Assembly (NCBI GenBank): GCA_028065725.1
Contig: JAPTVL010000055.1
Location: 62,001 to 126,000, forward strand
From: Betaproteobacteria bacterium
Lineage (GTDB): Bacteria > Pseudomonadota > Gammaproteobacteria > Burkholderiales > Rhodocyclaceae
Length of the DNA stretch: 64,000 nucleotides
Reading direction: 5' to 3'
Positions within the stretch are counted from its first letter, which is position 1, and the number at the start of each line of letters is the position of its first letter. The position numbers were made by a program, and so were the translations under genes. The notes beneath the pieces were generated by a model. The model was not told the origin of the DNA. It worked only from the letters and a program-made list of their open reading frames with translations, and did not search any database. Shown piece by piece: positions 1 through 64,000 of the stretch.

Positions 1-1149
1 CGGCATCGAGCTTGAGTTCGGCGACCAGGCGCTCGCGCTGCTGCGCCAGTCCGCCGCCGCCCGCACCGCCTCCGGCCGACGTACTTGTGGCAGAAGTCGG
101 CGCTGGCGATACGGTGGCAGCGGTTTTCTTGTCGTCATTGCCGCCCGTCGGGCGGAAACGCAGCGCCGCATTGGGCACCTTGAGCACCTTGTCCTTTTGC
201 GCAGTGATGATCCGCACGTTGGCCGTCATCCCCGGCAGCAGCGTGAGATCGGGATTGGCCGCCGAGATCACCACGGTATAGGTCACGACATTCGATACCA
301 CCGTCGCGGCCTTGCGCACCTGGCGCACCTCGCCCTCGAAATGACGGCCGGCGAAGGCGTCCACGGTGAAGCTGGCTTTCTGTCCGACGCGCACGCGGCC
401 GACGTCGGCCTCGTCGATCGAGGTCTCCACCTGCATGTCGCTCAGGTTCCTGGCGATGACGAACAGTTCCGGCGCCTGCAGGCTGGCGGCCACGGTCTGT
501 CCCGGCTCGATGCTGCGCTTGACCACGATGCCGTCCACCGGCGCCTTGATCGAGGTGCGCTCCAGATCGACGCGGGCGGCGGCCAATTGGGCTTCGCGCT
601 GCCGCACCACCGCTTCGCCGTTCCTTACCTGTGCTTCGGCCGAAGCCAGCGCGGCGCGCGCTGCATCGAGGGTGTTCTGCGCCGTGTCGCGCTCGGCTGG
701 GGAGATGAAGTTCTTTTCCACCAGCGTCTTCTTGCGCTCGTAGTCGCGCTGGGCGTTGGACAGGTTGGCGCGCGCACGGGCCACTTCGGCCTGTTGCACG
801 CCCTGTCCGGCACGGGCCGCGTCCACGTCGGCCTGGGCCTGGCGCACGCGATGCTCGTAGGTTTCCGGATCCAGTCGTGCGATCAACTGGCCGGATTTCA
901 CCGGCGAATTGAAATCGACCAGGATCTCCTTGATCTGCCCCGACACCTGCGAGCCGACCTGCACCGAAACCACCGGGTTCAGGGTGCCGGTGGCGGAGAC
1001 GGCGGCCGTGAGCGGGCCGGATTCTGCCTTGGCCAGTTTGTATTTCGGCGAGTCGCCGGCGCGGTCCCACGCCCGCCATGCGGCGTAGCCGCCAAGGCCC
1101 AGCACCAGGATGCTTGCCAGGAAGATAATCGGAGTACGTTTATTCATCG
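1..1149 (-). CDS. MacA-like periplasmic adaptor of an efflux pump, C-terminus cut by window edge
   Basis: Membrane-fusion protein of the HlyD/MacA family, bridging an inner-membrane ABC or RND transporter to an outer-membrane channel. The reading frame starts at ATG 1149 (MNKRTPIIF) and is open to the window edge, about 383 codons. An N-terminal membrane anchor covers residues 7-23. A lipoyl-like half follows (GTLNPVVSVQVGSQVSGQI, residues 55-72), then an Ala/Gln/Glu-rich coiled-coil hairpin (about 95-180), then the second lipoyl half and beta-barrel (IKAPVDGIVVKRSIEPGQTV). Near the edge is a low-complexity Thr/Ser/Ala/Gly linker that contains a reverse copy of the dispersed motif (95-114). 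The partner permease would lie beyond base 1. The family call is firm; substrate is unknown. Confidence 0.85.
95..114 (+). repeat. Dispersed motif copy 1 (antisense to macA-like gene)
   Basis: Exact AGTCGGCGCTGGCG at 95-108, two variable bases, then ACGG at 111-114. It lies in the low-complexity linker of the macA-like gene on the opposite strand, where the protein reads TVSPAPTSAT. Confidence 0.6.
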
Positions 1150-1368
1150 GGCAATTCTAGCCGACGCGGCCGCGGCCAAGGTCAATGCCCTTGCAAGCAA
1201 ATGTAACCGATCCGGAGCGCCGCCGGACTCTCGGTCCGCACCGGGGCGACCGGAGCAAGGCATACCAATGTTCTTGCAGGGGTTGTTGGCAGGCGGCAAG
1301 GAGAGTAACTTTGCTCAAGCAGCAACGATGGCGGGTCCCACAAAACCACGATTTGCGGAGGAGAAAGC

Positions 1369-1803
1369 ATGAACAGCATCATGACTACGGCATTGGCGGT
1401 ATGCGCTTTGGTTCTCGGCGGCTGCGCGACAGACCTGACCGCCAGCATTCATCCGGACAAGGTGGTCTATCACGTCAATGATTCGGCGAATGCCACGGCG
1501 GCGCTGCGCAATATCGGCAACCATCTTGACGTCAATCCGCAGGCGCAGATCGTGGTCGTCACGCATGCCCTCGGCGTGGATTTCCTGATGGAAGGGGCCC
1601 GCGACAAGAACGGCAATCCCTACAACATTCCGGTCGAAACGCTGACCGAGCGCGGCGTGACTTTCGATGTCTGCGAAATCACTCTCACGAGCCGCAAGCT
1701 GGAACGCAAGCAGTTCATTCCCGAGTCAAAATTCGTGCCCTCGGGCGTCGCCGAAATCGCCAAGCTGCAGGCACGCGGCGGTTACGCCTACATCAAGCCT
1801 TGA
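1369..1803 (+). CDS. DsrE-family lipoprotein
   Basis: A 144-aa protein with a lipoprotein signal: hydrophobic stretch ALAVCALVLGGC with the lipobox Cys at residue 20. The mature part resembles the DsrE/DsrF-like fold (KVVYHVNDSANATAALRNIGNHL near the start, then a Gly/Val-rich core and FDVCEITL with a single Cys at about residue 102). DsrE-like proteins often act in sulfur trafficking or bind reactive sulfur species. The start is supported by GAGGAG seven bases upstream. It lies near, but in the opposite orientation to, the sox operon. A role in periplasmic sulfur handling is inference. Confidence 0.75.
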   Translation: MNSIMTTALAVCALVLGGCATDLTASIHPDKVVYHVNDSANATAALRNIGNHLDVNPQAQIVVVTHALGVDFLMEGARDKNGNPYNIPVETLTERGVTFDVCEITLTSRKLERKQFIPESKFVPSGVAEIAKLQARGGYAYIKP

Positions 1804-1872
1804 TCTGAAATGCGGCGGGGCAAGGTGTGACGACTTTCCCCGCCGCCAGCGTGTCCCGGTGCCCCGCAGCCG

Positions 1873-2598
1873 CTATTCGGCGACGCTGAAGCGGACTTCC
1901 TTCGCCAAGGATCCGTGGTTGAAGTCTCCCCACTCCGGATCGCCGTTGATGTCGCGGGCATGTACGCGCCAGGTGTAGCTGCCGCCGGGCTTGACCAGTC
2001 CGGCGGGAAGTCTGAGGAAGTTGTCGCTGATCACCCCGGAAGTGAGCAAATAGCGTTCGCTTTCCCACTCGTCGCGCACATAGACCTGATAGAAGCGGGC
2101 GCCGGGGACCGGATCCCAACGCAGCTCGTGCGGCAGGGGGTTGTTCTCCGACTGGTCGGGGGGCTGGTGGCCGCGGGCAAATGGCAGGACTTTCCGCACG
2201 ACATGGTCCCGCGCCTCGAAAGTCCTGCCATCCTTCATCACGATGTGGGCGCGATACCAGCCGTCGGCGCCTTTTTCGGGTATCGGATAATGGGTCATCA
2301 AGACGCGCTTCTCGACCTTGTCCGCATCCTCGCCGGGGCGGTAGCGGTTCAGGTTCAGGGGTCCGAGCCGGGTGCCGTCCGGGGCCACCAGGTCGATGCG
2401 GGCGATATCCTTGAACTGTCTGGTGGAAAACAGCGCCATCAGGAACAGCGGCTGGTCGGGCCAGTTGCAGACGTGGATGTCGAAAAAGCCGACGTCGGTC
2501 TGGTGAGGATCGGCGGCCGGCGCCGCCAATGACGATGAGATGGCGCAGGCGGCAAGGACCGCCGGGAACAAACTTTGCATGGTACGGCGTCGCTTCAT
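1873..2598 (-). CDS. Secreted protein of unknown function, last gene of the transporter/cNMP cassette
   Basis: 241 aa with a basic N-terminus (MKRRR) and a signal peptide ending near SSSLAAPA. The mature protein is rich in aromatic residues and beta-type segments. The C-terminal half (LRWDPVPGARFYQVYVRDEW ... YTWRVHARD) has the cadence of a fibronectin type III-like domain: a W-x-P opener, YQVYVRD and YTWRV strands. The start is set by AGGAG six bases before ATG 2598. It overlaps the cNMP-binding gene by ATGA, so the two are probably translationally coupled. No enzyme motif seen. Confidence 0.7.
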   Translation of the reverse strand: MKRRRTMQSLFPAVLAACAISSSLAAPAADPHQTDVGFFDIHVCNWPDQPLFLMALFSTRQFKDIARIDLVAPDGTRLGPLNLNRYRPGEDADKVEKRVLMTHYPIPEKGADGWYRAHIVMKDGRTFEARDHVVRKVLPFARGHQPPDQSENNPLPHELRWDPVPGARFYQVYVRDEWESERYLLTSGVISDNFLRLPAGLVKPGGSYTWRVHARDINGDPEWGDFNHGSLAKEVRFSVAE

Positions 2599-3044
2599 GG
2601 TTTCTCCTTCCTGGCATGCAATGCATCGTTGGCGTCGCGCAGGCGCAGGCTCATGCCTTGCAGCAGGCCAAGCGCGATGTGCGGGTATGAAAGCAGCAGT
2701 TCGTGGAGTTTCTCGCGATTGAGCGAGAGCAGTTCGGCATCCTCGATTACCAGGGCGGAGGCCGAGCGCGGCTGGCTGTCGAACAGGGCCATTTCGCCGA
2801 AGACTTCGCCTTGGCCAAGGGTGCTTGCTACGTGCCTGCCATCGGAGTCGAGGGTGATGGCGACACTTCCCGACTGCACGATGTACATCCTGTCGGCGAC
2901 ATCGCCGCGGGAAAAGATTTCCTCGCCGGCGACATAGGCTTCATCGCGCAATTCCTCCGCGACCACGCCCAAGTCCTCGAGCGGCACGGAGGCGAAGATG
3001 CGGCTGTGTTTCAGCATCAGCAGGCGGTCGAAGAATTTGTCCAT
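2595..3044 (-). CDS. Cyclic-nucleotide-binding domain protein
   Basis: A stand-alone 149-aa Crp-type cNMP-binding domain with no DNA-binding helix-turn-helix. Residues 15-120 carry the family pattern: the LxxLGVVAEEL lead helix, EEIFSRGDVADRMYIVQSGS, then the phosphate-binding-cassette-like GQGEVFGEMALFDSQPRSAS. A longer in-frame ORF exists upstream, but it would run inside the previous gene. ATG 3044 overlaps the TAA of that gene (TAATG) and fits the domain start. The coupling suggests that it senses a nucleotide or similar ligand on behalf of the membrane protein; this is inference. Confidence 0.85.
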   Translation of the reverse strand: MDKFFDRLLMLKHSRIFASVPLEDLGVVAEELRDEAYVAGEEIFSRGDVADRMYIVQSGSVAITLDSDGRHVASTLGQGEVFGEMALFDSQPRSASALVIEDAELLSLNREKLHELLLSYPHIALGLLQGMSLRLRDANDALHARKEKP

Positions 3045-5659
3045 TATCGGTTCCACTGGTGGGCACATGCCGCCAGCCATGCATCCTTGCCGGTTCGCAA
3101 CTCGGCAATTGCCGGTGCCAGATCGATGATCGAGGATTGTGCCGGAGATTCCTGCCTGGAAAAAAACAGCATTGCCAAAACATCGCGGGTGCGGGTATCC
3201 GGTACCAATTCGATGAGTTCCCTGCAGCGCTCGGTCAGCCGCAAATCGGTGCTGCCCATGGCGGCATGCAGCATACGGGCGAGAGCTTGCAGCGGACCAT
3301 GGCCGAATGCGGAAAAACCCAGACGGCGCAGGTCGACCACGCGCTCGCTGAGCGCCATTTGCAACAGGCGGGCCGGTTTTCCGGGGCTGCGTTCCAGTTG
3401 CCTGGCCAGAAGCGAATAGCGCGTGGCCAGCTGCGCGTAACCGGCTGCCAGTTCGCATAACGGGCCACGGTCGAGCAAAGTGGCCAAGATGCCGACCGCA
3501 CGCTCCCGACCGCGCGTGGAAAGCGAGCCATCGCGCAGGGCCTTTTGCAGGACGGCTTCGAGTCCGGTGGCGGCATTCGTCCGCAAGGCCGCCGTCGCGC
3601 CAGCGCCGACTGCTGGATGCGGCGTATCAAGCAGCGACAGCAACAAGTCCGGTTGCTCGGCCGGCGGCAGGCGGACAATAACCGCAAGCAGCGCGGCTTG
3701 TCCCGCGGCATCCGGTGTGTGCGCCCGCAGTTGATGCAGATGGGGCGCCAGTGCCGGGGGCAGCATCTGTTCCTGTGTGGCCAGGGCACGGAGTACCGGC
3801 AACGCCGCCTGTCCGCCCGGGGCTGCAGCCAGCGCGTCAAGCAGCAGAGGGAGCGCTTGCACGGTCGGGGCCTGGGCGAGCGTGTCCAAAGCGATGCGGC
3901 GCAGGCGCGGATCGTCGCCCATCGCCATTTTGCGCAGCATGGCCGCCGCAGTGGCATCCGTTCCCGCCGCCAGCGCTTCCGCCCAATGACAGACCAGCAG
4001 GCGCGGATGGCCATGTCTGTCGGCCGGGTCGATGCGATCCCATGGCAGCGGCCAGTGATTGCGCAGAGCGATGGTCAGTGCAGTGGCATGGGCGTGGATA
4101 TCGCCGGCAAACAGCGCGTCATACAGGATGCCGCGTTGTTCGGGCTGGAGTCGCGATGCCACGGCATGCGCCAGGCGGTCGCGGAGCGGGATCGGCAATT
4201 TGGCGAGTTGTTCGATGATGGGAGCCACGGCCGCATTCGGGAACCGGGCTAGCAGAATATTGGCGGCGTTCTCGGCTTTACCGAAATCATTGCCCCGGAG
4301 ATGACCAAGGAGTTCGCCAATCAGGCGCCGACCGCCATGCCCGTTCCAGCCGGTGAATTGTTCCGGAGCGACGAAATGCCGCTCGCGCAGGGTGCTGATC
4401 AGGGCATCGGCGTAGGCGCGGTTGGCCAGCCAGGCGGACCGCAGGCTGAGCAGGGCGGCAGCGCAACCGATCAGGGTAATGGCGGTTTGCGATGCATGCC
4501 AGAAGTACAAGATCAGACCCGATGCGATCATCGCCGCCGGTGTCATGACGACCAGCGCCAGGGCGCGGACGCGGCCCTGCATGGTATCGGGCAGCGCCTG
4601 CAGCATCAGGGCGCGGACCGGATTGCGCACCCCGGCGAGAAGTACGTAGCGGTTGTAGGCGGCCGCCGTTGCCGCAGCAAGTACCCAGGGAGAGAAAAAG
4701 GCGGTCAGGGTTGCGAGCAGGGTCAGCGGGAATACCAGATTCATGTTGCGCAAGCCGAAACGCTGGATCAATGCCGGAACCAGCCCCGTTTGCAGCATGA
4801 ATGTACTGGCACCGCTCACCAGAATGATCAGGCCGTAGATCGCGGCCAGGCTTTCGGCATCCTGCAAGGTCGCGGCGAAGGTACGTTTGAACAGATAGGC
4901 CGAGATGAACACTGCGATGACGCTGTACATCACCGACAGGGAGACATGGCGCAGCAGCGGGGAGCGTTTGAGGAAATCCCTTCCCTGCCGGAGTTGGCGC
5001 AGCGTCTGCGCCAGATGGCGGGTGCGCGCCGCGCCGGGCAGACGGTTGATGTCATGCCGATGCCAGACGAGAACCAGGCTCAGCGCCAGTCCGGCAAACA
5101 GTGGCCAGAGCAAGGCGATGGTTTCGGTGCCGAGACGTGGCGCCAGCAGGATCAGGGTGATGCCGCCCAGCATGTCGCCCACCGGTCCTCCGGCGAAGGC
5201 GATGGGCGCCAGGCGCTTGGCCTGTTCGCCGAAGAAGGTGGCGCCAACGTAAAGCGTCGCGTGCAGGGCGAGGGTTTCGGCCGCGGTGACGTAGAGCAGA
5301 TACAAGGCACCCCAGACCATGTCCGGCGCGCCGAGAACGGCCACCAGCCACAAAGCCATCACCACAGCGGCGACTACGCCGAGGATGGCGGCCATCACAC
5401 GCTGCGGAGGGTAGCGATCGGCCACTGTGGCGTAGATCAGGCTCAGGCTGCTGAGGGTGAGCCCCTGCATCAGGAAGATGGCAGGGAGATATTCGATGCC
5501 GTAGCGCCTGAGAAACAAGGTGTTGGAGACGCCACGGGCAATTGCCATGCTGAAGCCGATCAGCAGCAGCAGCAGGAAAAAATAGGGAAGGTGGATGCCG
5601 CCGGTGGTGCGTAAGGCACCGGTGCCTGAAAACAGATGAAGAAGTCGGGATTTCGGCAC
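3044..5659 (-). CDS. MFS/nucleotide-transporter-like membrane protein with C-terminal HEAT-like repeats
   Basis: An 871-aa protein in two parts. Residues about 20-420 contain some 11-12 hydrophobic segments with an MFS-like layout resembling the Npt1/Npt2 ATP:ADP translocase group (HLPYFFLLLLLIGFSMAIARG; PIAFAGGPVGDMLGG). Residues about 450-860 are soluble and rich in Ala/Leu helices in HEAT-type arrays (LRRIALDTLAQAPTVQALPL; AGATAALRTNAATGLEAVL). It is first in a coupled three-gene cassette with a cNMP-binding protein. Fusions of this transporter fold to HEAT and cNMP domains are known in free-living bacteria, but their substrates are not established. Energy-parasite ATP import is unlikely here. 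Confidence 0.75.
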   Translation of the reverse strand: MPKSRLLHLFSGTGALRTTGGIHLPYFFLLLLLIGFSMAIARGVSNTLFLRRYGIEYLPAIFLMQGLTLSSLSLIYATVADRYPPQRVMAAILGVVAAVVMALWLVAVLGAPDMVWGALYLLYVTAAETLALHATLYVGATFFGEQAKRLAPIAFAGGPVGDMLGGITLILLAPRLGTETIALLWPLFAGLALSLVLVWHRHDINRLPGAARTRHLAQTLRQLRQGRDFLKRSPLLRHVSLSVMYSVIAVFISAYLFKRTFAATLQDAESLAAIYGLIILVSGASTFMLQTGLVPALIQRFGLRNMNLVFPLTLLATLTAFFSPWVLAAATAAAYNRYVLLAGVRNPVRALMLQALPDTMQGRVRALALVVMTPAAMIASGLILYFWHASQTAITLIGCAAALLSLRSAWLANRAYADALISTLRERHFVAPEQFTGWNGHGGRRLIGELLGHLRGNDFGKAENAANILLARFPNAAVAPIIEQLAKLPIPLRDRLAHAVASRLQPEQRGILYDALFAGDIHAHATALTIALRNHWPLPWDRIDPADRHGHPRLLVCHWAEALAAGTDATAAAMLRKMAMGDDPRLRRIALDTLAQAPTVQALPLLLDALAAAPGGQAALPVLRALATQEQMLPPALAPHLHQLRAHTPDAAGQAALLAVIVRLPPAEQPDLLLSLLDTPHPAVGAGATAALRTNAATGLEAVLQKALRDGSLSTRGRERAVGILATLLDRGPLCELAAGYAQLATRYSLLARQLERSPGKPARLLQMALSERVVDLRRLGFSAFGHGPLQALARMLHAAMGSTDLRLTERCRELIELVPDTRTRDVLAMLFFSRQESPAQSSIIDLAPAIAELRTGKDAWLAACAHQWNR
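3592..3611 (-). repeat. Dispersed motif copy 2 (in MFS/HEAT gene)
   Basis: On the minus strand: exact AGTCGGCGCTGGCG (3611-3598) followed two bases later by ACGG (3595-3592). It is read as V-G-A-G-A-T in a loop of the HEAT-like region. Confidence 0.6.
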
Positions 5660-5722
5660 GCGCTGCTATGGCAATGGAGTCAGTTCATTCTATAGCGGCA
5701 GATACGGATGGTGGCCCTGCCT

Positions 5723-7447
5723 TCATGTTCTGGCGAGTCCGGGGTTGCCCTGCATGCCTACCAGCTTGGGGACATTGAGACTGCGTGGCGTGATGGTCTT
5801 CTTGTCCCGCAGATAACGGGCGACGACATCCCAGACCGGCTCGCCGGTCGTGCCTTCGCCGACGGCCGCCCAGCCGGCGACCCGGTATTTCTTGCTGGCT
5901 TCGAGCGGCTTGCCCTTGAGGCGCAGATCCGAAATGCGATTGCCCATTTTGGCGTGCGGCGTGCAAGTGTATTGCAGGCCGCCAACGCGGACCATGTCGC
6001 CGCCTTGCTGATAGTAGGGGTCGGGATTGAAGAGGTTGTCGGAGATGTCCTCGAGAATGCCCTTCAGCGTCTCGCCGGAAATCTCGTTGAGTGTTGACGC
6101 CGGGTAGGTGATCGCGGTCTGGTCCATCAGGTGCTCGAAGGTGATCGCCTGTCCCGGCAGGATCGTGGTGCCCCAGCGGAAACCGGGCGAAAGCCCGATC
6201 TCGGCATCCCGCACTTCCATGATGGCATCGAGGATCAATTGATCCCAGCTGCCGTTGAAATTGCCGCGCCGGTAAAGCAGGCCTTCCGAAACCGCCAGCT
6301 TCTCGCTCAGCTTGTCCTGGTGCGGTGCACGAACCTTGTCGATATGCGCCGCCATTTCGGCGTCGGCCGGCAGCAGATTGGAAAAAACCGGCAGCAGTTT
6401 GTAGCGGAAATCCTGGACCTTGCCGCCGCGCACGTCGAAATCCAGCACACCGAGGAACTTGCCGTTCGATCCGGCATTGGTGACCAGGGTCTGGCCGCCG
6501 GCATTTTTCACGATCACGGGTCGCGGAACGCCATCGTGGGTATGCCCGCCGAGTATCGCGTCGATGCCGGTGACGCGGGTCGCCATCTTGAGGTCCACGT
6601 CCATGCCGTTGTGTGAGAGCACGACCACGACCTGGGCGCCCTTGGCGCGAGCCTCGTCGACCGTCTTCTGCATGTTTTCGTCCTGGATGCCGAAGGTCCA
6701 GTCCGGAATCATCCAGCGCGGGTTGGCGATCGGCGTGTAGGGAAAGGCCTGGCCGATCACGGCGAGCTTGACGCCATTCATTTCGCGCAGGCTGTAGGGT
6801 TCGAAGACCTTGTCGCCGAAGTCGGTCGTCTTGACGTTCTGCGCGACGAAGTCGATCTTGCCCTTGAAGTCCTTTTCGATGATCTCCAGTACGCGCTTGT
6901 CGCCCAGCGTGAATTCCCAGTGCCCGGCCATGATGTCCACGCCGAGCAGCTTGCAGGCATCGACCATGTCCTGGCCCTTGCTCCACAAGGCGGTGGCCGA
7001 ACCCTGCCAGGTGTCGCCGCCGTCGAGCAACAGGGCGCCGGGGCGTGCCGCGCGCAGGCGCTTGACCAGCGTGGCGAGGTGGGCGAAGCCACCGACCTTG
7101 CCGTAGGTTTTCGCCGCCTGGGCAAAATCGAGGTAGCTGAAGGCGTGCGCCTCGCGGCTGCCGGGCTTGATGCCGAAGGCCTTCAGCAGATGCTCGCCGA
7201 CCAGGTGCGGCGCCTTGCCCAGTGCGCCGCCGATGCCGAGATTGACGCTCGGTTCGCGAAACCAGATCGGCATCAGTTGCGCGTGGCAGTCGGTGAAGTG
7301 CAGGAAATGCACGTTGCCGAACTTCGGCACATCGTAGAGCACGTCGGGATTGCCGGCCGCCAGCAGTGGGCGGGATTCCAGGGCGGCACCGGCCACCGAG
7401 GCGGCAGCAAGCAGTTGCAAAAATTCGCGGCGATTCATCGAAGACAT
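5723..7447 (-). CDS. soxB: SoxB thiosulfohydrolase
   Basis: Periplasmic di-manganese hydrolase that releases sulfate from thiosulfate carried on SoxYZ. 574 aa, usual length. It has a Tat-type leader (NRREFLQLLAAASVAGAAL) and the metallophosphoesterase/5'-nucleotidase motifs FTDCHAQL (51-58), GGDTWQGS (143-150), the Sox-type AGHWEFT (174-180), VVVLSHNGMDVD and GGHTHDG, followed by a 5'-nucleotidase C-terminal domain. The start could be M1 or M4. It is last in the sox operon and separated from soxX by a strong hairpin (7517-7538), which may lower its transcription relative to the upstream genes. Confidence 0.97.
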   Translation of the reverse strand: MSSMNRREFLQLLAAASVAGAALESRPLLAAGNPDVLYDVPKFGNVHFLHFTDCHAQLMPIWFREPSVNLGIGGALGKAPHLVGEHLLKAFGIKPGSREAHAFSYLDFAQAAKTYGKVGGFAHLATLVKRLRAARPGALLLDGGDTWQGSATALWSKGQDMVDACKLLGVDIMAGHWEFTLGDKRVLEIIEKDFKGKIDFVAQNVKTTDFGDKVFEPYSLREMNGVKLAVIGQAFPYTPIANPRWMIPDWTFGIQDENMQKTVDEARAKGAQVVVVLSHNGMDVDLKMATRVTGIDAILGGHTHDGVPRPVIVKNAGGQTLVTNAGSNGKFLGVLDFDVRGGKVQDFRYKLLPVFSNLLPADAEMAAHIDKVRAPHQDKLSEKLAVSEGLLYRRGNFNGSWDQLILDAIMEVRDAEIGLSPGFRWGTTILPGQAITFEHLMDQTAITYPASTLNEISGETLKGILEDISDNLFNPDPYYQQGGDMVRVGGLQYTCTPHAKMGNRISDLRLKGKPLEASKKYRVAGWAAVGEGTTGEPVWDVVARYLRDKKTITPRSLNVPKLVGMQGNPGLART

Positions 7448-7510
7448 GGTGATATCTCAGGTTCAGCACAATCCCGCCAGGGGATACCGTCCCCGCTTCC
7501 AGCGGAGACA

Positions 7511-7538
7511 TAAAAAGGGCCTGACCGCAGTCAGGCCC
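7511..7538 (-). terminator. Hairpin plus T-tract between soxX and soxB
   Basis: A 9-bp perfect GC-rich stem (7517-7525 with 7530-7538, loop 7526-7529). On the minus strand it is directly followed by TTTTT (complement of the A-run at 7512-7516). It lies 20 bases after the soxX stop and 64 bases before soxB. This has the form of an intrinsic terminator inside the operon. Confidence 0.8.
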
Positions 7539-7557
7539 CCGGGTAACGGCGCTTGCC

Positions 7558-8172
7558 TTATTTGTTGACCGGCGACTCGGGATCGAGCAGCAGCGCCACC
7601 AGATCCTTGATCTGCTGTTCCTTTAACGCACCGACGTGGCCGAAGCGCGGCATTTCCGAGCACAGGTTGTGCGCCTTGGCGTTGTATATCTTCGAATAGG
7701 CGTACTTCTGGATCTCCGGCGTGTTGCCGCGCAGTTTGCCGAACTGGTAGAGGCTCGGTCCGATGGTGCCGAACGAGGTCTCCTTCGGGCTGATCTGGTG
7801 GCAGTTGTAGCAGTTGCCGCCCACCGGCAGGCCTGGATTGTCGCTCCAGGTGAAGCCGCGGCCGCTCTGGGCCAGTTTCTCGCCCGCCTTCCAGTCACCG
7901 AGCAATTTGCCGTCCGCCGGATACTTGACCGACGCCATTTGGTCGGCTTCGAGTCGTTTGGCGATGTACTCCGGCGGCTTGTTTTCGGTGCGATTGCAGA
8001 TGGCCTGCAGACCGTCTTCCGCCAGCCGGTCCAGGGAGGCCTGGCCTCTCGGCTGAAAGTCCTTCTTCAGCATGGTGATGGCCTTGGCGCGATAGTCGCC
8101 ATCGGCGGCTGCGGGCAGGGCAATCATTGATGCTGCGACCATGGTTGCGGCCAGGATAATCTTCTTGGTCAT
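7558..8172 (-). CDS. soxX: SoxX, c-type cytochrome subunit of SoxAX
   Basis: Monohaem cytochrome c that with SoxA couples thiosulfate to SoxY and passes electrons to the respiratory chain. 204 aa with a Sec signal peptide (cleavage near ALPAAA-DG). The haem motif CYNCH is at 121-125 with the likely distal ligand Met174 in CSEMPRFG. An N-terminal extension of about 90 residues before the haem domain (KDFQPRGQASLDRL ... CNRT) is typical of the longer SoxX class. It lies 13 bases downstream of soxA. Confidence 0.95.
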   Translation of the reverse strand: MTKKIILAATMVAASMIALPAAADGDYRAKAITMLKKDFQPRGQASLDRLAEDGLQAICNRTENKPPEYIAKRLEADQMASVKYPADGKLLGDWKAGEKLAQSGRGFTWSDNPGLPVGGNCYNCHQISPKETSFGTIGPSLYQFGKLRGNTPEIQKYAYSKIYNAKAHNLCSEMPRFGHVGALKEQQIKDLVALLLDPESPVNK

Positions 8173-8185
8173 GTCTGTCTCCCTG

Positions 8186-9049
8186 TTAGCGCTTGATGCC
8201 CGGGCCTTTGTAGACCTGGCCGTTGGCGTTGCCGATCATGTAAGTCAGCAGATTTGCGATCGCATCCGAGGCGTATTTTGGCTGCGGGAAACGCTGCTGG
8301 CGGAAGCAGTCGCCCATGCGCCACTGGTGGGTCAGCATCACGCCTCCCGTCATGCGATAACCGGGCCAGCCCTGCACGCCCTTCATGGCACCGGCTGCAG
8401 TGCTGAGGTTGGGCAGGTTCTGCATGCGGATGCGCTTGCCGTCCGCCCCGTGGCAGGTATTGCAGGAAAAGTCGTAGGGTCCGGCGCGATAGGCGGCGAT
8501 CTCCTTGCCGATCCGGTAGGCCTCCTGCACCTTGGGATCCTTGAGCGGCACGGCGACCTTCATGTTGCGCGAATGGCCGGCGACGTAGGTGACAAGGTTG
8601 GTGATGTCGGGCGTGAAATTGGCATTGGCGAAGGGCTTGGCGGCAATCTCATCAAACTTGTAGCCCTGCTTCTCGACCATGCACCAGACGATGCGCCGTT
8701 CGGCGTCCATTACGGCGTCGGCGTCGGCAAAGTAACGCGGCATCTTGACGTAGGCGCCATCGACCTTGCCGACGCCCTGGCCGAGGTCACAGCTTTCTGC
8801 CAGCGAAACATTCTTCGGGCCGCGCTTGCTGTTCCACTGCTCCTGACCCTTCATTTCGAAAAGTTCGGCCGGGTTGCTGTCCTCCATTTCGGCGCGGAAT
8901 TTTTCGAACTCGAGGGTCGCGGCATCCTTTGCTTCGGCAACCGGCGCCGCTTTCGCGACCGGTTTGCTTGCCGGCTTTTTCGGGGCCTGGGCAAACGCAC
9001 CCCCCATCACCGCCATGGCGCAGAACGCGCCGATAATGCTTTGCTTCAT
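8186..9049 (-). CDS. soxA: SoxA, L-cysteine S-thiosulfotransferase subunit, single-haem type
   Basis: Catalytic cytochrome of SoxAX that forms the SoxY-cysteine-S-thiosulfonate adduct. 287 aa with a signal peptide (cleavage near GGAFAQA) and a Pro/Ala/Lys linker. Only one CXXCH is present (CNTCH, 196-200). The N-terminal haem site of dihaem SoxA is replaced by isolated cysteines (Cys87 in ESCDLG, Cys123 in VWCMVE) that could form a disulfide. The catalytic axial cysteine is present as Cys248 in RMGDCFRQQRFPQP. This matches the monohaem SoxA class. RBS GGAGGAG lies just upstream of ATG 9049. Confidence 0.95.
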   Translation of the reverse strand: MKQSIIGAFCAMAVMGGAFAQAPKKPASKPVAKAAPVAEAKDAATLEFEKFRAEMEDSNPAELFEMKGQEQWNSKRGPKNVSLAESCDLGQGVGKVDGAYVKMPRYFADADAVMDAERRIVWCMVEKQGYKFDEIAAKPFANANFTPDITNLVTYVAGHSRNMKVAVPLKDPKVQEAYRIGKEIAAYRAGPYDFSCNTCHGADGKRIRMQNLPNLSTAAGAMKGVQGWPGYRMTGGVMLTHQWRMGDCFRQQRFPQPKYASDAIANLLTYMIGNANGQVYKGPGIKR

Positions 9050-9112
9050 GGTCTCCTCCTGTAAAGGAATGGGCAGGTGTGTCCCGCCCGATTTTTATTC
9101 GCGGATCAAACC

Positions 9113-9424
9113 TCAGGCAACGGCGGTTTCGTCGGTTCTCTTGTCCCCCTTGTTATCCACCCAGTTGACGACAACCTTGTCGCCAACCTTAGCGCCCTTG
9201 ACCTTGAAGCCAAAGACCGGATTGCGCGACACGGAGGTGCCGATCTGTCCGTCGACCACGCGCTTGCCGCCCACATCGACGGTCATCGACTGGATGAAGT
9301 GAGGTGGAACGGTGGCGCCGGCAGCGTCTTTGCGCTGTCCGGTTTCCATTGCGTGGCCCATCAGGATGCGAACTTCTGCGACATCGCCCTTCATCTGGGC
9401 GCGAATTTTCATCGGATCTGCCAT
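9113..9424 (-). CDS. soxZ: SoxZ, sulfur carrier complex subunit
   Basis: 103-aa SoxZ, the immunoglobulin-like scaffold that binds SoxY and lets the carrier arm dock with the other Sox enzymes. Family features are MKIRAQMKGDVAEVRILMGH at the N-terminus, PPHFIQSMTV in the middle and GDKVVVNWVDNKGDKRTDE at the C-terminus. There is no signal peptide, as expected for co-export with the Tat substrate SoxY. It lies between soxY and soxA in the operon with short spacers. Confidence 0.96.
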   Translation of the reverse strand: MADPMKIRAQMKGDVAEVRILMGHAMETGQRKDAAGATVPPHFIQSMTVDVGGKRVVDGQIGTSVSRNPVFGFKVKGAKVGDKVVVNWVDNKGDKRTDETAVA

Positions 9425-9452
9425 GGTGTCTTCCTTTATCCCTTGAATTTGC

Positions 9453-9929
9453 TCAGCCGCCGCAGCCGCCGACGGTGACCTTGACTTCTTTTTGAGCCAT
9501 ATAAAACTTGCCGTCGGCCTTGGCTATCGCCTTGACCAGGGAAGTCTGGCCCATCTTGAGGCGCGCCGAAGCTTCGGGCAATGCGCCGTTGGAAAACTCG
9601 AACTGGGCGCAAAGCGGCTGTGGATTCTTCTCGACCAGGATCGCGATCGAACTGGTTTTCGGAATATTGCTGATCACATCCACCGGCACGACGGCGCCGT
9701 TTTCGGCAATGTCGGGCACCTTGAGTATCAGGTCCTTGCTTTCGGCGGTTGCTCCGGCGCCGATACCCTTGAGCGCACCGGCCGTGTCCTTGGCCTCGAA
9801 GGCGGCCTTGTTCCAGTCCGCAGCAAAAGCTGCAGTCGGCCTGAGTACGCCAGCCATGACCAGTGCAGAAAGCGCTCCCAGGCTTCCTGCGCCGCGAAGC
9901 ACGGTTCTCCGTGTGACGTTCATTTCCAT
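9453..9929 (-). CDS. soxY: SoxY, sulfur-carrying protein
   Basis: 158-aa carrier on which thiosulfate-derived sulfur is held during Sox oxidation. The Tat leader contains VTRRTVLRGAGSLGALSAL. The swinging arm is the C-terminal GGCGG motif with Cys156. First gene of the soxYZAXB operon. ATG 9929 is preferred because GGAGGAG lies nine bases upstream; ATG 9923 is an alternative. Upstream (9930-10185) is non-coding and comparatively AT-rich and must carry the operon promoter, but no clear sigma-70 pair was identified there. Confidence 0.96.
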   Translation of the reverse strand: MEMNVTRRTVLRGAGSLGALSALVMAGVLRPTAAFAADWNKAAFEAKDTAGALKGIGAGATAESKDLILKVPDIAENGAVVPVDVISNIPKTSSIAILVEKNPQPLCAQFEFSNGALPEASARLKMGQTSLVKAIAKADGKFYMAQKEVKVTVGGCGG

Positions 9930-10185
9930 TGCTTGGTTCTCCTCCGTAACATCAAATGTTTAGCCGTTTAGCCGCTTCCCTGGCAAACCTATTACTTATT
10001 GACTAGGCAATAAAGAGCCTTGGAGCGCGGCGAGCGGTTTGGTTTATATGAGTGTCGTAGTCTTGCACACTAATTCCGCAAGGTAAATGGAAAATAGCTA
10101 TTCGTGCAGTCGCGTAAACTAATGGAATAAAACGGATCGAATACCCGTCTGTCTATCTGCTGCAATGCATCATGCACTGCCGTTG

Positions 10186-12081
10186 TCAGAGTTCGACTTG
10201 CGTCCCGAGTTCCACCACACGATTGGTCGGGAGTTTGAAAAAATCCGTCGCCGTTCCGGCGTTGCGGAACATCCACATGAACAGGATCTGCCGCCACAGC
10301 GGCATGGCCGGCACGCGGTTGGGAACGATGGTTTCGCGGCCGAGGAAGAATGATGTTTCCATCATCTCGACCGGCGCCATGCCATGCTCGCCGCATGACT
10401 CGAGGGCCAGTGGTATGTTCGGATCATCCTTGAAACCGTAGTTCAGGATGAGGCGGTAGAAACCGTCGCTGAGCGGTTCGACCAGCATTCGCTCGCTTGG
10501 CTCGATATGCGGGATGTCCTGCATGTTGACATTGAGCAGGATCACCCGCTGGTGCAGCACTTTGTTGTGCAGCATGTTGTGCAGCATGGCGCGCGGCACG
10601 CCGTCGGGGCGGGTGGTCATGAAAATGCCGGTGCCGGCGACCCGGTGCGGCCCGCCATACTGAAGGCTGGAGAGGAAGGCGTCGAGCGGCATGGAATCCT
10701 GCTGCAGCTTTTCGTAGAGCAGGGCGCGGCCGCGCTTCCAGGTGGCGAACAGCGTGAATATGCCAAGGCCGAGCGCCAGCGGAAACCAGCCGCCATCGAA
10801 CACCTTGATCAGGTTGGCCGAGAAGAAGGCGAAGTCGACGGCCAGGAACAGCGTCAGGAAAAGCCCGGCCTGCAGCCAGTTCCAGTTCCACAGGGCGCGG
10901 ACCACGACGAATGCCAGCAGGGTGTCGATCATCATGGTCAGGGTCACGGCGATGCCGTAGGCGGAAGCCAGGTTCGACGACGACTTGAAGCCAAGCACCA
11001 GGATGACCACGGCCAGCATCAGCAGCCAGTTGATGTTGGGGATGTAGATCTGTCCCTTTTCCCGCTCCGAGGTGAACAGGACATGGATGCGCGGACAATA
11101 ACCCAGTTGCATGGCCTGGCTGGTCAGCGAAAATGCTCCCGAGATGACGGCCTGCGAAGCGATCACGGTGGCGGCGGTCGCCAGGCCCACCATTGGATAG
11201 AGCAGGCCGTCGGGCACCAGCATGAAGAAGGGATTCTTGACGGCCGCCGGATTGTCGAGGATCAGCGCGCCCTGGCCGAGATAGTTCAGATACAGGCAGG
11301 GAAAGACATACCCCAGCCATGCCCATTTGATCGAGCGCCGGCCGAAATGTCCCATGTCGGCATACAACGCCTCGCCGCCGGTGATCGCCAGCACCACCGC
11401 ACCCAGGGCCAGATAGGCGTGAGTGCGGTTCTCGAGGAAGAAGTGCACGGCATACCAGGGGTTGATTGCGGCGATGACGTCGGGATGCTTGAGAATGTTC
11501 CAGATGCCCAGCACGCCGAGGGTGCCGAACCAGAACAGCATGATCGGTCCGAACAGGGCGCCGACGCTGGCCGTACCGCGCGGTTGAAACAGGAACAGGC
11601 CGCAGATGACCAGTATGGTGATGGGCACGACATAGGGTTTGAACATCGGCGTCGCAACTTCCAGCCCCTCGACTGCCGAGAGTACCGACATCGCCGGCGT
11701 GATCACGGCGTCGCCATAGAACAGCCCGGCGCCGAATATGCCCAGGATCGACATCAGCCACAAGCCGCGCGGTCCCGCGCCACGTGTGCGCAGGGCGAGC
11801 GTGGTGAGGGCCATGATGCCGCCCTCGCCGCGGTTGTCGGCGCGGGTGATGAACATCACGTACTTGAGCGATACCGTGATGGTCAGCGCCCAGAAGATCA
11901 GCGACAGGATTCCCAGCAGGTTTTCCGGGTTTACCGCGACCGCGTGCGGGCCATTGAAGACTTCCTTCATGGTGTACAGCGGGCTGGTGCCGATATCGCC
12001 ATAGACTACGCCCATGGCAGCCACGGAGACCGCGGCGAGGCGGGATCTGGCTGTGTCCGGGTTAATGCTGCTCTGCACCAT
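10186..12081 (-). CDS. kup: Kup low-affinity potassium transporter
   Basis: KUP/HAK/KT-family K+:H+ symporter in the inner membrane. From ATG 12081 it has 631 aa, the usual length. The signature VVYGDIGTSPLYTMKE lies at residues 25-40, about 12 hydrophobic segments follow, and a hydrophilic C-terminal domain of about 170 residues ends the protein. An in-frame upstream ATG at 12138 adds 19 basic residues unlike the family and is rejected. The chosen start has AAGG almost touching the ATG, so initiation may be weak. Transcribed alone, away from sox. Confidence 0.93.
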   Translation of the reverse strand: MVQSSINPDTARSRLAAVSVAAMGVVYGDIGTSPLYTMKEVFNGPHAVAVNPENLLGILSLIFWALTITVSLKYVMFITRADNRGEGGIMALTTLALRTRGAGPRGLWLMSILGIFGAGLFYGDAVITPAMSVLSAVEGLEVATPMFKPYVVPITILVICGLFLFQPRGTASVGALFGPIMLFWFGTLGVLGIWNILKHPDVIAAINPWYAVHFFLENRTHAYLALGAVVLAITGGEALYADMGHFGRRSIKWAWLGYVFPCLYLNYLGQGALILDNPAAVKNPFFMLVPDGLLYPMVGLATAATVIASQAVISGAFSLTSQAMQLGYCPRIHVLFTSEREKGQIYIPNINWLLMLAVVILVLGFKSSSNLASAYGIAVTLTMMIDTLLAFVVVRALWNWNWLQAGLFLTLFLAVDFAFFSANLIKVFDGGWFPLALGLGIFTLFATWKRGRALLYEKLQQDSMPLDAFLSSLQYGGPHRVAGTGIFMTTRPDGVPRAMLHNMLHNKVLHQRVILLNVNMQDIPHIEPSERMLVEPLSDGFYRLILNYGFKDDPNIPLALESCGEHGMAPVEMMETSFFLGRETIVPNRVPAMPLWRQILFMWMFRNAGTATDFFKLPTNRVVELGTQVEL

Positions 12082-12192
12082 CCTTAAATTATAGGCCCAT
12101 CGGATATTCTGCGTTGCGCGTCGCAAGCGCCGGCGCATCCTTCAAGCAACGCATCAGCGCGGGCCGGAGGCAGGGCAAGTCCTGCAGTACAT

Positions 12193-12221
12193 TGTCGATT
12201 GGGCAAGATTGTCGGATAATG
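12193..12221 (+). promoter_or_regulatory. Sigma-70 promoter of tRNA-Leu
   Basis: TTGTCG (12193-12198), a 17-base spacer and GATAAT (12216-12221). A start near 12228 would put the tRNA 5' end about 36 bases downstream. Confidence 0.55.
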
Positions 12222-12263
12222 CGCGCCTCGCGCAGCCTGAGCTTCGGCGCTGCGACATCCCGG

Positions 12264-12348
12264 GCCGGGGTGACGGAATCGGTAGACGTAGCGGTCTCAA
12301 ACACCGCCGCCGCAAGGCATGGGGATTCGACTTCCCCCCCCGGCACCA
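12264..12348 (+). tRNA. tRNA-Leu (anticodon CAA)
   Basis: 85 nt including encoded CCA. The acceptor stem GCCGGGG (12264-12270) pairs with CCCCGGC (12337-12343). The anticodon arm GCGGT-CTCAAAC-ACCGC gives anticodon CAA. A long variable arm and the T-loop GATTCGACT follow. The long extra arm and A discriminator fit a leucine tRNA. Confidence 0.93.
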
Positions 12349-12468
12349 GAGCGCGGACAGTGCGCTACGCATCGCAAGCACATCGGATATCGGGCAGGGG
12401 GAAGGCGATATTCCGGATTACACTTGATTCCCGGTATTCATTCTTGTTTTGTGCGGGGGTAGGCTGGA

Positions 12469-13167
12469 ATGTCGTCGAATGCTCGAGTGTCATTGACCAT
12501 CTTGCGGGCACTGCCGATCTTCGAGACGCTCGACGACGAGTGTCTGCGGCCTCTGACGTACGTCGCCATGCTGCGCGCGATTCCGCGGCACACCGTGGTG
12601 CTGCATGCGGGCGATCGAACCGACAACATCTACTTTGTCCTCTCCGGCGCCCTGAAGGTGCAAGTCAGCGACGAAGAAGGGCGCGAGGTGATTCTGTCCA
12701 TGCTCGGCCCCGGGGAATTGTTCGGTGAGATGGGCGTGCTCGACGACCACCCGCGGTCGGCAACCGTGCTGGCGGTCGAGTCGAGCGAAGTGGTGGTCAT
12801 CGGCAAGGATGATTTCAAGCGTTGCCTGGTCGAGAATCCCGATGTCTCGCTGTTCATCATGCGCAACCTGGTCAAACGTCTGCGCCTGGCCGACCGGAAT
12901 ATCGAAAGTCTGGCGCTGCTCGATGTCTATGGGCGCGTGGCGCGCCTGCTGCTGGAGTCCGCCGATGTCGTGAACGGGCGCAAGGTCGTGACGCACAAAT
13001 TGACCAAGCAGGATATTGCAAAAATGATCGGCGCGTCGCGCGAGATGGTCAGTCGCGTGATGCGCGATCTGACGGCCCAGGGGCTGATTCAGGAGCATGA
13101 GGGGCAACTGATTCTGGTCGATCTGGCAGCGTTCAGACGGCACGGCGATGTCGATGCGGACAGTTGA
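12469..13167 (+). CDS. Crp/Fnr-family transcriptional regulator
   Basis: 232-aa regulator with an N-terminal cNMP-binding fold (residues about 14-130: HAGDRTDNIYFVLSGALKVQ, then GPGELFGEMGVLDDHPRSAT), a dimerisation helix (RLADRNIESLALLDVYGRVA) and a C-terminal winged helix (TKQDIAKMIGASREMVSRVM). The PRSAT segment and Glu/Arg context resemble cAMP-type binding pockets. The N-terminal four-cysteine cluster of FNR is absent, so an oxygen-sensing Fe-S cluster is not expected. It may respond to a cyclic nucleotide. Monocistronic, following the tRNA-Leu gene. Targets unknown. Confidence 0.9.
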   Translation: MSSNARVSLTILRALPIFETLDDECLRPLTYVAMLRAIPRHTVVLHAGDRTDNIYFVLSGALKVQVSDEEGREVILSMLGPGELFGEMGVLDDHPRSATVLAVESSEVVVIGKDDFKRCLVENPDVSLFIMRNLVKRLRLADRNIESLALLDVYGRVARLLLESADVVNGRKVVTHKLTKQDIAKMIGASREMVSRVMRDLTAQGLIQEHEGQLILVDLAAFRRHGDVDADS

Positions 13168-13321
13168 ATGGCGGCGCTCCGAATGTCGTGCGCGTTGACC
13201 CGGGCGGCGCGGCGCTAGCGGTCTGCCACCATTTGCGCCGGTTGCCGGCAGGAGATGGGCGGCCGAATCCGCTCCTGTCCGTGCCTATCCACTGGCCGCT
13301 CCGCCTGCAGACGCCCCTCCC

Positions 13322-15456
<2,135 letters not shown>

Positions 15457-15493
15457 TCCGCCGGTTTTATTCCGACATTTCTGGAGAGTCATA

Positions 15494-15835
15494 GTGCTGA
15501 TTTCCAATGCTTACGCGCAGGCGGCCGGCGCCGCCGCCGATCCGACGGGCGGTCTGATGGGCATGCTGCCCATCCTGCTGATGTTCATCGTGCTCTGGTT
15601 CGTCATGATTCGGCCGCAAATGAAGAAGGCCAAGGAGCAACAGAAAATGGTCAGCGAACTGGCCAAGGGCGATGAAGTGATCACCCAGGGCGGCATCACC
15701 GGCCGCATTGCCAAGGTGGGTGAAAACTACCTGAGCCTGGAAGTGGCCGAAGGCAAGGACGGCCCGGTGGTGATTACCGTGCAGAAGAACGCCGTGGGCG
15801 CGCTGCTGCCCAAGGGTACGCTGAAGAACCTGTAA
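15494..15835 (+). CDS. yajC: YajC, SecDF-associated preprotein translocase subunit
   Basis: 113-aa small membrane protein of the SecDF-YajC complex. One transmembrane segment (GMLPILLMFIVLWFVMIRPQ) is followed by a basic cytoplasmic tail MKKAKEQQKMVSELAKGDEV and a beta-rich end (GGITGRIAKVGENYLSLEVA). An in-frame ATG at 15380 lies inside tgt. GTG 15494 with GGAGAG upstream gives the expected N-terminus (LISNAYAQAAG) and is chosen. Confidence 0.93.
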   Translation: MLISNAYAQAAGAAADPTGGLMGMLPILLMFIVLWFVMIRPQMKKAKEQQKMVSELAKGDEVITQGGITGRIAKVGENYLSLEVAEGKDGPVVITVQKNAVGALLPKGTLKNL

Positions 15836-15878
15836 TTTTTATGGGCCGGCCGCGTCAATGCGGGCCGGCCACCACGCC

Positions 15879-17747
15879 ATGAATCGCTATCCCCTCTGGA
15901 AAAACGCCACGGTGCTGATCGCCCTGGTGCTCGGCCTGCTCTACACCCTGCCCAACTTCTTCGGCGAGGCGCCAGCCGTACAGGTGGCCAGCGTCAAATC
16001 GACGCACAAGGTTGACGCCAGGCTACTGGCCCAGGTCGAGGCGGCGCTCAAGGTTGCCGCGGTCGTTCCGCAAGGAATCGTGCTCGACCTCAACAGCGTG
16101 CGCGTCCGCCTGGCCGACACCGACACCCAGCTCAAGGCCAAGGACGTCATCGAAAAGGCCGTGAATCCCGTGGCGGCAGATGCGACCTACAGCGTGGCGC
16201 TGAATCTGGTCTCGGATTCTCCCAATTGGCTGACCGGCATTCGCGCCTTGCCGATGTATCTCGGCTTAGACTTGCGTGGCGGCGTGCATTTCCTGCTGCA
16301 GGTGGATATGAAGGGTGCGCTGACCAAGCGCCTCGACTCGATCGGCGCCGACCTGCGCAGCCTGCTGCGCGACAAGAACATCCGCCATGGTGGCATCAGC
16401 CGCGAAGGGCAGGCCGTGGCGATCCGCTTCCGCGACGCGGAAACCCGCGACAAGGCGCGCGCCATCCTGACCGACAATCAACCCGACCTGGAACTGGCCG
16501 ATGCCCAGGACGGCGCCGATCTCAAGCTGGTGGCGACGCTCAAGCCGGTGGCGCAAAAGCGCATCCAGGAATTTGCCGTCAAGCAGAACATCACCACCCT
16601 GCACAATCGGATCAACGAGCTCGGCGTCGCCGAACCGGTGATCCAGCAGCAGGGCGCGGACCGCATCGTGGTCCAGTTGCCGGGGGTGCAGGACACCGCC
16701 AAGGCCAAGGACATTCTCGGCCGCACCGCAACGCTGGAAGTGCGCATGGTGGATGACGAAGCCAGCGCCAATGCGGGCGTCATGGAGCAGGCCGCCCGCG
16801 GGCAGCCGCCTCCCGGCACCGAATACTACGTCGAACGCGGCGGACGCGGCCTGCTGGTGAAGAAGCAGGTGGTGCTGACCGGCGAGCGGCTGACCGACGC
16901 CCAGCCGGGATTCGACAACCAGACCCAGGAACCGGCGGTGCACCTGTCGCTCGATTCGTCCGGCGCCCGCATCTTCAAGGACGTGACGCGCGAGAGCGTG
17001 GGCAAGCGCATGGCCATCCTGCTGATCGAAAAGGGCAAGGGCGAGGTGGTCACGGCGCCGGTGATTCGCACCGAGATCGGCGGCGGCCGCGTGCAGATTT
17101 CAGGCCGCATGAGCACCGTGGAAGCGCACGATGTCGCCCTGCTGCTACGCGCCGGCTCGCTGGCGGCGCCGATGGAAATCATCGAGGAGCGCACCGTCGG
17201 CCCCAGCCTGGGTGCCGAAAATATCGCCAAGGGCTTCAACTCGACCATGTGGGGCTTCATTGCCATCGCGATATTCATGATCGCCTACTACCTGCTGTTC
17301 GGCGTCGTGTCGGTGTTCGCGCTGTCGGCCAACCTGTTGTTCCTGGTGGCGCTGCTGTCGCTGCTACAGGCGACGCTGACCCTGCCGGGCATTGCGGCCA
17401 TCGCGCTGACCCTGGGCATGGCGATCGACGCCAACGTGCTGATCAATGAGCGGGTACGCGAGGAACTGCGTGGCGGAAATTCGCCGCAGGCAGCGATTAC
17501 TGCTGGCTACGAGCGCGCCTGGGCGACCATTCTCGACTCGAACATCACCACCCTGATCGCCGGTGTCGCGCTGCTGATTTTCGGCTCCGGTCCGGTGCGC
17601 GGCTTTGCCGTGGTGCATTGCCTGGGCATCCTGACCTCGATCTTCAGCTCGGTCGTGGTGTCGCGTGCCCTCATCAACTGGATCTACGGCCACCGGCGCA
17701 AACTGGAATCGGTGAGCATCGGACAGATCTGGAAGCCGGGAGTCTGA
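15879..17747 (+). CDS. secD: SecD, protein translocase subunit
   Basis: Proton-driven accessory subunit that pulls exported proteins through SecYEG. 622 aa from ATG 15879 (MNRYPLWKN); an upstream in-frame ATG at 15858 adds 7 residues of intergenic character. An N-terminal membrane helix is followed by the family motif GLDLRGGVHFLLQVD, the large periplasmic P1 domain, then five clustered membrane helices near the C-terminus with GMAIDANVLINERVREELR. It directly precedes secF. Confidence 0.97.
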   Translation: MNRYPLWKNATVLIALVLGLLYTLPNFFGEAPAVQVASVKSTHKVDARLLAQVEAALKVAAVVPQGIVLDLNSVRVRLADTDTQLKAKDVIEKAVNPVAADATYSVALNLVSDSPNWLTGIRALPMYLGLDLRGGVHFLLQVDMKGALTKRLDSIGADLRSLLRDKNIRHGGISREGQAVAIRFRDAETRDKARAILTDNQPDLELADAQDGADLKLVATLKPVAQKRIQEFAVKQNITTLHNRINELGVAEPVIQQQGADRIVVQLPGVQDTAKAKDILGRTATLEVRMVDDEASANAGVMEQAARGQPPPGTEYYVERGGRGLLVKKQVVLTGERLTDAQPGFDNQTQEPAVHLSLDSSGARIFKDVTRESVGKRMAILLIEKGKGEVVTAPVIRTEIGGGRVQISGRMSTVEAHDVALLLRAGSLAAPMEIIEERTVGPSLGAENIAKGFNSTMWGFIAIAIFMIAYYLLFGVVSVFALSANLLFLVALLSLLQATLTLPGIAAIALTLGMAIDANVLINERVREELRGGNSPQAAITAGYERAWATILDSNITTLIAGVALLIFGSGPVRGFAVVHCLGILTSIFSSVVVSRALINWIYGHRRKLESVSIGQIWKPGV

Positions 17748-17748
17748 C

Positions 17749-18699
17749 ATGGAATTTTTCCGCATACGCAAAGACATTCCCTTCATGCGCCATGCCCTGG
17801 TGTTCAACATCATTTCGTTGATCACATTTCTGCTGGCGGTGTTCTTTCTGGCCACCCGTGGTCTGCACTTTTCCGTCGAGTTTACCGGGGGCACACTGAT
17901 GGAGGTGGCCTATGCCCAGACACCGGATCTGGGCCAGATTCGCCAGCAACTGGAACGCGACGGGTTTGTCGATCCGCAGGTACAGAACTTCGGTTCCTCG
18001 CGCGACGTGCTGATTCGCGTTCCGCTGACAAAGGGCACGGAAAGCTCGAAGGTCGGTGAGCAGGTCATGGGTTCGCTGATGAAAGTCGGCGCTGGCGGTA
18101 CGGCGCCGGTGATGGCACCCGAACTCAAACGGGTCGAATTCGTCGGACCGCAGGTCGGCAAGGAACTTGCCGAAGACGGTGCCCTGGCGCTGCTGCTGGT
18201 CGTGGCGGGCATCATGCTGTATCTGGCCTTCCGCTTCGAATGGCGCTTTGCTCTGTCTGCCATCATCGCCAACATGCATGACGTAGTGATCATCCTCGGC
18301 TTCTTTTCCTTCTTTCAGTGGGAATTTTCCTTGCCGGTGCTGGCGGCGGTGCTGGCGGTATTGGGCTACTCGGTCAATGAATCCGTGGTGGTGTTCGACC
18401 GGGTCCGCGAAACCTTCAAGAAAAAGCGCGGCATGACGACGCCGCAGGTGCTCGACCACGCGATTACCAGCACCATCTCGCGCACCATCATCACTCATGG
18501 CTCGACGCAGATGATGGTCACATCGATGCTGGTGTTCGGTGGCGCGGCGCTGCACTACTTCGCCCTGGCGCTGACCATCGGCATCCTGTTCGGCATCTAT
18601 TCGTCGGTGCTGGTGGCCAGCCCGCTGGTGATGTGGCTCGGCGTCTCGCGCGAACAGTTCGTCAAGCCGAAGGTCGAGAAGCAGGAAGCCGTGGTCTGA
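17749..18699 (+). CDS. secF: SecF, protein translocase subunit
   Basis: 316-aa partner of SecD with one N-terminal helix, the periplasmic region starting at FSVEFTGGTLMEVAYAQ, and five C-terminal helices with GYSVNESVVVFDRVRE and the conserved SRTIITHGSTQ segment. ATG follows the secD TGA by one base. Its stop overlaps the next start (TGATG). Residues around 112-120 (KVGAGGTAP) are encoded by an exact copy of the dispersed motif. Confidence 0.97.
   Translation: MEFFRIRKDIPFMRHALVFNIISLITFLLAVFFLATRGLHFSVEFTGGTLMEVAYAQTPDLGQIRQQLERDGFVDPQVQNFGSSRDVLIRVPLTKGTESSKVGEQVMGSLMKVGAGGTAPVMAPELKRVEFVGPQVGKELAEDGALALLLVVAGIMLYLAFRFEWRFALSAIIANMHDVVIILGFFSFFQWEFSLPVLAAVLAVLGYSVNESVVVFDRVRETFKKKRGMTTPQVLDHAITSTISRTIITHGSTQMMVTSMLVFGGAALHYFALALTIGILFGIYSSVLVASPLVMWLGVSREQFVKPKVEKQEAVV
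18084..18103 (+). repeat. Dispersed motif copy 3 (in secF)
   Basis: Exact AGTCGGCGCTGGCG at 18084-18097, two bases, then ACGG. Read as V-G-A-G-G-T in the periplasmic domain of SecF. Confidence 0.6.
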
Positions 18700-19406
18700 T
18701 GCAGCGCATCCGCATCTGGGATCTGCCGACCCGGGTGTTTCACTGGACTTTGGCGCTCTGCGTGATCGGATCCTTCGTGACGGTAAAGATCGGCGGCAAT
18801 GCCATGGTCTGGCATGGTCGCATCGGGGTGACCGTGGTCGGTTTGCTGGCGTTTCGTCTGGTTTGGGGCTTTGTCGGCTCGACCTATGCGCGCTTCACCC
18901 AGTTCGTGCGCGGGCCGCGCGCCATCAGGGACTATCTGCGCGGTAAGTGGCAGGGCGCAGGGCACAATCCGCTGGGCGCCCTGTCGGTGCTGGCGATGCT
19001 GGCCACACTGACGCTGCTGGTGGCGACCGGATTGTTCGCCAACGATGACATCGCCTTCGAAGGGCCGCTCTACGCGCTGGTGGGCAAGGAATTCTCGGAT
19101 CGGATGGCGGGCATCCATCGCCTGATCGAGCCGCTGACCATACTCTTGGTGCTGGCGCATCTGGGCGCGATCGTTTATTACGTTCGCTTCAGGAAGGAAA
19201 CGCTGATCATGCCCATGATCACCGGCTGGAAAGTTATGCAAAGCGGTATCCCCGGGGACGGCGCTGGCGAGACGGCGAAGGGCGGCGGCGCGCTGGCCTT
19301 CTGCGTTGCGCTGGCGATTGCCCTGGGAGCCGCCTACGGTGCCAGCGGCGCCTGGATTGCGTCACCCCAGCCTGTTGCGGCACCTGCCGCCGCACCGAAC
19401 TGGTAA
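18699..19406 (+). CDS. Cytochrome b561-family membrane protein
   Basis: 235-aa inner-membrane b-type cytochrome. It starts IRIWDLPTRVFHWTLALCVI, the standard opening with the first haem-ligand His in HWT. Four membrane helices follow, with further likely haem ligands in MVWHGRIGV, AGIHRLIEP and LVLAHLGAIVYY, and an extra C-terminal hydrophobic segment with an Ala/Pro tail. ATG 18699 overlaps the secF stop (TGATG). It is convergent with a cytochrome c' gene across a shared terminator. Proteins of this type often serve as electron donors to periplasmic cytochromes; the pairing here is inference. Confidence 0.88.
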   Translation: MQRIRIWDLPTRVFHWTLALCVIGSFVTVKIGGNAMVWHGRIGVTVVGLLAFRLVWGFVGSTYARFTQFVRGPRAIRDYLRGKWQGAGHNPLGALSVLAMLATLTLLVATGLFANDDIAFEGPLYALVGKEFSDRMAGIHRLIEPLTILLVLAHLGAIVYYVRFRKETLIMPMITGWKVMQSGIPGDGAGETAKGGGALAFCVALAIALGAAYGASGAWIASPQPVAAPAAAPNW

Positions 19407-19410
19407 GACG

Positions 19411-19436
19411 AAACGGCCACCCGGGGGTGGCCGTTT
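19411..19436. terminator. Bidirectional terminator between cytochrome genes
   Basis: Perfect 11-bp inverted repeat AAACGGCCACC ... GGTGGCCGTTT with a 4-base loop. The stem ends in T-runs on both strands and lies between two convergent genes. Confidence 0.8.
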
Positions 19437-19467
19437 CACTGAAGCAGACGCTTACGGAGGCAACAAC

Positions 19468-19938
19468 CTACTTCTTGTCTTCCTTCACGAATTCGTCGTG
19501 ACAAGCTTTGCAGGCCTTGCCCAGATTGCCGAACTGTGTCTTGACGGCTGCGGCATCGCCGCCAGCGGCGACTTTGGCCATTTCGTTGGCTTCCTTGTTG
19601 TAGGCCATGCCGAGCTCCTTCAATTTGGTGCTATTTGTGAAGTACTCGGGCTTCACGTTGGTGTCGCGCCAGCCCTTGCCGGTGGCGGTGCCCGGCTGGA
19701 AGAGAACGCCCAGGCCCGAATTGGCGATCGCCTGGATGGTGTTCGCGGCCTGGATCACCTGATCCTTGTTGTAGCTGCCTTCGATGTTGGCCTTGATGCG
19801 GCCCATGCTCCAGCCCTGAGTCTGCATCACCGACTGGCGCCAGCGGATCTGGTCTTCGGCCTTGCCGATGGTTTGTGCCAGCGTTGCGCCGGAGAGGCCA
19901 ATGGCGAGAGCTGCGACGGCGATCTTGTTGAATTTCAT
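19468..19938 (-). CDS. Cytochrome c' (class II c-type cytochrome)
   Basis: 156-aa periplasmic four-helix-bundle cytochrome. The signal peptide is MKFNKIAVAALAIGLSGATLA. The mature protein starts QTIGKAEDQIRWRQSVM, the usual cytochrome c' opening in which a nearby hydrophobic residue blocks the distal haem face. The haem motif CKACH sits at residues 142-146 near the C-terminus, as in class II cytochromes. Family members bind NO and protect against nitrosative stress. Clear RBS (AAGGAG) upstream. Confidence 0.92.
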   Translation of the reverse strand: MKFNKIAVAALAIGLSGATLAQTIGKAEDQIRWRQSVMQTQGWSMGRIKANIEGSYNKDQVIQAANTIQAIANSGLGVLFQPGTATGKGWRDTNVKPEYFTNSTKLKELGMAYNKEANEMAKVAAGGDAAAVKTQFGNLGKACKACHDEFVKEDKK

Positions 19939-20096
19939 GTGAACTCCTTTTTCTGTCGAGGGGAAGGGCCAGCAGGTACCGGCATCCGGTATACGACCGG
20001 CGCCCGGAAATTATTCCATGCGTCTGGCAACTGATTTGTGACCTGGGTTACAGACCGGAGTAGCGGCCGGCGCTACGGCCGACCGGATGACGTCGG

Positions 20097-20426
20097 CTAG
20101 TCGATTCCGGTGGCGAAGACGTGCTTGACGCGCAGCAGTTGCTTGCCGTCGGCCGCCAGTTCCAGCAGACGGTCGATGTTGGGATGCTTGCCGGGATTCT
20201 GGCGGGCATCGTCGGTATGCTCGGCATACAGTTCCAGCCCCTTTTTCGCAGCTTCGGCGGTGATCGCGCCGTAGATTTGACCAAGATGGTTGTATATGGA
20301 AAGCGAGCCGGTTTGCCCTGGTTTGTTTTCTATCGTCGCGACAACATTGCCATCGCGATCCAGCAACTGGATTGCTGCCAGGTGCGAGACGCGGGGCAGT
20401 TGTTTGAGATTGTCGGCAAACGCCAT
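20097..20426 (-). CDS. Small conserved protein, DUF2322-like
   Basis: 109-aa cytosolic protein without signal peptide or membrane segment. It opens MAFADNLKQLPRVSHLAAIQ, followed by a short beta-hairpin (LDRDGNVVATIENKPG), a helix, and the acidic/His segment ELYAEHTDDARQNPGKHPN. I associate this pattern, from memory, with the DUF2322 family of betaproteobacteria; function unknown. It ends the purB transcription unit, one base downstream of purB. Confidence 0.7.
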   Translation of the reverse strand: MAFADNLKQLPRVSHLAAIQLLDRDGNVVATIENKPGQTGSLSIYNHLGQIYGAITAEAAKKGLELYAEHTDDARQNPGKHPNIDRLLELAADGKQLLRVKHVFATGID

Positions 20427-20427
20427 G

Positions 20428-22531
<2,104 letters not shown>

Positions 22532-22535
<4 letters not shown>

Positions 22536-22930
22536 TCGGTCTTGTCGGCTTTTAAAGGCCCGGATTCGGCTGCGGTGCCGTCCAACCGGGCGATCAGGCG
22601 CGGAAGCAGGTTCTTTTCGGCCTGATGGGTGAGTTCTCCCATCAGTTGGTCCGCCAGGCCGTCGGTGACCTTCAGCACGGCGTGCGGCAGTTCCTGACTC
22701 AGCCAGCGCGAAAGTTCCTCGCGCAGCGCGTCGAGATGCTGTTGCAGGTGCGGTGGTGCCGTGGCAAGCGCCGCCTCCTGTGCCGTGACGATTTCGGTAA
22801 GAACCGGCAAATCGTCGTCGGTTGGCGGGTTGGGCAGGGATGTTGGCGGCGATCCGGCGACGTAGGTCCGGTTGCGGCGAATCAGCGCATCGGCCTTGAG
22901 CAGGAGATCGCTGGTGTTGTCTTCAGCCAT
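22532..22930 (-). CDS. Small hypothetical helical protein next to holC
   Basis: 132 aa, no signal peptide or membrane span. Mostly charged and helical, with a Pro-rich stretch (SPPTSLPNPPTDDDLPVLTE) and a C-terminal helical part (LQQHLDALREELSRWLSQEL). Its ATG follows the holC TAA directly, so it is co-transcribed with pepA and holC. The stop overlaps the convergent GST stop. I do not recognise a family; a small partner of the DNA polymerase chi gene region is all that context suggests. Confidence 0.65.
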
Positions 22931-23359
22931 TTATCCCAGGCCTCCGGATATGTCACGGGCGTCCAGGGGATAACCGCGTTCGCGATAGAAGCGGAAGCGG
23001 TCGCGCCCAGGCAGCCTGACGCTTTCTTCGGTACTGACGACTTCGACCAGCTGCTGGAAGCGGCTGAAGCCGGGCGGGATCTCATCCGACAGGTTCAACA
23101 GGCATTCGTCGTGCAACGGATGCTCGAGTGCTGCGGCGAGAACGATGGGCGTTTCGGCCGCCAGTTTGTCATTCGCCAGGCAGTGCGGTATGAAGCCGTT
23201 GGCCGGGTGCATCCAGAGCAGGCGACTCAGTTGTTCGCTGCGTTCGCCGGCCGGCGCATAGACCAGTACCCGCCTGCCCTGGCTGCTGGCAATACCGAGC
23301 CACTGTACCATCGCCTGCAGCCGATCGTGTGCGCCGTGGAGAAAACTGATTTGCGTCAT
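22931..23359 (-). CDS. holC: HolC, DNA polymerase III chi subunit
   Basis: 142-aa chi subunit that links the clamp-loader psi subunit to single-strand-binding protein. It begins [19 protein letters not shown] and contains [38 protein letters not shown] and a [17 protein letters not shown] end, in the family order. The ATG overlaps the pepA TGA as ATGA. pepA-holC adjacency is conserved in many proteobacteria. Confidence 0.93.
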
Positions 23360-24879
23360 CCGCGCTTGCGCTTGCCCGTCGGCTTCGCGACCTTTCCTGC
23401 CCGATCCATCAGAAACTGGCTGAGCAAGGGAACCGGTCGCCCGGTCGCCCCTTTCTCCTTGCCGGAGCGCCAGGCAGTACCCGCGATATCGAGATGGGCC
23501 CAGTGGTACTTGTCGGCAAACCTGGCGAGAAAGCATGCGGCGGTAATGGTGCCGGCCGGACGACCGCCGATATTCGCCATATCGGCGAAGTTGCTCTTCA
23601 ACTGTTCCTGATAGTCATCCCACAACGGCAACTGCCAGGCCCGGTCGTAGGCATCGTGACCGGCATCGAGAAGTTCCCGTGCAAGTCCGTCATTGTTGGC
23701 CAGCAAGCCGGTGGTGACGTGGCCCAGCGCAATGACGCAGGCTCCGGTGAGGGTTGCAATGTCCACCACGCACGCGGGGTCGAAGCGTTCGACATAAGTC
23801 AGGGCGTCGCACAGTATCAGGCGACCTTCGGCGTCGGTGTTGAGGATTTCAACGGTCTGGCCCGACATCGACGTGATTACATCGCCGGGTTTGGTGGCGG
23901 CACCGCCGGGCATGTTTTCGGTGGTCGGGATGACGCCGATGACATTGAGCGGCAGCTTCATCAGGGCGGCGGCCTTGAGTGTGCCGAGTACGCTGGCAGC
24001 GCCGCACATGTCGTACTTCATTTCGTCCATCTCCGGCCCCGGCTTGAGCGAAATACCTCCCGAGTCGAAGGTAATGCCCTTGCCGATCAGCACCACGGGC
24101 TTTGATCCCGAGGTGCCCCCGGCATGACGCAGGACGACGAATTTGGGCGGCTCGTGCGACCCTCTGGCGACCGACAGCAAGGTGTTCATGCCGAGCTTTT
24201 CCATGTCGGCGCGATCGAGAACGTCGACGTTCAGGCCGTGCGATTTCCCCAGCTGTTTGGCCTGGTCGGCGAGATAGCTCGGCGTGCAGATGTTGCCGGG
24301 CAGATTGCCGAGGTCCTTGGCGAGCTCCATTCCGGCCGCGATGGCCAGTCCTTCGGCGAGGGCGGCTTCGGCGATGGCCAGCTCGTTGCGGCGGGTGACG
24401 CAGAACGTCAGTTTTCGCAGCGGCCTGCGCACTTCTTCCTTCTTCGACTTCAGGCGGTCGAATCGGTACAGGGTTTCCTGCACCACGAGCGCTGCCTGGC
24501 GGACCTTCCAGGCGACATCGCGCTTCTTTACCGAGAGTTCGGTCAGGTAGAGAGTACCGTCGAAGCCGCCGGTTTCGTTCAGCTGTCGCACCGCGGTCGC
24601 CATGGCCGCCCGGTATGCCTTTTCGCGGAATTCCTTTTCCTTGCCCAGCCCCACCAGCAGAATGCGATCAGCTTCGACACCGGGAACGCCATGCAGCAGA
24701 AGACTGGTACCCGGCTTGCCCTCCATGTCGCCGCGACGCAGAATGTCACTCAGAAACTGCTGTGCGGCATTGTCGATAATTTCCGCTGCCGCGGACAGTT
24801 TTCTTGGTTCGAAGATGCCCACCACGACACAGGCGCTGCGCTGCTTTTCCGGGCTTCCGCTTTTTATGCTAAATTCCAA
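23356..24879 (-). CDS. pepA: PepA, leucyl aminopeptidase
   Basis: M17 di-zinc/manganese cytosol aminopeptidase. 507 aa. The catalytic block includes [31 protein letters not shown], the signature [14 protein letters not shown] and [15 protein letters not shown] 24879 is chosen: AAAGGTGA lies six bases upstream and it gives [13 protein letters not shown], the normal N-terminus. The in-frame ATG at 24933 would add 18 atypical residues. Divergent from lptF. In E. coli PepA also binds DNA; nothing here tests that. Confidence 0.95.
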
Positions 24880-25000
24880 AATTGTCACCTTTCGACGCAT
24901 GGGAAACGAAGAAATCGTTCTATTTTGAGCCACTTTCTCCTATGTTGTCATTATTCTCCAAGTTTTCCCAAAAAGTCAAAAGCCGGCCTGCGGTAACAGA

Positions 25001-26083
25001 ATGATATTTGAGCGCGCCGCGATTCGCGAGTTCACCCATACGGCGGCGGCGGTCTTTGTCGCACTCTTTGCGATCCTGATGACTACCCAGCTGATTCGTC
25101 TGCTGGGCGATGCGGCAGGCGGCAGGCTGGCCTCCGAGGCGGTCATCGCGCTGCTCGGGTTTCGGGCGATCAGCTACCTGCCGGTGTTGCTTTCGCTGAC
25201 GCTTTTTGTCGCCATATTGATGACCTTGTCGCGTTGGTATCGCGATTCGGAAATGGTGGTCTGGCTGGCATCCGGCATTCCGTTGACCGCATGGATCAAG
25301 CCCGTGCTGAAGTTTGTCGGGCCACCGGTAATTGTCATAGCGCTACTCTCCCTGCTGTTGGCGCCATGGGCGACCCAGAAGGCCGAGACGTATCGGCAAA
25401 CCATGGATCAGCGGGATGATGTGGCGCGGGTATCGCCAGGCTCGTTCAACGAGTCGGCGGCGGCAGACCGGGTATTTTTTGTCGAAGGCGTGGCTGGCGA
25501 GGATGGGCAGGTGAAGAATGTTTTCATCAGCTCAATTCAGCAGGGACGCCTGGGTGTGATGGCGACCGCCCATGGCCACACCGAAACCATGCCGAATGGC
25601 GACCGCTTTCTCGTGCTGGACAAGGGACGGCGCTATGAAGGAACCGCAGGAACGGCCGAGTATCGGGTGATGGAGTTCGAACGTTATGCCTTGCGCATTG
25701 AAACCAAGGAAGCGCGCGGCTTCGAGGATTCGCCGCGTACCAAGCCTTTGTGGGCGCTGGTACGGGAACCGCATCCGCAAAATCTTGCAGAGTTGCTCTG
25801 GCGTCTGGGCCTGCCCTTGGCCGCCCTGAATCTGGCAGTGCTGGCGATACCCCTGGCTTTCGTCAATCCGCGTGCCGGACGTACCAATAATCTGATTTTC
25901 GCGCTGCTCACCTACATGGTTTACAGCAATCTGCTCAGTGTCAGCCAGGCATGGGTGGCGCAAGGAAAGCTGCGTTTCGAGATTGGCATTTGGGCCGTGC
26001 ACGTCGGCATGTTCCTGCTCTTGGTAATTCTCTTCTATCGCCGGCAGAACCCATTGGCCTGGGGCAAGCTTCGATGGCGCTAA
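25001..26083 (+). CDS. lptF: LptF, LPS export permease
   Basis: 360-aa YjgP/YjgQ-family permease of the LptB2FGC extractor that moves lipopolysaccharide out of the inner membrane. Six hydrophobic segments flank a periplasmic beta-jellyroll (about residues 130-260: FVEGVAGEDGQVKNVFISS, YRVMEFERYALRIE). Typical start IFERAAIREFTHTAAAVFVA. It overlaps lptG by 10 bases. Divergent from pepA across about 120 bases. Confidence 0.95.
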   Translation: MIFERAAIREFTHTAAAVFVALFAILMTTQLIRLLGDAAGGRLASEAVIALLGFRAISYLPVLLSLTLFVAILMTLSRWYRDSEMVVWLASGIPLTAWIKPVLKFVGPPVIVIALLSLLLAPWATQKAETYRQTMDQRDDVARVSPGSFNESAAADRVFFVEGVAGEDGQVKNVFISSIQQGRLGVMATAHGHTETMPNGDRFLVLDKGRRYEGTAGTAEYRVMEFERYALRIETKEARGFEDSPRTKPLWALVREPHPQNLAELLWRLGLPLAALNLAVLAIPLAFVNPRAGRTNNLIFALLTYMVYSNLLSVSQAWVAQGKLRFEIGIWAVHVGMFLLLVILFYRRQNPLAWGKLRWR

Positions 26084-27153
26084 AAATATATGAACGCCAC
26101 CTGGCGCGTGAAATCTATGCCGCCACCGGTTTGGTGCTGCTGGCCTTTCTGATGCTGTTTGCCTTCTTTGACTTGATCCATCAGCTTGAAAGCATTGGCA
26201 AAGGCGGCTACCAGATTCAGCATGCCCTGGGTTACGTGGCGCTGACTCTACCCGGTCGGCTCTACGAACTTTTCCCGATCGGCGTGCTGATCGGCACGCT
26301 GTATGCCCTGACAGTCCTGGCGCGGCATTCCGAAATCACGGTGCTGCGTGCAGCGGGACTGTCTACCGGCGATTTGCTGCTCACCCTGGCCAAGATCGGC
26401 ACGGTGTTCGTGGTTCTGACGCTGCTGATGGGCGAACTGGTCGCGCCACCCGCCGAGCGTGCCGCCCAGCAGCTCAGGCTGAGGGCCATGGGATCGATGG
26501 TGGCGCAGGAGTTCCGCTCCGGCCTGTGGGTCAAGGACGAGCGTTCGTTCGTCAATGTGCGCGAGGTGCTTCCGGACGCGTCATTGCAGAATGTTCGCAT
26601 TTTTGAATTCGACGACCGGTTTCAACTGCTTTCGATCAGCCAGGCCGAACGAGGCAGTTACCTCAGGGATGGGAACTGGTTGCTGGATGGGGTTGTCCGC
26701 ACGGTGTTTTCAGGGGAGGCAGCCCATGTCGAAAGATTCCGCGAGCTGAACTGGAAGTCGGGGCTGAGTCCGGATCTGCTGGCCGTGCTCATGGTGGTTC
26801 CGGAGCGTATGTCGCTGGTCAATCTGTATCTCTTTGTTCGTCATCTGAGCGGAAATCAGCAAAAGACCGACCGCTACGATATCGCGATGTGGAAAAAACT
26901 GATCTATCCGCTGGCTGCGTTGGTGATGATGGCACTGGCGCTGCCGTTTGCATATATGCAGGACCGGATGGGAACGGTCAGCATTCGGGTATTCGCCGGG
27001 ATCATGCTCGGGATTGGCTTTCACATGCTGAACGGACTGTTTTCCAGTCTCGGCGTCATCAACAGCTGGCCGCCGTTCTTTTCTGCGATTACACCGAGCG
27101 TGCTGTTCCTGGTCACTGCCGCCGGTATGCTCTGGTGGGTCGAGCGACGCTGA
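26074..27153 (+). CDS. lptG: LptG, LPS export permease
   Basis: 359-aa partner of LptF with the same architecture: membrane helices, a periplasmic jellyroll in the middle and a C-terminal helical block (LIYPLAALVMMALALPFAYM, then GIMLGIGFHMLNGLFSSLG). The in-frame ATG at 25951 lies inside lptF; ATG 26074 (MALKIYERHLAREIYAATG) gives the family N-terminus. Convergent with the RDD gene, whose stop is eight bases away. Confidence 0.95.
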   Translation: MALKIYERHLAREIYAATGLVLLAFLMLFAFFDLIHQLESIGKGGYQIQHALGYVALTLPGRLYELFPIGVLIGTLYALTVLARHSEITVLRAAGLSTGDLLLTLAKIGTVFVVLTLLMGELVAPPAERAAQQLRLRAMGSMVAQEFRSGLWVKDERSFVNVREVLPDASLQNVRIFEFDDRFQLLSISQAERGSYLRDGNWLLDGVVRTVFSGEAAHVERFRELNWKSGLSPDLLAVLMVVPERMSLVNLYLFVRHLSGNQQKTDRYDIAMWKKLIYPLAALVMMALALPFAYMQDRMGTVSIRVFAGIMLGIGFHMLNGLFSSLGVINSWPPFFSAITPSVLFLVTAAGMLWWVERR

Positions 27154-27160
27154 TTGGAAA

Positions 27161-27589
27161 CTAGCTTTGCTTGAATATTAATCGCGTACCGGCCAGCCGA
27201 TCATGCAGGAATTGACGATCCGGGTCGATGAGTGCCCAAAGCAGTCCCACGCCTAGGCAGCTGATGCTGGGCCAGGAAAGTGCGTAGCGCAGGATCAGTT
27301 GCGCCGGGGAAGGTTTCGCTCCGCTCGGCGTTGATATCTTGATTTTCCAGGTCTGCATCGCCAGGGTTTGCCCGCCGTGCTGCCAGTACCAGACAAAATA
27401 GCAGCCGACCAGCATGAATACATGGACGATCAGCATCCAACCGGGCAATGCGATGCTGAAGCCGATGCCGAGGATAACGTGGGGCAATAGAAAGAATACC
27501 GAAAGCACGCCAAGCAGCAGCAGGCTCTCGTAGGCCATGCTGGCAATGCGACGACCGAGGTTCGGTACTTGAATCCCGGGAACTGCCAT
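27161..27589 (-). CDS. RDD-family membrane protein
   Basis: 142-aa protein with three to four hydrophobic helices. Family hallmarks are the opening PNLGRRIASMAYESLLLLGV, the WYWQHGGQTLAMQTWKIKI segment after helix 2 and the C-terminal DRQFLHDRLAGTRLI with the Arg-Asp pair. ATG 27589 is chosen over a longer ORF because it starts just after the DUF3106 stop at 27598. Last gene of the sigma factor operon. Function of RDD proteins is mostly unknown; some are Na+/H+ antiporters. Confidence 0.88.
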   Translation of the reverse strand: MAVPGIQVPNLGRRIASMAYESLLLLGVLSVFFLLPHVILGIGFSIALPGWMLIVHVFMLVGCYFVWYWQHGGQTLAMQTWKIKISTPSGAKPSPAQLILRYALSWPSISCLGVGLLWALIDPDRQFLHDRLAGTRLIFKQS

Positions 27590-27597
27590 TCCGCAGA

Positions 27598-28131
27598 TCA
27601 GCGAACCGCAGCTGGAATCCCCGGAGCTGCCGGTAGCGGGGCATTCGCGGGGGAGGGCGGTTTCGGAGCGATGACGGCCTTGGACGGCGCTGGGCGTGGC
27701 GTTGGTTTTCTGGCGGCCTCGGCCTTGAGGCGGGCCTTTTCGCTCTCGGGAAGAACCTTGTATTCCTCCCATTTCTGTTTGACGGCTTCCTTCTTTTCCG
27801 GAGGGGCTTTCTGCAGGGACTTGTAGCGATCTCGTGCACGTTTGCGCTCATCCGGCGTCAGTTTGGCCCAGGCCGTCATTCGACGCTGCATCCGGGCCTG
27901 CTCGTCTGGCGAAAGGGATTGGTAGCGCTGAGCAATACCCAGCCACTTTTTGCGACGGAATCCGTCCATCTTGTCCCACTCACCGGAAAGCGGAGCCAGG
28001 ACGCGCTTTTGCTCCGCGCTCAGCTCACTCCATGATGGCTGTGAAAGCGGAGGTGCCATGACTGCATGGCTGAACGGGGCAGCCAGCCAAAGCGCTACTG
28101 CGAGGACGAGTTCGAGGCGTGCTCTAGCCAT
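27598..28131 (-). CDS. DUF3106 exported protein
   Basis: 177 aa with a signal peptide (LVLAVALWLAAPFSHA). The mature protein is a run of short Trp/Leu helical repeats of the form L-x-x-x-W-x-x-L-x-x-x-x-R (WSELSAEQKRVLAPLSGEWD; FRRKKWLGIAQRYQSLSPDE; MTAWAKLTPDERKRARDRY), then a Pro/Ala/Lys-rich tail. This is the DUF3106 pattern. Such Trp-repeat proteins sit next to an anti-sigma-like DUF3619 protein and a sigma factor in betaproteobacteria, suggesting a periplasmic sensing role (inference). Overlaps the upstream gene by 37 bases. Confidence 0.85.
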   Translation of the reverse strand: MARARLELVLAVALWLAAPFSHAVMAPPLSQPSWSELSAEQKRVLAPLSGEWDKMDGFRRKKWLGIAQRYQSLSPDEQARMQRRMTAWAKLTPDERKRARDRYKSLQKAPPEKKEAVKQKWEEYKVLPESEKARLKAEAARKPTPRPAPSKAVIAPKPPSPANAPLPAAPGIPAAVR

Positions 28132-28481
28132 GCGTGGAAGCCTCGATCAAGATACGCCGAAGGGGGCAGATCGTCGGCAAGAAGGGCACTGTCGATTTCC
28201 TCGAATTCCCGAGCTTGTTCAAAAGCATTCCAGTAATGAGTTCCCGTGGCGCCAACGACCAACGCGATGACGGCGAGCACGGTGCGGGCATACGGGAGAA
28301 TACTGGACTCGACATTGTATCCAACGCCGGCGAACCGAAGCCCGCGTACCGCCACGCGCTGACTGTTCAATGCCGTTTGGCGGGCCTGATTAAGGCGGGC
28401 AAGAATCTTCCCGTCAAGGTTGTCCACGCCCTGATTGAGAATCTGCCTCGCCTTGTAGCCGAATTCGGTATCCTGTTTCAT
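28095..28481 (-). CDS. DUF3619 membrane protein, possible anti-sigma factor
   Basis: 128 aa. A cytosolic helical N-terminus (KQDTEFGYKARQILNQGVDN) is followed by an Arg/Leu segment, one transmembrane helix near residues 74-92 (ARTVLAVIALVVGATGTHYW) and a short periplasmic acidic end (EIDSALLADDLPPSAYLDRG). ATG overlaps the sigma factor TGA (ATGA). Topology and position right after a sigma gene are typical of anti-sigma factors; that role is inferred, not shown. Confidence 0.82.
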   Translation of the reverse strand: MKQDTEFGYKARQILNQGVDNLDGKILARLNQARQTALNSQRVAVRGLRFAGVGYNVESSILPYARTVLAVIALVVGATGTHYWNAFEQAREFEEIDSALLADDLPPSAYLDRGFHAWLEHASNSSSQ

Positions 28482-29041
28482 AGTTCTATGCCCTTCGCCT
28501 TGAGTGCTGCTGCGAGAGTGTGGGTGGCGCGAGAACAGTGCGTTTTTACGCTTCCCTCGGTACATCCCATCGCGGCGGCAGTTTCGGCAATATCCATTTC
28601 CTCCCAGTAACGCATGAGGAAGGCCTCACGTTGACGTGGCGGCAACTTTCCTATCTCTTTTTCAATAACACCAAGGAGTTGCACGCGCTCCAGTTGGCGG
28701 TGCGGTGTGGCAAGACCATCTGACTCGTTATCTGCAGTGAAAGTTTCAAGCGGGTCAGTTTCGTCTCCATCGCCGGCAGAAAGCGAGGACAACAGGGTTG
28801 TCCACAACGAACGCACCCTGGAGCGCCGGTAACTGTCGCGTATCGCGTTTTGCAGGATTCGCTGAAACAGCATCGGCCATTCGGTGGCCGGCCGATCCCC
28901 GTATTTTTCTGCAAGGCGCATCATGGCGTCCTGGACGATGTCGAGCGCGGTCTCCTCGTTTCGAATGGCAAACATGGCCTGTTTGAAGGCGCGTCGCTCT
29001 ATGCCGGCAAGGAAATTCGATAGTTCAGTTCGGGAACTCAG
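28478..29041 (-). CDS. RNA polymerase sigma-70 family (ECF-like) factor, apparent CTG start
   Basis: Region 2 is present in ALDIVQDAMMRLAEKY and RILQNAIRDSYRR, and region 4 in LPPRQREAFLMRYWEEMDIA, AAMGCTEGSVKTHCSRA. The first ATG (28975) would cut off conserved residues; the frame continues upstream through FLAGIERRAFKQAMFAIRNE with no ATG, GTG or TTG before a stop codon. CTG 29041 has GGAG six bases upstream and gives a 187-aa protein of normal length. First gene of an operon with DUF3619, DUF3106 and RDD genes; divergent from ilvB. Confidence 0.8.
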   Translation of the reverse strand: MSSRTELSNFLAGIERRAFKQAMFAIRNEETALDIVQDAMMRLAEKYGDRPATEWPMLFQRILQNAIRDSYRRSRVRSLWTTLLSSLSAGDGDETDPLETFTADNESDGLATPHRQLERVQLLGVIEKEIGKLPPRQREAFLMRYWEEMDIAETAAAMGCTEGSVKTHCSRATHTLAAALKAKGIEL

Positions 29042-29097
29042 GGGAGGCTCCGGCCACCGTCCAGCAGTTTTTCAGTGCCAACGATAGACTAAAAATC

Positions 29098-29126
29098 TTG
29101 ACCATTCGCGGGCGAGTCAGTAAGGT
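29098..29126 (+). promoter_or_regulatory. Putative sigma-70 promoter of ilvBHC
   Basis: TTGACC (29098-29103), 17-base spacer, TAAGGT (29121-29126). The start near 29133 would leave a 5' UTR of about 30 bases before ilvB. No leader ORF rich in Ile/Leu/Val codons was found here. Confidence 0.5.
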
Positions 29127-29163
29127 TACATGTTTCACTCGAAAAGTGTAACAGGTGTAACCA

Positions 29164-30873
29164 ATGCAGCTAACAGGCGCAGAAATTGTAATCAGGTGCT
29201 TGCAGGAGGAAAAGGTCGAGTACGTATTCGGCTACCCCGGCGGCTCGGTCCTTTATATTTACGACGAGTTGTTCAAACAGGACAAGTTCAAGCATGTCCT
29301 GGTTCGCCATGAGCAGGCCGCGGTACATGCTGCGGACGCCTATTCACGCTCGTCCAACAAGATCGGCGTGTGCATGGTCACCTCAGGGCCTGGCGTCACC
29401 AATGCCGTCACGGGAATTGCCACCGCGCATATGGACTCGATCCCGATGGTAATCATCAGCGGGCAGGTGCCTACGGCCTACATCGGGCAGGATGCCTTCC
29501 AGGAATGCGACACGGTGGGAATTACCCGGCCCTGCGTCAAGCACAATTTCCTGGTCAAGGACGTCAGGGATCTGGCGTTAACCCTGAAAAAGGCCTTCTA
29601 CATCGCCAAGACAGGTCGTCCGGGTCCGGTTCTGGTGGATATCCCGAAGGACATCACCAACCAGAAATGCGAGTTCGAATATCCCAAGACCATTGCGATG
29701 CGGTCTTATAACCCTATGGTCAAGGGCCACAGCGGGCAGATCAAGAAAGCAGTGCAGATGCTGCTGGAGGCCAGGCGGCCGATGATTTACGCCGGAGGCG
29801 GGGTCATTCTTTCCGATGCCGCGGAAAAGCTTGCCAAGCTGGCGCGGACCCTGGGCTATCCGGTGACCAACACCCTGATGGGCCTGGGCGGATATCCCGC
29901 CACCGACAAACAGTCCCTTGGCATGCTGGGCATGCACGGCACGTATGAGGCCAATATGGCCATGCAGAATTGCGATGTCCTGATCGCCGTCGGCGCGCGT
30001 TTCGACGATCGCGTGATCGGCAATCCGGTGCATTTTGCAGAGGTCTCGCGCAGGATCATTCACATCGACATCGACCCTTCCTCGATTTCGAAGCGGGTCA
30101 AGGTCGATGTGCCCATCGTCGGCAATCTGCCGGATGTTCTCGACGAACTCCAGAAACTGCTCGAGGCCTCGGCCGGGGTGCCCGATCCGAAGGCGCTGGC
30201 GACCTGGTGGAAGCAGATCGAGGACTGGCGCGGCAAGAAATCGCTCAAGTACAAGCAGGGCAAGGAAATCATCATGCCCCAGTACGTGGTGGAGAAGCTC
30301 TACGAGGTTACCGGCGGCGATGCCTTCATCACGTCGGACGTTGGCCAGCATCAAATGTGGGCGGCGCAGTACTACAAATTCGACAAGCCGCGGCGCTGGA
30401 TCAATTCCGGGGGGCTGGGCACCATGGGGGTCGGACTTCCCTACGCGATGGGCGTGCGCTTTGCCAATCCGAAAGCCACCGTGGCCTGCATTACCGGTGA
30501 GGCCTCGATCCAGATGAACATCCAGGAATTGTCGACTGCCAAGCAGTTCCGTTTGCCGATCAAGATCATCAATCTCAACAATCGCTACCTCGGCATGGTG
30601 CGGCAGTGGCAGCAGATGTTCCACGGCAACCGTTACGCCGAATCCTACGTCGATGCCTTGCCGGATTTCGTCAAGCTGGCCGAGTCCTATGGGCATGTCG
30701 GCATGAAGATAGAGCGTCCGGCTGATGTCGAGCCGGCCTTGCGCGAAGCCTTCACCAAGCACAAGAACGATCTTGTCTTCATGGATTTCCTCACCGATCA
30801 GACGGCCAACGTGTATCCGATGGTGGCGGCCGGCAAGGGCTTGTCGGAAATGATCCTGGCCGAGGAACTGTAA
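29164..30873 (+). CDS. ilvB: IlvB-type acetolactate synthase large subunit
   Basis: ThDP-dependent catalytic subunit for acetolactate and acetohydroxybutyrate, the committed step of Val/Leu/Ile synthesis. 569 aa. The N-terminal PYR domain has VFGYPGGSVLYIYDEL and the catalytic Glu in LVRHEQAAVHAADAYSR. The central domain has an FAD-binding region (GMHGTYEANMAMQ). The C-terminal PP domain carries the ThDP motif GEASIQMNIQELSTAKQFRL followed by NNRYLGMVRQWQ. AGGTG lies six bases before the ATG. First of ilvBHC. The symbol ilvI would be equally valid. Confidence 0.96.
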   Translation: MQLTGAEIVIRCLQEEKVEYVFGYPGGSVLYIYDELFKQDKFKHVLVRHEQAAVHAADAYSRSSNKIGVCMVTSGPGVTNAVTGIATAHMDSIPMVIISGQVPTAYIGQDAFQECDTVGITRPCVKHNFLVKDVRDLALTLKKAFYIAKTGRPGPVLVDIPKDITNQKCEFEYPKTIAMRSYNPMVKGHSGQIKKAVQMLLEARRPMIYAGGGVILSDAAEKLAKLARTLGYPVTNTLMGLGGYPATDKQSLGMLGMHGTYEANMAMQNCDVLIAVGARFDDRVIGNPVHFAEVSRRIIHIDIDPSSISKRVKVDVPIVGNLPDVLDELQKLLEASAGVPDPKALATWWKQIEDWRGKKSLKYKQGKEIIMPQYVVEKLYEVTGGDAFITSDVGQHQMWAAQYYKFDKPRRWINSGGLGTMGVGLPYAMGVRFANPKATVACITGEASIQMNIQELSTAKQFRLPIKIINLNNRYLGMVRQWQQMFHGNRYAESYVDALPDFVKLAESYGHVGMKIERPADVEPALREAFTKHKNDLVFMDFLTDQTANVYPMVAAGKGLSEMILAEEL

Positions 30874-30875
30874 GC

Positions 30876-31367
30876 ATGCGACACATTATTTCCATTCTCA
30901 TCGAAAACGAGGCGGGTGCTCTTTCCCGCGTTTCCGGTCTGTTCTCCGCCCGTGCCTTCAACATCGAGTCGCTGACTGTGGCGCCGACGGAAGATGCTTC
31001 GCTGTCCCGCATGACAATCGTCAGTACGGGATCCGACGACGTCATCGAACAGATCACCAAGCAGCTCAACAAGCTGATCGACGTCGTCAAGGTGGTGGAC
31101 TTGTCCGAGGCCGCGCATATCGAGCGCGAGCTGATGCTGGTCAAGGTGCGCGCTGCGGGCAAGGATCGCGAGGAGATGAAGCGCATCGCCGACATCTTCC
31201 GCGGCCGCATCATCGACGTCACCGACTCGACCTACGTCATCGAACTGACAGGCAATGGTTCCAAGCTGGATGCCTTCCTCGAAGCCATCGATCGCTCCCT
31301 GATCCTCGAAACGGTTCGTACCGGCGTTTCGGGCATCGGACGCGGCGATCGCATACTCAAAGTCTGA
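30876..31367 (+). CDS. ilvH: Acetolactate synthase small (regulatory) subunit
   Basis: 163-aa subunit that activates the large subunit and confers valine feedback inhibition. The N-terminal ACT domain is RHIISILIENEAGALSRVSG ... FNIESLTVAPTED, and a C-terminal domain (LMLVKVRAAGKDREEMKRIA ... YVIELTGNGSKLDAFLEAI) matches the long IlvH form. It begins two bases after ilvB ends. Confidence 0.96.
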   Translation: MRHIISILIENEAGALSRVSGLFSARAFNIESLTVAPTEDASLSRMTIVSTGSDDVIEQITKQLNKLIDVVKVVDLSEAAHIERELMLVKVRAAGKDREEMKRIADIFRGRIIDVTDSTYVIELTGNGSKLDAFLEAIDRSLILETVRTGVSGIGRGDRILKV

Positions 31368-31374
31368 AATCTGA

Positions 31375-32406
<1,032 letters not shown>

Positions 32407-32423
32407 TTGCAGGCAGGCATGGC

Positions 32424-32450
32424 AAAGGGCACGGCAACGCCGTGCCCTTT
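32424..32450 (+). terminator. Intrinsic terminator after ilvC
   Basis: A perfect 12-bp stem (32424-32435 with 32439-32450) with a 3-base AAC loop, ending in TTT. It separates ilvBHC from pssA. Confidence 0.8.
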
Positions 32451-32575
32451 GTCCATTCGGGCGGCCAGTTTGCAGTAATGCGCTTTCCGGTGCGATTTGC
32501 CGCAGACGTTACGACGGTAGTCGCGCGACCGGATTGAGCCGTTAGAATAGGGACAGTTTCCTTTCCGCTCTCACC

Positions 32576-33343
32576 ATGCCGGCAATCCCACCTCGCAAGG
32601 CACTGATGAATCCCGAGCTGCGTCGGCGCGGGATTTATTTGCTGCCCAACCTGCTGACTACTGCCGCCCTGTTCTCCGGCTTCTACGCCATCGTCCAGGC
32701 GATGACGGGACGCTTCGAGCATGCGGCGGTGGCGATATTCATCGCCATGGTATTCGACGGTCTCGACGGTCGGGTGGCACGCATGACGCGGACCCAGAGT
32801 GCTTTCGGCGCCGAATATGATTCCCTGTCGGACATGGTGTCCTTTGGCGCTGCTCCGGCCCTGATCGCTTTCGAGTGGGCGATGAAGGGTATGGGCAAAT
32901 GGGGCTGGATCGCGGCCTTCGTCTATTGTGCGGGGGCAGCGCTGCGCCTCGCCCGCTTCAATACCAATATCGGCATTGTCGATAAGCGTTATTTTCAGGG
33001 GCTGCCCAGTCCGGCGGCGGCGGCACTGGTCGCCGGTTTCGTCTGGATCATCAACGACCTCAACATTCCGGGCGACGAGGTGCGCTGGTATGCCTTCGCA
33101 CTGACCCTGTTTGCCGGCATTACCATGGTCAGCACGTTGCGCTACTGGAGTGGCAAGGACATCAATCTGCGTCGTAGCGTACCGTTCATGGTGCTTCCCG
33201 TCATTGTCCTCGGCTACGTGCTGGTCTCGTCGTATCCACCGGGGGTTCTGTTCGCCTTGTTCCTGGCCTACGCCCTGTCTGGCTATGTGATGGCAGCATG
33301 GACCTGGCGCGGAAAGCGAAAGCAGGGTGCCGGCGGGGGCTAG
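32576..33343 (+). CDS. pssA: PssA, CDP-diacylglycerol-serine O-phosphatidyltransferase
   Basis: Integral membrane CDP-alcohol phosphatidyltransferase making phosphatidylserine. 255 aa. The catalytic signature D-G-x2-D-G-R-x-A-R-x8-G-x3-D-x3-D is complete: DGLDGRVARMTRTQSAFGAE followed by YDSLSD. About eight hydrophobic segments. ATG 32576 gives a Pro/Arg-rich opening seen in relatives; ATG 32606, with AAGG upstream, is a real alternative. pssA between ilvC and leuA is a common betaproteobacterial order. Confidence 0.92.
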   Translation: MPAIPPRKALMNPELRRRGIYLLPNLLTTAALFSGFYAIVQAMTGRFEHAAVAIFIAMVFDGLDGRVARMTRTQSAFGAEYDSLSDMVSFGAAPALIAFEWAMKGMGKWGWIAAFVYCAGAALRLARFNTNIGIVDKRYFQGLPSPAAAALVAGFVWIINDLNIPGDEVRWYAFALTLFAGITMVSTLRYWSGKDINLRRSVPFMVLPVIVLGYVLVSSYPPGVLFALFLAYALSGYVMAAWTWRGKRKQGAGGG

Positions 33344-33387
33344 CTTCAGCGCTCGTGACCCGGGGAAACAGGCTGTAACAAAACTTG

Positions 33388-33416
33388 TTGCACGCCCGGA
33401 ATAAAATCTTTATAGT
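33388..33416 (+). promoter_or_regulatory. Sigma-70 promoter of the leuA leader transcript
   Basis: TTGCAC (33388-33393), exactly 17 bases, then TATAGT (33411-33416). The expected start lies at about 33423-33425, on or next to the ATG of the leader ORF, so the leader mRNA may be leaderless. Confidence 0.7.
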
Positions 33417-33423
33417 CATTGCC

Positions 33424-33534
33424 ATGAGTTCCTCATCCGGTTTTGTCGTTCTGTTTCTTGTTCTTTCGGGCGCGCTTGCCGCGCGCCTGACGCTGCGCGC
33501 CAAGCTGCTGCCGCTGCTGCGCCGCGCGCGCTAA
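33424..33534 (+). CDS. Leucine-rich leader peptide of leuA
   Basis: 36 codons, too short for usual gene finders. The peptide begins MSSSSGFVVLFLVLSGALA and has ten Leu codons, with a CTG-CTG-CCG-CTG-CTG cluster at codons 28-32, five codons before the TAA. No Shine-Dalgarno sequence; the ATG lies seven bases after the -10 box. The stop codon lies three bases before a CCCCTC that can pair with part of the downstream terminator hairpin. This is the layout of a leucine-responsive attenuation leader, comparable in principle to enterobacterial leuL. A membrane micropeptide role cannot be excluded. Confidence 0.7.
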   Translation: MSSSSGFVVLFLVLSGALAARLTLRAKLLPLLRRAR

Positions 33535-33537
33535 ATA

Positions 33538-33604
33538 CCCCTCCCCCACAATCCGGTTGTTGATAGTGCCCGCTCCGCGAGGGGCGGTATAACGCTTTGT
33601 TTTT
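33538..33604 (+). promoter_or_regulatory. leuA attenuator: competing terminator and antiterminator stems
   Basis: Terminator: CCGCTCC (33570-33576), loop GCGA, GGGGCGG (33581-33587), then a T-rich stretch TTTGTTTTT at 33596-33604. Antiterminator: CCCCTC (33538-33543), directly after the leader stop codon, pairs perfectly with GAGGGG (33579-33584) and would destroy the terminator. A ribosome stalled on the leader Leu codons would leave CCCCTC free; one reaching the stop would cover it. The T-tract begins eight bases after the stem, so termination strength is uncertain. Confidence 0.6.
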
Positions 33605-33621
33605 GGTGTTGGTTTCGGCTG

Positions 33622-33647
33622 CTGCAGTTAACCCATTCCCACTGCAG
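33622..33647 (+). other. Second hairpin in the leuA leader
   Basis: CTGCAGT (33622-33628) and ACTGCAG (33641-33647) form a 7-bp perfect stem with a 12-base loop. No T-tract directly follows. It may take part in the leuA leader fold or lie between leader and RBS without function. Confidence 0.4.
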
Positions 33648-33687
33648 GTAGTTTCCGCCGAAGCTTCATTTTTTCCAGGAGATAGCA

Positions 33688-36201
<2,514 letters not shown>

Positions 36202-36205
36202 TTAT

Positions 36206-37027
36206 ATGTGGCTCCTGGCACCCTTCCGGCTGATCTCGCGCACCGCACATCGATTCAGAAGCGAACATTGCGTACAGATTGCCGCTGCGCTTTCATTTGC
36301 GACCCTGATCGGGCTGGTGCCGATGATTGCGACAGCCTTCGCGCTGATTTCGCATCTGCCGATTGGTGCCGGACTTGGTTCGGCACTGGAAAAGTTCCTT
36401 CTCGCCAACCTCCTGCCTGACAAGGCCGGCATCATCATCGCCAAGTACATCGGGCAATTTGCATCGCGTGCCGGACGGATGACCTTGTTTGGCGTCGTCG
36501 TGCTTGGGGCGACAGCCTTGATTCAGATGCTGACCATAGAGCGGGCCTTCAACCAGATCTGGCGGATCAAGGCCGGTCGTCCGCTGTTGCGGCGTCTGGC
36601 AATTCACGCCCTTGCACTGTTGCTGGGGCCGCTGGTGTTCGGTGCCAGTCTGGTGGCGATCTCCTTCGTTGCCGGCGTATCGCTTGGCTTGCTGGACGAA
36701 CCCCTCTGGGTGAGTGCCTTCGTGATCCGCGGCGTGTTGCCCTTCGCGTTCATGAGCGCCTTGTTCGGCCTGCTTTACTGGGGAGTGCCCAACAAGCAGG
36801 TGAAGGTTTGGCATGCCGCCTTTGGTGGCGTGATTGCGGCGCTGGGCTTTGTCGGCTTACAGAAACTGTTTACCCTGTATATCGCCACCGGGTTCACGGT
36901 GAACGCGGTGGTCTACGGCGCGTTCTCGGCCATCCCGGTATTTCTGGTCTGGCTCTATGCTTCGTGGAGCGTGATTCTGGTCGGCGCACTGCTGGTCGCC
37001 GAGTTGCCGCAATCGACGCAGGCCTAA
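36206..37027 (+). CDS. YihY/BrkB-family inner-membrane protein
   Basis: 273 aa with about six membrane helices. Typical family segments are CVQIAAALSFATLIGLVPMI, TIERAFNQIWRIKAGRPLLR and YGAFSAIPVFLVWLYASWSV. Formerly annotated as ribonuclease BN, but the family is a membrane protein of unclear role (related to virulence factor BrkB). Starts 28 bases from the divergent wrbA-like gene; its stop overlaps the convergent neighbour by four bases. Confidence 0.88.
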   Translation: MWLLAPFRLISRTAHRFRSEHCVQIAAALSFATLIGLVPMIATAFALISHLPIGAGLGSALEKFLLANLLPDKAGIIIAKYIGQFASRAGRMTLFGVVVLGATALIQMLTIERAFNQIWRIKAGRPLLRRLAIHALALLLGPLVFGASLVAISFVAGVSLGLLDEPLWVSAFVIRGVLPFAFMSALFGLLYWGVPNKQVKVWHAAFGGVIAALGFVGLQKLFTLYIATGFTVNAVVYGAFSAIPVFLVWLYASWSVILVGALLVAELPQSTQA

Positions 37028-38538
37028 TGTGCGGCGGTGTTGCGGATGAATTCGAAGACCTCGACGCTTGATGTCTCGATCAGGCTCCGGTGCGGCATGC
37101 ATTCGGCGATCTGCAAGTGGGCCTCGTGTTCATGCAGCAAGGTGAAAGGACGGACGTTGTAGTCGCCGCGACCGGCCAGTATCGCTTCATTGCGATTGAT
37201 GTTCGGCATCGCCGGCAGCAGCAGTGCCGGTACCGGTGGTTCAGGATTCCGGTTGCTGAGCGCCTGAATCCGTACCGGCTTTGCCGATGGCGAGAGTACT
37301 TCGAGCCCCAACTCGATATGGGTGCTGCTTCGGCTGCGAGCCCAGCGTATGAGACAGATTTGCCAGGCGGCACCGGCACCGGTGCGCAAACCCACCGCGC
37401 CCCCCGACACGATGCCGGTCACTGCGCCGACGACATGCACGATGGCATATCCGCTAGGGCCTTCGTTGAGCACCGTCCAGTCGCTGTAAGTCAATTCGCA
37501 GACGGCGGCATCGGGTTCCTGCACGGAGTCACTCTGCAGTGCAGTCCACAGGGAACTCAGTTGTGTGCACACTTCCACCGGCAGCGATTGCGGCCGGCGA
37601 TTGAAGTTGCGCCGTCGCGGTGTCGCCCAGCACTGACGCGCGCGTTCGAGCGCGTTGCGGTAGTCGGCGCCAGCCGCCTGGATCGGCAGCCCGAGTGATT
37701 TTGGCGGCGCGCCGTCGCTCAGTTGGTCGAGATGCTGTGCCGCCAGTGCGGCCAATTCGCCCAAGCGGAAGTACAGACAGCGTCCGCCCTCGGGCATCAT
37801 GCGTTCGAGCGCAATCGGCGGCTGGTCGAGATTGGCGTCCAGCCACAACCAGTCGCCGGCGGTTGCGGGCCGAATCGTATCGACTCTGGCGAGCGCGGCG
37901 TGGGTCTCCAGATATTCGGCAAGAAAAACTATTTCGCGCGGCGTCAGTCCCTCGGGTTGCGCTGCAGTGAGCGCCAGCATGGCCTTGAAACGGGCATCGA
38001 TCGCACCGATTTCTGCGGGGAGCGTCGATGTCGGGTCGACCGAATCATGGGCACGATGATAGAGCGCCTGGGTGTTGCGCCAGAAGTTCATCGGCGTGGG
38101 AATCGAGGTCAGCAGGACGACCAGAAACTGTCGCGACAGGTTATTGATTCCCTGCAGGCAAATTTGTGCCTTGCTGCGACGGACGCGGGCAAGTTCCTGC
38201 GGGTCGGCCTCTCCGGCAACCGTCAGCCATGTGTCGCCGAGCTCTGCCCGCAAACCGATCTGGCTCTGGGCGATCGTGCCGAGGGAAATCGGCAAGGGCA
38301 GCTTGACGTCGAGCAGCATCGGAATCAGCGCGTCATCGATGCGCTCGGCGCGTTGCTGCAGCAGCTCGTCTATTTTGATTCGATGCAGTACCGGTAGTGC
38401 CAGCGAGCCGACCGCCGCAATGTGCTTGCGCAAGGGCACCAGATCGAGCAGCGGATCGCTGTGCGGCTCCTCGGCGAGCCAATCGAGCGCTTCCTGCAGC
38501 TGGATGGGTGGAGGCGAAGATGTTTTCTTGCGGCGCAT
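37024..38538 (-). CDS. Unknown 504-aa protein with a PilZ-like C-terminal region
   Basis: No signal peptide or membrane helix. Residues 1-300 are mostly helical with Leu/Arg/Glu-rich segments (LLDLVPLRKHIAAVGSLALP; EIVFLAEYLETHAALARVDT). The last 170 residues look beta-rich: LNEGPSGYAIVHV, a Gly-rich turn, then WQICLIRWARSRSSTHIELG. That succession (N-E/S-x-x-G-Y followed by I-R-W and x-E-L-G) resembles a PilZ/c-di-GMP-binding barrel, but the RxxxR motif is not obvious. Starts with MRRKKTSSPPP. Transcribed alone. Confidence 0.65.
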   Translation of the reverse strand: MRRKKTSSPPPIQLQEALDWLAEEPHSDPLLDLVPLRKHIAAVGSLALPVLHRIKIDELLQQRAERIDDALIPMLLDVKLPLPISLGTIAQSQIGLRAELGDTWLTVAGEADPQELARVRRSKAQICLQGINNLSRQFLVVLLTSIPTPMNFWRNTQALYHRAHDSVDPTSTLPAEIGAIDARFKAMLALTAAQPEGLTPREIVFLAEYLETHAALARVDTIRPATAGDWLWLDANLDQPPIALERMMPEGGRCLYFRLGELAALAAQHLDQLSDGAPPKSLGLPIQAAGADYRNALERARQCWATPRRRNFNRRPQSLPVEVCTQLSSLWTALQSDSVQEPDAAVCELTYSDWTVLNEGPSGYAIVHVVGAVTGIVSGGAVGLRTGAGAAWQICLIRWARSRSSTHIELGLEVLSPSAKPVRIQALSNRNPEPPVPALLLPAMPNINRNEAILAGRGDYNVRPFTLLHEHEAHLQIAECMPHRSLIETSSVEVFEFIRNTAAH

Positions 38539-38922
38539 GGTGGGCGAGACGGCCGGGAGTCAGACATGATTCTAGTGGAATCCGGGCAGCATTGTTGCGT
38601 GCCAAGGACTGCTGCCATGTCTGACTTGCTTTCTGCCGAGGCCGTCGATCCCTGGGACGGCCTGATTGATGCCCTGGATCTCTCCGCTGTCGACCTTGCA
38701 CGCCGTGGCCGCCAGCGGCGCCACCCGGTTTCGCCACCATCCACGGCAACCTGGCAATCATGGAGGTGGCAATAAAGGACGAGCGCGATCCGAAGATTCT
38801 CGCGGTCGGGCAGGTAATTTCTGCCTGGTGCGCCACGCTAGCCAAAAGGGTGGGGCTATGCCTTGTTTTCTCCCGGTTTTTGCAATAAAATCGCCGGCTT
38901 TCCGGCTTTTCAAGAGAACATC
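38539..38922. other. Gap before rpsP with possible frameshifted gene remnant
   Basis: Contains two short plus-strand reading frames in different phases: 38617-38775 (starts MSDLLSAEAVDPWDGLIDAL, 52 aa) and 38760-38888 (starts MEVAIKDERDPKILAVGQVI, 42 aa, open further upstream through GFATIHGNLAI). Together they read like one small protein broken by a frameshift. I do not recognise it. The end of the gap holds the rpsP leader hairpin. Confidence 0.3.
38893..38910 (+). terminator. Hairpin with T-run in the rpsP leader
   Basis: GCCGG-CTTT-CCGGC (38893-38906) followed by TTTT, 13 bases before the rpsP ATG. It could end upstream transcription or act as a leader attenuator; the short stem makes either weak. 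Confidence 0.4.
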
Positions 38923-39174
38923 ATGGTTGTAATTCGTCTTGCCCGCAGCGGTGCCAAGAAGCGCCCCTTCTTCAACATGGTGGTGGCCGATTCGCGCAAC
39001 CGCCGCGATGGCCGCTTCATCGAGCGCATCGGTTACTACAACCCTGTCGCCGCCGCAAGCGAGCAGGGCCTGGTGATCAATACCGAGCGTCTGGCTTACT
39101 GGCAGGGTCATGGCGCGCAGCTGTCGCCGACTGCCGCGCGTCTGGTCAAACAGGCCGCGACCAAGGCTGCCTGA
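38923..39174 (+). CDS. rpsP: Ribosomal protein S16
   Basis: 83-aa small-subunit protein, standard size. Starts [20 protein letters not shown] with [20 protein letters not shown], the universal S16 core. A longer in-frame ORF from 38863 is rejected because ATG 38923 gives the conserved N-terminus. First gene of rpsP-rimM-trmD-rplS. Confidence 0.97.
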
Positions 39175-39179
39175 ATCGC

Positions 39180-39686
39180 ATGATCGTGCTGGGGCGCATC
39201 GTCGCCCCGTTTGGGGTTCAGGGCTGGTTGCGGGTGCATCCCTTCGGCGATGACCCCGCGGCATGGCGCAAGATGCCGCAGTGGTGGCTGGCGGTGGATG
39301 CCGAGGCCCCCGCCGCGAGCTGGAAGGCGCATCAACTGGAAGCGGTCAAGCTGCACGGCGACGGTGTCGTCGCCAAGCTGGCCGGCATCGATAGCAGGGA
39401 TGCGTCGGAAGCCTTGGGCAATTGCTTTATCGGCGCACCGCGCGAGGCATTGCCGGCGCCGGCGCAGGACGAGTACTACTGGGCGGATCTGATCGGCCTG
39501 GAGGTGGTGAACATGCAGGAGCAGCCCCTGGGGCGGGTCAAGTCTCTGATCGAGACCGGAGCGAATCAGGTGCTGGTGGTCGCAGAAGCCGAGCGCGAGA
39601 GATTGCTGCCCTTCGTCGGCCAGGTGGTCAGGCAGGTGGATGTTGCGGGAGGGCTGATCCGCGTCGATTGGGACAGTGACTGGTGA
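39180..39686 (+). CDS. rimM: RimM, 16S rRNA processing protein
   Basis: 168-aa assembly factor that binds S19 and helps mature the 30S head. The N-terminal beta-barrel begins [20 protein letters not shown]; the C-terminal PRC-barrel contains [20 protein letters not shown] and [10 protein letters not shown]. It lies five bases after rpsP; its stop overlaps the trmD GTG start (GTGA). Confidence 0.95.
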
Positions 39687-40480
39687 GCTTGCGCTTCGAC
39701 GTCATCACGCTGTTTCCCGAGATGTTTGCGGCACTCACGGCATCGGGAATTACCCGGCGTGCGCTGGAGCGGGGCTTGTGGCAGATCGAGTGCTGGAACC
39801 CGCGGCAATGGACGCAGGATGTGCATCGAACGGTGGATGACCGGCCCTACGGTGGCGGCCCCGGCATGGTGATGCTGGCCTCGCCGCTGGAACAGGCGAT
39901 TGCTGCGGCAAAAGAAGCGGCGGCAAAGGCGGCGGCGGGAGTCGGCGCTGGCGGTACGGCGAAAGTGATTTATCTTTCCCCGCAAGGGGCGCCAATCCGG
40001 CAGCAGCGGGTGGTGGAACTGGCGGCAGGCTGCGGCGCGATTTTGCTCTGCGGGCGGTACGAAGGAATAGACGAGCGGCTGATCGAGCGCTGCGTGGATG
40101 AAGAGTTGTCGCTGGGCGATTTTGTATTGTCCGGTGGCGAACTGGCGGCGATGGCCCTGATGGATGCCTGCATCAGGCAGTTGCCGGGTGCATTGAATGA
40201 CGAAGCTTCGGCGGTGGAGGACTCATTTGCCGCAGGTTTGCTGGACTGTCCGCACTATACGCGGCCGGAAGTGTATGAAGGAGCAACGGTGCCGGAGGTT
40301 TTGTTGTCCGGCAACCACGAAAAGATCCGCCGCTGGCGCCTGAAGCAGGCGCTGGGACGGACCTGGCAACGGCGCCCGGATCTCATGGAGACGAGGGTGT
40401 TGAGTAGTGAAGAGGCCGAACTGCTGGCGGAATTCCGGCGGGACGGCACAGAAACGGCGGGTACCAGAACGAAAAGCTAG
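39683..40480 (+). CDS. trmD: TrmD, tRNA (guanine-N1)-methyltransferase, with Ala/Gly insertion
   Basis: SPOUT-fold SAM methyltransferase that makes m1G37 in tRNA. 265 aa from GTG 39683. Key motifs: [80 protein letters not shown] and the trefoil knot [20 protein letters not shown]. Residues 79-93 ([15 protein letters not shown]) form a low-complexity stretch longer than in E. coli TrmD and include an exact dispersed-motif copy. Confidence 0.96.
39940..39959 (+). repeat. Dispersed motif copy 4 (in trmD)
   Basis: Exact AGTCGGCGCTGGCG at 39940-39953, two bases, ACGG. Read as V-G-A-G-G-T in an apparently inserted loop of TrmD. Confidence 0.6.
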
Positions 40481-40539
40481 TTCTGCTCTGCACGCAAGGT
40501 TGGCGGGCATTTCCGCAGCCATAACTGAAGGAGTAAAGC

Positions 40540-40902
40540 ATGAACCTGATTCAGCAGCTCGAAAATGAAGAAATCGAACGCCTCGGCAAGACCGTGCCCG
40601 CGTTCGCCCCCGGCGACACGGTGATCGTCAATGTGAATGTGGTCGAAGGCGATCGCAAGCGCGTCCAGGCTTTCGAAGGCGTGGTCATCGCCAAGCGCAA
40701 CCGCGGCCTCAATTCCAACTTCATCGTGCGCAAGATTTCCTCCGGTGAGGGCGTTGAGCGGACCTTCCAGACCTATTCCCCGCTGATCGCCAGCATCGAG
40801 CTCAAGCGTCGCGGCGATGTGCGTCGCGCCAAGCTCTACTACCTACGCGATCGTTCCGGCAAGTCGGCGCGGATCAAGGAGAAGCTGACGCGCAAGGCCT
40901 GA
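40540..40902 (+). CDS. rplS: Ribosomal protein L19
   Basis: 120-aa large-subunit protein at the subunit interface. Typical segments are [54 protein letters not shown] sequence ([20 protein letters not shown]) and [29 protein letters not shown] upstream. Last gene of the operon, followed by a strong terminator. Confidence 0.97.
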
Positions 40903-40923
40903 TCGCCTGCGACACAAGTACAA

Positions 40924-40961
40924 CGGGCCGCCCGGAGCAATCCGGGCGGCCCGTTTGTTTT
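40924..40961 (+). terminator. Intrinsic terminator after rplS
   Basis: A 13-bp perfect stem (40924-40936 with 40941-40953) capped by GCAA and followed by TTTGTTTT. Confidence 0.9.
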
Positions 40962-40974
40962 GCGGCTCAGAGGC

Positions 40975-41799
40975 TCAGTAACGCTTCTTGTCGCACTCGA
41001 TCAGCGCGTAGGCCGAGTGATTGTGGATGGATTCGAAGTTCTCGCTTTCGACCACGTAGGCATCGATGCGGACGTCGGCATTGAGCGCGCCGGCGACGTC
41101 GCGCACCAGATCCTCGACGAACTTCGGATTGTCGTAGGCCCGTTCCGTCACGTATTTCTCGTCGGGGCGCTTGAGCAGGCCATAGAGCTCGCAGGAGGCC
41201 TGGGTTTCGGCCATGCGGACGATGTCCTCGATCCACACCAGCTGGTTGGTGGTGGCGCTGATCGTCACGTGGGAGCGCTGGTTGTGCGCGCCGCGATCGG
41301 AAATCTTCTTCGAGCAGGGGCAGAGGCTGGTGACCGGCACCACCACCTTGATGGTCTGCCGGTAGCGGCCGCCCTCGACGATCTCGCCGATGAAAGTCAC
41401 TTCGTAATCCATCAGGCTCTTGACGCCCGACACCGGCGCGGTCTTGTTGATGAAATACGGGAAATTCATTTCCAGATGGCCGGTCTCCGCCTCCAGACGG
41501 ACCACCATCTCGCGCAGCATGGTCTCGAAACTCTCGACGGAAATCTCTTCCTCGTGCGAATTGAGAATCTCGACGAAGCGCGACATGTGGGTGCCCTTGA
41601 AGTTGTGCGGCAGCCCGACATACATGTTGAAGGTGGCGATGGTGTGACGCACGCCGCCGCTCTTGTCCAGCACCTTGAAGGGATGCCGGATGTCCTTGAT
41701 GCCTACCTTGTTGATCGGCAGCTGGCGCGAATCCGCGCTGCTCTGGACGTCTGCTATGGGAGATTGCTGGGGTGGAGCCATGGGATTCCTGCAGTTCAT
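40975..41799 (-). CDS. folE2: FolE2, GTP cyclohydrolase IB
   Basis: Makes 7,8-dihydroneopterin triphosphate from GTP for folate and, often, queuosine. The IB type tolerates several metals, unlike the zinc enzyme FolE. 274 aa. Family landmarks: [51 protein letters not shown] and the metal-site Cys in [20 protein letters not shown]. The start may be ATG 41799 or 41781. Preceded by a promoter at 41836-41865; no clear Zur palindrome was seen. It may feed the queA-tgt queuosine genes elsewhere in the window. Confidence 0.95.
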
Positions 41800-41835
41800 G
41801 GTGCGTGTGGGTTGGTGAGCAAAGTCGACGGTAGC

Positions 41836-41865
41836 ACTATATCAGTATCCGACGAATTTACTCAA
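41836..41865 (-). promoter_or_regulatory. Sigma-70 promoter of folE2
   Basis: On the minus strand TTGAGT (41865-41860), an 18-base spacer and TATAGT (41841-41836), between the dxs stop and folE2. It lets folE2 be transcribed apart from dxs. Confidence 0.65.
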
Positions 41866-41868
41866 CTA

Positions 41869-43725
41869 TTAAATTGCCGCGGCAAGCCGCGTCGTCACGC
41901 TGCGCACGATACCCGCATCGTCAAGGCCGACTTCCGCCAGCAGCAAGGCCGAGTCGCCATGGTCGATGAAGTGGTCCGGCAGGCCCAGCCGCAACAGGGG
42001 CGTGTGCAGCCCGGCCGCTTCCAGGGCGCGCGCAACCTCCGCTCCGGCGCCGCCGATCAAGGCGTTTTCCTCGATCGTGACCAGCAGTTCGTGGCCTGTG
42101 GCGAGCTGTTGTACCAGTTCGGTGTCCAGCGGCTTGACGAAACGCATGTTGGCGACCGTGGCGTCGAGCGATTCGGCTGCCTTCAGCGCCGGGGCCAGCA
42201 TCGAACCGAACGCAAGAATGGCCACACGGCGGCCTTGGCGCCGCACTTCCCCCTTGCCCAAGGGCAGGGTACCAAGTCCGGGCTCCAGAGCGGCGCCGGG
42301 GCCGCTGCCGCGCGGATAGCGCACGGCACTCGGTCCCTCGATGGTCAGCGCAGTGGACAGCATCTTGCGGCATTCGTTTTCATCGCTCGGCGTCATCACC
42401 ACCATGTTGGGGATGCAGCTCAGGTAGGACAGGTCGAAGGCCCCGTTGTGCGTCGCGCCGTCGGCGCCGACCAGGCCGCCGCGGTCGATGGCGAACACCA
42501 CCGGCAGGTTCTGCAGGGCGATGTCGTGGATCAGCTGGTCGTAGGCACGCTGCAGGAAGGTCGAATAGATCGCCACCACCGGCTTCATGCCCTCGCAAGC
42601 CAGGCCGCCGGCAAAGGTCACCGCGTGCTGTTCAGCGATGCCGACGTCGAAGAAGCGCTGCGGAAATTCCTGGGCGAAACGCACCATGCCCGAGCCTTCG
42701 CGCATGGCCGGAGTGATGCCGATCACGCGCGGGTCGGCCTGGGCCTGGTCGCACAGCCAGTCGCCGAATATCTGGGTATAGGTCGGCCGGGCCGGTGCCT
42801 TGGCCTGCTCGATGCCGTTGGCGGCGTCGAACTTGCCGACGCCGTGATAGAGGATCGGGTCCGCCTCGGCCAGCTTGTAGCCCTGGCCCTTGCGCGTGAC
42901 GACATGGAGGAACTGCGGTCCCTTCAGTTTGCGCAGGTTCTGCAGCGTCGGGATCAGTGCGTCGAGGTCGTGGCCGTCGATCGGGCCGATGTAGTTGAAG
43001 CCGAACTCCTCGAACAGGGTACCCGGCGAGATCATGCCCTTGACGTGCTCCTCGACGCGGTTGGCGAATTCGAGGGCATTCGGGATCACGGCCAGCATCT
43101 TCTCGCCGGCGCGGCGCGCGGCATTGAAGGTGCCGCCGGACAGCAGGCGCGCCAGGTACTTGTTGAGCGCGCCGACCGGCGGCGAGATCGACATGTCGTT
43201 GTCGTTGAGGATGACCAGCAGGTTGGCGTCGATCACGCCGGCGTTGTTGAGCGCTTCGAAAGCCTGGCCAGCCGACATCGCGCCGTCGCCGATGATTGCC
43301 ACGACGCGCCGCTCCTCGCCCTTGTTGCGGGCGGCGACGGCCATGCCCAGCGCCGCCGAGATCGAGGTCGACGAATGGCCGACGCCGAAGGTGTCGTACT
43401 CGCTCTCGCTGCGGCGCGGAAAGCCTGAAACCCCGTCCTTCATGCGCAGGCGCTCCATGCCGGCACGCCTGCCGGTCAGTGCCTTGTGCGGATAGGTCTG
43501 GTGGCCCACGTCCCACACCAGGCGATCCTCGGGCGTGTCGAACACGTAGTGCAGCGCCACGGTCAGTTCGACGGTGCCGAGATTGGACGACAGATGTCCG
43601 CCGGTCTTGGAAACCGATTCGAGCAGGAAGGCCCGCAGTTCGTCGGCCACCAAAGGCATCTGGTCGCGCTCCATGGCGCGCAGATCGGCCGGAGAATTGA
43701 TTCGATCGAGCACGGGGTAGCTCAT
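41869..43725 (-). CDS. dxs: Dxs, 1-deoxy-D-xylulose-5-phosphate synthase
   Basis: ThDP enzyme opening the MEP isoprenoid pathway by condensing pyruvate with glyceraldehyde 3-phosphate. 618 aa from ATG 43725 ([20 protein letters not shown]), overlapping the ispA stop as TGATG; the longer ORF runs inside ispA. Motifs: [20 protein letters not shown], the ThDP block [18 protein letters not shown] ... [26 protein letters not shown] with the catalytic Glu, and [15 protein letters not shown]. Confidence 0.97.
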
Positions 43726-44609
43726 CAGAAAGTCCGCTCGACGATGAAGTCGGCAAGTTCGTGCAGACGCAGGGCGGATGCACCGAAGGGCGCCAGCACG
43801 TCGTGCGCGTCCTGTCTCAATTTGCTTGCCATGGCTTTCGCTTCTCTCGCGCCGAGGATGTTGACATAGGTTGGTTTGTTCTGTGCTGCGTCCTTGCCGG
43901 CCGTCTTGCCCAGCGTGGCGGTGCTGGCTTCGGCATCGAGGATATCGTCGACCACCTGGAACAGCAGTCCGATCCGGTTGGCGTAGTGTCCCAGATGCTC
44001 CAGGGCATCCGGCGCCGCTTCGCCGCAATGGGCGCCGAGCAGTACCGCGGAACGGATCAGCGCGCCGGTTTTGTGGATGTGCATGAACTCGAGTTCGCCG
44101 ATGTCCAGTTGCTGGCCGACCGCGGCGAGGTCGATGGCCTGGCCGCCGGCCATCCCGCGCGATCCGGAGGCGCAGGCCAGCAGATGCAGCATGTCGAGCT
44201 GCCGCGCCGCCGCGATGCCGGGCAACCGGTTCGACAGCATCTGGAAGGCCAGGGTTTGCAGCGCATCGCCGACCAGCAGCGCAGTCGCTTCGTCATACTG
44301 GACATGGCAACTGGGCTTGCCGCGGCGCAAAGCGTCGTCGTCCATGCAGGGCAGGTCGTCGTGCACCAGGGAATAGGCATGGATCAGTTCGACGGCAATG
44401 GCGGGCGCATCGAGCACGCTGCGGTCGACATTGAAGATCGAGCCCGCGGCATGGCACAGCAGCGGGCGCACGCGCTTGCCGCCTCCCAGCACGGCATAGC
44501 GCATGGCCTCGTGGAGGTTTGCGGGCGCAAGCGTGGGGGCGGGCAGGGCGGCTTCCAGGGCCGATTCGGTGCGTTGCTGGATGCCGGACATCCAGGTCGA
44601 AAAATCCAT
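43725..44609 (-). CDS. ispA: IspA, farnesyl diphosphate synthase
   Basis: Short-chain trans-prenyltransferase making FPP. 294 aa. First Asp-rich motif [19 protein letters not shown] (DDxxxxD form), preceded by [10 protein letters not shown]; second motif [35 protein letters not shown] binds the diphosphate. Between xseB and dxs in the conserved xseB-ispA-dxs order. Confidence 0.96.
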
Positions 44610-44616
44610 CAGTGGT

Positions 44617-44892
44617 TCAGCTTTCCTGTTTGCCGTCAGTCTCTGGATTGAAGTCGCGCAATCCGTTCGCGTCCAGGACGCGTATCTTTTGCTCCGCTGC
44701 GGTCAGCGTGTCCTGACACTGGCGCAACAGCGCCATGCCCCGCTTGTACGCGTCCAGCGCCTCCTGCAGCGGCATTTGACCGGCCTCCATCGCAGCGACA
44801 ATGGCCTCCAGTTCAGTGAGGGCGCTTTCAAACGACGGGGTCGAGGCGCTTGCTGAATCGGTGTGCGGAGCGGTGTTTGGGAGTATGGCCAT
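44617..44892 (-). CDS. xseB: XseB, exodeoxyribonuclease VII small subunit
   Basis: 91 aa. The core SFESALTELEAIVAAMEAGQ, MPLQEALDAYKRGMALLRQC and LTAAEQKIRVLD are the two-helix XseB fold. ATG 44892 (MAILPNTAPHTDS) gives a normal length; the longer ORF to 45078 extends into the divergent promoter region and is rejected. First gene of xseB-ispA-dxs. Confidence 0.93.
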   Translation of the reverse strand: MAILPNTAPHTDSASASTPSFESALTELEAIVAAMEAGQMPLQEALDAYKRGMALLRQCQDTLTAAEQKIRVLDANGLRDFNPETDGKQES

Positions 44893-45076
44893 GGATGAAG
44901 CCTTGGCCGAAAACGGTGACCAGCGGCGTGGAAAACCATAAAAATAGCCTAAGGTGCGCCCTCTGGTCAAATTGGCTACAATCACGCGGCCAGTTTTACA
45001 CCGCAGATCGTCTCTCCTGACGGTAGCTTCCGTCCGTTTCCGGTTTCCGGGTAAACCCTCTTGGAGGTTGGGAATC

Positions 45077-46177
45077 ATGTCCGAAGTTGGCTCGCGAGCG
45101 CTCCTCTCACCGGGGGCTTCGCAGTTTCCGGTTGCGTGGTATTTCGACGAAAAGCTTTTCGATCAGGAGAAAAAGCTGATCTTCGATGCCGGCCCGGGCT
45201 ATGTCGGCCACGAGTTGATGATTCCCGAAGTGCATGACTATCGTTCCGAGGAATGGAACGACCACGCGCGGATGCTGGTGCACCAGCCCGACGGCTGCTA
45301 CGAGATGTCCAACGTCTGCCGCCATCGCCAGGCCATCATGCTGCAGGGCGCCGGCAATGCGAAGAACATCGTCTGCCCGATCCATCGCTGGACCTACGAC
45401 AGCGGCGGCGAACTGATCGGCGCGCCGCATTTTCCGGCGAATCCCTGTCTCAACCTGGCCAAGCAGAAGCTGGAAAACTGGCAGGGACTGCTGTTCAAGG
45501 GACCGCGCTCGGCCAATGCCGACCTGGCCGGCATGAAAGTCGGCAGCGAGCTCAAGTTCGACGGCTACAAGCTCGACCACGTCGAACTGCACCAGTGCAA
45601 CTACAACTGGAAGACCTTCATCGAGGTGTATCTCGAGGACTATCACGTCGTGCCCTACCACCCGGGACTCGGCGGCTTCGTTACCTGCGACGACCTGAGC
45701 TGGCAGTTCGGCGACTGGTATTCGGTGCAGCGGGTCGGCGTCACCTCGCTGGCCAAGCCCGGCTCGGCCGCCTACCAGCGCTGGCACAAGGCGGTGCTCG
45801 ACTACTACAACGGCGAATTGCCGAGGCACGGCGCGATCTGGCTCACCTACTATCCGAACATCATGGTCGAGTGGTATCCGCATGTGCTGGTGGTATCGAC
45901 CCTGATTCCACAGGACGTGGACCGGACCCTGAACGTGGTCGAGTTCTACTATCCCGAGGACATCGCTCTGTTCGAGCCGGAATTCATCAAGGCCGAGCAG
46001 GCCGCCTACATGGAGACGGCGATCGAGGACGACGATATCGGCGAGCGCATGGACCGCGGTCGCCGCGCGCTGCTCAAGCAGGGCCGCAGCGAAGTCGGCC
46101 CCTACCAGTCGCCGATGGAAGACGGCATGCAGCACTTCCATGAGTTCTATCGGCGCATCATGGCCGGTTGCATCTGA
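45077..46177 (+). CDS. Rieske-type aromatic-ring-hydroxylating oxygenase, alpha subunit-like
   Basis: 366 aa. Rieske [2Fe-2S] ligands C81-x-H83 and C100-x2-H103 (NVCRHRQAIM ... IVCPIHRWTY). The mononuclear iron site is in the Asn/Glu/Asp-His-x4-His region (NWKTFIEVYLEDYHVVPYHP: H190, H195). ATG 45077 is chosen over an ORF from 44954 because TTGGAGG lies upstream and the longer start sits in the promoter region. There is no reductase or ferredoxin gene beside it. Related housekeeping-associated Rieske proteins occur in betaproteobacteria next to xseB; substrate unknown. Confidence 0.88.
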   Translation: MSEVGSRALLSPGASQFPVAWYFDEKLFDQEKKLIFDAGPGYVGHELMIPEVHDYRSEEWNDHARMLVHQPDGCYEMSNVCRHRQAIMLQGAGNAKNIVCPIHRWTYDSGGELIGAPHFPANPCLNLAKQKLENWQGLLFKGPRSANADLAGMKVGSELKFDGYKLDHVELHQCNYNWKTFIEVYLEDYHVVPYHPGLGGFVTCDDLSWQFGDWYSVQRVGVTSLAKPGSAAYQRWHKAVLDYYNGELPRHGAIWLTYYPNIMVEWYPHVLVVSTLIPQDVDRTLNVVEFYYPEDIALFEPEFIKAEQAAYMETAIEDDDIGERMDRGRRALLKQGRSEVGPYQSPMEDGMQHFHEFYRRIMAGCI

Positions 46178-46229
46178 TCGAGGAAAGCCGACGCAGACGC
46201 CGGCAAGCGCTGGCACCCGTTCCATTCGT

Positions 46230-47093
46230 ATGCAATCTCTCTGGATGATCGCGGCCAGCCTGCTGTTCGCCGGCATGGGCGTCTGCGTCAAGCTCGGCGC
46301 GGCGCAGTTCGCGGCCGCTGAACTGGTGTTCTGGCGCGGCTTCATCGCCACCCTGATCATCGGTTCCTTCATCCTGCTGCGCCGGCTGCCGCTGGCCACG
46401 CCGCATGCGCGGACCCACGTGGTGCGCGGCTTGTCTGGATTCGTCTCGCTGGTGATGTACTTCTACGCAATCAGCATGATTCCGCTGGCGGCCGCGGTGA
46501 CGCTGAACTACACGTCGCCGCTGTTCCTGGTGCTGCTGCTGATGCTCTGGCTCAGGGAGCCGGTGCGCCGCGGGTTTTATGGAATCCTTGGCGCGGGCTT
46601 CGTCGGCGTGATCCTGCTGCTGCAGCCGACGCTGGCGCGCGACCAGTGGCTGGGTGCCGTGTTCGGCCTCGGCTCCGGAATCATTTCCAGCATCGCCTAT
46701 TTCAACGTGCGGCGTTTGGGTGAACTGGGCGAGCCGGAGTGGCGCACGGTGTTCTACTTTTCCGCGATGTCGGCGCTCGGCGGCCTGCCCTGGCTGCTGC
46801 TGGTCAATCCCTTCCATGCCATCGACCTGCGCGGCTGGCTGCTGCTGCTCGGCGTCGGCGGCTTCGGCGCGCTGGCGCAGCTGTGCATGACGGCTGCCTA
46901 CAAGCGCGGCAAGACCCTGGTCTCGGCCAGCCTCGCCTACAGCACCGTGGTGTTTTCCAGCACCTTCGGCATGCTGCTGTGGGATGAAAGTCTGCCCTGG
47001 TCGGGCTGGCTGGGAGTGGCCCTGATCATTGCCAGCGGCGTGCTGGCCACGGCGCTGTCGCGGCGCACCGACACCGCGGCTGTCACCGACTGA
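46230..47093 (+). CDS. EamA/DMT-family transporter
   Basis: 287-aa drug/metabolite-type permease with ten hydrophobic helices in two EamA repeats (first: WMIAASLLFAGMGVCVKLGA ... YTSPLFLVLLLMLWLREPV; second: GLGSGIISSIAYFNVRRLGE ... FSSTFGMLLWDESLPWSG). ATG 46230 begins QSLWMIAAS; the ORF start at 46140 overlaps the Rieske gene and is rejected. It probably exports or imports a small metabolite; no substrate clue. Confidence 0.88.
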   Translation: MQSLWMIAASLLFAGMGVCVKLGAAQFAAAELVFWRGFIATLIIGSFILLRRLPLATPHARTHVVRGLSGFVSLVMYFYAISMIPLAAAVTLNYTSPLFLVLLLMLWLREPVRRGFYGILGAGFVGVILLLQPTLARDQWLGAVFGLGSGIISSIAYFNVRRLGELGEPEWRTVFYFSAMSALGGLPWLLLVNPFHAIDLRGWLLLLGVGGFGALAQLCMTAAYKRGKTLVSASLAYSTVVFSSTFGMLLWDESLPWSGWLGVALIIASGVLATALSRRTDTAAVTD

Positions 47094-47103
47094 AAGACAG
47101 GCG

Positions 47104-47271
47104 TCAGCCGGTGATCTTGCGCCTGACGGCGCGGGTCACCATGCGCAGGCGCTGGGCCAGCGGAAAGCGCCTGAAATTGATCTTGACGGCGCCGGTGGTG
47201 AAGGCAGTGCGCTTCGAGTAGTCCATCACCAGGTCGACGATCATCCCGCAAGGCCAACGCCAGCGGGACAT
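47104..47271 (-). CDS. Possible 55-aa small protein or gene fragment
   Basis: A minus-strand ORF, ATG 47271 to TGA 47104, reading MSRWRWPCGMIVDLVMDYSK, then RTAFTTGAVKINF and a basic C-terminus RRFPLAQRLRMVTRAVRRKI-TG. Highly basic with amphipathic helical character. It lies head-on between the EamA gene and the next plus-strand gene and has no clear RBS. Could be a small DNA/RNA- or membrane-binding protein, or the tail of a degraded gene. Confidence 0.35.
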   Translation of the reverse strand: MSRWRWPCGMIVDLVMDYSKRTAFTTGAVKINFRRFPLAQRLRMVTRAVRRKITG

Positions 47272-47321
47272 GGCCAATCGCCATGGAACCGGCTAAGCTG
47301 TTTCTCTCAAAGGAGTGCTTG

Positions 47322-48005
47322 ATGCATATTCGACGTTTGCTGCTACTGGGCCTGGTGCTGGCCCAGCCATGGGGCTCGGCGCAAGCCGCCGAGCCGGTGC
47401 CGCCCCTTACGCTGGACGAGGCTCGCATCCAGCGCAGCAAGGCCAGGACCATGAAGGACGAGGCGGAAAAGACCTTTGCGCAGGACAAGGCCGCCTGCAG
47501 CGCCAAGGCGATCGCCATCGGTTGCCTGAGTTCGGCCAGGGAACGGCGCGCCGCAGCGCTGCAACAGGCCGATGCCCTCGATCGCGCGGGGCGCAACCGC
47601 GAACGCGAAGTGCGCCGGGCCGAGCTCGAGGCCAAGGCCGCCAAGCGCGCGGCCGAGGCGGCCCGGCAACAGGAGGATGTCGCGCAATTCCGCGAGAAGC
47701 AGGCCCAGCGGGCCGCCGAGCGCGAGCGCCTGAAGGCCGAGCATGCGAGCCAGCTTGAAGCCCGTCGCAGCAAGGCGGCCGCGGAGCGCGAAGCCAGGCA
47801 GCGCAGGCAGGAAGAAATTCGCCAGGAAGACGCCAGGCGCGCGGCGGAGGCGCCGGCGAACGCCAAAAAGCGCGCCGAACGCGAGCGAGCGCATGCCGAG
47901 AAGGTCAGGAAAATCGACGAAAGGGCGCGGCAATATGCCGATCTCCTGAAGCGCCGCGAGGCCGAACAGGCGGCAAGGCGATCGGCCGCAGCAGCAGCCA
48001 GGTGA
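47322..48005 (+). CDS. Secreted or periplasmic coiled-coil protein, Ala/Arg/Glu-rich
   Basis: 227 aa with a signal peptide (RRLLLLGLVLAQPWGSAQA) cleaved near AQA-AEP. From about residue 50 the protein is one long charged coiled coil (EREVRRAELEAKAAKRAAEA; REKQAQRAAERERLKAEHAS). A Cys pair at CSAKAIAIGCLSSARERR may form a disulfide. ATG 47322 follows AAGGAG. No family recognised; low-complexity coiled coils give misleading similarity scores. Ends 16 bases before the LysR gene. Confidence 0.72.
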   Translation: MHIRRLLLLGLVLAQPWGSAQAAEPVPPLTLDEARIQRSKARTMKDEAEKTFAQDKAACSAKAIAIGCLSSARERRAAALQQADALDRAGRNREREVRRAELEAKAAKRAAEAARQQEDVAQFREKQAQRAAERERLKAEHASQLEARRSKAAAEREARQRRQEEIRQEDARRAAEAPANAKKRAERERAHAEKVRKIDERARQYADLLKRREAEQAARRSAAAAAR

Positions 48006-48021
48006 AGACGGGCCGCGGCGC

Positions 48022-48924
48022 ATGATCTCGCGCAAATACCTCTACCTGATTGCCCTGGCGCGCGAGAAGCATTTCGGCCGCGCCGCCGCGGCTTGCCACG
48101 TTTCGCCGTCCACCCTCTCGGCGGCGATCCGCGACCTCGAAACCGAACTCGGCGTCGCTGTGGTCGAGCGCGGCAAGCAGTTCGCCGGGCTGACGCCGGA
48201 GGGGCGCAGCGTGGTCGAGTATGCCCAGCGCATGGCCGCCAGCGCCGAAGGCCTCAAGCAGGAACTGGCGACGCTGCGCGACGGCCTCACCGGCCGCCTG
48301 CGCCTGGGCGTGATCCCCACCGCCCTGACCGTGGTCGCGGCGCTGACCGCGTCGTTTGCGCGGCGCCATGCGCATGTCACGGCCGAGGTGCTGTCGCTGG
48401 CCACCGACGAAATCCTGGCGCGCCTGCGCCGTTTCGAGCTCGATGCCGGCATCGTCTATGTCGAATCGGCGCAAGTCGCCGGCTTCGACGTCGTGCCCAT
48501 CTGGCGCGAGCGCCATGTGCTGCTGACCGGCGCCAACGGCCGCTTTGCCGGGCGCGAGTCGGTGCGCTGGGCCGAGGCGGCGACGGTGCCGCTGTGTCTG
48601 CTGACGCCGGACATGCAGAACCGCAAGACCATCGATGCCGTCTTCGCAGGAGTCGGCGCTGGCGTGGCGCCGATGCTGGAAACCAATTCCATCGTCAGCA
48701 TCCTCGCCCACGTCGGTTCCGGCCACTGGTCGTCGATCGTGCCGCGCAGCGTGCTGGAACAGGTCGGCACGCCGCCCGGGGTGATCGCCATCGAGCTGGT
48801 CGAACCATCCGTCGATTGGGCCACGGGCCTGGTCACCCTGGCACGCGAACCGCAGCCGCCGATGGTGGCCTCCTTGGTCGCCGAAGCGCGGGCCCTGGCC
48901 GAGACCTTCGACAAAACCGCATAG
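48022..48924 (+). CDS. LysR-family regulator, probably of formate dehydrogenase
   Basis: 300 aa. The N-terminal winged helix is LIALAREKHFGRAAAACHVS with SPSTLSAAIRDLETELGVAV; a periplasmic-binding-type effector domain follows from residue 92 (GRLRLGVIPTALTVVAALTA). It is 52 bases upstream of and in the same direction as fdsG. LysR genes at this place before fds operons suggest control by formate or a related signal (inference). Contains an exact dispersed-motif copy at 48651. Confidence 0.9.
   Translation: MISRKYLYLIALAREKHFGRAAAACHVSPSTLSAAIRDLETELGVAVVERGKQFAGLTPEGRSVVEYAQRMAASAEGLKQELATLRDGLTGRLRLGVIPTALTVVAALTASFARRHAHVTAEVLSLATDEILARLRRFELDAGIVYVESAQVAGFDVVPIWRERHVLLTGANGRFAGRESVRWAEAATVPLCLLTPDMQNRKTIDAVFAGVGAGVAPMLETNSIVSILAHVGSGHWSSIVPRSVLEQVGTPPGVIAIELVEPSVDWATGLVTLAREPQPPMVASLVAEARALAETFDKTA
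48651..48664 (+). repeat. Dispersed motif copy 5 (in LysR gene)
   Basis: Exact AGTCGGCGCTGGCG, but without the usual downstream ACGG. Read as V-G-A-G in FAGVGAGVAPM. Confidence 0.5.
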
Positions 48925-48976
48925 GCCTTCGCTTTTTCCCGCTTTCGCTTTCGCCGCGGGCGGGGTACAAAGCGGC

Positions 48977-49420
48977 ATGGAAAACCTTGCCATCGTCGCC
49001 CGCATCATCGAGCGGCAGCGCGAACTGCCCGGTGCGTTGCTGCCGATCCTGCACGAGATCCAGGACGCGCTGGGCCACATCCCGCCCGAGGCCGTGCCGC
49101 CGATCGCGACGGCGCTGAACCTGTCGCGCGCCGAAGTCCATGGCGTGATCAGCTATTACGCCCACTTCCGCCAGACGCCGCCGGGCCGCCACGTGATCCG
49201 CGTCTGCTGCGCCGAGGCCTGCCAGGCGGTCGGCGGCGAAGCCTTGGCCGAGCATGCGCGCTCGCGCCTGGCCGGCAGCGAGGTGACGCTGGAACCCGTG
49301 TATTGCCTGGGGCTTTGCGCCTGCGGTCCCTCCGTGCAGGTGGATGAGACGACGCTGCACGCGCAGGTCACGCCCGAAAAATTCGATGCGCTGATCGCCG
49401 CCCTGGAGGCCGCGTCATGA
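48977..49420 (+). CDS. fdsG: Formate dehydrogenase gamma subunit (NuoE-like)
   Basis: 147-aa [2Fe-2S] subunit of cytosolic NAD-dependent formate dehydrogenase, homologous to NuoE. Cluster ligands are in RVCCAEACQAVGGEA (C-x4-C) and VYCLGLCACGPSVQ (C-x3-C). N-terminal helices include ELPGALLPILHEIQDALGHI. ATGA overlap with fdsB, first gene of the operon. Confidence 0.95.
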   Translation: MENLAIVARIIERQRELPGALLPILHEIQDALGHIPPEAVPPIATALNLSRAEVHGVISYYAHFRQTPPGRHVIRVCCAEACQAVGGEALAEHARSRLAGSEVTLEPVYCLGLCACGPSVQVDETTLHAQVTPEKFDALIAALEAAS

Positions 49421-50910
49421 GGACCACGATCTACGTCCCGGGCGATGCGGTGGCGCTGGCCTTGGGCGCGGACGCTGTGGCCGCCGCGATCGCGCGGGAA
49501 GCGGCGCAGCGCGGCATCGCCATCCGGATGGTGCGCAACGGCTCGCGCGGCATGGTCTGGCTCGAACCCCTGGTCGAGGTCGCCACCCCGCGTGGGCGCA
49601 TCGCCTACGGGCCGGTTGCCGCGGTCGACGTGCGCGGACTGTTCGCCGCGGATTTTCTGACCGGCGGCGCCCATGCGCTGTGCCTCGGGCCGACCGAAGA
49701 AATCCCCTGGCTTGCGCGACAGCAGCGCCTGGTCTGCCGCCGCATCGGCGTGGTCGATCCGCGCTCGCTGGCCGACTATGTCGCGCGCGGCGGCGGCGCG
49801 GGCCTGCGCCGGGCGCGGGCCATGGCGCCGGCCGGGATTGTGCGCACGGTGACCGACTCGGGCCTGCGCGGCCGCGGCGGCGCCGCCTTTCCGGCCGGCA
49901 TCAAGTGGCAGACCGTGCTGGCGACGCCGGCGGCGCAGAAGTACATCGTCTGCAACGCCGACGAAGGCGACTCCGGCACCTTTTCCGATCGCATGCTGAT
50001 GGAAGGCGATCCCTTCTGCCTGCTCGAAGGCATGGCCATCGCCGGGCTCGTGGTCGGCGCCACGCAGGGCTACATCTACGTCCGCTCCGAATATCCGCAT
50101 GCGGTCGCGGCGCTCGACGCCGCGCTGAAGGAAGCCGGCGACTTTCTCGGCGATTTCAAAATCGAAGTACGCAAGGGCGCCGGCTCCTACGTCTGCGGCG
50201 AGGAAACCGCGCTGCTGGAAAGCCTCGAAGGCCGGCGCGGCATCGTGCGCGCCAAGCCGCCGCTGCCGGCGGTCACGGGCCTGTTCGGCCAGCCGACGGT
50301 GATCAACAACGTGATCACTTTCGCCAGCGTGCCCGACATCCTGGCCCAGGGCGCCGCCGCCTACCGCGAACTCGGTGTCGGCCGTTCGCGTGGCACGCTG
50401 CCCTTCCAGCTGGCCGGCAACATCAGGTATGGCGGCCTGGTCGAAGTGCCCTTCGGCCTCAGCTTGCGCGAACTGCTTTACGACTTCGGCGGCGGCTCGC
50501 GCTCGGGCCGGCCGTTGCGCGCGGTGCAGGTCGGCGGGCCGCTGGGCGCCTACCTGCCGGAGTCGCAATTCGACACCGTGCTCGACTATGAAGCCTTTAC
50601 CGCGATCGGCGCCGGGCTCGGCCACGGCGGTATCGTCGCCTTCGACGATACGGTGGACCTGGCGAAGCAGGCGCGCTATGCGATGAAGTTCTGCGCCATC
50701 GAATCCTGCGGCAAATGCACGCCCTGCCGCATCGGCTCGACGCGCGGCGTCGAAGTCATCGACCGCATCCGCGCCGGCGACGCCACGCAGATCGCGCTGC
50801 TGGAAGAACTGTGCGAGACCATGACTCACGGCTCGCTGTGCGCCATGGGCAGCATGACGCCGATTTCGGTGCTGTCGGCCTTGCGCCACTTCGCGGAGGA
50901 TTTTCAATGA
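49417..50910 (+). CDS. fdsB: Formate dehydrogenase beta subunit (NuoF-like)
   Basis: 497-aa FMN- and NAD-binding subunit. An N-terminal thioredoxin-like [2Fe-2S]-type domain is fused to a NuoF core. FMN/NAD motifs: GLRGRGGAAFPAGIKWQTVL, VCNADEGDSGTFSDRMLMEG and GAGSYVCGEETALLESLEG. The [4Fe-4S] site is ESCGKCTPCRIGSTRGVEVI. Passes electrons from the Mo subunit to NAD+. The fdsA ATG overlaps its 3' end (ATGA). Confidence 0.96.
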   Translation: MRTTIYVPGDAVALALGADAVAAAIAREAAQRGIAIRMVRNGSRGMVWLEPLVEVATPRGRIAYGPVAAVDVRGLFAADFLTGGAHALCLGPTEEIPWLARQQRLVCRRIGVVDPRSLADYVARGGGAGLRRARAMAPAGIVRTVTDSGLRGRGGAAFPAGIKWQTVLATPAAQKYIVCNADEGDSGTFSDRMLMEGDPFCLLEGMAIAGLVVGATQGYIYVRSEYPHAVAALDAALKEAGDFLGDFKIEVRKGAGSYVCGEETALLESLEGRRGIVRAKPPLPAVTGLFGQPTVINNVITFASVPDILAQGAAAYRELGVGRSRGTLPFQLAGNIRYGGLVEVPFGLSLRELLYDFGGGSRSGRPLRAVQVGGPLGAYLPESQFDTVLDYEAFTAIGAGLGHGGIVAFDDTVDLAKQARYAMKFCAIESCGKCTPCRIGSTRGVEVIDRIRAGDATQIALLEELCETMTHGSLCAMGSMTPISVLSALRHFAEDFQ

Positions 50911-53678
50911 ACGCACCATGGGAACTCGATCTGGGTACGCCGGGAGTCGGCGCTGGCGACACGGTGACCCTGGAGATCGACGGCATCGCGGTCAGCGTCA
51001 CGGCGGGAACTTCGTTGCTGCGCGCCGCCACCGAGGCCGGCGTGATGATTCCCAAGCTCTGCGCCACCGACATCCTCAAGCCCTTCGGCTCCTGCCGCCT
51101 CTGTCTGGTCGAGATCGAGGGACGCCGCGGCTACCCGTCCTCCTGCACCACGCCGGCCGAAGCCGGCATGAAGGTGCGCACCCAGTCGCCGCAACTGGCC
51201 AAGCTGCGGCGCAACGTCATGGAGCTTTACATCTCCGATCATCCGCTGGATTGCCTGACCTGTTCCGCCAACGGCAACTGCGAACTGCAGACCATGGCCG
51301 GCGTGGTCGGCCTGCGCGAGGTGCGCTACGGTGCCGGCGAGAACCACTACACCGAGGTCGTCAGGGACGAGTCGAATCCTTACTTCAGCTACGACCCTGG
51401 CAAGTGCATCGTCTGCAACCTTTGCGTACGCGCCTGCGAGGAGCAGCAGGGGACTTTCGCGCTGACCATCGCCGGGCGCGGCTTCGGCTCGCGCGTCACG
51501 GCGGGGCAGGGCGAGAGTTTTCTGGAATCGGATTGCGTGTCCTGCGGCGCCTGCGTGCAGGCCTGCCCGACCGCGACGTTGATGGAAAAGACCGTCATCG
51601 AAAAGGGCCAGGCCGAGCGCAGCGTGACCACCACCTGCGCCTATTGCGGCGTCGGCTGCGGCCTGCGTGCCGAGATGAAAGGCGCCGAAGTGGTACGCAT
51701 GGTGCCCTGGAAAGACGGTCGCGCCAACGAAGGCCACGCCTGCGTCAAGGGCCGCTTTGCCTGGGGCTATGCAACGCATCCCGATCGCATTACCAAACCC
51801 ATGATCCGGGCGAAGATTAGCGATCCCTGGCGCGAGGTGTCGTGGGAGGAGGCGCTGGCGCACACCGCAAGCGAGTTCCGCCGCATCCAGCAACAGCATG
51901 GCCGCAATGCGATCGGCGCCATCGTTTCCAGCCGCTGCACCAACGAGGAAGACTACCTGGTGCAGAAGCTGGTGCGCACCGCCTTTGGCAACAACAACGT
52001 CGACACCTGCGCCCGCGTCTGCCATTCGCCGACCGGCTACGGGCTCAAGCAGACGCTGGGCGAATCGGCCGGCACGCAGACCTTCAAGTCGGTCGAGCAG
52101 GCTGATGTCATCGTCGTGATCGGCGCCAACCCGAGCGACGCCCATCCGGTGTTCGCCTCGCGCCTCAAGCGCCGCGTGCGTGAGGGCGCACGGCTGATCG
52201 TGATCGACCCGCGCGAGATCGACCTGGTGAATTCGCCGCACATCCGGGCGGAACATCACCTGAAGTTGAGGCCCGGCACCAATGTTGCCGTGCTCTCGGC
52301 CATGGCGCATGTGATCGTCAGCGAAGGCTTGGTCGATGAGGCCTTCGTCGCCGCACGCTGCGAAGCCAGGGCCTTCGCCGACTGGCGCGAGTTCGTCGCC
52401 CGCCCGGCGAATTCGCCCGAGGCGCTGGAAGCGGCCAGCGGCGTGCCGGCGGCCACGGTACGCGCCGCGGCGCGACTGTATGCCACGGGCGGCAACGCCG
52501 CGATCTACTACGGTCTCGGCGTCACTGAGCATTCGCAGGGCTCCACGGCAGTGATCGCCATCGCCAACCTCGCCATGGCCACCGGCAACCTCGGCCGCGA
52601 GGGCGTCGGCGTCAATCCGCTGCGCGGCCAGAACAACGTGCAGGGCTCGTGCGACATGGGCAGCTTCCCGCACGAGCTGCCCGGCTATCGCCACGTCTCC
52701 GACACCGTCACCCGCGAAATGTTCGAGCGCGACTGGGGCGTGACGATACAGTCCGAACCGGGCCTGCGCATTCCCAACATGTTCGAGGCCGCGCTCGACG
52801 GTTCCTTCCTCGGCCTTTACTGCCAGGGCGAGGATCCGGCGCAGTCGGACCCCAACACGCAGCACGTCACGGCCGCGCTCTCGGCCATGGAATGCGTGGT
52901 GGTGCAGGACCTGTTCCTCAACGAGACGGCGAAGTACGCCCACGTCTTCCTGCCCGGCGCCTCCTTCCTCGAAAAGGACGGCACCTTCACCAACGCCGAA
53001 CGCCGCATTTCTCGGGTGCGTCGCGTCATGCCGCCGCTGGCCGGCTTGGCCGACTGGGAAGTGACGCTGGCGCTGGCCAGGGCGCTGGGCTACGAGATGC
53101 ACTACGAAAGCCCGTCCGCGATCATGGACGAGATCGCGCGCCTGACGCCGACCTTTACCGGCGTCAGCTACGCCAAACTCGAGCGCGAGGGCAGCCTGCA
53201 ATGGCCCTGCAACGACGCTGCGCCCGACGGTACGCCGACCATGCACATCGACCAGTTTGTGCGCGGCAAGGGCCGCTTCCTGATCACCCAGTACGTGCCG
53301 ACCGATGAAAAGATCACGCGCCGCTTCCCGCTGCTGCTGACCACCGGCCGCGTGCTCTCGCAATACAACGTCGGCGCCCAGACGCGGCGTACCGCCAACA
53401 CCGACTTCTACAGCGCCGACCTGCTCGAAATCCATCCGCACGACGCCGGGGAACGCGGCATCCGCGAAGGCGACTGCGTCGGCATCGAATCGCGCGCCGG
53501 CAGGACCGTGCTGCCGGCGACGCTGACCGAGCGCGTGCAGCCGGGCGTGGTCTACACCACTTTCCACTTCCCCGAATCGGGCGCCAACGTGATCACCACC
53601 GACAACTCGGACTGGGCCACCAACTGCCCCGAGTACAAGGTCACCGCGGTGCAGGTCGCGCGGCTCGGCGGCGCATGA
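50907..53678 (+). CDS. fdsA: Formate dehydrogenase alpha subunit, molybdopterin enzyme
   Basis: 923-aa catalytic subunit oxidising formate to CO2. Order: N-terminal [2Fe-2S] (SCRLCLVEIEGRRGYPSSC), NuoG-like His/Cys cluster (LDCLTCSANGNCELQTMAG), two ferredoxin clusters (CIVCNLCVRACEEQQG; CVSCGACVQACPT), a [4Fe-4S] at CAYCGVGCGLRAEM, then the bis-MGD domain. The Mo ligand is Cys in VDTCARVCHSPTGYG, so no selenocysteine is used. ATG 50907 overlaps the fdsB stop. The N-terminus (TPGVGAGDTVTLEID) holds an exact dispersed-motif copy. Confidence 0.97.
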   Translation: MNAPWELDLGTPGVGAGDTVTLEIDGIAVSVTAGTSLLRAATEAGVMIPKLCATDILKPFGSCRLCLVEIEGRRGYPSSCTTPAEAGMKVRTQSPQLAKLRRNVMELYISDHPLDCLTCSANGNCELQTMAGVVGLREVRYGAGENHYTEVVRDESNPYFSYDPGKCIVCNLCVRACEEQQGTFALTIAGRGFGSRVTAGQGESFLESDCVSCGACVQACPTATLMEKTVIEKGQAERSVTTTCAYCGVGCGLRAEMKGAEVVRMVPWKDGRANEGHACVKGRFAWGYATHPDRITKPMIRAKISDPWREVSWEEALAHTASEFRRIQQQHGRNAIGAIVSSRCTNEEDYLVQKLVRTAFGNNNVDTCARVCHSPTGYGLKQTLGESAGTQTFKSVEQADVIVVIGANPSDAHPVFASRLKRRVREGARLIVIDPREIDLVNSPHIRAEHHLKLRPGTNVAVLSAMAHVIVSEGLVDEAFVAARCEARAFADWREFVARPANSPEALEAASGVPAATVRAAARLYATGGNAAIYYGLGVTEHSQGSTAVIAIANLAMATGNLGREGVGVNPLRGQNNVQGSCDMGSFPHELPGYRHVSDTVTREMFERDWGVTIQSEPGLRIPNMFEAALDGSFLGLYCQGEDPAQSDPNTQHVTAALSAMECVVVQDLFLNETAKYAHVFLPGASFLEKDGTFTNAERRISRVRRVMPPLAGLADWEVTLALARALGYEMHYESPSAIMDEIARLTPTFTGVSYAKLEREGSLQWPCNDAAPDGTPTMHIDQFVRGKGRFLITQYVPTDEKITRRFPLLLTTGRVLSQYNVGAQTRRTANTDFYSADLLEIHPHDAGERGIREGDCVGIESRAGRTVLPATLTERVQPGVVYTTFHFPESGANVITTDNSDWATNCPEYKVTAVQVARLGGA
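50945..50964 (+). repeat. Dispersed motif copy 6 (in fdsA)
   Basis: Exact AGTCGGCGCTGGCG at 50945-50958, two bases, ACGG. Read as V-G-A-G-D-T near the N-terminus of FdsA. Confidence 0.6.
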
Positions 53679-54466
53679 AGCCCATCCAGCGGCGCACGGT
53701 GTGGCGCGACGGCGCGAGCCGGCCCGACGATCTGGCCGAGGAGCTGCCGGTCGCCTTCGAGTACAACGGCATCAGCCATGCGGTGATGCTGGCCACCCCG
53801 GCCGACCTGGAGGATTTCGCCGTCGGCTTCAGCCTCAGCGAGGGCATCGTCGCGCGCCGCCGCGACATCTTCGACATCGTCGTCAGCGAGTCGGCAGCCG
53901 GCATTACCTTGCAGATCGAGATCGCCGGCGATGCCTTCGCGCGGCTCAAGACGCATCGGCGCAGCCTGACGGGGCGTACCGGCTGCGGCCTGTGCGGGGT
54001 CGAGAGCCTGGATCAGGTACAGCGCGAGCTGTCGCCGCTGCCTGCATCAACCCCGTTTCCGCTGGCCGCGCTCTACGCGGGCATGCGTAGCCTGCCGCTG
54101 CAGCAGCGGCTGCAGCAGGCCACTGGCGCCGCCCATGCCGCCTGCCGCGTCGCCCGCGACGGCGCCATCAGCCACGTGCGCGAGGACGTCGGCCGTCACA
54201 ACGCGCTGGACAAGACGCTCGGCGCGCTGGCCGGCGACGGCATCGACGCCGCCGGCGATGCCCTGATCATCACCAGCCGCGCCAGTTTCGAGATGGTGCA
54301 GAAGGCCGCCGCGCTGGGCATAGTCACGCTCGCCGCAGTGTCGGCGCCGACTGCCGCAGCGGTGCGCCTCGCGGAAAAGCTGAACCTGCACCTGCTTGGA
54401 TTCCTGCGCCAGGAAAGCTGCGTGAGCTACAGCGGGGGCGGCGTGTGCGAGGAAACCGGGGCATGA
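53675..54466 (+). CDS. fdhD: FdhD, formate dehydrogenase accessory sulfurtransferase
   Basis: 263-aa protein that transfers sulfur to the molybdenum cofactor of formate dehydrogenase. Contains PADLEDFAVGFSLSEGIV, the catalytic Cys pair in GRTGCGLCGVESL, REDVGRHNALDKTLGAL, and the C-terminal nucleotide/cofactor region ITSRASFEMVQKAAALGI. ATGA overlap with both neighbours, placing it between fdsA and fdsD as in other fds operons. Confidence 0.96.
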   Translation: MKPIQRRTVWRDGASRPDDLAEELPVAFEYNGISHAVMLATPADLEDFAVGFSLSEGIVARRRDIFDIVVSESAAGITLQIEIAGDAFARLKTHRRSLTGRTGCGLCGVESLDQVQRELSPLPASTPFPLAALYAGMRSLPLQQRLQQATGAAHAACRVARDGAISHVREDVGRHNALDKTLGALAGDGIDAAGDALIITSRASFEMVQKAAALGIVTLAAVSAPTAAAVRLAEKLNLHLLGFLRQESCVSYSGGGVCEETGA

Positions 54467-54684
54467 ATTCCGAGAATCTGTTCAGGATGGCCAACCAGAT
54501 CGGCGCCTTCTTCGAGGCGATGCCGGACCGTGAGCAGGCGGTTGCCGATGTCGCCGCCCACCTGCGGCGCACCTGGGAGCCGCGCATGCGGCAACAGATC
54601 CTCGCCTGCCTGGGCACCGCCGACGAGGCCAAGCTCAAACCCGTGGTACGCGATGCGCTGGCGCTGCTGGCGCACGCCACCTGA
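54463..54684 (+). CDS. fdsD: Formate dehydrogenase delta subunit
   Basis: 73-aa small helical protein. MNSENLFRMANQIGAFFEAM with PDREQAVADVAAHLRRTWEP and MRQQILACL matches FdsD, needed for stable, active FdsABG. ATG 54463 overlaps the fdhD TGA (ATGA); the ORF start at 54445 lies inside fdhD. Confidence 0.93.
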   Translation: MNSENLFRMANQIGAFFEAMPDREQAVADVAAHLRRTWEPRMRQQILACLGTADEAKLKPVVRDALALLAHAT

Positions 54685-54708
54685 AGCTGTCGTGCCGGCT
54701 GCCGGGCC

Positions 54709-55539
54709 TTATGGCGGAGGGCACGCCCGGGCGTCACCCTCGCCAAAACATGTGGGGTTGGACAAGCTCAAGGCGGAGTCGAAAAAGCGGAAGCGCAGGA
54801 TCGGCGGGCGCCACACCGGTGCCGTCTGCAATACCTTGCGCGGCGAGCCGTTGAGTTCCACATCGACCCGGTAGCTCTTGGGAAAGGTGGCGTCCCAGCG
54901 CGGCAGGATCTGCCTGATGTAGTCGAGCTGGTGGTCTTCCCGGACGATGATGCCCATGGTTTCCAGCAGGCTCAGTTTCGGCCAGTGTTCGCCGCCCGGC
55001 CGGCCGTAGGTCACGATGCCCAGGAAGCGGGAGAAGTCGTTGTAGAAGGGGTCGGAGGGATCGATCATCTTGCCGTTCGAATAGATCGCATCCATGAAAT
55101 AGGTGACGGTGAAGTTTCGCGGCGGACGTTTGGCCCATTGCCCGAGAATGTCGTGCAGGGCGGCGGACATGCACAGTTCGAGGTGGCCGCCGACAATGTA
55201 GACGTGCGAGGGCGTGAGCTCGAAGCTGATTTCCCCGCCCTGCGAAAACACCCAGTAGTCGGGGTGGCAGTCGGCCATGAAGTAGAACTCGTCCGGGGTA
55301 TCGTCCTGCAGGTAGATCACCGGAATCTTCCGGCTCTTGGCGAATTTCACGGCCTCGTCGACGCCGCGTTTGGTCGAGAAGCGTGCGTCGTAGGTGGATG
55401 ACTGGTGCACCACGATCATCACCGAATCGCCCTGGATATTCACCTGCGCCGGCGGCGTCACTTCGTGCTGGCGACACGCGGCCCAGCCCGCGGCAGCAAA
55501 CAGCAGGAGTGCCAGGAAGGCGAAGAGTCGGCCAAGCAT
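54709..55539 (-). CDS. Exported protein of unknown function
   Basis: 276 aa. ATG 55539 begins a signal peptide (LGRLFAFLALLLFAAAGWAA) followed immediately by Cys, which could be a weak lipobox. The mature part has alternating strands and helices rich in Asp/Tyr/Phe (PVIYLQDDTPDEFYFMADCH; GGEISFELTPSHVYIVGGHL; FTVTYFMDAIYSNGKMIDPS; YRVDVELNGSPRKVLQTAPV). Five cysteines. Convergent with fdsD and 28 bases upstream of the end of the esterase gene's neighbour. No family recognised; a longer ORF N-terminus is rejected because it overlaps the esterase. Confidence 0.7.
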   Translation of the reverse strand: MLGRLFAFLALLLFAAAGWAACRQHEVTPPAQVNIQGDSVMIVVHQSSTYDARFSTKRGVDEAVKFAKSRKIPVIYLQDDTPDEFYFMADCHPDYWVFSQGGEISFELTPSHVYIVGGHLELCMSAALHDILGQWAKRPPRNFTVTYFMDAIYSNGKMIDPSDPFYNDFSRFLGIVTYGRPGGEHWPKLSLLETMGIIVREDHQLDYIRQILPRWDATFPKSYRVDVELNGSPRKVLQTAPVWRPPILRFRFFDSALSLSNPTCFGEGDARACPPP

Positions 55540-55567
55540 CGGTTGCCTGCCTGTCAGATCGAGGACT

Positions 55568-56248
55568 TCATTCGCTGCCTGCCATGCGTGCGCGGAGCCA
55601 GCGACCGATGTCGATGACTTCCTCGATGCAGACCGAATGCGGCATCGGGTACTCGTGCCACGCCACGGGGCAGCCGAGGCGCAGCAGCAGGTCGCGGGCG
55701 CGGCTTCCCAGTTCCGGCGCGACCACGTCGTCCTCGCTGCCATGGGCGGCGAAGATTTCCAGGCCGGTATTGGCCGCGGTGGTTTCGGCCTCCAGCAGTT
55801 GCGGCGTCGGGATGTAGGTCGATAGCGCGATGACGCCGGCCAGGCGTTCGGTGTGGGTCAGCGCCGTGGTGTAGGCAATCGCCCCGCCCTGCGAAAAGCC
55901 GGCGAGAAAGATGCGCGCGCAGGGCACGCCGCGCCGGTTTTCGCGTTCGATCAGGCGCCGGATCGCGGCGCGGCTGCGCACGATGCCGGCCTCATCGACG
56001 CGGCGCGTGGTGCTGTCGAGCGAGATGATGTCGTACCAGGCCGGCATGATGTAGCCGCCGTTGCAGGTGACCGGGATCGCCGGCGCATTGGGGAAGACAA
56101 AGCGCACGTCGGGCGCCGAGTCCAGGCCCAGTTCCGGCACGATGGGCTCGAAGTCCGAGCCGTCGGCGCCCAGGCCGTGCATCCAGATCACCGAGAAGCG
56201 TGGGTCGGCGCCGGTTTGCAGTTCGAGTGTCGCGAGCAGGTCGTCCAT
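55568..56248 (-). CDS. Carboxylesterase/phospholipase-type alpha-beta hydrolase
   Basis: 226-aa serine hydrolase of the YpfH/carboxylesterase family. The substrate-loop start is SVIWMHGLGADGSDFEPIVP; the nucleophile elbow is LAGFSQGGAIAY; the catalytic Asp lies in IFAAHGSEDDVVAPELG and the His in EYPMPHSVCIEEV. ATG 56248 (MDDLLATLEL) fits the family; the upstream ORF extension overlaps the divergent ACP phosphodiesterase gene. Cytosolic, natural substrate unknown. Confidence 0.93.
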   Translation of the reverse strand: MDDLLATLELQTGADPRFSVIWMHGLGADGSDFEPIVPELGLDSAPDVRFVFPNAPAIPVTCNGGYIMPAWYDIISLDSTTRRVDEAGIVRSRAAIRRLIERENRRGVPCARIFLAGFSQGGAIAYTTALTHTERLAGVIALSTYIPTPQLLEAETTAANTGLEIFAAHGSEDDVVAPELGSRARDLLLRLGCPVAWHEYPMPHSVCIEEVIDIGRWLRARMAGSE

Positions 56249-56290
56249 GCGCGGATAATACGCATGCGATGAACAAACTTCGATGCCCTG

Positions 56291-56881
56291 GTGAACTTTC
56301 TCGCCCACGCGCTGCTCGCCGGTGAGGCGCCGGCCCTGGTCGTTGGCGGCGTTGTCGGCGACTGGATCAAGGGGCCGCTGCCGGGCAGCCTGCCGGTCGA
56401 CCTGGCGCGCGGCGTGGCCCTGCATCGCGCCATCGACAGCCATGCCGAAACGCACCCTGCCTTCCGCCAGAGCCGCGCCCGCATGTCCGCCGCGCGCCGC
56501 CGCTACGCCGGGGTGCTGGTGGATATCTTCTATGACCACCTGCTTGCAAGTGCCTGGGACGAACTGCATCACCAGCCCTTCGCCGAGTATCGCCACGGGG
56601 TCTACCGGCAGCTTGCCGCGCGCTCCGCGGATCTGCCGGACCATTCCCGCATCGCCCTGAAGATGATGGCGGAGCAGGACTGGTTCCTCAGCTACGCCCG
56701 CGTCGACGGCGTCGCCGACGTTCTGGCCCGCATGTCGCGCCGGGCGCGCCGGCCCAATCCGCTGGCCGGCGGCGAAGCAGAGTTTCTAAACGATGCAGAA
56801 GGCTTTCGCGCCGATTTCCACGCTTGGCTGGCCGATGCCAAGGTTTTCGCCCACGAGTGGCGGGTGACCCGGATGGATTGA
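56291..56881 (+). CDS. acpH: ACP phosphodiesterase (AcpH-like)
   Basis: 196-aa HD-like hydrolase removing phosphopantetheine from acyl carrier protein. Family opening NFLAHALLAGEAPALVVGGV and VGDWIKGPLPG, with VALHRAIDSHAETHPAFRQS, RRRYAGVLVDIFYDHLLAS and a helical C-terminus. GTG 56291 is the only sensible start (an upstream ATG frame ends at once). Divergent from the esterase gene. Confidence 0.92.
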   Translation: MNFLAHALLAGEAPALVVGGVVGDWIKGPLPGSLPVDLARGVALHRAIDSHAETHPAFRQSRARMSAARRRYAGVLVDIFYDHLLASAWDELHHQPFAEYRHGVYRQLAARSADLPDHSRIALKMMAEQDWFLSYARVDGVADVLARMSRRARRPNPLAGGEAEFLNDAEGFRADFHAWLADAKVFAHEWRVTRMD

Positions 56882-56952
56882 ATTTTGAAAGCGAATCAAT
56901 TCGCTGCGCCGGGAAGCCGGTGCGCATGAACGTCTACTAGCACCTGTCTATG

Positions 56953-56961
56953 TGCTACACT
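56953..56961 (+). promoter_or_regulatory. Extended -10 promoter of the toxin-antitoxin pair
   Basis: TGCTACACT forms an extended -10 element; no good -35 box. The predicted start (~56968) falls in an AT-rich alternating run (GATATATGTGTATAT, 56962-56976), a plausible operator for the antitoxin. Confidence 0.4.
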
Positions 56962-56990
56962 GATATATGTGTATATTCTTGGGGCTCAAG

Positions 56991-57335
56991 ATGGCAACCG
57001 TTAACTTTACCGGGGCGGTAGATCGTGACCTGCTCAAGCGCGCCAAGGTCATTGCCGCCAAGACTGACACGTCCGTGAATGCTCTGTTCAATGCCGAACT
57101 TCGCCATCTGGTCGAGACTTTTGAGGCCGCCGAGATCAGCGGCAACCAGAATTTCAGGGTTCTGCTCGATTTTTCGCTTGGGCGACTCGCCGGCGACGAG
57201 GCCATGCGCGCGCTGGGAATCGACAGTGACGAAGATTTGTTCCTGCTGATGGTACAAGCTCACTTGCCTATGCCGAGGCTGCCAGAGTCTGATACGCGGA
57301 GCATGGTTGATAGTTTGCACGCGTTGCCGTCCTGA
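56991..57335 (+). CDS. Ribbon-helix-helix-type antitoxin-like protein
   Basis: 114 aa, cytosolic. N-terminal TVNFTGAVDRDLLKRAKVIA and KTDTSVNALFNAELRHLV reads as an RHH DNA-binding core (short strand, helix, turn, helix). The C-terminal half (NQNFRVLLDFSLGRLAGDEA; LGIDSDEDLFLLMVQAHLPM) would wrap the toxin. ATG 56991 is chosen over an in-frame start at 56967 because it gives the RHH strand. The PIN-like gene follows 12 bases later. Lower codon bias and isolation between core genes suggest acquisition. Confidence 0.75.
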   Translation: MATVNFTGAVDRDLLKRAKVIAAKTDTSVNALFNAELRHLVETFEAAEISGNQNFRVLLDFSLGRLAGDEAMRALGIDSDEDLFLLMVQAHLPMPRLPESDTRSMVDSLHALPS

Positions 57336-57347
57336 GCGGGCGAGGTG

Positions 57348-57863
57348 ATGTCGTCGAATATTGTTCTGTTGCCCGATGCCGGGCCGCTGATTACGCTGGC
57401 CTACGCCGATGCGCTGGACGTGTTGTTCAAGCCCCGCTGGTCCGTCATGCTGGTCGACATGGTCCTGCACGAAGTCACGCGCAACCAGACGCCGACCAGC
57501 AAGAAGCTGGCGAAGTGGGCCAAGTCCAAAAAACTGCCGGTGGTTTCAACGAAGACATTCGAGCACTACCAGCAGACCCTGGCGGGAACGACAACACGCA
57601 AGGCGAATCTTGGGGAACTGGCGATTCAGGAGGCCATGAATGACTTCGCCCTGGAACAGCCGCCGAAGATCGGCGTGTTCCTGTTCGAGGACCACAAGAT
57701 TGCCCGCGCCAGTTTTCTGGTGCCGGACAACTGCCGCAAGGTCAGCACCCGAGCCTTCTTGATCTTCCTCGAACAGAAAGCCTGGATTGATTCGGCGGCG
57801 GACGTTGAACGACGCGCCTTGCTGGCCGGGCGCACTTTTTCCAGCCTGCGCTTCCCGCTGTAG
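57348..57863 (+). CDS. PIN-domain-like toxin
   Basis: 171 aa. Acidic metal-site pattern of PIN nucleases: Asp in LLPDAGPLITLAY (residues 7-19), Glu in VDMVLHEVTRNQ, Glu in ANLGELAIQEAM and the Asp/Glu pair in VFLFEDHKIARASF. PIN toxins cleave RNA and are held by a cognate RHH or other antitoxin. ATG 57348 has GGGCGAGG upstream; GTG 57345 is an alternative. Second gene of the pair, followed by a terminator shared with tRNA-Ser. Confidence 0.75.
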   Translation: MSSNIVLLPDAGPLITLAYADALDVLFKPRWSVMLVDMVLHEVTRNQTPTSKKLAKWAKSKKLPVVSTKTFEHYQQTLAGTTTRKANLGELAIQEAMNDFALEQPPKIGVFLFEDHKIARASFLVPDNCRKVSTRAFLIFLEQKAWIDSAADVERRALLAGRTFSSLRFPL

Positions 57864-57925
57864 TGGTCCGCCGTTGACGGAAGCTTTCGGCAACGGCTGC
57901 TTTTCCGAAGTTGCCGGGTAGCAAT

Positions 57926-57953
57926 GCAAAACGCCCCTCGCGGGGCGTTTTGC
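57926..57953. terminator. Bidirectional terminator between PIN toxin and tRNA-Ser
   Basis: A 12-bp perfect stem, GCAAAACGCCCC / GGGGCGTTTTGC, with a TCGC loop. T-runs on both strands serve both convergent units. Confidence 0.85.
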
Positions 57954-57962
57954 CTGATTCAC

Positions 57963-58055
57963 TGGCGGAGACGCAGGGATTCGAACCCTGGATCCAGGTT
58001 TTGCCCAGATGCACCCTTAGCAGGGGTGTGCCTTCGACCACTCGGCCACGTCTCC
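57963..58055 (-). tRNA. tRNA-Ser (anticodon GCT)
   Basis: 93 nt with encoded CCA. The acceptor stem GGAGACG pairs with CGTCTCC, discriminator G. The anticodon arm CACCC-CTGCTAA-GGGTG gives anticodon GCT. A long variable arm and the T-loop GGTTCGAATCC are present. Confidence 0.95.
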
Positions 58056-58169
58056 GAAAACGGCGATGAAGCGAAACCCACGGCCGTTTGCAGGGGGCGG
58101 AGTATACCCGAATCGTCCTCTGCTGTTGGCAATCGCCGGGGCAAAAATCGGCGCGCCGGCTACGGCGGC

Positions 58170-58835
58170 TCAGGCGCGCAGGCTGATCTGCGGCCAGCCG
58201 CGCGCGGCGGCGGCTTTGAGCAGCGTGTCGTCGGCATCGACCGCGACCGGATGCGTAACCTTTTCCAGCAGCGGCAGGTCGTTGTGCGAGTCGCTGTAGA
58301 ACCAGCTCTGTTCGAAGCTGCCGAGCCACAGGCCAAGCGATTCGAGCCAGGCGTCGACGCGGGCTATCTTGCCTTCGCGGAAGGCGGGCGTGCCGCGCGG
58401 CTGGCCGGTGAAGCGGCCGTTTTCCTGGGCCGGGATCGTCGCGATCAGGTGCGGGATGCCGAATTCGCGGGCGATTGGCCCGGTGACGAAGCTGTTGGTG
58501 GCGGTGACGATGGCCAGCAGGTCGCCGGCGGCGGCGTGCTTCGCCACCAGGTGCCGTGCCGTGGTGCTGATCAGCGGGCGGATGCGCGTGGCGAGGAATT
58601 CGCGGTGCCAGGCGTCGAGTTCGCTGCGTTCATGGCGCGACAGCGGCGCCAGCTGGAAATCGAGGAAGGCATGGATGTCCAGCGTGCCGGCCTTGTACTG
58701 TTCGAAGAATTCGATGTTGCGCGCCTCATGCACCTCGCGGTCGAGCACGCCCTGGGAGATCAGGAACTGCGCCCATTCGAAATCCGAATCGCCGTTGAGC
58801 AGGGTGTTGTCGAGGTCGAAAAGTGCCAGATTCAT
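58170..58835 (-). CDS. HAD-superfamily (SerB-like) hydrolase
   Basis: 221-aa HAD subfamily IB protein. Motif I is NLALFDLDNTLLNGDSD (nucleophile Asp, acid Asp), motif II the Thr/Ser in LLAIVTATNSF, motif III Lys in AFREGKIARV, and motif IV the Asp pair in WFYSDSHNDLPLLE. The family includes phosphoserine phosphatase and histidinol-phosphate phosphatase; which it is here cannot be told. ATG 58835 overlaps the hda stop (ATGA). Confidence 0.92.
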   Translation of the reverse strand: MNLALFDLDNTLLNGDSDFEWAQFLISQGVLDREVHEARNIEFFEQYKAGTLDIHAFLDFQLAPLSRHERSELDAWHREFLATRIRPLISTTARHLVAKHAAAGDLLAIVTATNSFVTGPIAREFGIPHLIATIPAQENGRFTGQPRGTPAFREGKIARVDAWLESLGLWLGSFEQSWFYSDSHNDLPLLEKVTHPVAVDADDTLLKAAAARGWPQISLRA

Positions 58836-59527
58836 TCTTTGTCCAGGTCGAGTGAGGTTTGCATCAGTTCGCGCAGCAGCGGCAGGGTGGGCGGGCGTTT
58901 CTGTTCCAGCGAGGCGCGGTCCAGGTTGTTGAGCATGGCCATCAGCGAGGGCAGGTCGCGGCGGCCGTGGCGCAGCAGGTAGTGCACCACGCCGGGGTCC
59001 ATCAGCATGCCACGCTCGATGGCATGGCGGCGCAGCGCGGCGCCCTTTTCCTCGTCCGACAGCGACTGGATTTCGTAGATCAGGGTCTGGCCGATGCGGG
59101 TACGCAGGTCTTCGCGCAGGCCGAGCCGCAGCGGCGGCTCGTTGCCGGCCAGCAGCAGGGCCAGGCCGAGAAAGCGCGCCGCGTTGAAGGCGCGGAACAG
59201 CGCGACCTGGGCTTCGGCTCCGAGCGTCTGCACGTCGTCGATCACCAGCAGGCTGCCGGTGCTCGGCGCGAGTTCCGCGCCGGCCTCGCTGCCGTGCAGG
59301 AACACCAGGGGCCGTTGCATACGGGCGGCCTCGGCGGTCGCCGCCAGCAGGTGGCTCTTGCCGCAGCCGTTCGGTCCCCAGAGGTAGAGCGCCTCGAAGC
59401 TGTTGGCATCGCACTGGTTGCGCAGGCGCGCCACCAGTTCGGCGTTGGCGCCGGTGACGAAGTTGTCGAGGGTGGGTGGCTGCTCTTGCTTCAGGTCGAG
59501 CAGCATCTGGCGTTGCGGCGTGTCCAT
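58832..59527 (-). CDS. hda: Hda, DnaA regulatory inactivator
   Basis: 231-aa AAA+ protein that with the sliding clamp stimulates ATP hydrolysis by DnaA. N-terminal clamp-binding-type QMLLDLKQEQPPTLDNFVTG, Walker A LYLWGPNGCGKSHLLAATAE, Walker B LLVIDDVQTLG, sensor region LLLAGNEPPLRLGLREDLRT. Adjacent to the perM-like gene (stop and start abut) and coupled to the HAD gene. Confidence 0.93.
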   Translation of the reverse strand: MDTPQRQMLLDLKQEQPPTLDNFVTGANAELVARLRNQCDANSFEALYLWGPNGCGKSHLLAATAEAARMQRPLVFLHGSEAGAELAPSTGSLLVIDDVQTLGAEAQVALFRAFNAARFLGLALLLAGNEPPLRLGLREDLRTRIGQTLIYEIQSLSDEEKGAALRRHAIERGMLMDPGVVHYLLRHGRRDLPSLMAMLNNLDRASLEQKRPPTLPLLRELMQTSLDLDKE

Positions 59528-60616
59528 CTACTGACCCGGCGCACCCTGATAGAAGCGGCTGGCGAGGTAGAACGCGCGCACTTCGCGCAGGCCCACCAGC
59601 AGTGCCGCCGAGGCCGGCAGGGCGGCCAGCACGCCGACGAAGCCGAATAGCTGGCCGAAGGCCATCAGGGCGAAGATCACCGCCAGCGGATGCAGGCCGA
59701 TGCGCTCGCCGACCAGGAAGGGCGTCAACACGAAGCTTTCCAGCATCTGGCCGATGCCATACACGATCAGCACGGCGATGATCGGTCCCCAGCCGGCGAA
59801 CTGCAGCGTCGCCACCAGCAGCGCCAGGATCAGGCCGGTGGCATAGCCGAGGTAGGGAATGAAAATCAGCAGGCCGGTGACGACACCGATCGAAAATGCC
59901 GAAGGAATTCCGGCGAGCGACAGCGCGATGCTGTAATACACCGCGAGGATGGCCATCACCAGGATCTGCCCGCGCAGGTATTGCGAGAGCACGGCATCGA
60001 TGTCGTTCGCCACGCTGCCCAGCTTGCCATGCCAGGGTCGCGGCACGATGCTGCCGAAACGCGCCAGCATGCCGTGCCAGTCGAGCAGCAGGTAGAACAT
60101 CACCACCGGCGCCAGCAGCGCGTTGACCATCAGGCCGACCAGCGCCACGCCGCCGATCTTGAGCGAGCCGTAGATGCGCTCGAGGATCAGCTGGACGGTG
60201 TCCCAGTTGCCGGCGGCAAGCTTCTGCAGGCTGGCGGTATCGAACTTGAGCCGGATGCCGAAATTCTGCCACAGCCAGGGCGCGAGCTTTTCGTTGGCCA
60301 GCACCAGCGCCTCCGGGGTACGCGCGGCCAGCACCGTGGCTTCCTCGTAGAGCAGCGGCAGCACGATCAGCACCAGCCCGGCGCCCAGCGCCGCCAGGGC
60401 CAGGATCACCAGCACCACCGCCACTAGACGCGGCAGGCCCAGGCCGGTCAGGCGGTCGGTGACCGGATTGCAGATGTAGGCGAGGATGCCCGCCAGGACA
60501 AATGGCGTCAGGATCGGCGACAGCGCATAGAACAGCACGAGCACTGCCAGGCCGGCCGCAATCCACAGGGCGGCCTGCACGCGGTGGTTGCGCCTGTCGT
60601 CTGGAGATGAGGTCAT
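59528..60616 (-). CDS. AI-2E/PerM-family permease
   Basis: 362-aa inner-membrane protein with about eight hydrophobic helices. Family features are VLFYALSPILTPFVLAGILA, YICNPVTDRLTGLGLPRLVA at the N-terminus and the C-terminal block LIFIPYLGYATGLILALLVA ... IGQMLESFVLTPFLVGERIG. The family includes TqsA-like exporters and sodium/proton antiporters. First gene of a perM-hda-HAD operon, divergent from purM. Confidence 0.9.
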   Translation of the reverse strand: MTSSPDDRRNHRVQAALWIAAGLAVLVLFYALSPILTPFVLAGILAYICNPVTDRLTGLGLPRLVAVVLVILALAALGAGLVLIVLPLLYEEATVLAARTPEALVLANEKLAPWLWQNFGIRLKFDTASLQKLAAGNWDTVQLILERIYGSLKIGGVALVGLMVNALLAPVVMFYLLLDWHGMLARFGSIVPRPWHGKLGSVANDIDAVLSQYLRGQILVMAILAVYYSIALSLAGIPSAFSIGVVTGLLIFIPYLGYATGLILALLVATLQFAGWGPIIAVLIVYGIGQMLESFVLTPFLVGERIGLHPLAVIFALMAFGQLFGFVGVLAALPASAALLVGLREVRAFYLASRFYQGAPGQ

Positions 60617-60726
60617 TTCCGGTAAAATTCGCGGGTTCGCTGTGATTTCAAGCGCGGATTATCGCCGATCCCGCGCCAAACCGCGCTTCCGTCATTCATT
60701 CCGCCCGCGTCTTCAAGGACTTCATC

Positions 60727-61776
60727 TTGACTGCTCCCACCTCATCCTCGTCCCCGCTCACCTACCGCGATGCGGGAGTCGATATCGATGCCGGCGATGC
60801 GCTGGTCGAACGCATCAAGCCCGCCGCCAGGCGCACCATGCGGCCCGAAGTGCTGGCCGGCATCGGCGGCTTCGGCGCCCTGTTCGAACTGGCGAAGAAA
60901 TACACCGAGCCGGTACTGGTGTCCGGCACCGACGGCGTCGGCACCAAGCTCAAGCTGGCCTTCCAGTGGAATCGCCACGACACCGTCGGTCAGGACCTGG
61001 TGGCCATGAGCGTCAATGACATCCTGGTACAGGGCGCCGAGCCGCTGTTCTTCCTCGACTACTTCGCCTGCGGCCGGCTCGACGTCAATACCGCGGCGAC
61101 CGTGGTCGAAGGCATCGCCCGCGGTTGTGAACTGGCCGGCTGCGCCCTGATCGGCGGCGAGACGGCGGAAATGCCCAGCATGTATCCGGACGGCGAATAC
61201 GACCTGGCCGGCTTCGCCGTCGGCGCGGTCGAGAAATCCGAAATCATCGACGGCAAGGCTATCCAGCCCGGCGACGTGGTGCTCGGCCTCGCTTCGTCGG
61301 GCGCGCATTCCAACGGCTATTCGCTGATCCGCAAGATTCTCGAACGCGCCCAGCCCGACCTGAAGATGGACATCGGCGGCGTGCCGCTGGCCGACGCCGT
61401 GATGGCGCCGACGCGCATTTATGTGCGCTCGCTGCTGGCGCTGATGCAGGCCGTGCGCGTCAAGGGTATGGCGCACATCACCGGCGGCGGCCTGACCGAG
61501 AACATCCCGCGCGTGCTGCCGGAGCACCTGACCGCGGTCATCGAGAAGAGCGAGTGGCCCCTGCCGCCGCTGTTCCAGTGGCTGCAAAAGGAAGGTCAGG
61601 TGGCCGACGCCGAGATGCATCGCGTCTTCAACTGCGGCATCGGCATGGTGGTGATCGTCGCCGAAGCCGACGCCGGCGCCGCGATGCAACTGCTTTCCGC
61701 GGCCGGCGAGCAGGTGTATCACATCGGCCTGATCAAGACTCGCGAGGCCGCGCAGGCGCAGACCATCGTCGTCTGA
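60727..61776 (+). CDS. purM: PurM, phosphoribosylformylglycinamidine cyclo-ligase
   Basis: ATP-dependent AIR synthetase of purine synthesis. 349 aa from TTG 60727, with AAGGA upstream; no ATG precedes the conserved [20 protein letters not shown]. Further landmarks: [60 protein letters not shown] and [21 protein letters not shown] copy of the dispersed motif lies 17 bases after its stop. Confidence 0.97.
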
Positions 61777-62118
61777 GCAGAGCGGCGGTAGCGCCGTGTC
61801 GCCGGCGCCGACTTTTCCGCAGCGTCTGTAACTTGAACCCTTTTAAAGTTGCCGGGGCTTGCGCCCGGCGCGCGGGCCGGCCATGTCCCCGGCCCTGGTT
61901 CGCCGGCCTGCGGCTTCCCTTGCTGCGGGGCCGCGCCAAGCCGCTGGCTGAACTAGCCGATGCCAATGAAGCCGGCATCGTCGTCGGACAACGCCAGCGG
62001 AAATCCCCTGTCACGGCTCCTCGCCGCGGCGGTTCTCAAGGGCCGCGGCCGTGACTGGCCCGCGTGCCTGCGTCCAGATGATTACGCCGGATGCCGATCA
62101 AAAGAATCAACGCTCGAG
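61777..62118. other. Gene-free stretch between purM and the defence-type islet
   Basis: 342 bases, very GC-rich through about 62100. Contains a dispersed-motif copy (61794-61813) and several short inverted GC repeats, but no ORF with a plausible start and coding pattern on either strand. Probably intergenic with degraded sequence from insertion of the islet. Confidence 0.4.
61794..61813 (-). repeat. Dispersed motif, near copy after purM (left flank of islet)
   Basis: On the minus strand AGTCGGCGCCGGCG (one mismatch), two bases, then ACGG. Part of a 15-base direct repeat with 63861-63875 (13 of 15 identical). Confidence 0.45.
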
Positions 62119-63171
62119 TTAGACCGCGGTTGCCGCATGGAGACGCAGGATGTCGCCAACGGCGAGATATGTATACACAGCATATCGGTCTGCTTCGTCA
62201 CGCGTTGAAATTGTGCTGTGCGAGCCTTTCTGCGCAGCTTGGAACAGGGCGTCAAGACGATCGCCGAGGAACGACAATTGCGACCCAATGATCGTGGAGG
62301 TTCGTTCAGAAACAGACCTGTCCTCAGCAAAGCACATGAGTCGGTTGATGTAGTTGTCGGCACCCAACTTGACTTGTACTGTCTTGCCGCTGACTTGCTT
62401 CTCCCGTGGTTGATCAGTAGCGGGAAAGATGGCATCGGCAAGGTCTTGAAGAACTCGGCGGCAGCCATGGACAGCGTTAGACCAGTCTTCGGGATTCTCT
62501 GAACTCAAGTTGGCATAGATTGCGGAGAACTTCTGAACTGCCGTGGGGACTACCTTGCCTACATATTGGTCGACGTGCTCACGGATGCGAGCGAAGGCGT
62601 CACTTGCAATGTCTGAGTACTTGAGTTCGAGGTTTTTCTGTACTACGTAGGCATAAATGAAGGATCTTCGAGCGCCAAGCTTCTTTACGGCTTCCTTGAG
62701 TTCGCCGTGTAATCTCTGTCGTTCGAGCGTGTTACCCCACGCGTTGACATACTGGTTCGGGTTGGCTGACGCTAGGGATACATTGGGATCGCGTGCGGCA
62801 TCAATCCCGAGTTTTGTGCCTTCTATCTGAGCTTCCAATTGCTCAATTGATTCGAGTGTTGCGACTTCTTTCAGCACGCCTTTATCGTCTTTTTTCTGTT
62901 GAACCCGTCCGGCCAACTTAGCGCATGCCCAGACCTCAACAGGCACTCCGTTTGGCGTTGTTGGATAGCCACCCGCTTCGAACTCAAATGTCTTTTGGAA
63001 TTCGAAGTCGTTCAACAGGCGCGCTAGACGCGATGACATAAGAGCGGCATTTGTCAGCGGAAGATTGGATAACTCAATGCCGCGAAGAAGATCATCGGAC
63101 AAGGCAAGAGCCTCGCGGAGTGCATCTGTGGTTGGTTTGATAATTTCGGCCATAACGCGAGATTGTGCCAT
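62119..63171 (-). CDS. AbiTii-domain-like protein, possible abortive-infection factor
   Basis: 350 aa, no membrane helix. The N-terminal 110 residues (IIKPTTDALREALALSDDLL; LTNAALMSSRLARLLNDFEF; QKTFEFEAGGYP) match the AbiTii pattern of two helices followed by a W/F-E-x-x-GY segment. A helical middle (RLHGELKEAVKKLGARRSFI) and a C-terminal all-helical part with YINRLMCFAEDRSVSERTST follow. Start ATG 63171; an internal ATG (63153) is possible. AbiTii domains occur in phage-defence proteins; no effector nuclease motif is visible, so activity is unknown. Confidence 0.65.
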   Translation of the reverse strand: MAQSRVMAEIIKPTTDALREALALSDDLLRGIELSNLPLTNAALMSSRLARLLNDFEFQKTFEFEAGGYPTTPNGVPVEVWACAKLAGRVQQKKDDKGVLKEVATLESIEQLEAQIEGTKLGIDAARDPNVSLASANPNQYVNAWGNTLERQRLHGELKEAVKKLGARRSFIYAYVVQKNLELKYSDIASDAFARIREHVDQYVGKVVPTAVQKFSAIYANLSSENPEDWSNAVHGCRRVLQDLADAIFPATDQPREKQVSGKTVQVKLGADNYINRLMCFAEDRSVSERTSTIIGSQLSFLGDRLDALFQAAQKGSHSTISTRDEADRYAVYTYLAVGDILRLHAATAV

Positions 63172-63183
63172 TTAACGTAGAAG

Positions 63184-63531
63184 TCACCGGCGCTGCGCGT
63201 CTTTATCGCGCAGCGTCCGTGCGGACTGCGGGGTTGGGGTTTGGCCGTCAACATAAGCGTCGAGAAGCCGGCGAATCATGCGCTGGTACTGAGTGTGATG
63301 TTTTGTAGCCTCTGACTTGAAGAACTCGATACTCTTCTTGCTCAGAGCCAGAGTTACTTTCACACCTTCTTCACGAAATGCCAATTCGGCTGGCGAAGGA
63401 AGGAAGTCGGGAACCACCTGAACCTTGCCAAGGGGTTCATCAGTATATTTGATTTTAGTTCCGGCGTAACGCCGACTGGCATCGGCATTAGCCTTCTCTG
63501 AAACTTCGCTACGCTGCGTTTTCGCGCTCAT
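63184..63531 (-). CDS. brnA: BrnA-family antitoxin
   Basis: 115 aa. C-terminal RHH domain with VKVTLALSKKSIEFFKSEAT and YQRMIRRLLDAYVDGQ, the usual BrnA arrangement, and an N-terminal toxin-binding part (TDEPLGKVQVVPDFLPSPAE). ATG 63531 overlaps the brnT 3' end by 23 bases, matching the standard brnT-brnA order. Neutralises BrnT and represses the operon. Confidence 0.88.
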   Translation of the reverse strand: MSAKTQRSEVSEKANADASRRYAGTKIKYTDEPLGKVQVVPDFLPSPAELAFREEGVKVTLALSKKSIEFFKSEATKHHTQYQRMIRRLLDAYVDGQTPTPQSARTLRDKDAQRR

Positions 63532-63793
63532 AGATGGCCTTTCCCTTGCGCCAATAACCGGCGCCGATGATTCGAATAACCGAAGCGCGGTAAGTGAACC
63601 GCACTGTGAGCACACCACCATCAACTTCGCCAAAGCAATAGAACCGCTCTTCGGTCTGGCTGTGTGTCTCGTCCTTGGCAATCACGCGCTGCGGGTCCGC
63701 AAAGGCGTATTGGGCACGGGAGAAGGAGATTCCGTGCTTTCCCTGATTCTCGGCATCCTTGTCGGGATCCCAATCAAAGCGGGTTGTTGCCAT
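63509..63793 (-). CDS. brnT: BrnT-family ribonuclease toxin
   Basis: 94-aa RelE-fold toxin. The start TRFDWDPDKDAENQGKHGIS (W-D-x-x-K-x-x-x-N-x-x-K-H-G-I/V-S-F) is the BrnT signature, followed by FADPQRVIAKDETHSQTEER, RFYCFGEVDGGVLTVRFTYR and the end RIIGAGYWRKGKAIYERE with conserved Arg residues. Family members cleave mRNA and cause reversible stasis. First gene of brnTA. Confidence 0.92.
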   Translation of the reverse strand: MATTRFDWDPDKDAENQGKHGISFSRAQYAFADPQRVIAKDETHSQTEERFYCFGEVDGGVLTVRFTYRASVIRIIGAGYWRKGKAIYERENAA

Positions 63794-63813
63794 GGATACA
63801 GGGTAGCACTAGC

Positions 63814-63832
63814 CCATACAAAAAGCCATACA
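63814..63832 (-). promoter_or_regulatory. Probable BrnA operator
   Basis: Two direct CCATACA repeats (63814-63820 and 63826-63832) spaced 12 bases centre to centre, about one helical turn, lying 20-40 bases upstream of brnT. Fits cooperative binding by RHH dimers. Confidence 0.4.
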
Positions 63833-63860
63833 GTGATATGGGCAGCCCCAACGTAGACCT

Positions 63861-63875
63861 GCCAACGCCGACTTT
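63861..63875 (-). repeat. Dispersed motif, near copy at miaA end (right flank of islet)
   Basis: On the minus strand AAAGTCGGCGTTGGC, one mismatch to the motif core. It overlaps the last base of the miaA stop codon by inclusion of TCA at 63875-63877 and forms the right-hand direct repeat of the islet. Confidence 0.4.
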
Positions 63876-64000
63876 CAAGCCAGGTGGGTTTCGACGGCGG
63901 TGAGCATGCGCGCCGTCGCGTCGGCGGCGAGCGGGTCGACCATCGTCAGGCCTTCCATAGCCCGCAGCCAGGTCAGTTGCCGCTTGGCGAACTGGCGCGT
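63875..64000 (-). CDS. miaA: MiaA, tRNA dimethylallyltransferase, C-terminal fragment
   Basis: The last 41 residues of a minus-strand frame open to the window edge: TRQFAKRQLTWLRAMEGLTM and a short Ala/Thr tail ending VETHLA then TGA. The T-R-x-x-A-K-R-Q-x-T-W-x-R motif is diagnostic of MiaA, which prenylates A37 of tRNAs reading UNN codons. The rest lies beyond base 64000. Confidence 0.9.
   Translation of the reverse strand, partial: TRQFAKRQLTWLRAMEGLTMVDPLAADATARMLTAVETHLA

Follow-up and report, generated by a model that had tools for sequence, protein, structure and literature searches.

Textbooks present amino acid attenuation as a choice between two RNA folds. In the leu- and trp-type attenuators of enterobacteria, the biosynthetic gene is preceded by a leader ORF that contains end-product codons. 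The leaders described here resemble these attenuators in having end-product codons in a leader ORF upstream of a biosynthetic gene, but no mutually exclusive fold, U-tract terminator, or Rfam match was found for them. The leucine leader is strongly conserved, with no second fold, mostly no U-tract, apparent translation without a Shine-Dalgarno (SD) sequence, and hairpins at a fixed distance from the Leu codons.

The comparisons that follow draw on partial texts of the cited papers. In Actinobacteria, leaders with Leu runs have been reported before leuA, and the LEU element described there combines a pseudoknot with a stem in which the Leu codons pair with the leuA SD (PMC1262725). Streptomyces lividans is reported to have a leaderless Leu leader of 15 residues before leuA that is without a typical Rho-independent terminator (PMC8079986), and a Leu-run leader also precedes leuA in Corynebacterium. 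The leaders here share with the LEU element and LeuL1 a short Leu-run leader directly before leuA (PMC1262725, PMC8079986). In contrast, the LeuL1 peptide has 15 aa compared with 25-46 aa in the proteobacterial leaders here, and the ORF-end hairpin and G-poor linker of the latter are absent from the LEU/LeuL1 description as far as the available text covers it. In Campylobacter, LeuL is likewise a Leu-run leader before leuA; unlike the leaders here, it was sought with a ribosome binding site, and its RNAs stop shortly past the stop codon (PMC3847290).

Two further systems are related in their start or in their layout. The trpL leader of Sinorhizobium meliloti is a proteobacterial leader RNA that begins with ATG, as is predicted for those here, but it is a 14-aa Trp leader with a terminator and an antiterminator (PMC7298713). 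At tnaC of Escherichia coli, a ribosome released at the leader stop uncovers a rut immediately downstream, and one that stays in place blocks Rho (PMC8429421). Ruts are described as YC-rich and unstructured, with a high C:G ratio (PMC12121999). In the leaders here, the sequence directly after the leader stop is a candidate rut, and its composition fits. Unlike the codons here, which match the product of the operon, tnaC encodes an arrest peptide that responds to free Trp and has Pro24 ahead of the stop (PMC8429421); among 79 leaders from this study, none has Pro at the end and 4 contain Trp, and the peptide of our locus has neither. The present leaders are closest to the leaderless leuA leaders of Actinobacteria and, in their logic, to tnaC. 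Leaderless mRNAs are described in papers on transcription start sites in Burkholderia cenocepacia and in Cupriavidus metallidurans; the available portions of both make no mention of leucine, leader peptides, or attenuation. Among the papers listed by our literature search, which had thin coverage of subscription papers, none describes a betaproteobacterial leuA leader.

A leucine-rich ORF lies between pssA and leuA

The DNA analyzed (the window) is a stretch of 64,000 nucleotides. It contains ilvB, ilvN, and ilvC, which encode the acetolactate synthase large and small subunits and ketol-acid reductoisomerase (NCBIfam), as well as pssA (TIGR00473) and leuA. A pair of promoter boxes and a short leader ORF are located between pssA and leuA (Table 1). 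A preliminary description of this DNA had reported a Leu-rich ORF of this length, with ten Leu codons and a CTG-CTG-CCG-CTG-CTG run near its end, and the sequence bears this out. As in classical attenuators, the short ORF carries a run of end-product codons before a biosynthetic gene. The alternative leader start TTG at 33385 was rejected: both promoter boxes are downstream of this codon, so the leader promoter could not transcribe it.

Table 1. Features of the leuA leader region in the window
Feature	Position	Strand	Remarks
-35 element TTGCAC	33388..33393	+	3 of 6 consensus positions (TTG); TTGC recurrent in relatives
-10 element TATAGT	33411..33416	+	17-nt spacer from -35; 7 nt before ATG
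Leaderless leader ORF (predicted)	33424..33534	+	ATG 33424, TAA 33532-33534; 36 codons, 10 Leu
Hairpin GGGCGCGC..GCGCGCC, counterpart of P0	33466..33490	+	Further upstream than family position
Putative regulatory codons CTG CTG CCG CTG CTG (Leu-Leu-Pro-Leu-Leu)	33505..33519	+	
P1 hairpin UGCGC-CGC-GCGCG at ORF end	33518..33530	+	Begins inside last Leu codon
Linker after stop, G-poor, C-rich, weakly structured; candidate rut	33535..33566	+	
H2 core hairpin CCGCTCC-GCGA-GGGGCGG	33570..33587	+	7 bp, one G-U pair, -12.7 kcal/mol
leuA, 2-isopropylmalate synthase	33688..35226	+	512 aa; AGGAG in front

The leader is widespread upstream of leuA

We collected loci by LeuA protein similarity alone and took the best 80 of 581 confirmed loci. 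A leader of the window's kind was present at 49 of these 80, with 40 of the beta type and 9 of the gamma type. The closest of the 80 is L001, from a Rhodocyclaceae bin, whose LeuA is 96% identical. Its leader has the same promoter, the same ORF length, and the same peptide end (KLLPLLRRAR) as that of the window, with a different N-terminus. The single Pro between Leu pairs (LLPLL) is found in only 4 of 123 leaders, namely those of the window, L001, L003, and L016. From leader stop to leuA, the distance is 153 nt in the window and 89 nt in L001, a difference due to an extra hairpin at 33604-33672. This hairpin, between H2 and leuA, is stable (-22.2 kcal/mol, z -2.31). A 22-nt probe taken from it had no second copy within the window, and a repeat search over 33400-33700 returned no repeats.

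Among the 80 loci, leader presence varied with the space upstream of leuA. When pssA ended less than 150 nt from leuA, the leader was found in 0 of 17 loci; when the distance was at least 150 nt, it was found in 39 of 43. Loci without pssA upstream had the leader in 10 of 20 cases.

A motif blind to leuA was also searched: TATAKT, 5-10 nt, ATG, 57-87 nt, and YTGCGCNNNGYGCGC, with the stop codon left out. It matched 78 of 399 genomes in the order of L001, and the reversed motif matched 1 of 399. Of the 78 matches, 73 are in-frame leaders located 68-172 nt upstream of a leuA-family gene. A further in-frame leader (L135) sits at the end of its contig, and the other four matches (L086, L087, L097, and L158) are unrelated and apparently due to chance. 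An earlier version of the motif, applied at the class level, matched 1 of 369 genomes, that of L001 itself. In five of the 73 (L102-L105 and L131), the leader stands upstream of a LeuA just 29-33% identical to that of the window, and the leader therefore accompanies two LeuA lineages. The two of these proteins that were tested (L102 and L131) best match leuA_yeast-type models; the window LeuA best matches the leuA_bact type.

These counts depend on a promoter filter, with TATAKT 5-10 nt before the ATG in the 73 motif leaders and a spacing of 4-11 nt in the beta leaders of the 80 loci. Dropping the promoter criterion in the 31 remaining loci gave three matches (L029, L051, and L059), which were judged to be chance by position or sequence. 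Four gamma leaders (L052, L066, L067, and L073) were included by eye, and L078, which has 139 nt of upstream sequence and a gamma-type ORF end, was scored as lacking a leader. The leader before leuA is real and widespread, beyond what chance would give. In a search with 4,227 Rfam models, neither the leader region of the window nor 14 related loci had a match at the gathering threshold; matches below the threshold were taken as chance. For the family analyses, 79 non-redundant beta leaders (37 found by similarity and 42 by the motif) were drawn from 114.

Leader RNAs are predicted to be leaderless and to sense leucine

The promoter had been described as near-consensus. Its two boxes and their spacing are present, but the term overstates the match, as the -35 element agrees only in its TTG and a sigma-70 scan of 32800-34200 returned no site at the scan threshold. 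In the 79 non-redundant beta leaders, the -10 box is TATATT in 50 and TATAGT in 27, and the ATG follows its end after 6 nt (26 leaders), 7 nt (35), 8 nt (9), 9 nt (5), or 10 nt (4). The 41 beta leaders found by similarity, including that of the window, likewise have spacings of 6-10 nt (14, 16, 7, 2, and 2). None of the 79 contains GGAG, GAGG, AGGA, or AAGG at -18..-3 of the leader ATG, and the same SD-like tetramers occur at -18..-3 of leuA in 74 of the 79. In the gamma leaders, the best -10 box is 17-28 nt away in 4 of 9. The promoter positions strongly suggest that the leader RNA begins at or a few bases from the AUG and is translated leaderless. With such a start, the ribosome would load on the 5' end without an SD sequence.

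The codon preceding the last Leu is also Leu in 71 of 77 beta leaders, encoded as CTG (55), CTA (8), TTG (5), or TTA (3); two of the 79 leaders were left out for lack of a YTG-CGC anchor, and the last Leu itself (position 0) is Leu by construction. That Leu is kept through four synonymous codons suggests that selection acts on the amino acid. Together with the -10 spacing and the absence of SD sequences, the conservation of Leu in the beta leaders supports the proposal, made in the preliminary description, of a leaderless, translated, Leu-rich leader peptide for leuA. From these sequence patterns, a leucine-sensing role of the leader for leuA is very likely, and we would expect with high confidence that leuA responds to leucine.

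Hairpins and a G-poor linker hold fixed positions relative to the leader stop

We folded sliding segments of the 79 leaders, aligned on the stop codon, and compared them with dinucleotide shuffles. Hairpin P0 appeared at -54..-24 (family z -1.12 ± 0.15), P1 at -22..+8 (-1.33 ± 0.14), and H2 at +30..+60 (-2.15 ± 0.19), and segments from about -14 to +44 folded less than shuffles (z +0.24 to +0.72). When the window was analyzed alone, neither the P0 region (33446-33519, z -0.45) nor P1 (z -0.08) did better than shuffles and H2 (33557-33595, z -1.78) did so modestly; the structural case therefore rests on the family.

P1 is mostly UGCGC-NNN-GCGCG across the leaders. This sequence is fixed by the motif itself in the motif-found leaders, and three leaders found by similarity (L020, L041, and L068) keep a stem at P1 with other sequences, as judged by eye. 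The H2 core, scored in 76 leaders after leaving out 3 of the 79 without a simple hairpin core, spans +32 to +55 relative to the leader stop (quartiles 29-35 for its start and 52-58 for its end), and its distance to leuA is more variable (31-49). H2 is locked to the leader stop, not to leuA. Pairs of H2 covary among the Nitrosomonas-like leaders and among the Gallionella-like leaders; only alignments of single clades were used for this count, and the consensus folds of the window clade and the Methylo-like clade were poor.

Between the stop and H2, the RNA is depleted of G. Across 41 leaders, the first 10 nt after the stop contain 2% G and 45% C. In 30 of 37 loci, the G content of the first 30 nt is within the lowest 5% for the sequence of that locus, and in 27 of 37 these nucleotides are within the extreme 5% for C minus G. 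YC content after the stop is in the top 5% in 21 of 37, an enrichment weaker than the G depletion. The window has no G in the first 20 nt after the stop, which is true of 0.06% of 20-nt segments of the + strand. By eye, a sequence resembling CCCACAAUUYGRGCAGUACCC recurs in the linker of Burkholderiales/Rhodocyclaceae leaders, from about +5 to +30 after the stop (for example, L011, L021, L025, and L049), and is not explained by the hairpins.

A single-stranded linker between two hairpins might also be expected if the hairpins set mRNA processing or stability, or bind a protein. Variants of this explanation include cleavage in the linker, with H2 capping the leuA mRNA and P1 capping a leader RNA that perhaps acts in trans, as the leaderless trpL leader RNA does in Sinorhizobium (PMC7298713, as partly available). 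Processing alone would leave the conserved Leu codons unexplained, and we regard this explanation, with all of its variants, as rather improbable.

Beta leaders show no localized terminator/antiterminator switch

The preliminary description proposed that CCCCUC after the leader stop pairs with GAGGGG in a 7-bp terminator-like hairpin, giving mutually exclusive structures. Both elements are present in the window (CCCCTC at 33538-33543 and GAGGGG at 33579-33584), their pairing is possible there, and the distance from the Leu codons to the hairpin fits attenuation. Relatives, however, give the proposal no support. In 2 of 76 leaders, one of them the window, H2 has a 6-bp complement within the 16 nt that follow the stop, compared with 2.6 expected. 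ORF and linker segments were tested against the H2 arms and the leuA 5' region in 15 combinations; no mean z was lower than -0.28 ± 0.13, and the linker against the 5' arm of H2 gave z +0.31 ± 0.12; no localized alternative pairing emerged. A less finely divided comparison, of the ORF end with everything downstream, yielded a weak signal in the 41 beta leaders (z -0.46 ± 0.13), with z -0.73 ± 0.36 in the 9 gamma leaders and z +0.26 for the linker. The finer 15-test comparison did not localize this ORF-end signal.

The hairpin itself is real, but its likeness to a terminator is incomplete: it has no adjacent U-tract, being followed by TATAACG, and the T-rich stretch in the window starts about 8-11 nt after the H2 core. 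At least 4 T in the next 6 nt follow only 6 of 76 H2 cores. A classical attenuator, with CCCCUC:GAGGGG as antiterminator and the hairpin as intrinsic terminator, is thus highly improbable, and the beta leaders show neither the exclusive folds nor the U-tract terminator of that class.

H2 could instead terminate by itself with a degenerate U-tract, with P0 and P1 as hairpins at which RNA polymerase pauses and so stays in step with the ribosome. This idea accommodates three hairpins in fixed places and the AAAAUUCG..CGAAUUUU hairpins of Nitrosomonas-like leaders. It also gains from a looser rule, under which 13 of 79 leaders have at least 5 T in the 9 nt after a longer hairpin; the window, with 7, is among the 13 because its hairpin, in the extended form, runs up to the T-rich stretch. 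Against it, a U-tract is absent from most leaders, and we see no route from ribosome position to altered H2 folding. We consider self-termination unlikely, and an intrinsic terminator at H2 was rejected as a general feature because U-tracts are rare under both rules.

In the actinobacterial LEU element, the Leu codons are proposed to pair with the SD region of leuA and so control its translation. Such control here has in its favor that Leu codons precede leuA without a terminator in both cases (PMC1262725, as partly available). We tested for this base stem and did not find it. The Leu-codon segment against the region from H2 to leuA gave z -0.09 ± 0.10, on which the stem was rejected, and H2 keeps its place relative to the leader stop. 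Translational control of this kind is quite improbable.

A Rho-type decision set by ribosome position is the favored model

The best model, to which we give about an even chance, is a leucine-sensing leader in which Rho-type termination is blocked by a ribosome on the Leu codons. A ribosome would translate the Leu codons directly before P1. When Leu-tRNA is ample, it would reach the stop and leave, exposing the G-poor, C-rich, unstructured linker, and Rho would then act on RNA polymerase around H2, ending transcription before leuA. When Leu-tRNA is scarce, the ribosome would be held on the Leu codons beside the linker, where it may hinder Rho loading or keep NusG engaged, and leuA would be made. 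Stalled ribosomes probably switch leuA on under leucine shortage. It is fairly likely that control is exerted at transcription rather than at translation; that Rho is the factor involved may be as true as not. Our suggestions for P0, P1, and H2, namely pausing, spacing, or marking the borders of a Rho site, are guesses.

We favor a Rho-type decision because of the release-then-rut layout of tnaC and the published descriptions of ruts. Several points argue against it. The linker, at about 30 nt, is short for a full rut. P1 bounds the linker about where a stalled ribosome would, and the contrast between the two states is therefore not obvious. The low G content could merely keep the RNA unfolded, and the gamma-class leaders are without a G-poor linker. 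The lesser enrichment in YC and the weak ORF-end pairing signal of the less finely divided comparison also count against the model. If the model is confirmed, starvation-stalled ribosomes can govern Rho/NusG termination at a biosynthetic gene, and the leader would be a convenient system in which to study how transcription is coupled to leaderless translation. The leader adds a small ORF and a promoter before leuA in many environmental proteobacteria.

Gammaproteobacterial leaders have a related ORF end

The gamma leaders end in Leu-Pro-stop, mostly with the stop inside a P1-like hairpin. This hairpin, at -15..+11, has z -2.28 ± 0.18 in 21 non-redundant leaders of 28. Downstream, the gamma leaders have CCUGGCGAGG and then ACGC. 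A gamma motif matched 19 of 274 genomes and its reverse matched none; 18 matches are before leuA, and one runs off its contig. No Rfam family matched the gamma-type leaders. Pairing of the gamma Leu run with CCUGGCGAGG was rejected (z +0.35 ± 0.22).

We tentatively suggest, at somewhat less than even probability, that the Beta- and Gammaproteobacteria share a widespread class of attenuator without alternative RNA pairing, in which a ruler for ribosome position would decide Rho/NusG-dependent termination before leuA. The parts of this ruler would be the leaderless ORF and the ORF-end hairpin, to which the beta form would add a G-poor linker of fixed length and a hairpin locked in position.

In a set of gamma leaders (L160-L178, L038, L050, L057, L063, L065, L066, and L073), the stop codon lies within a hairpin of the form CUGCC-NURR-GGCAG. 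The same leaders have a sequence-conserved CCUGGCGAGG hairpin followed by ACGC, where GCG:CGC pairing could form a small pseudoknot.
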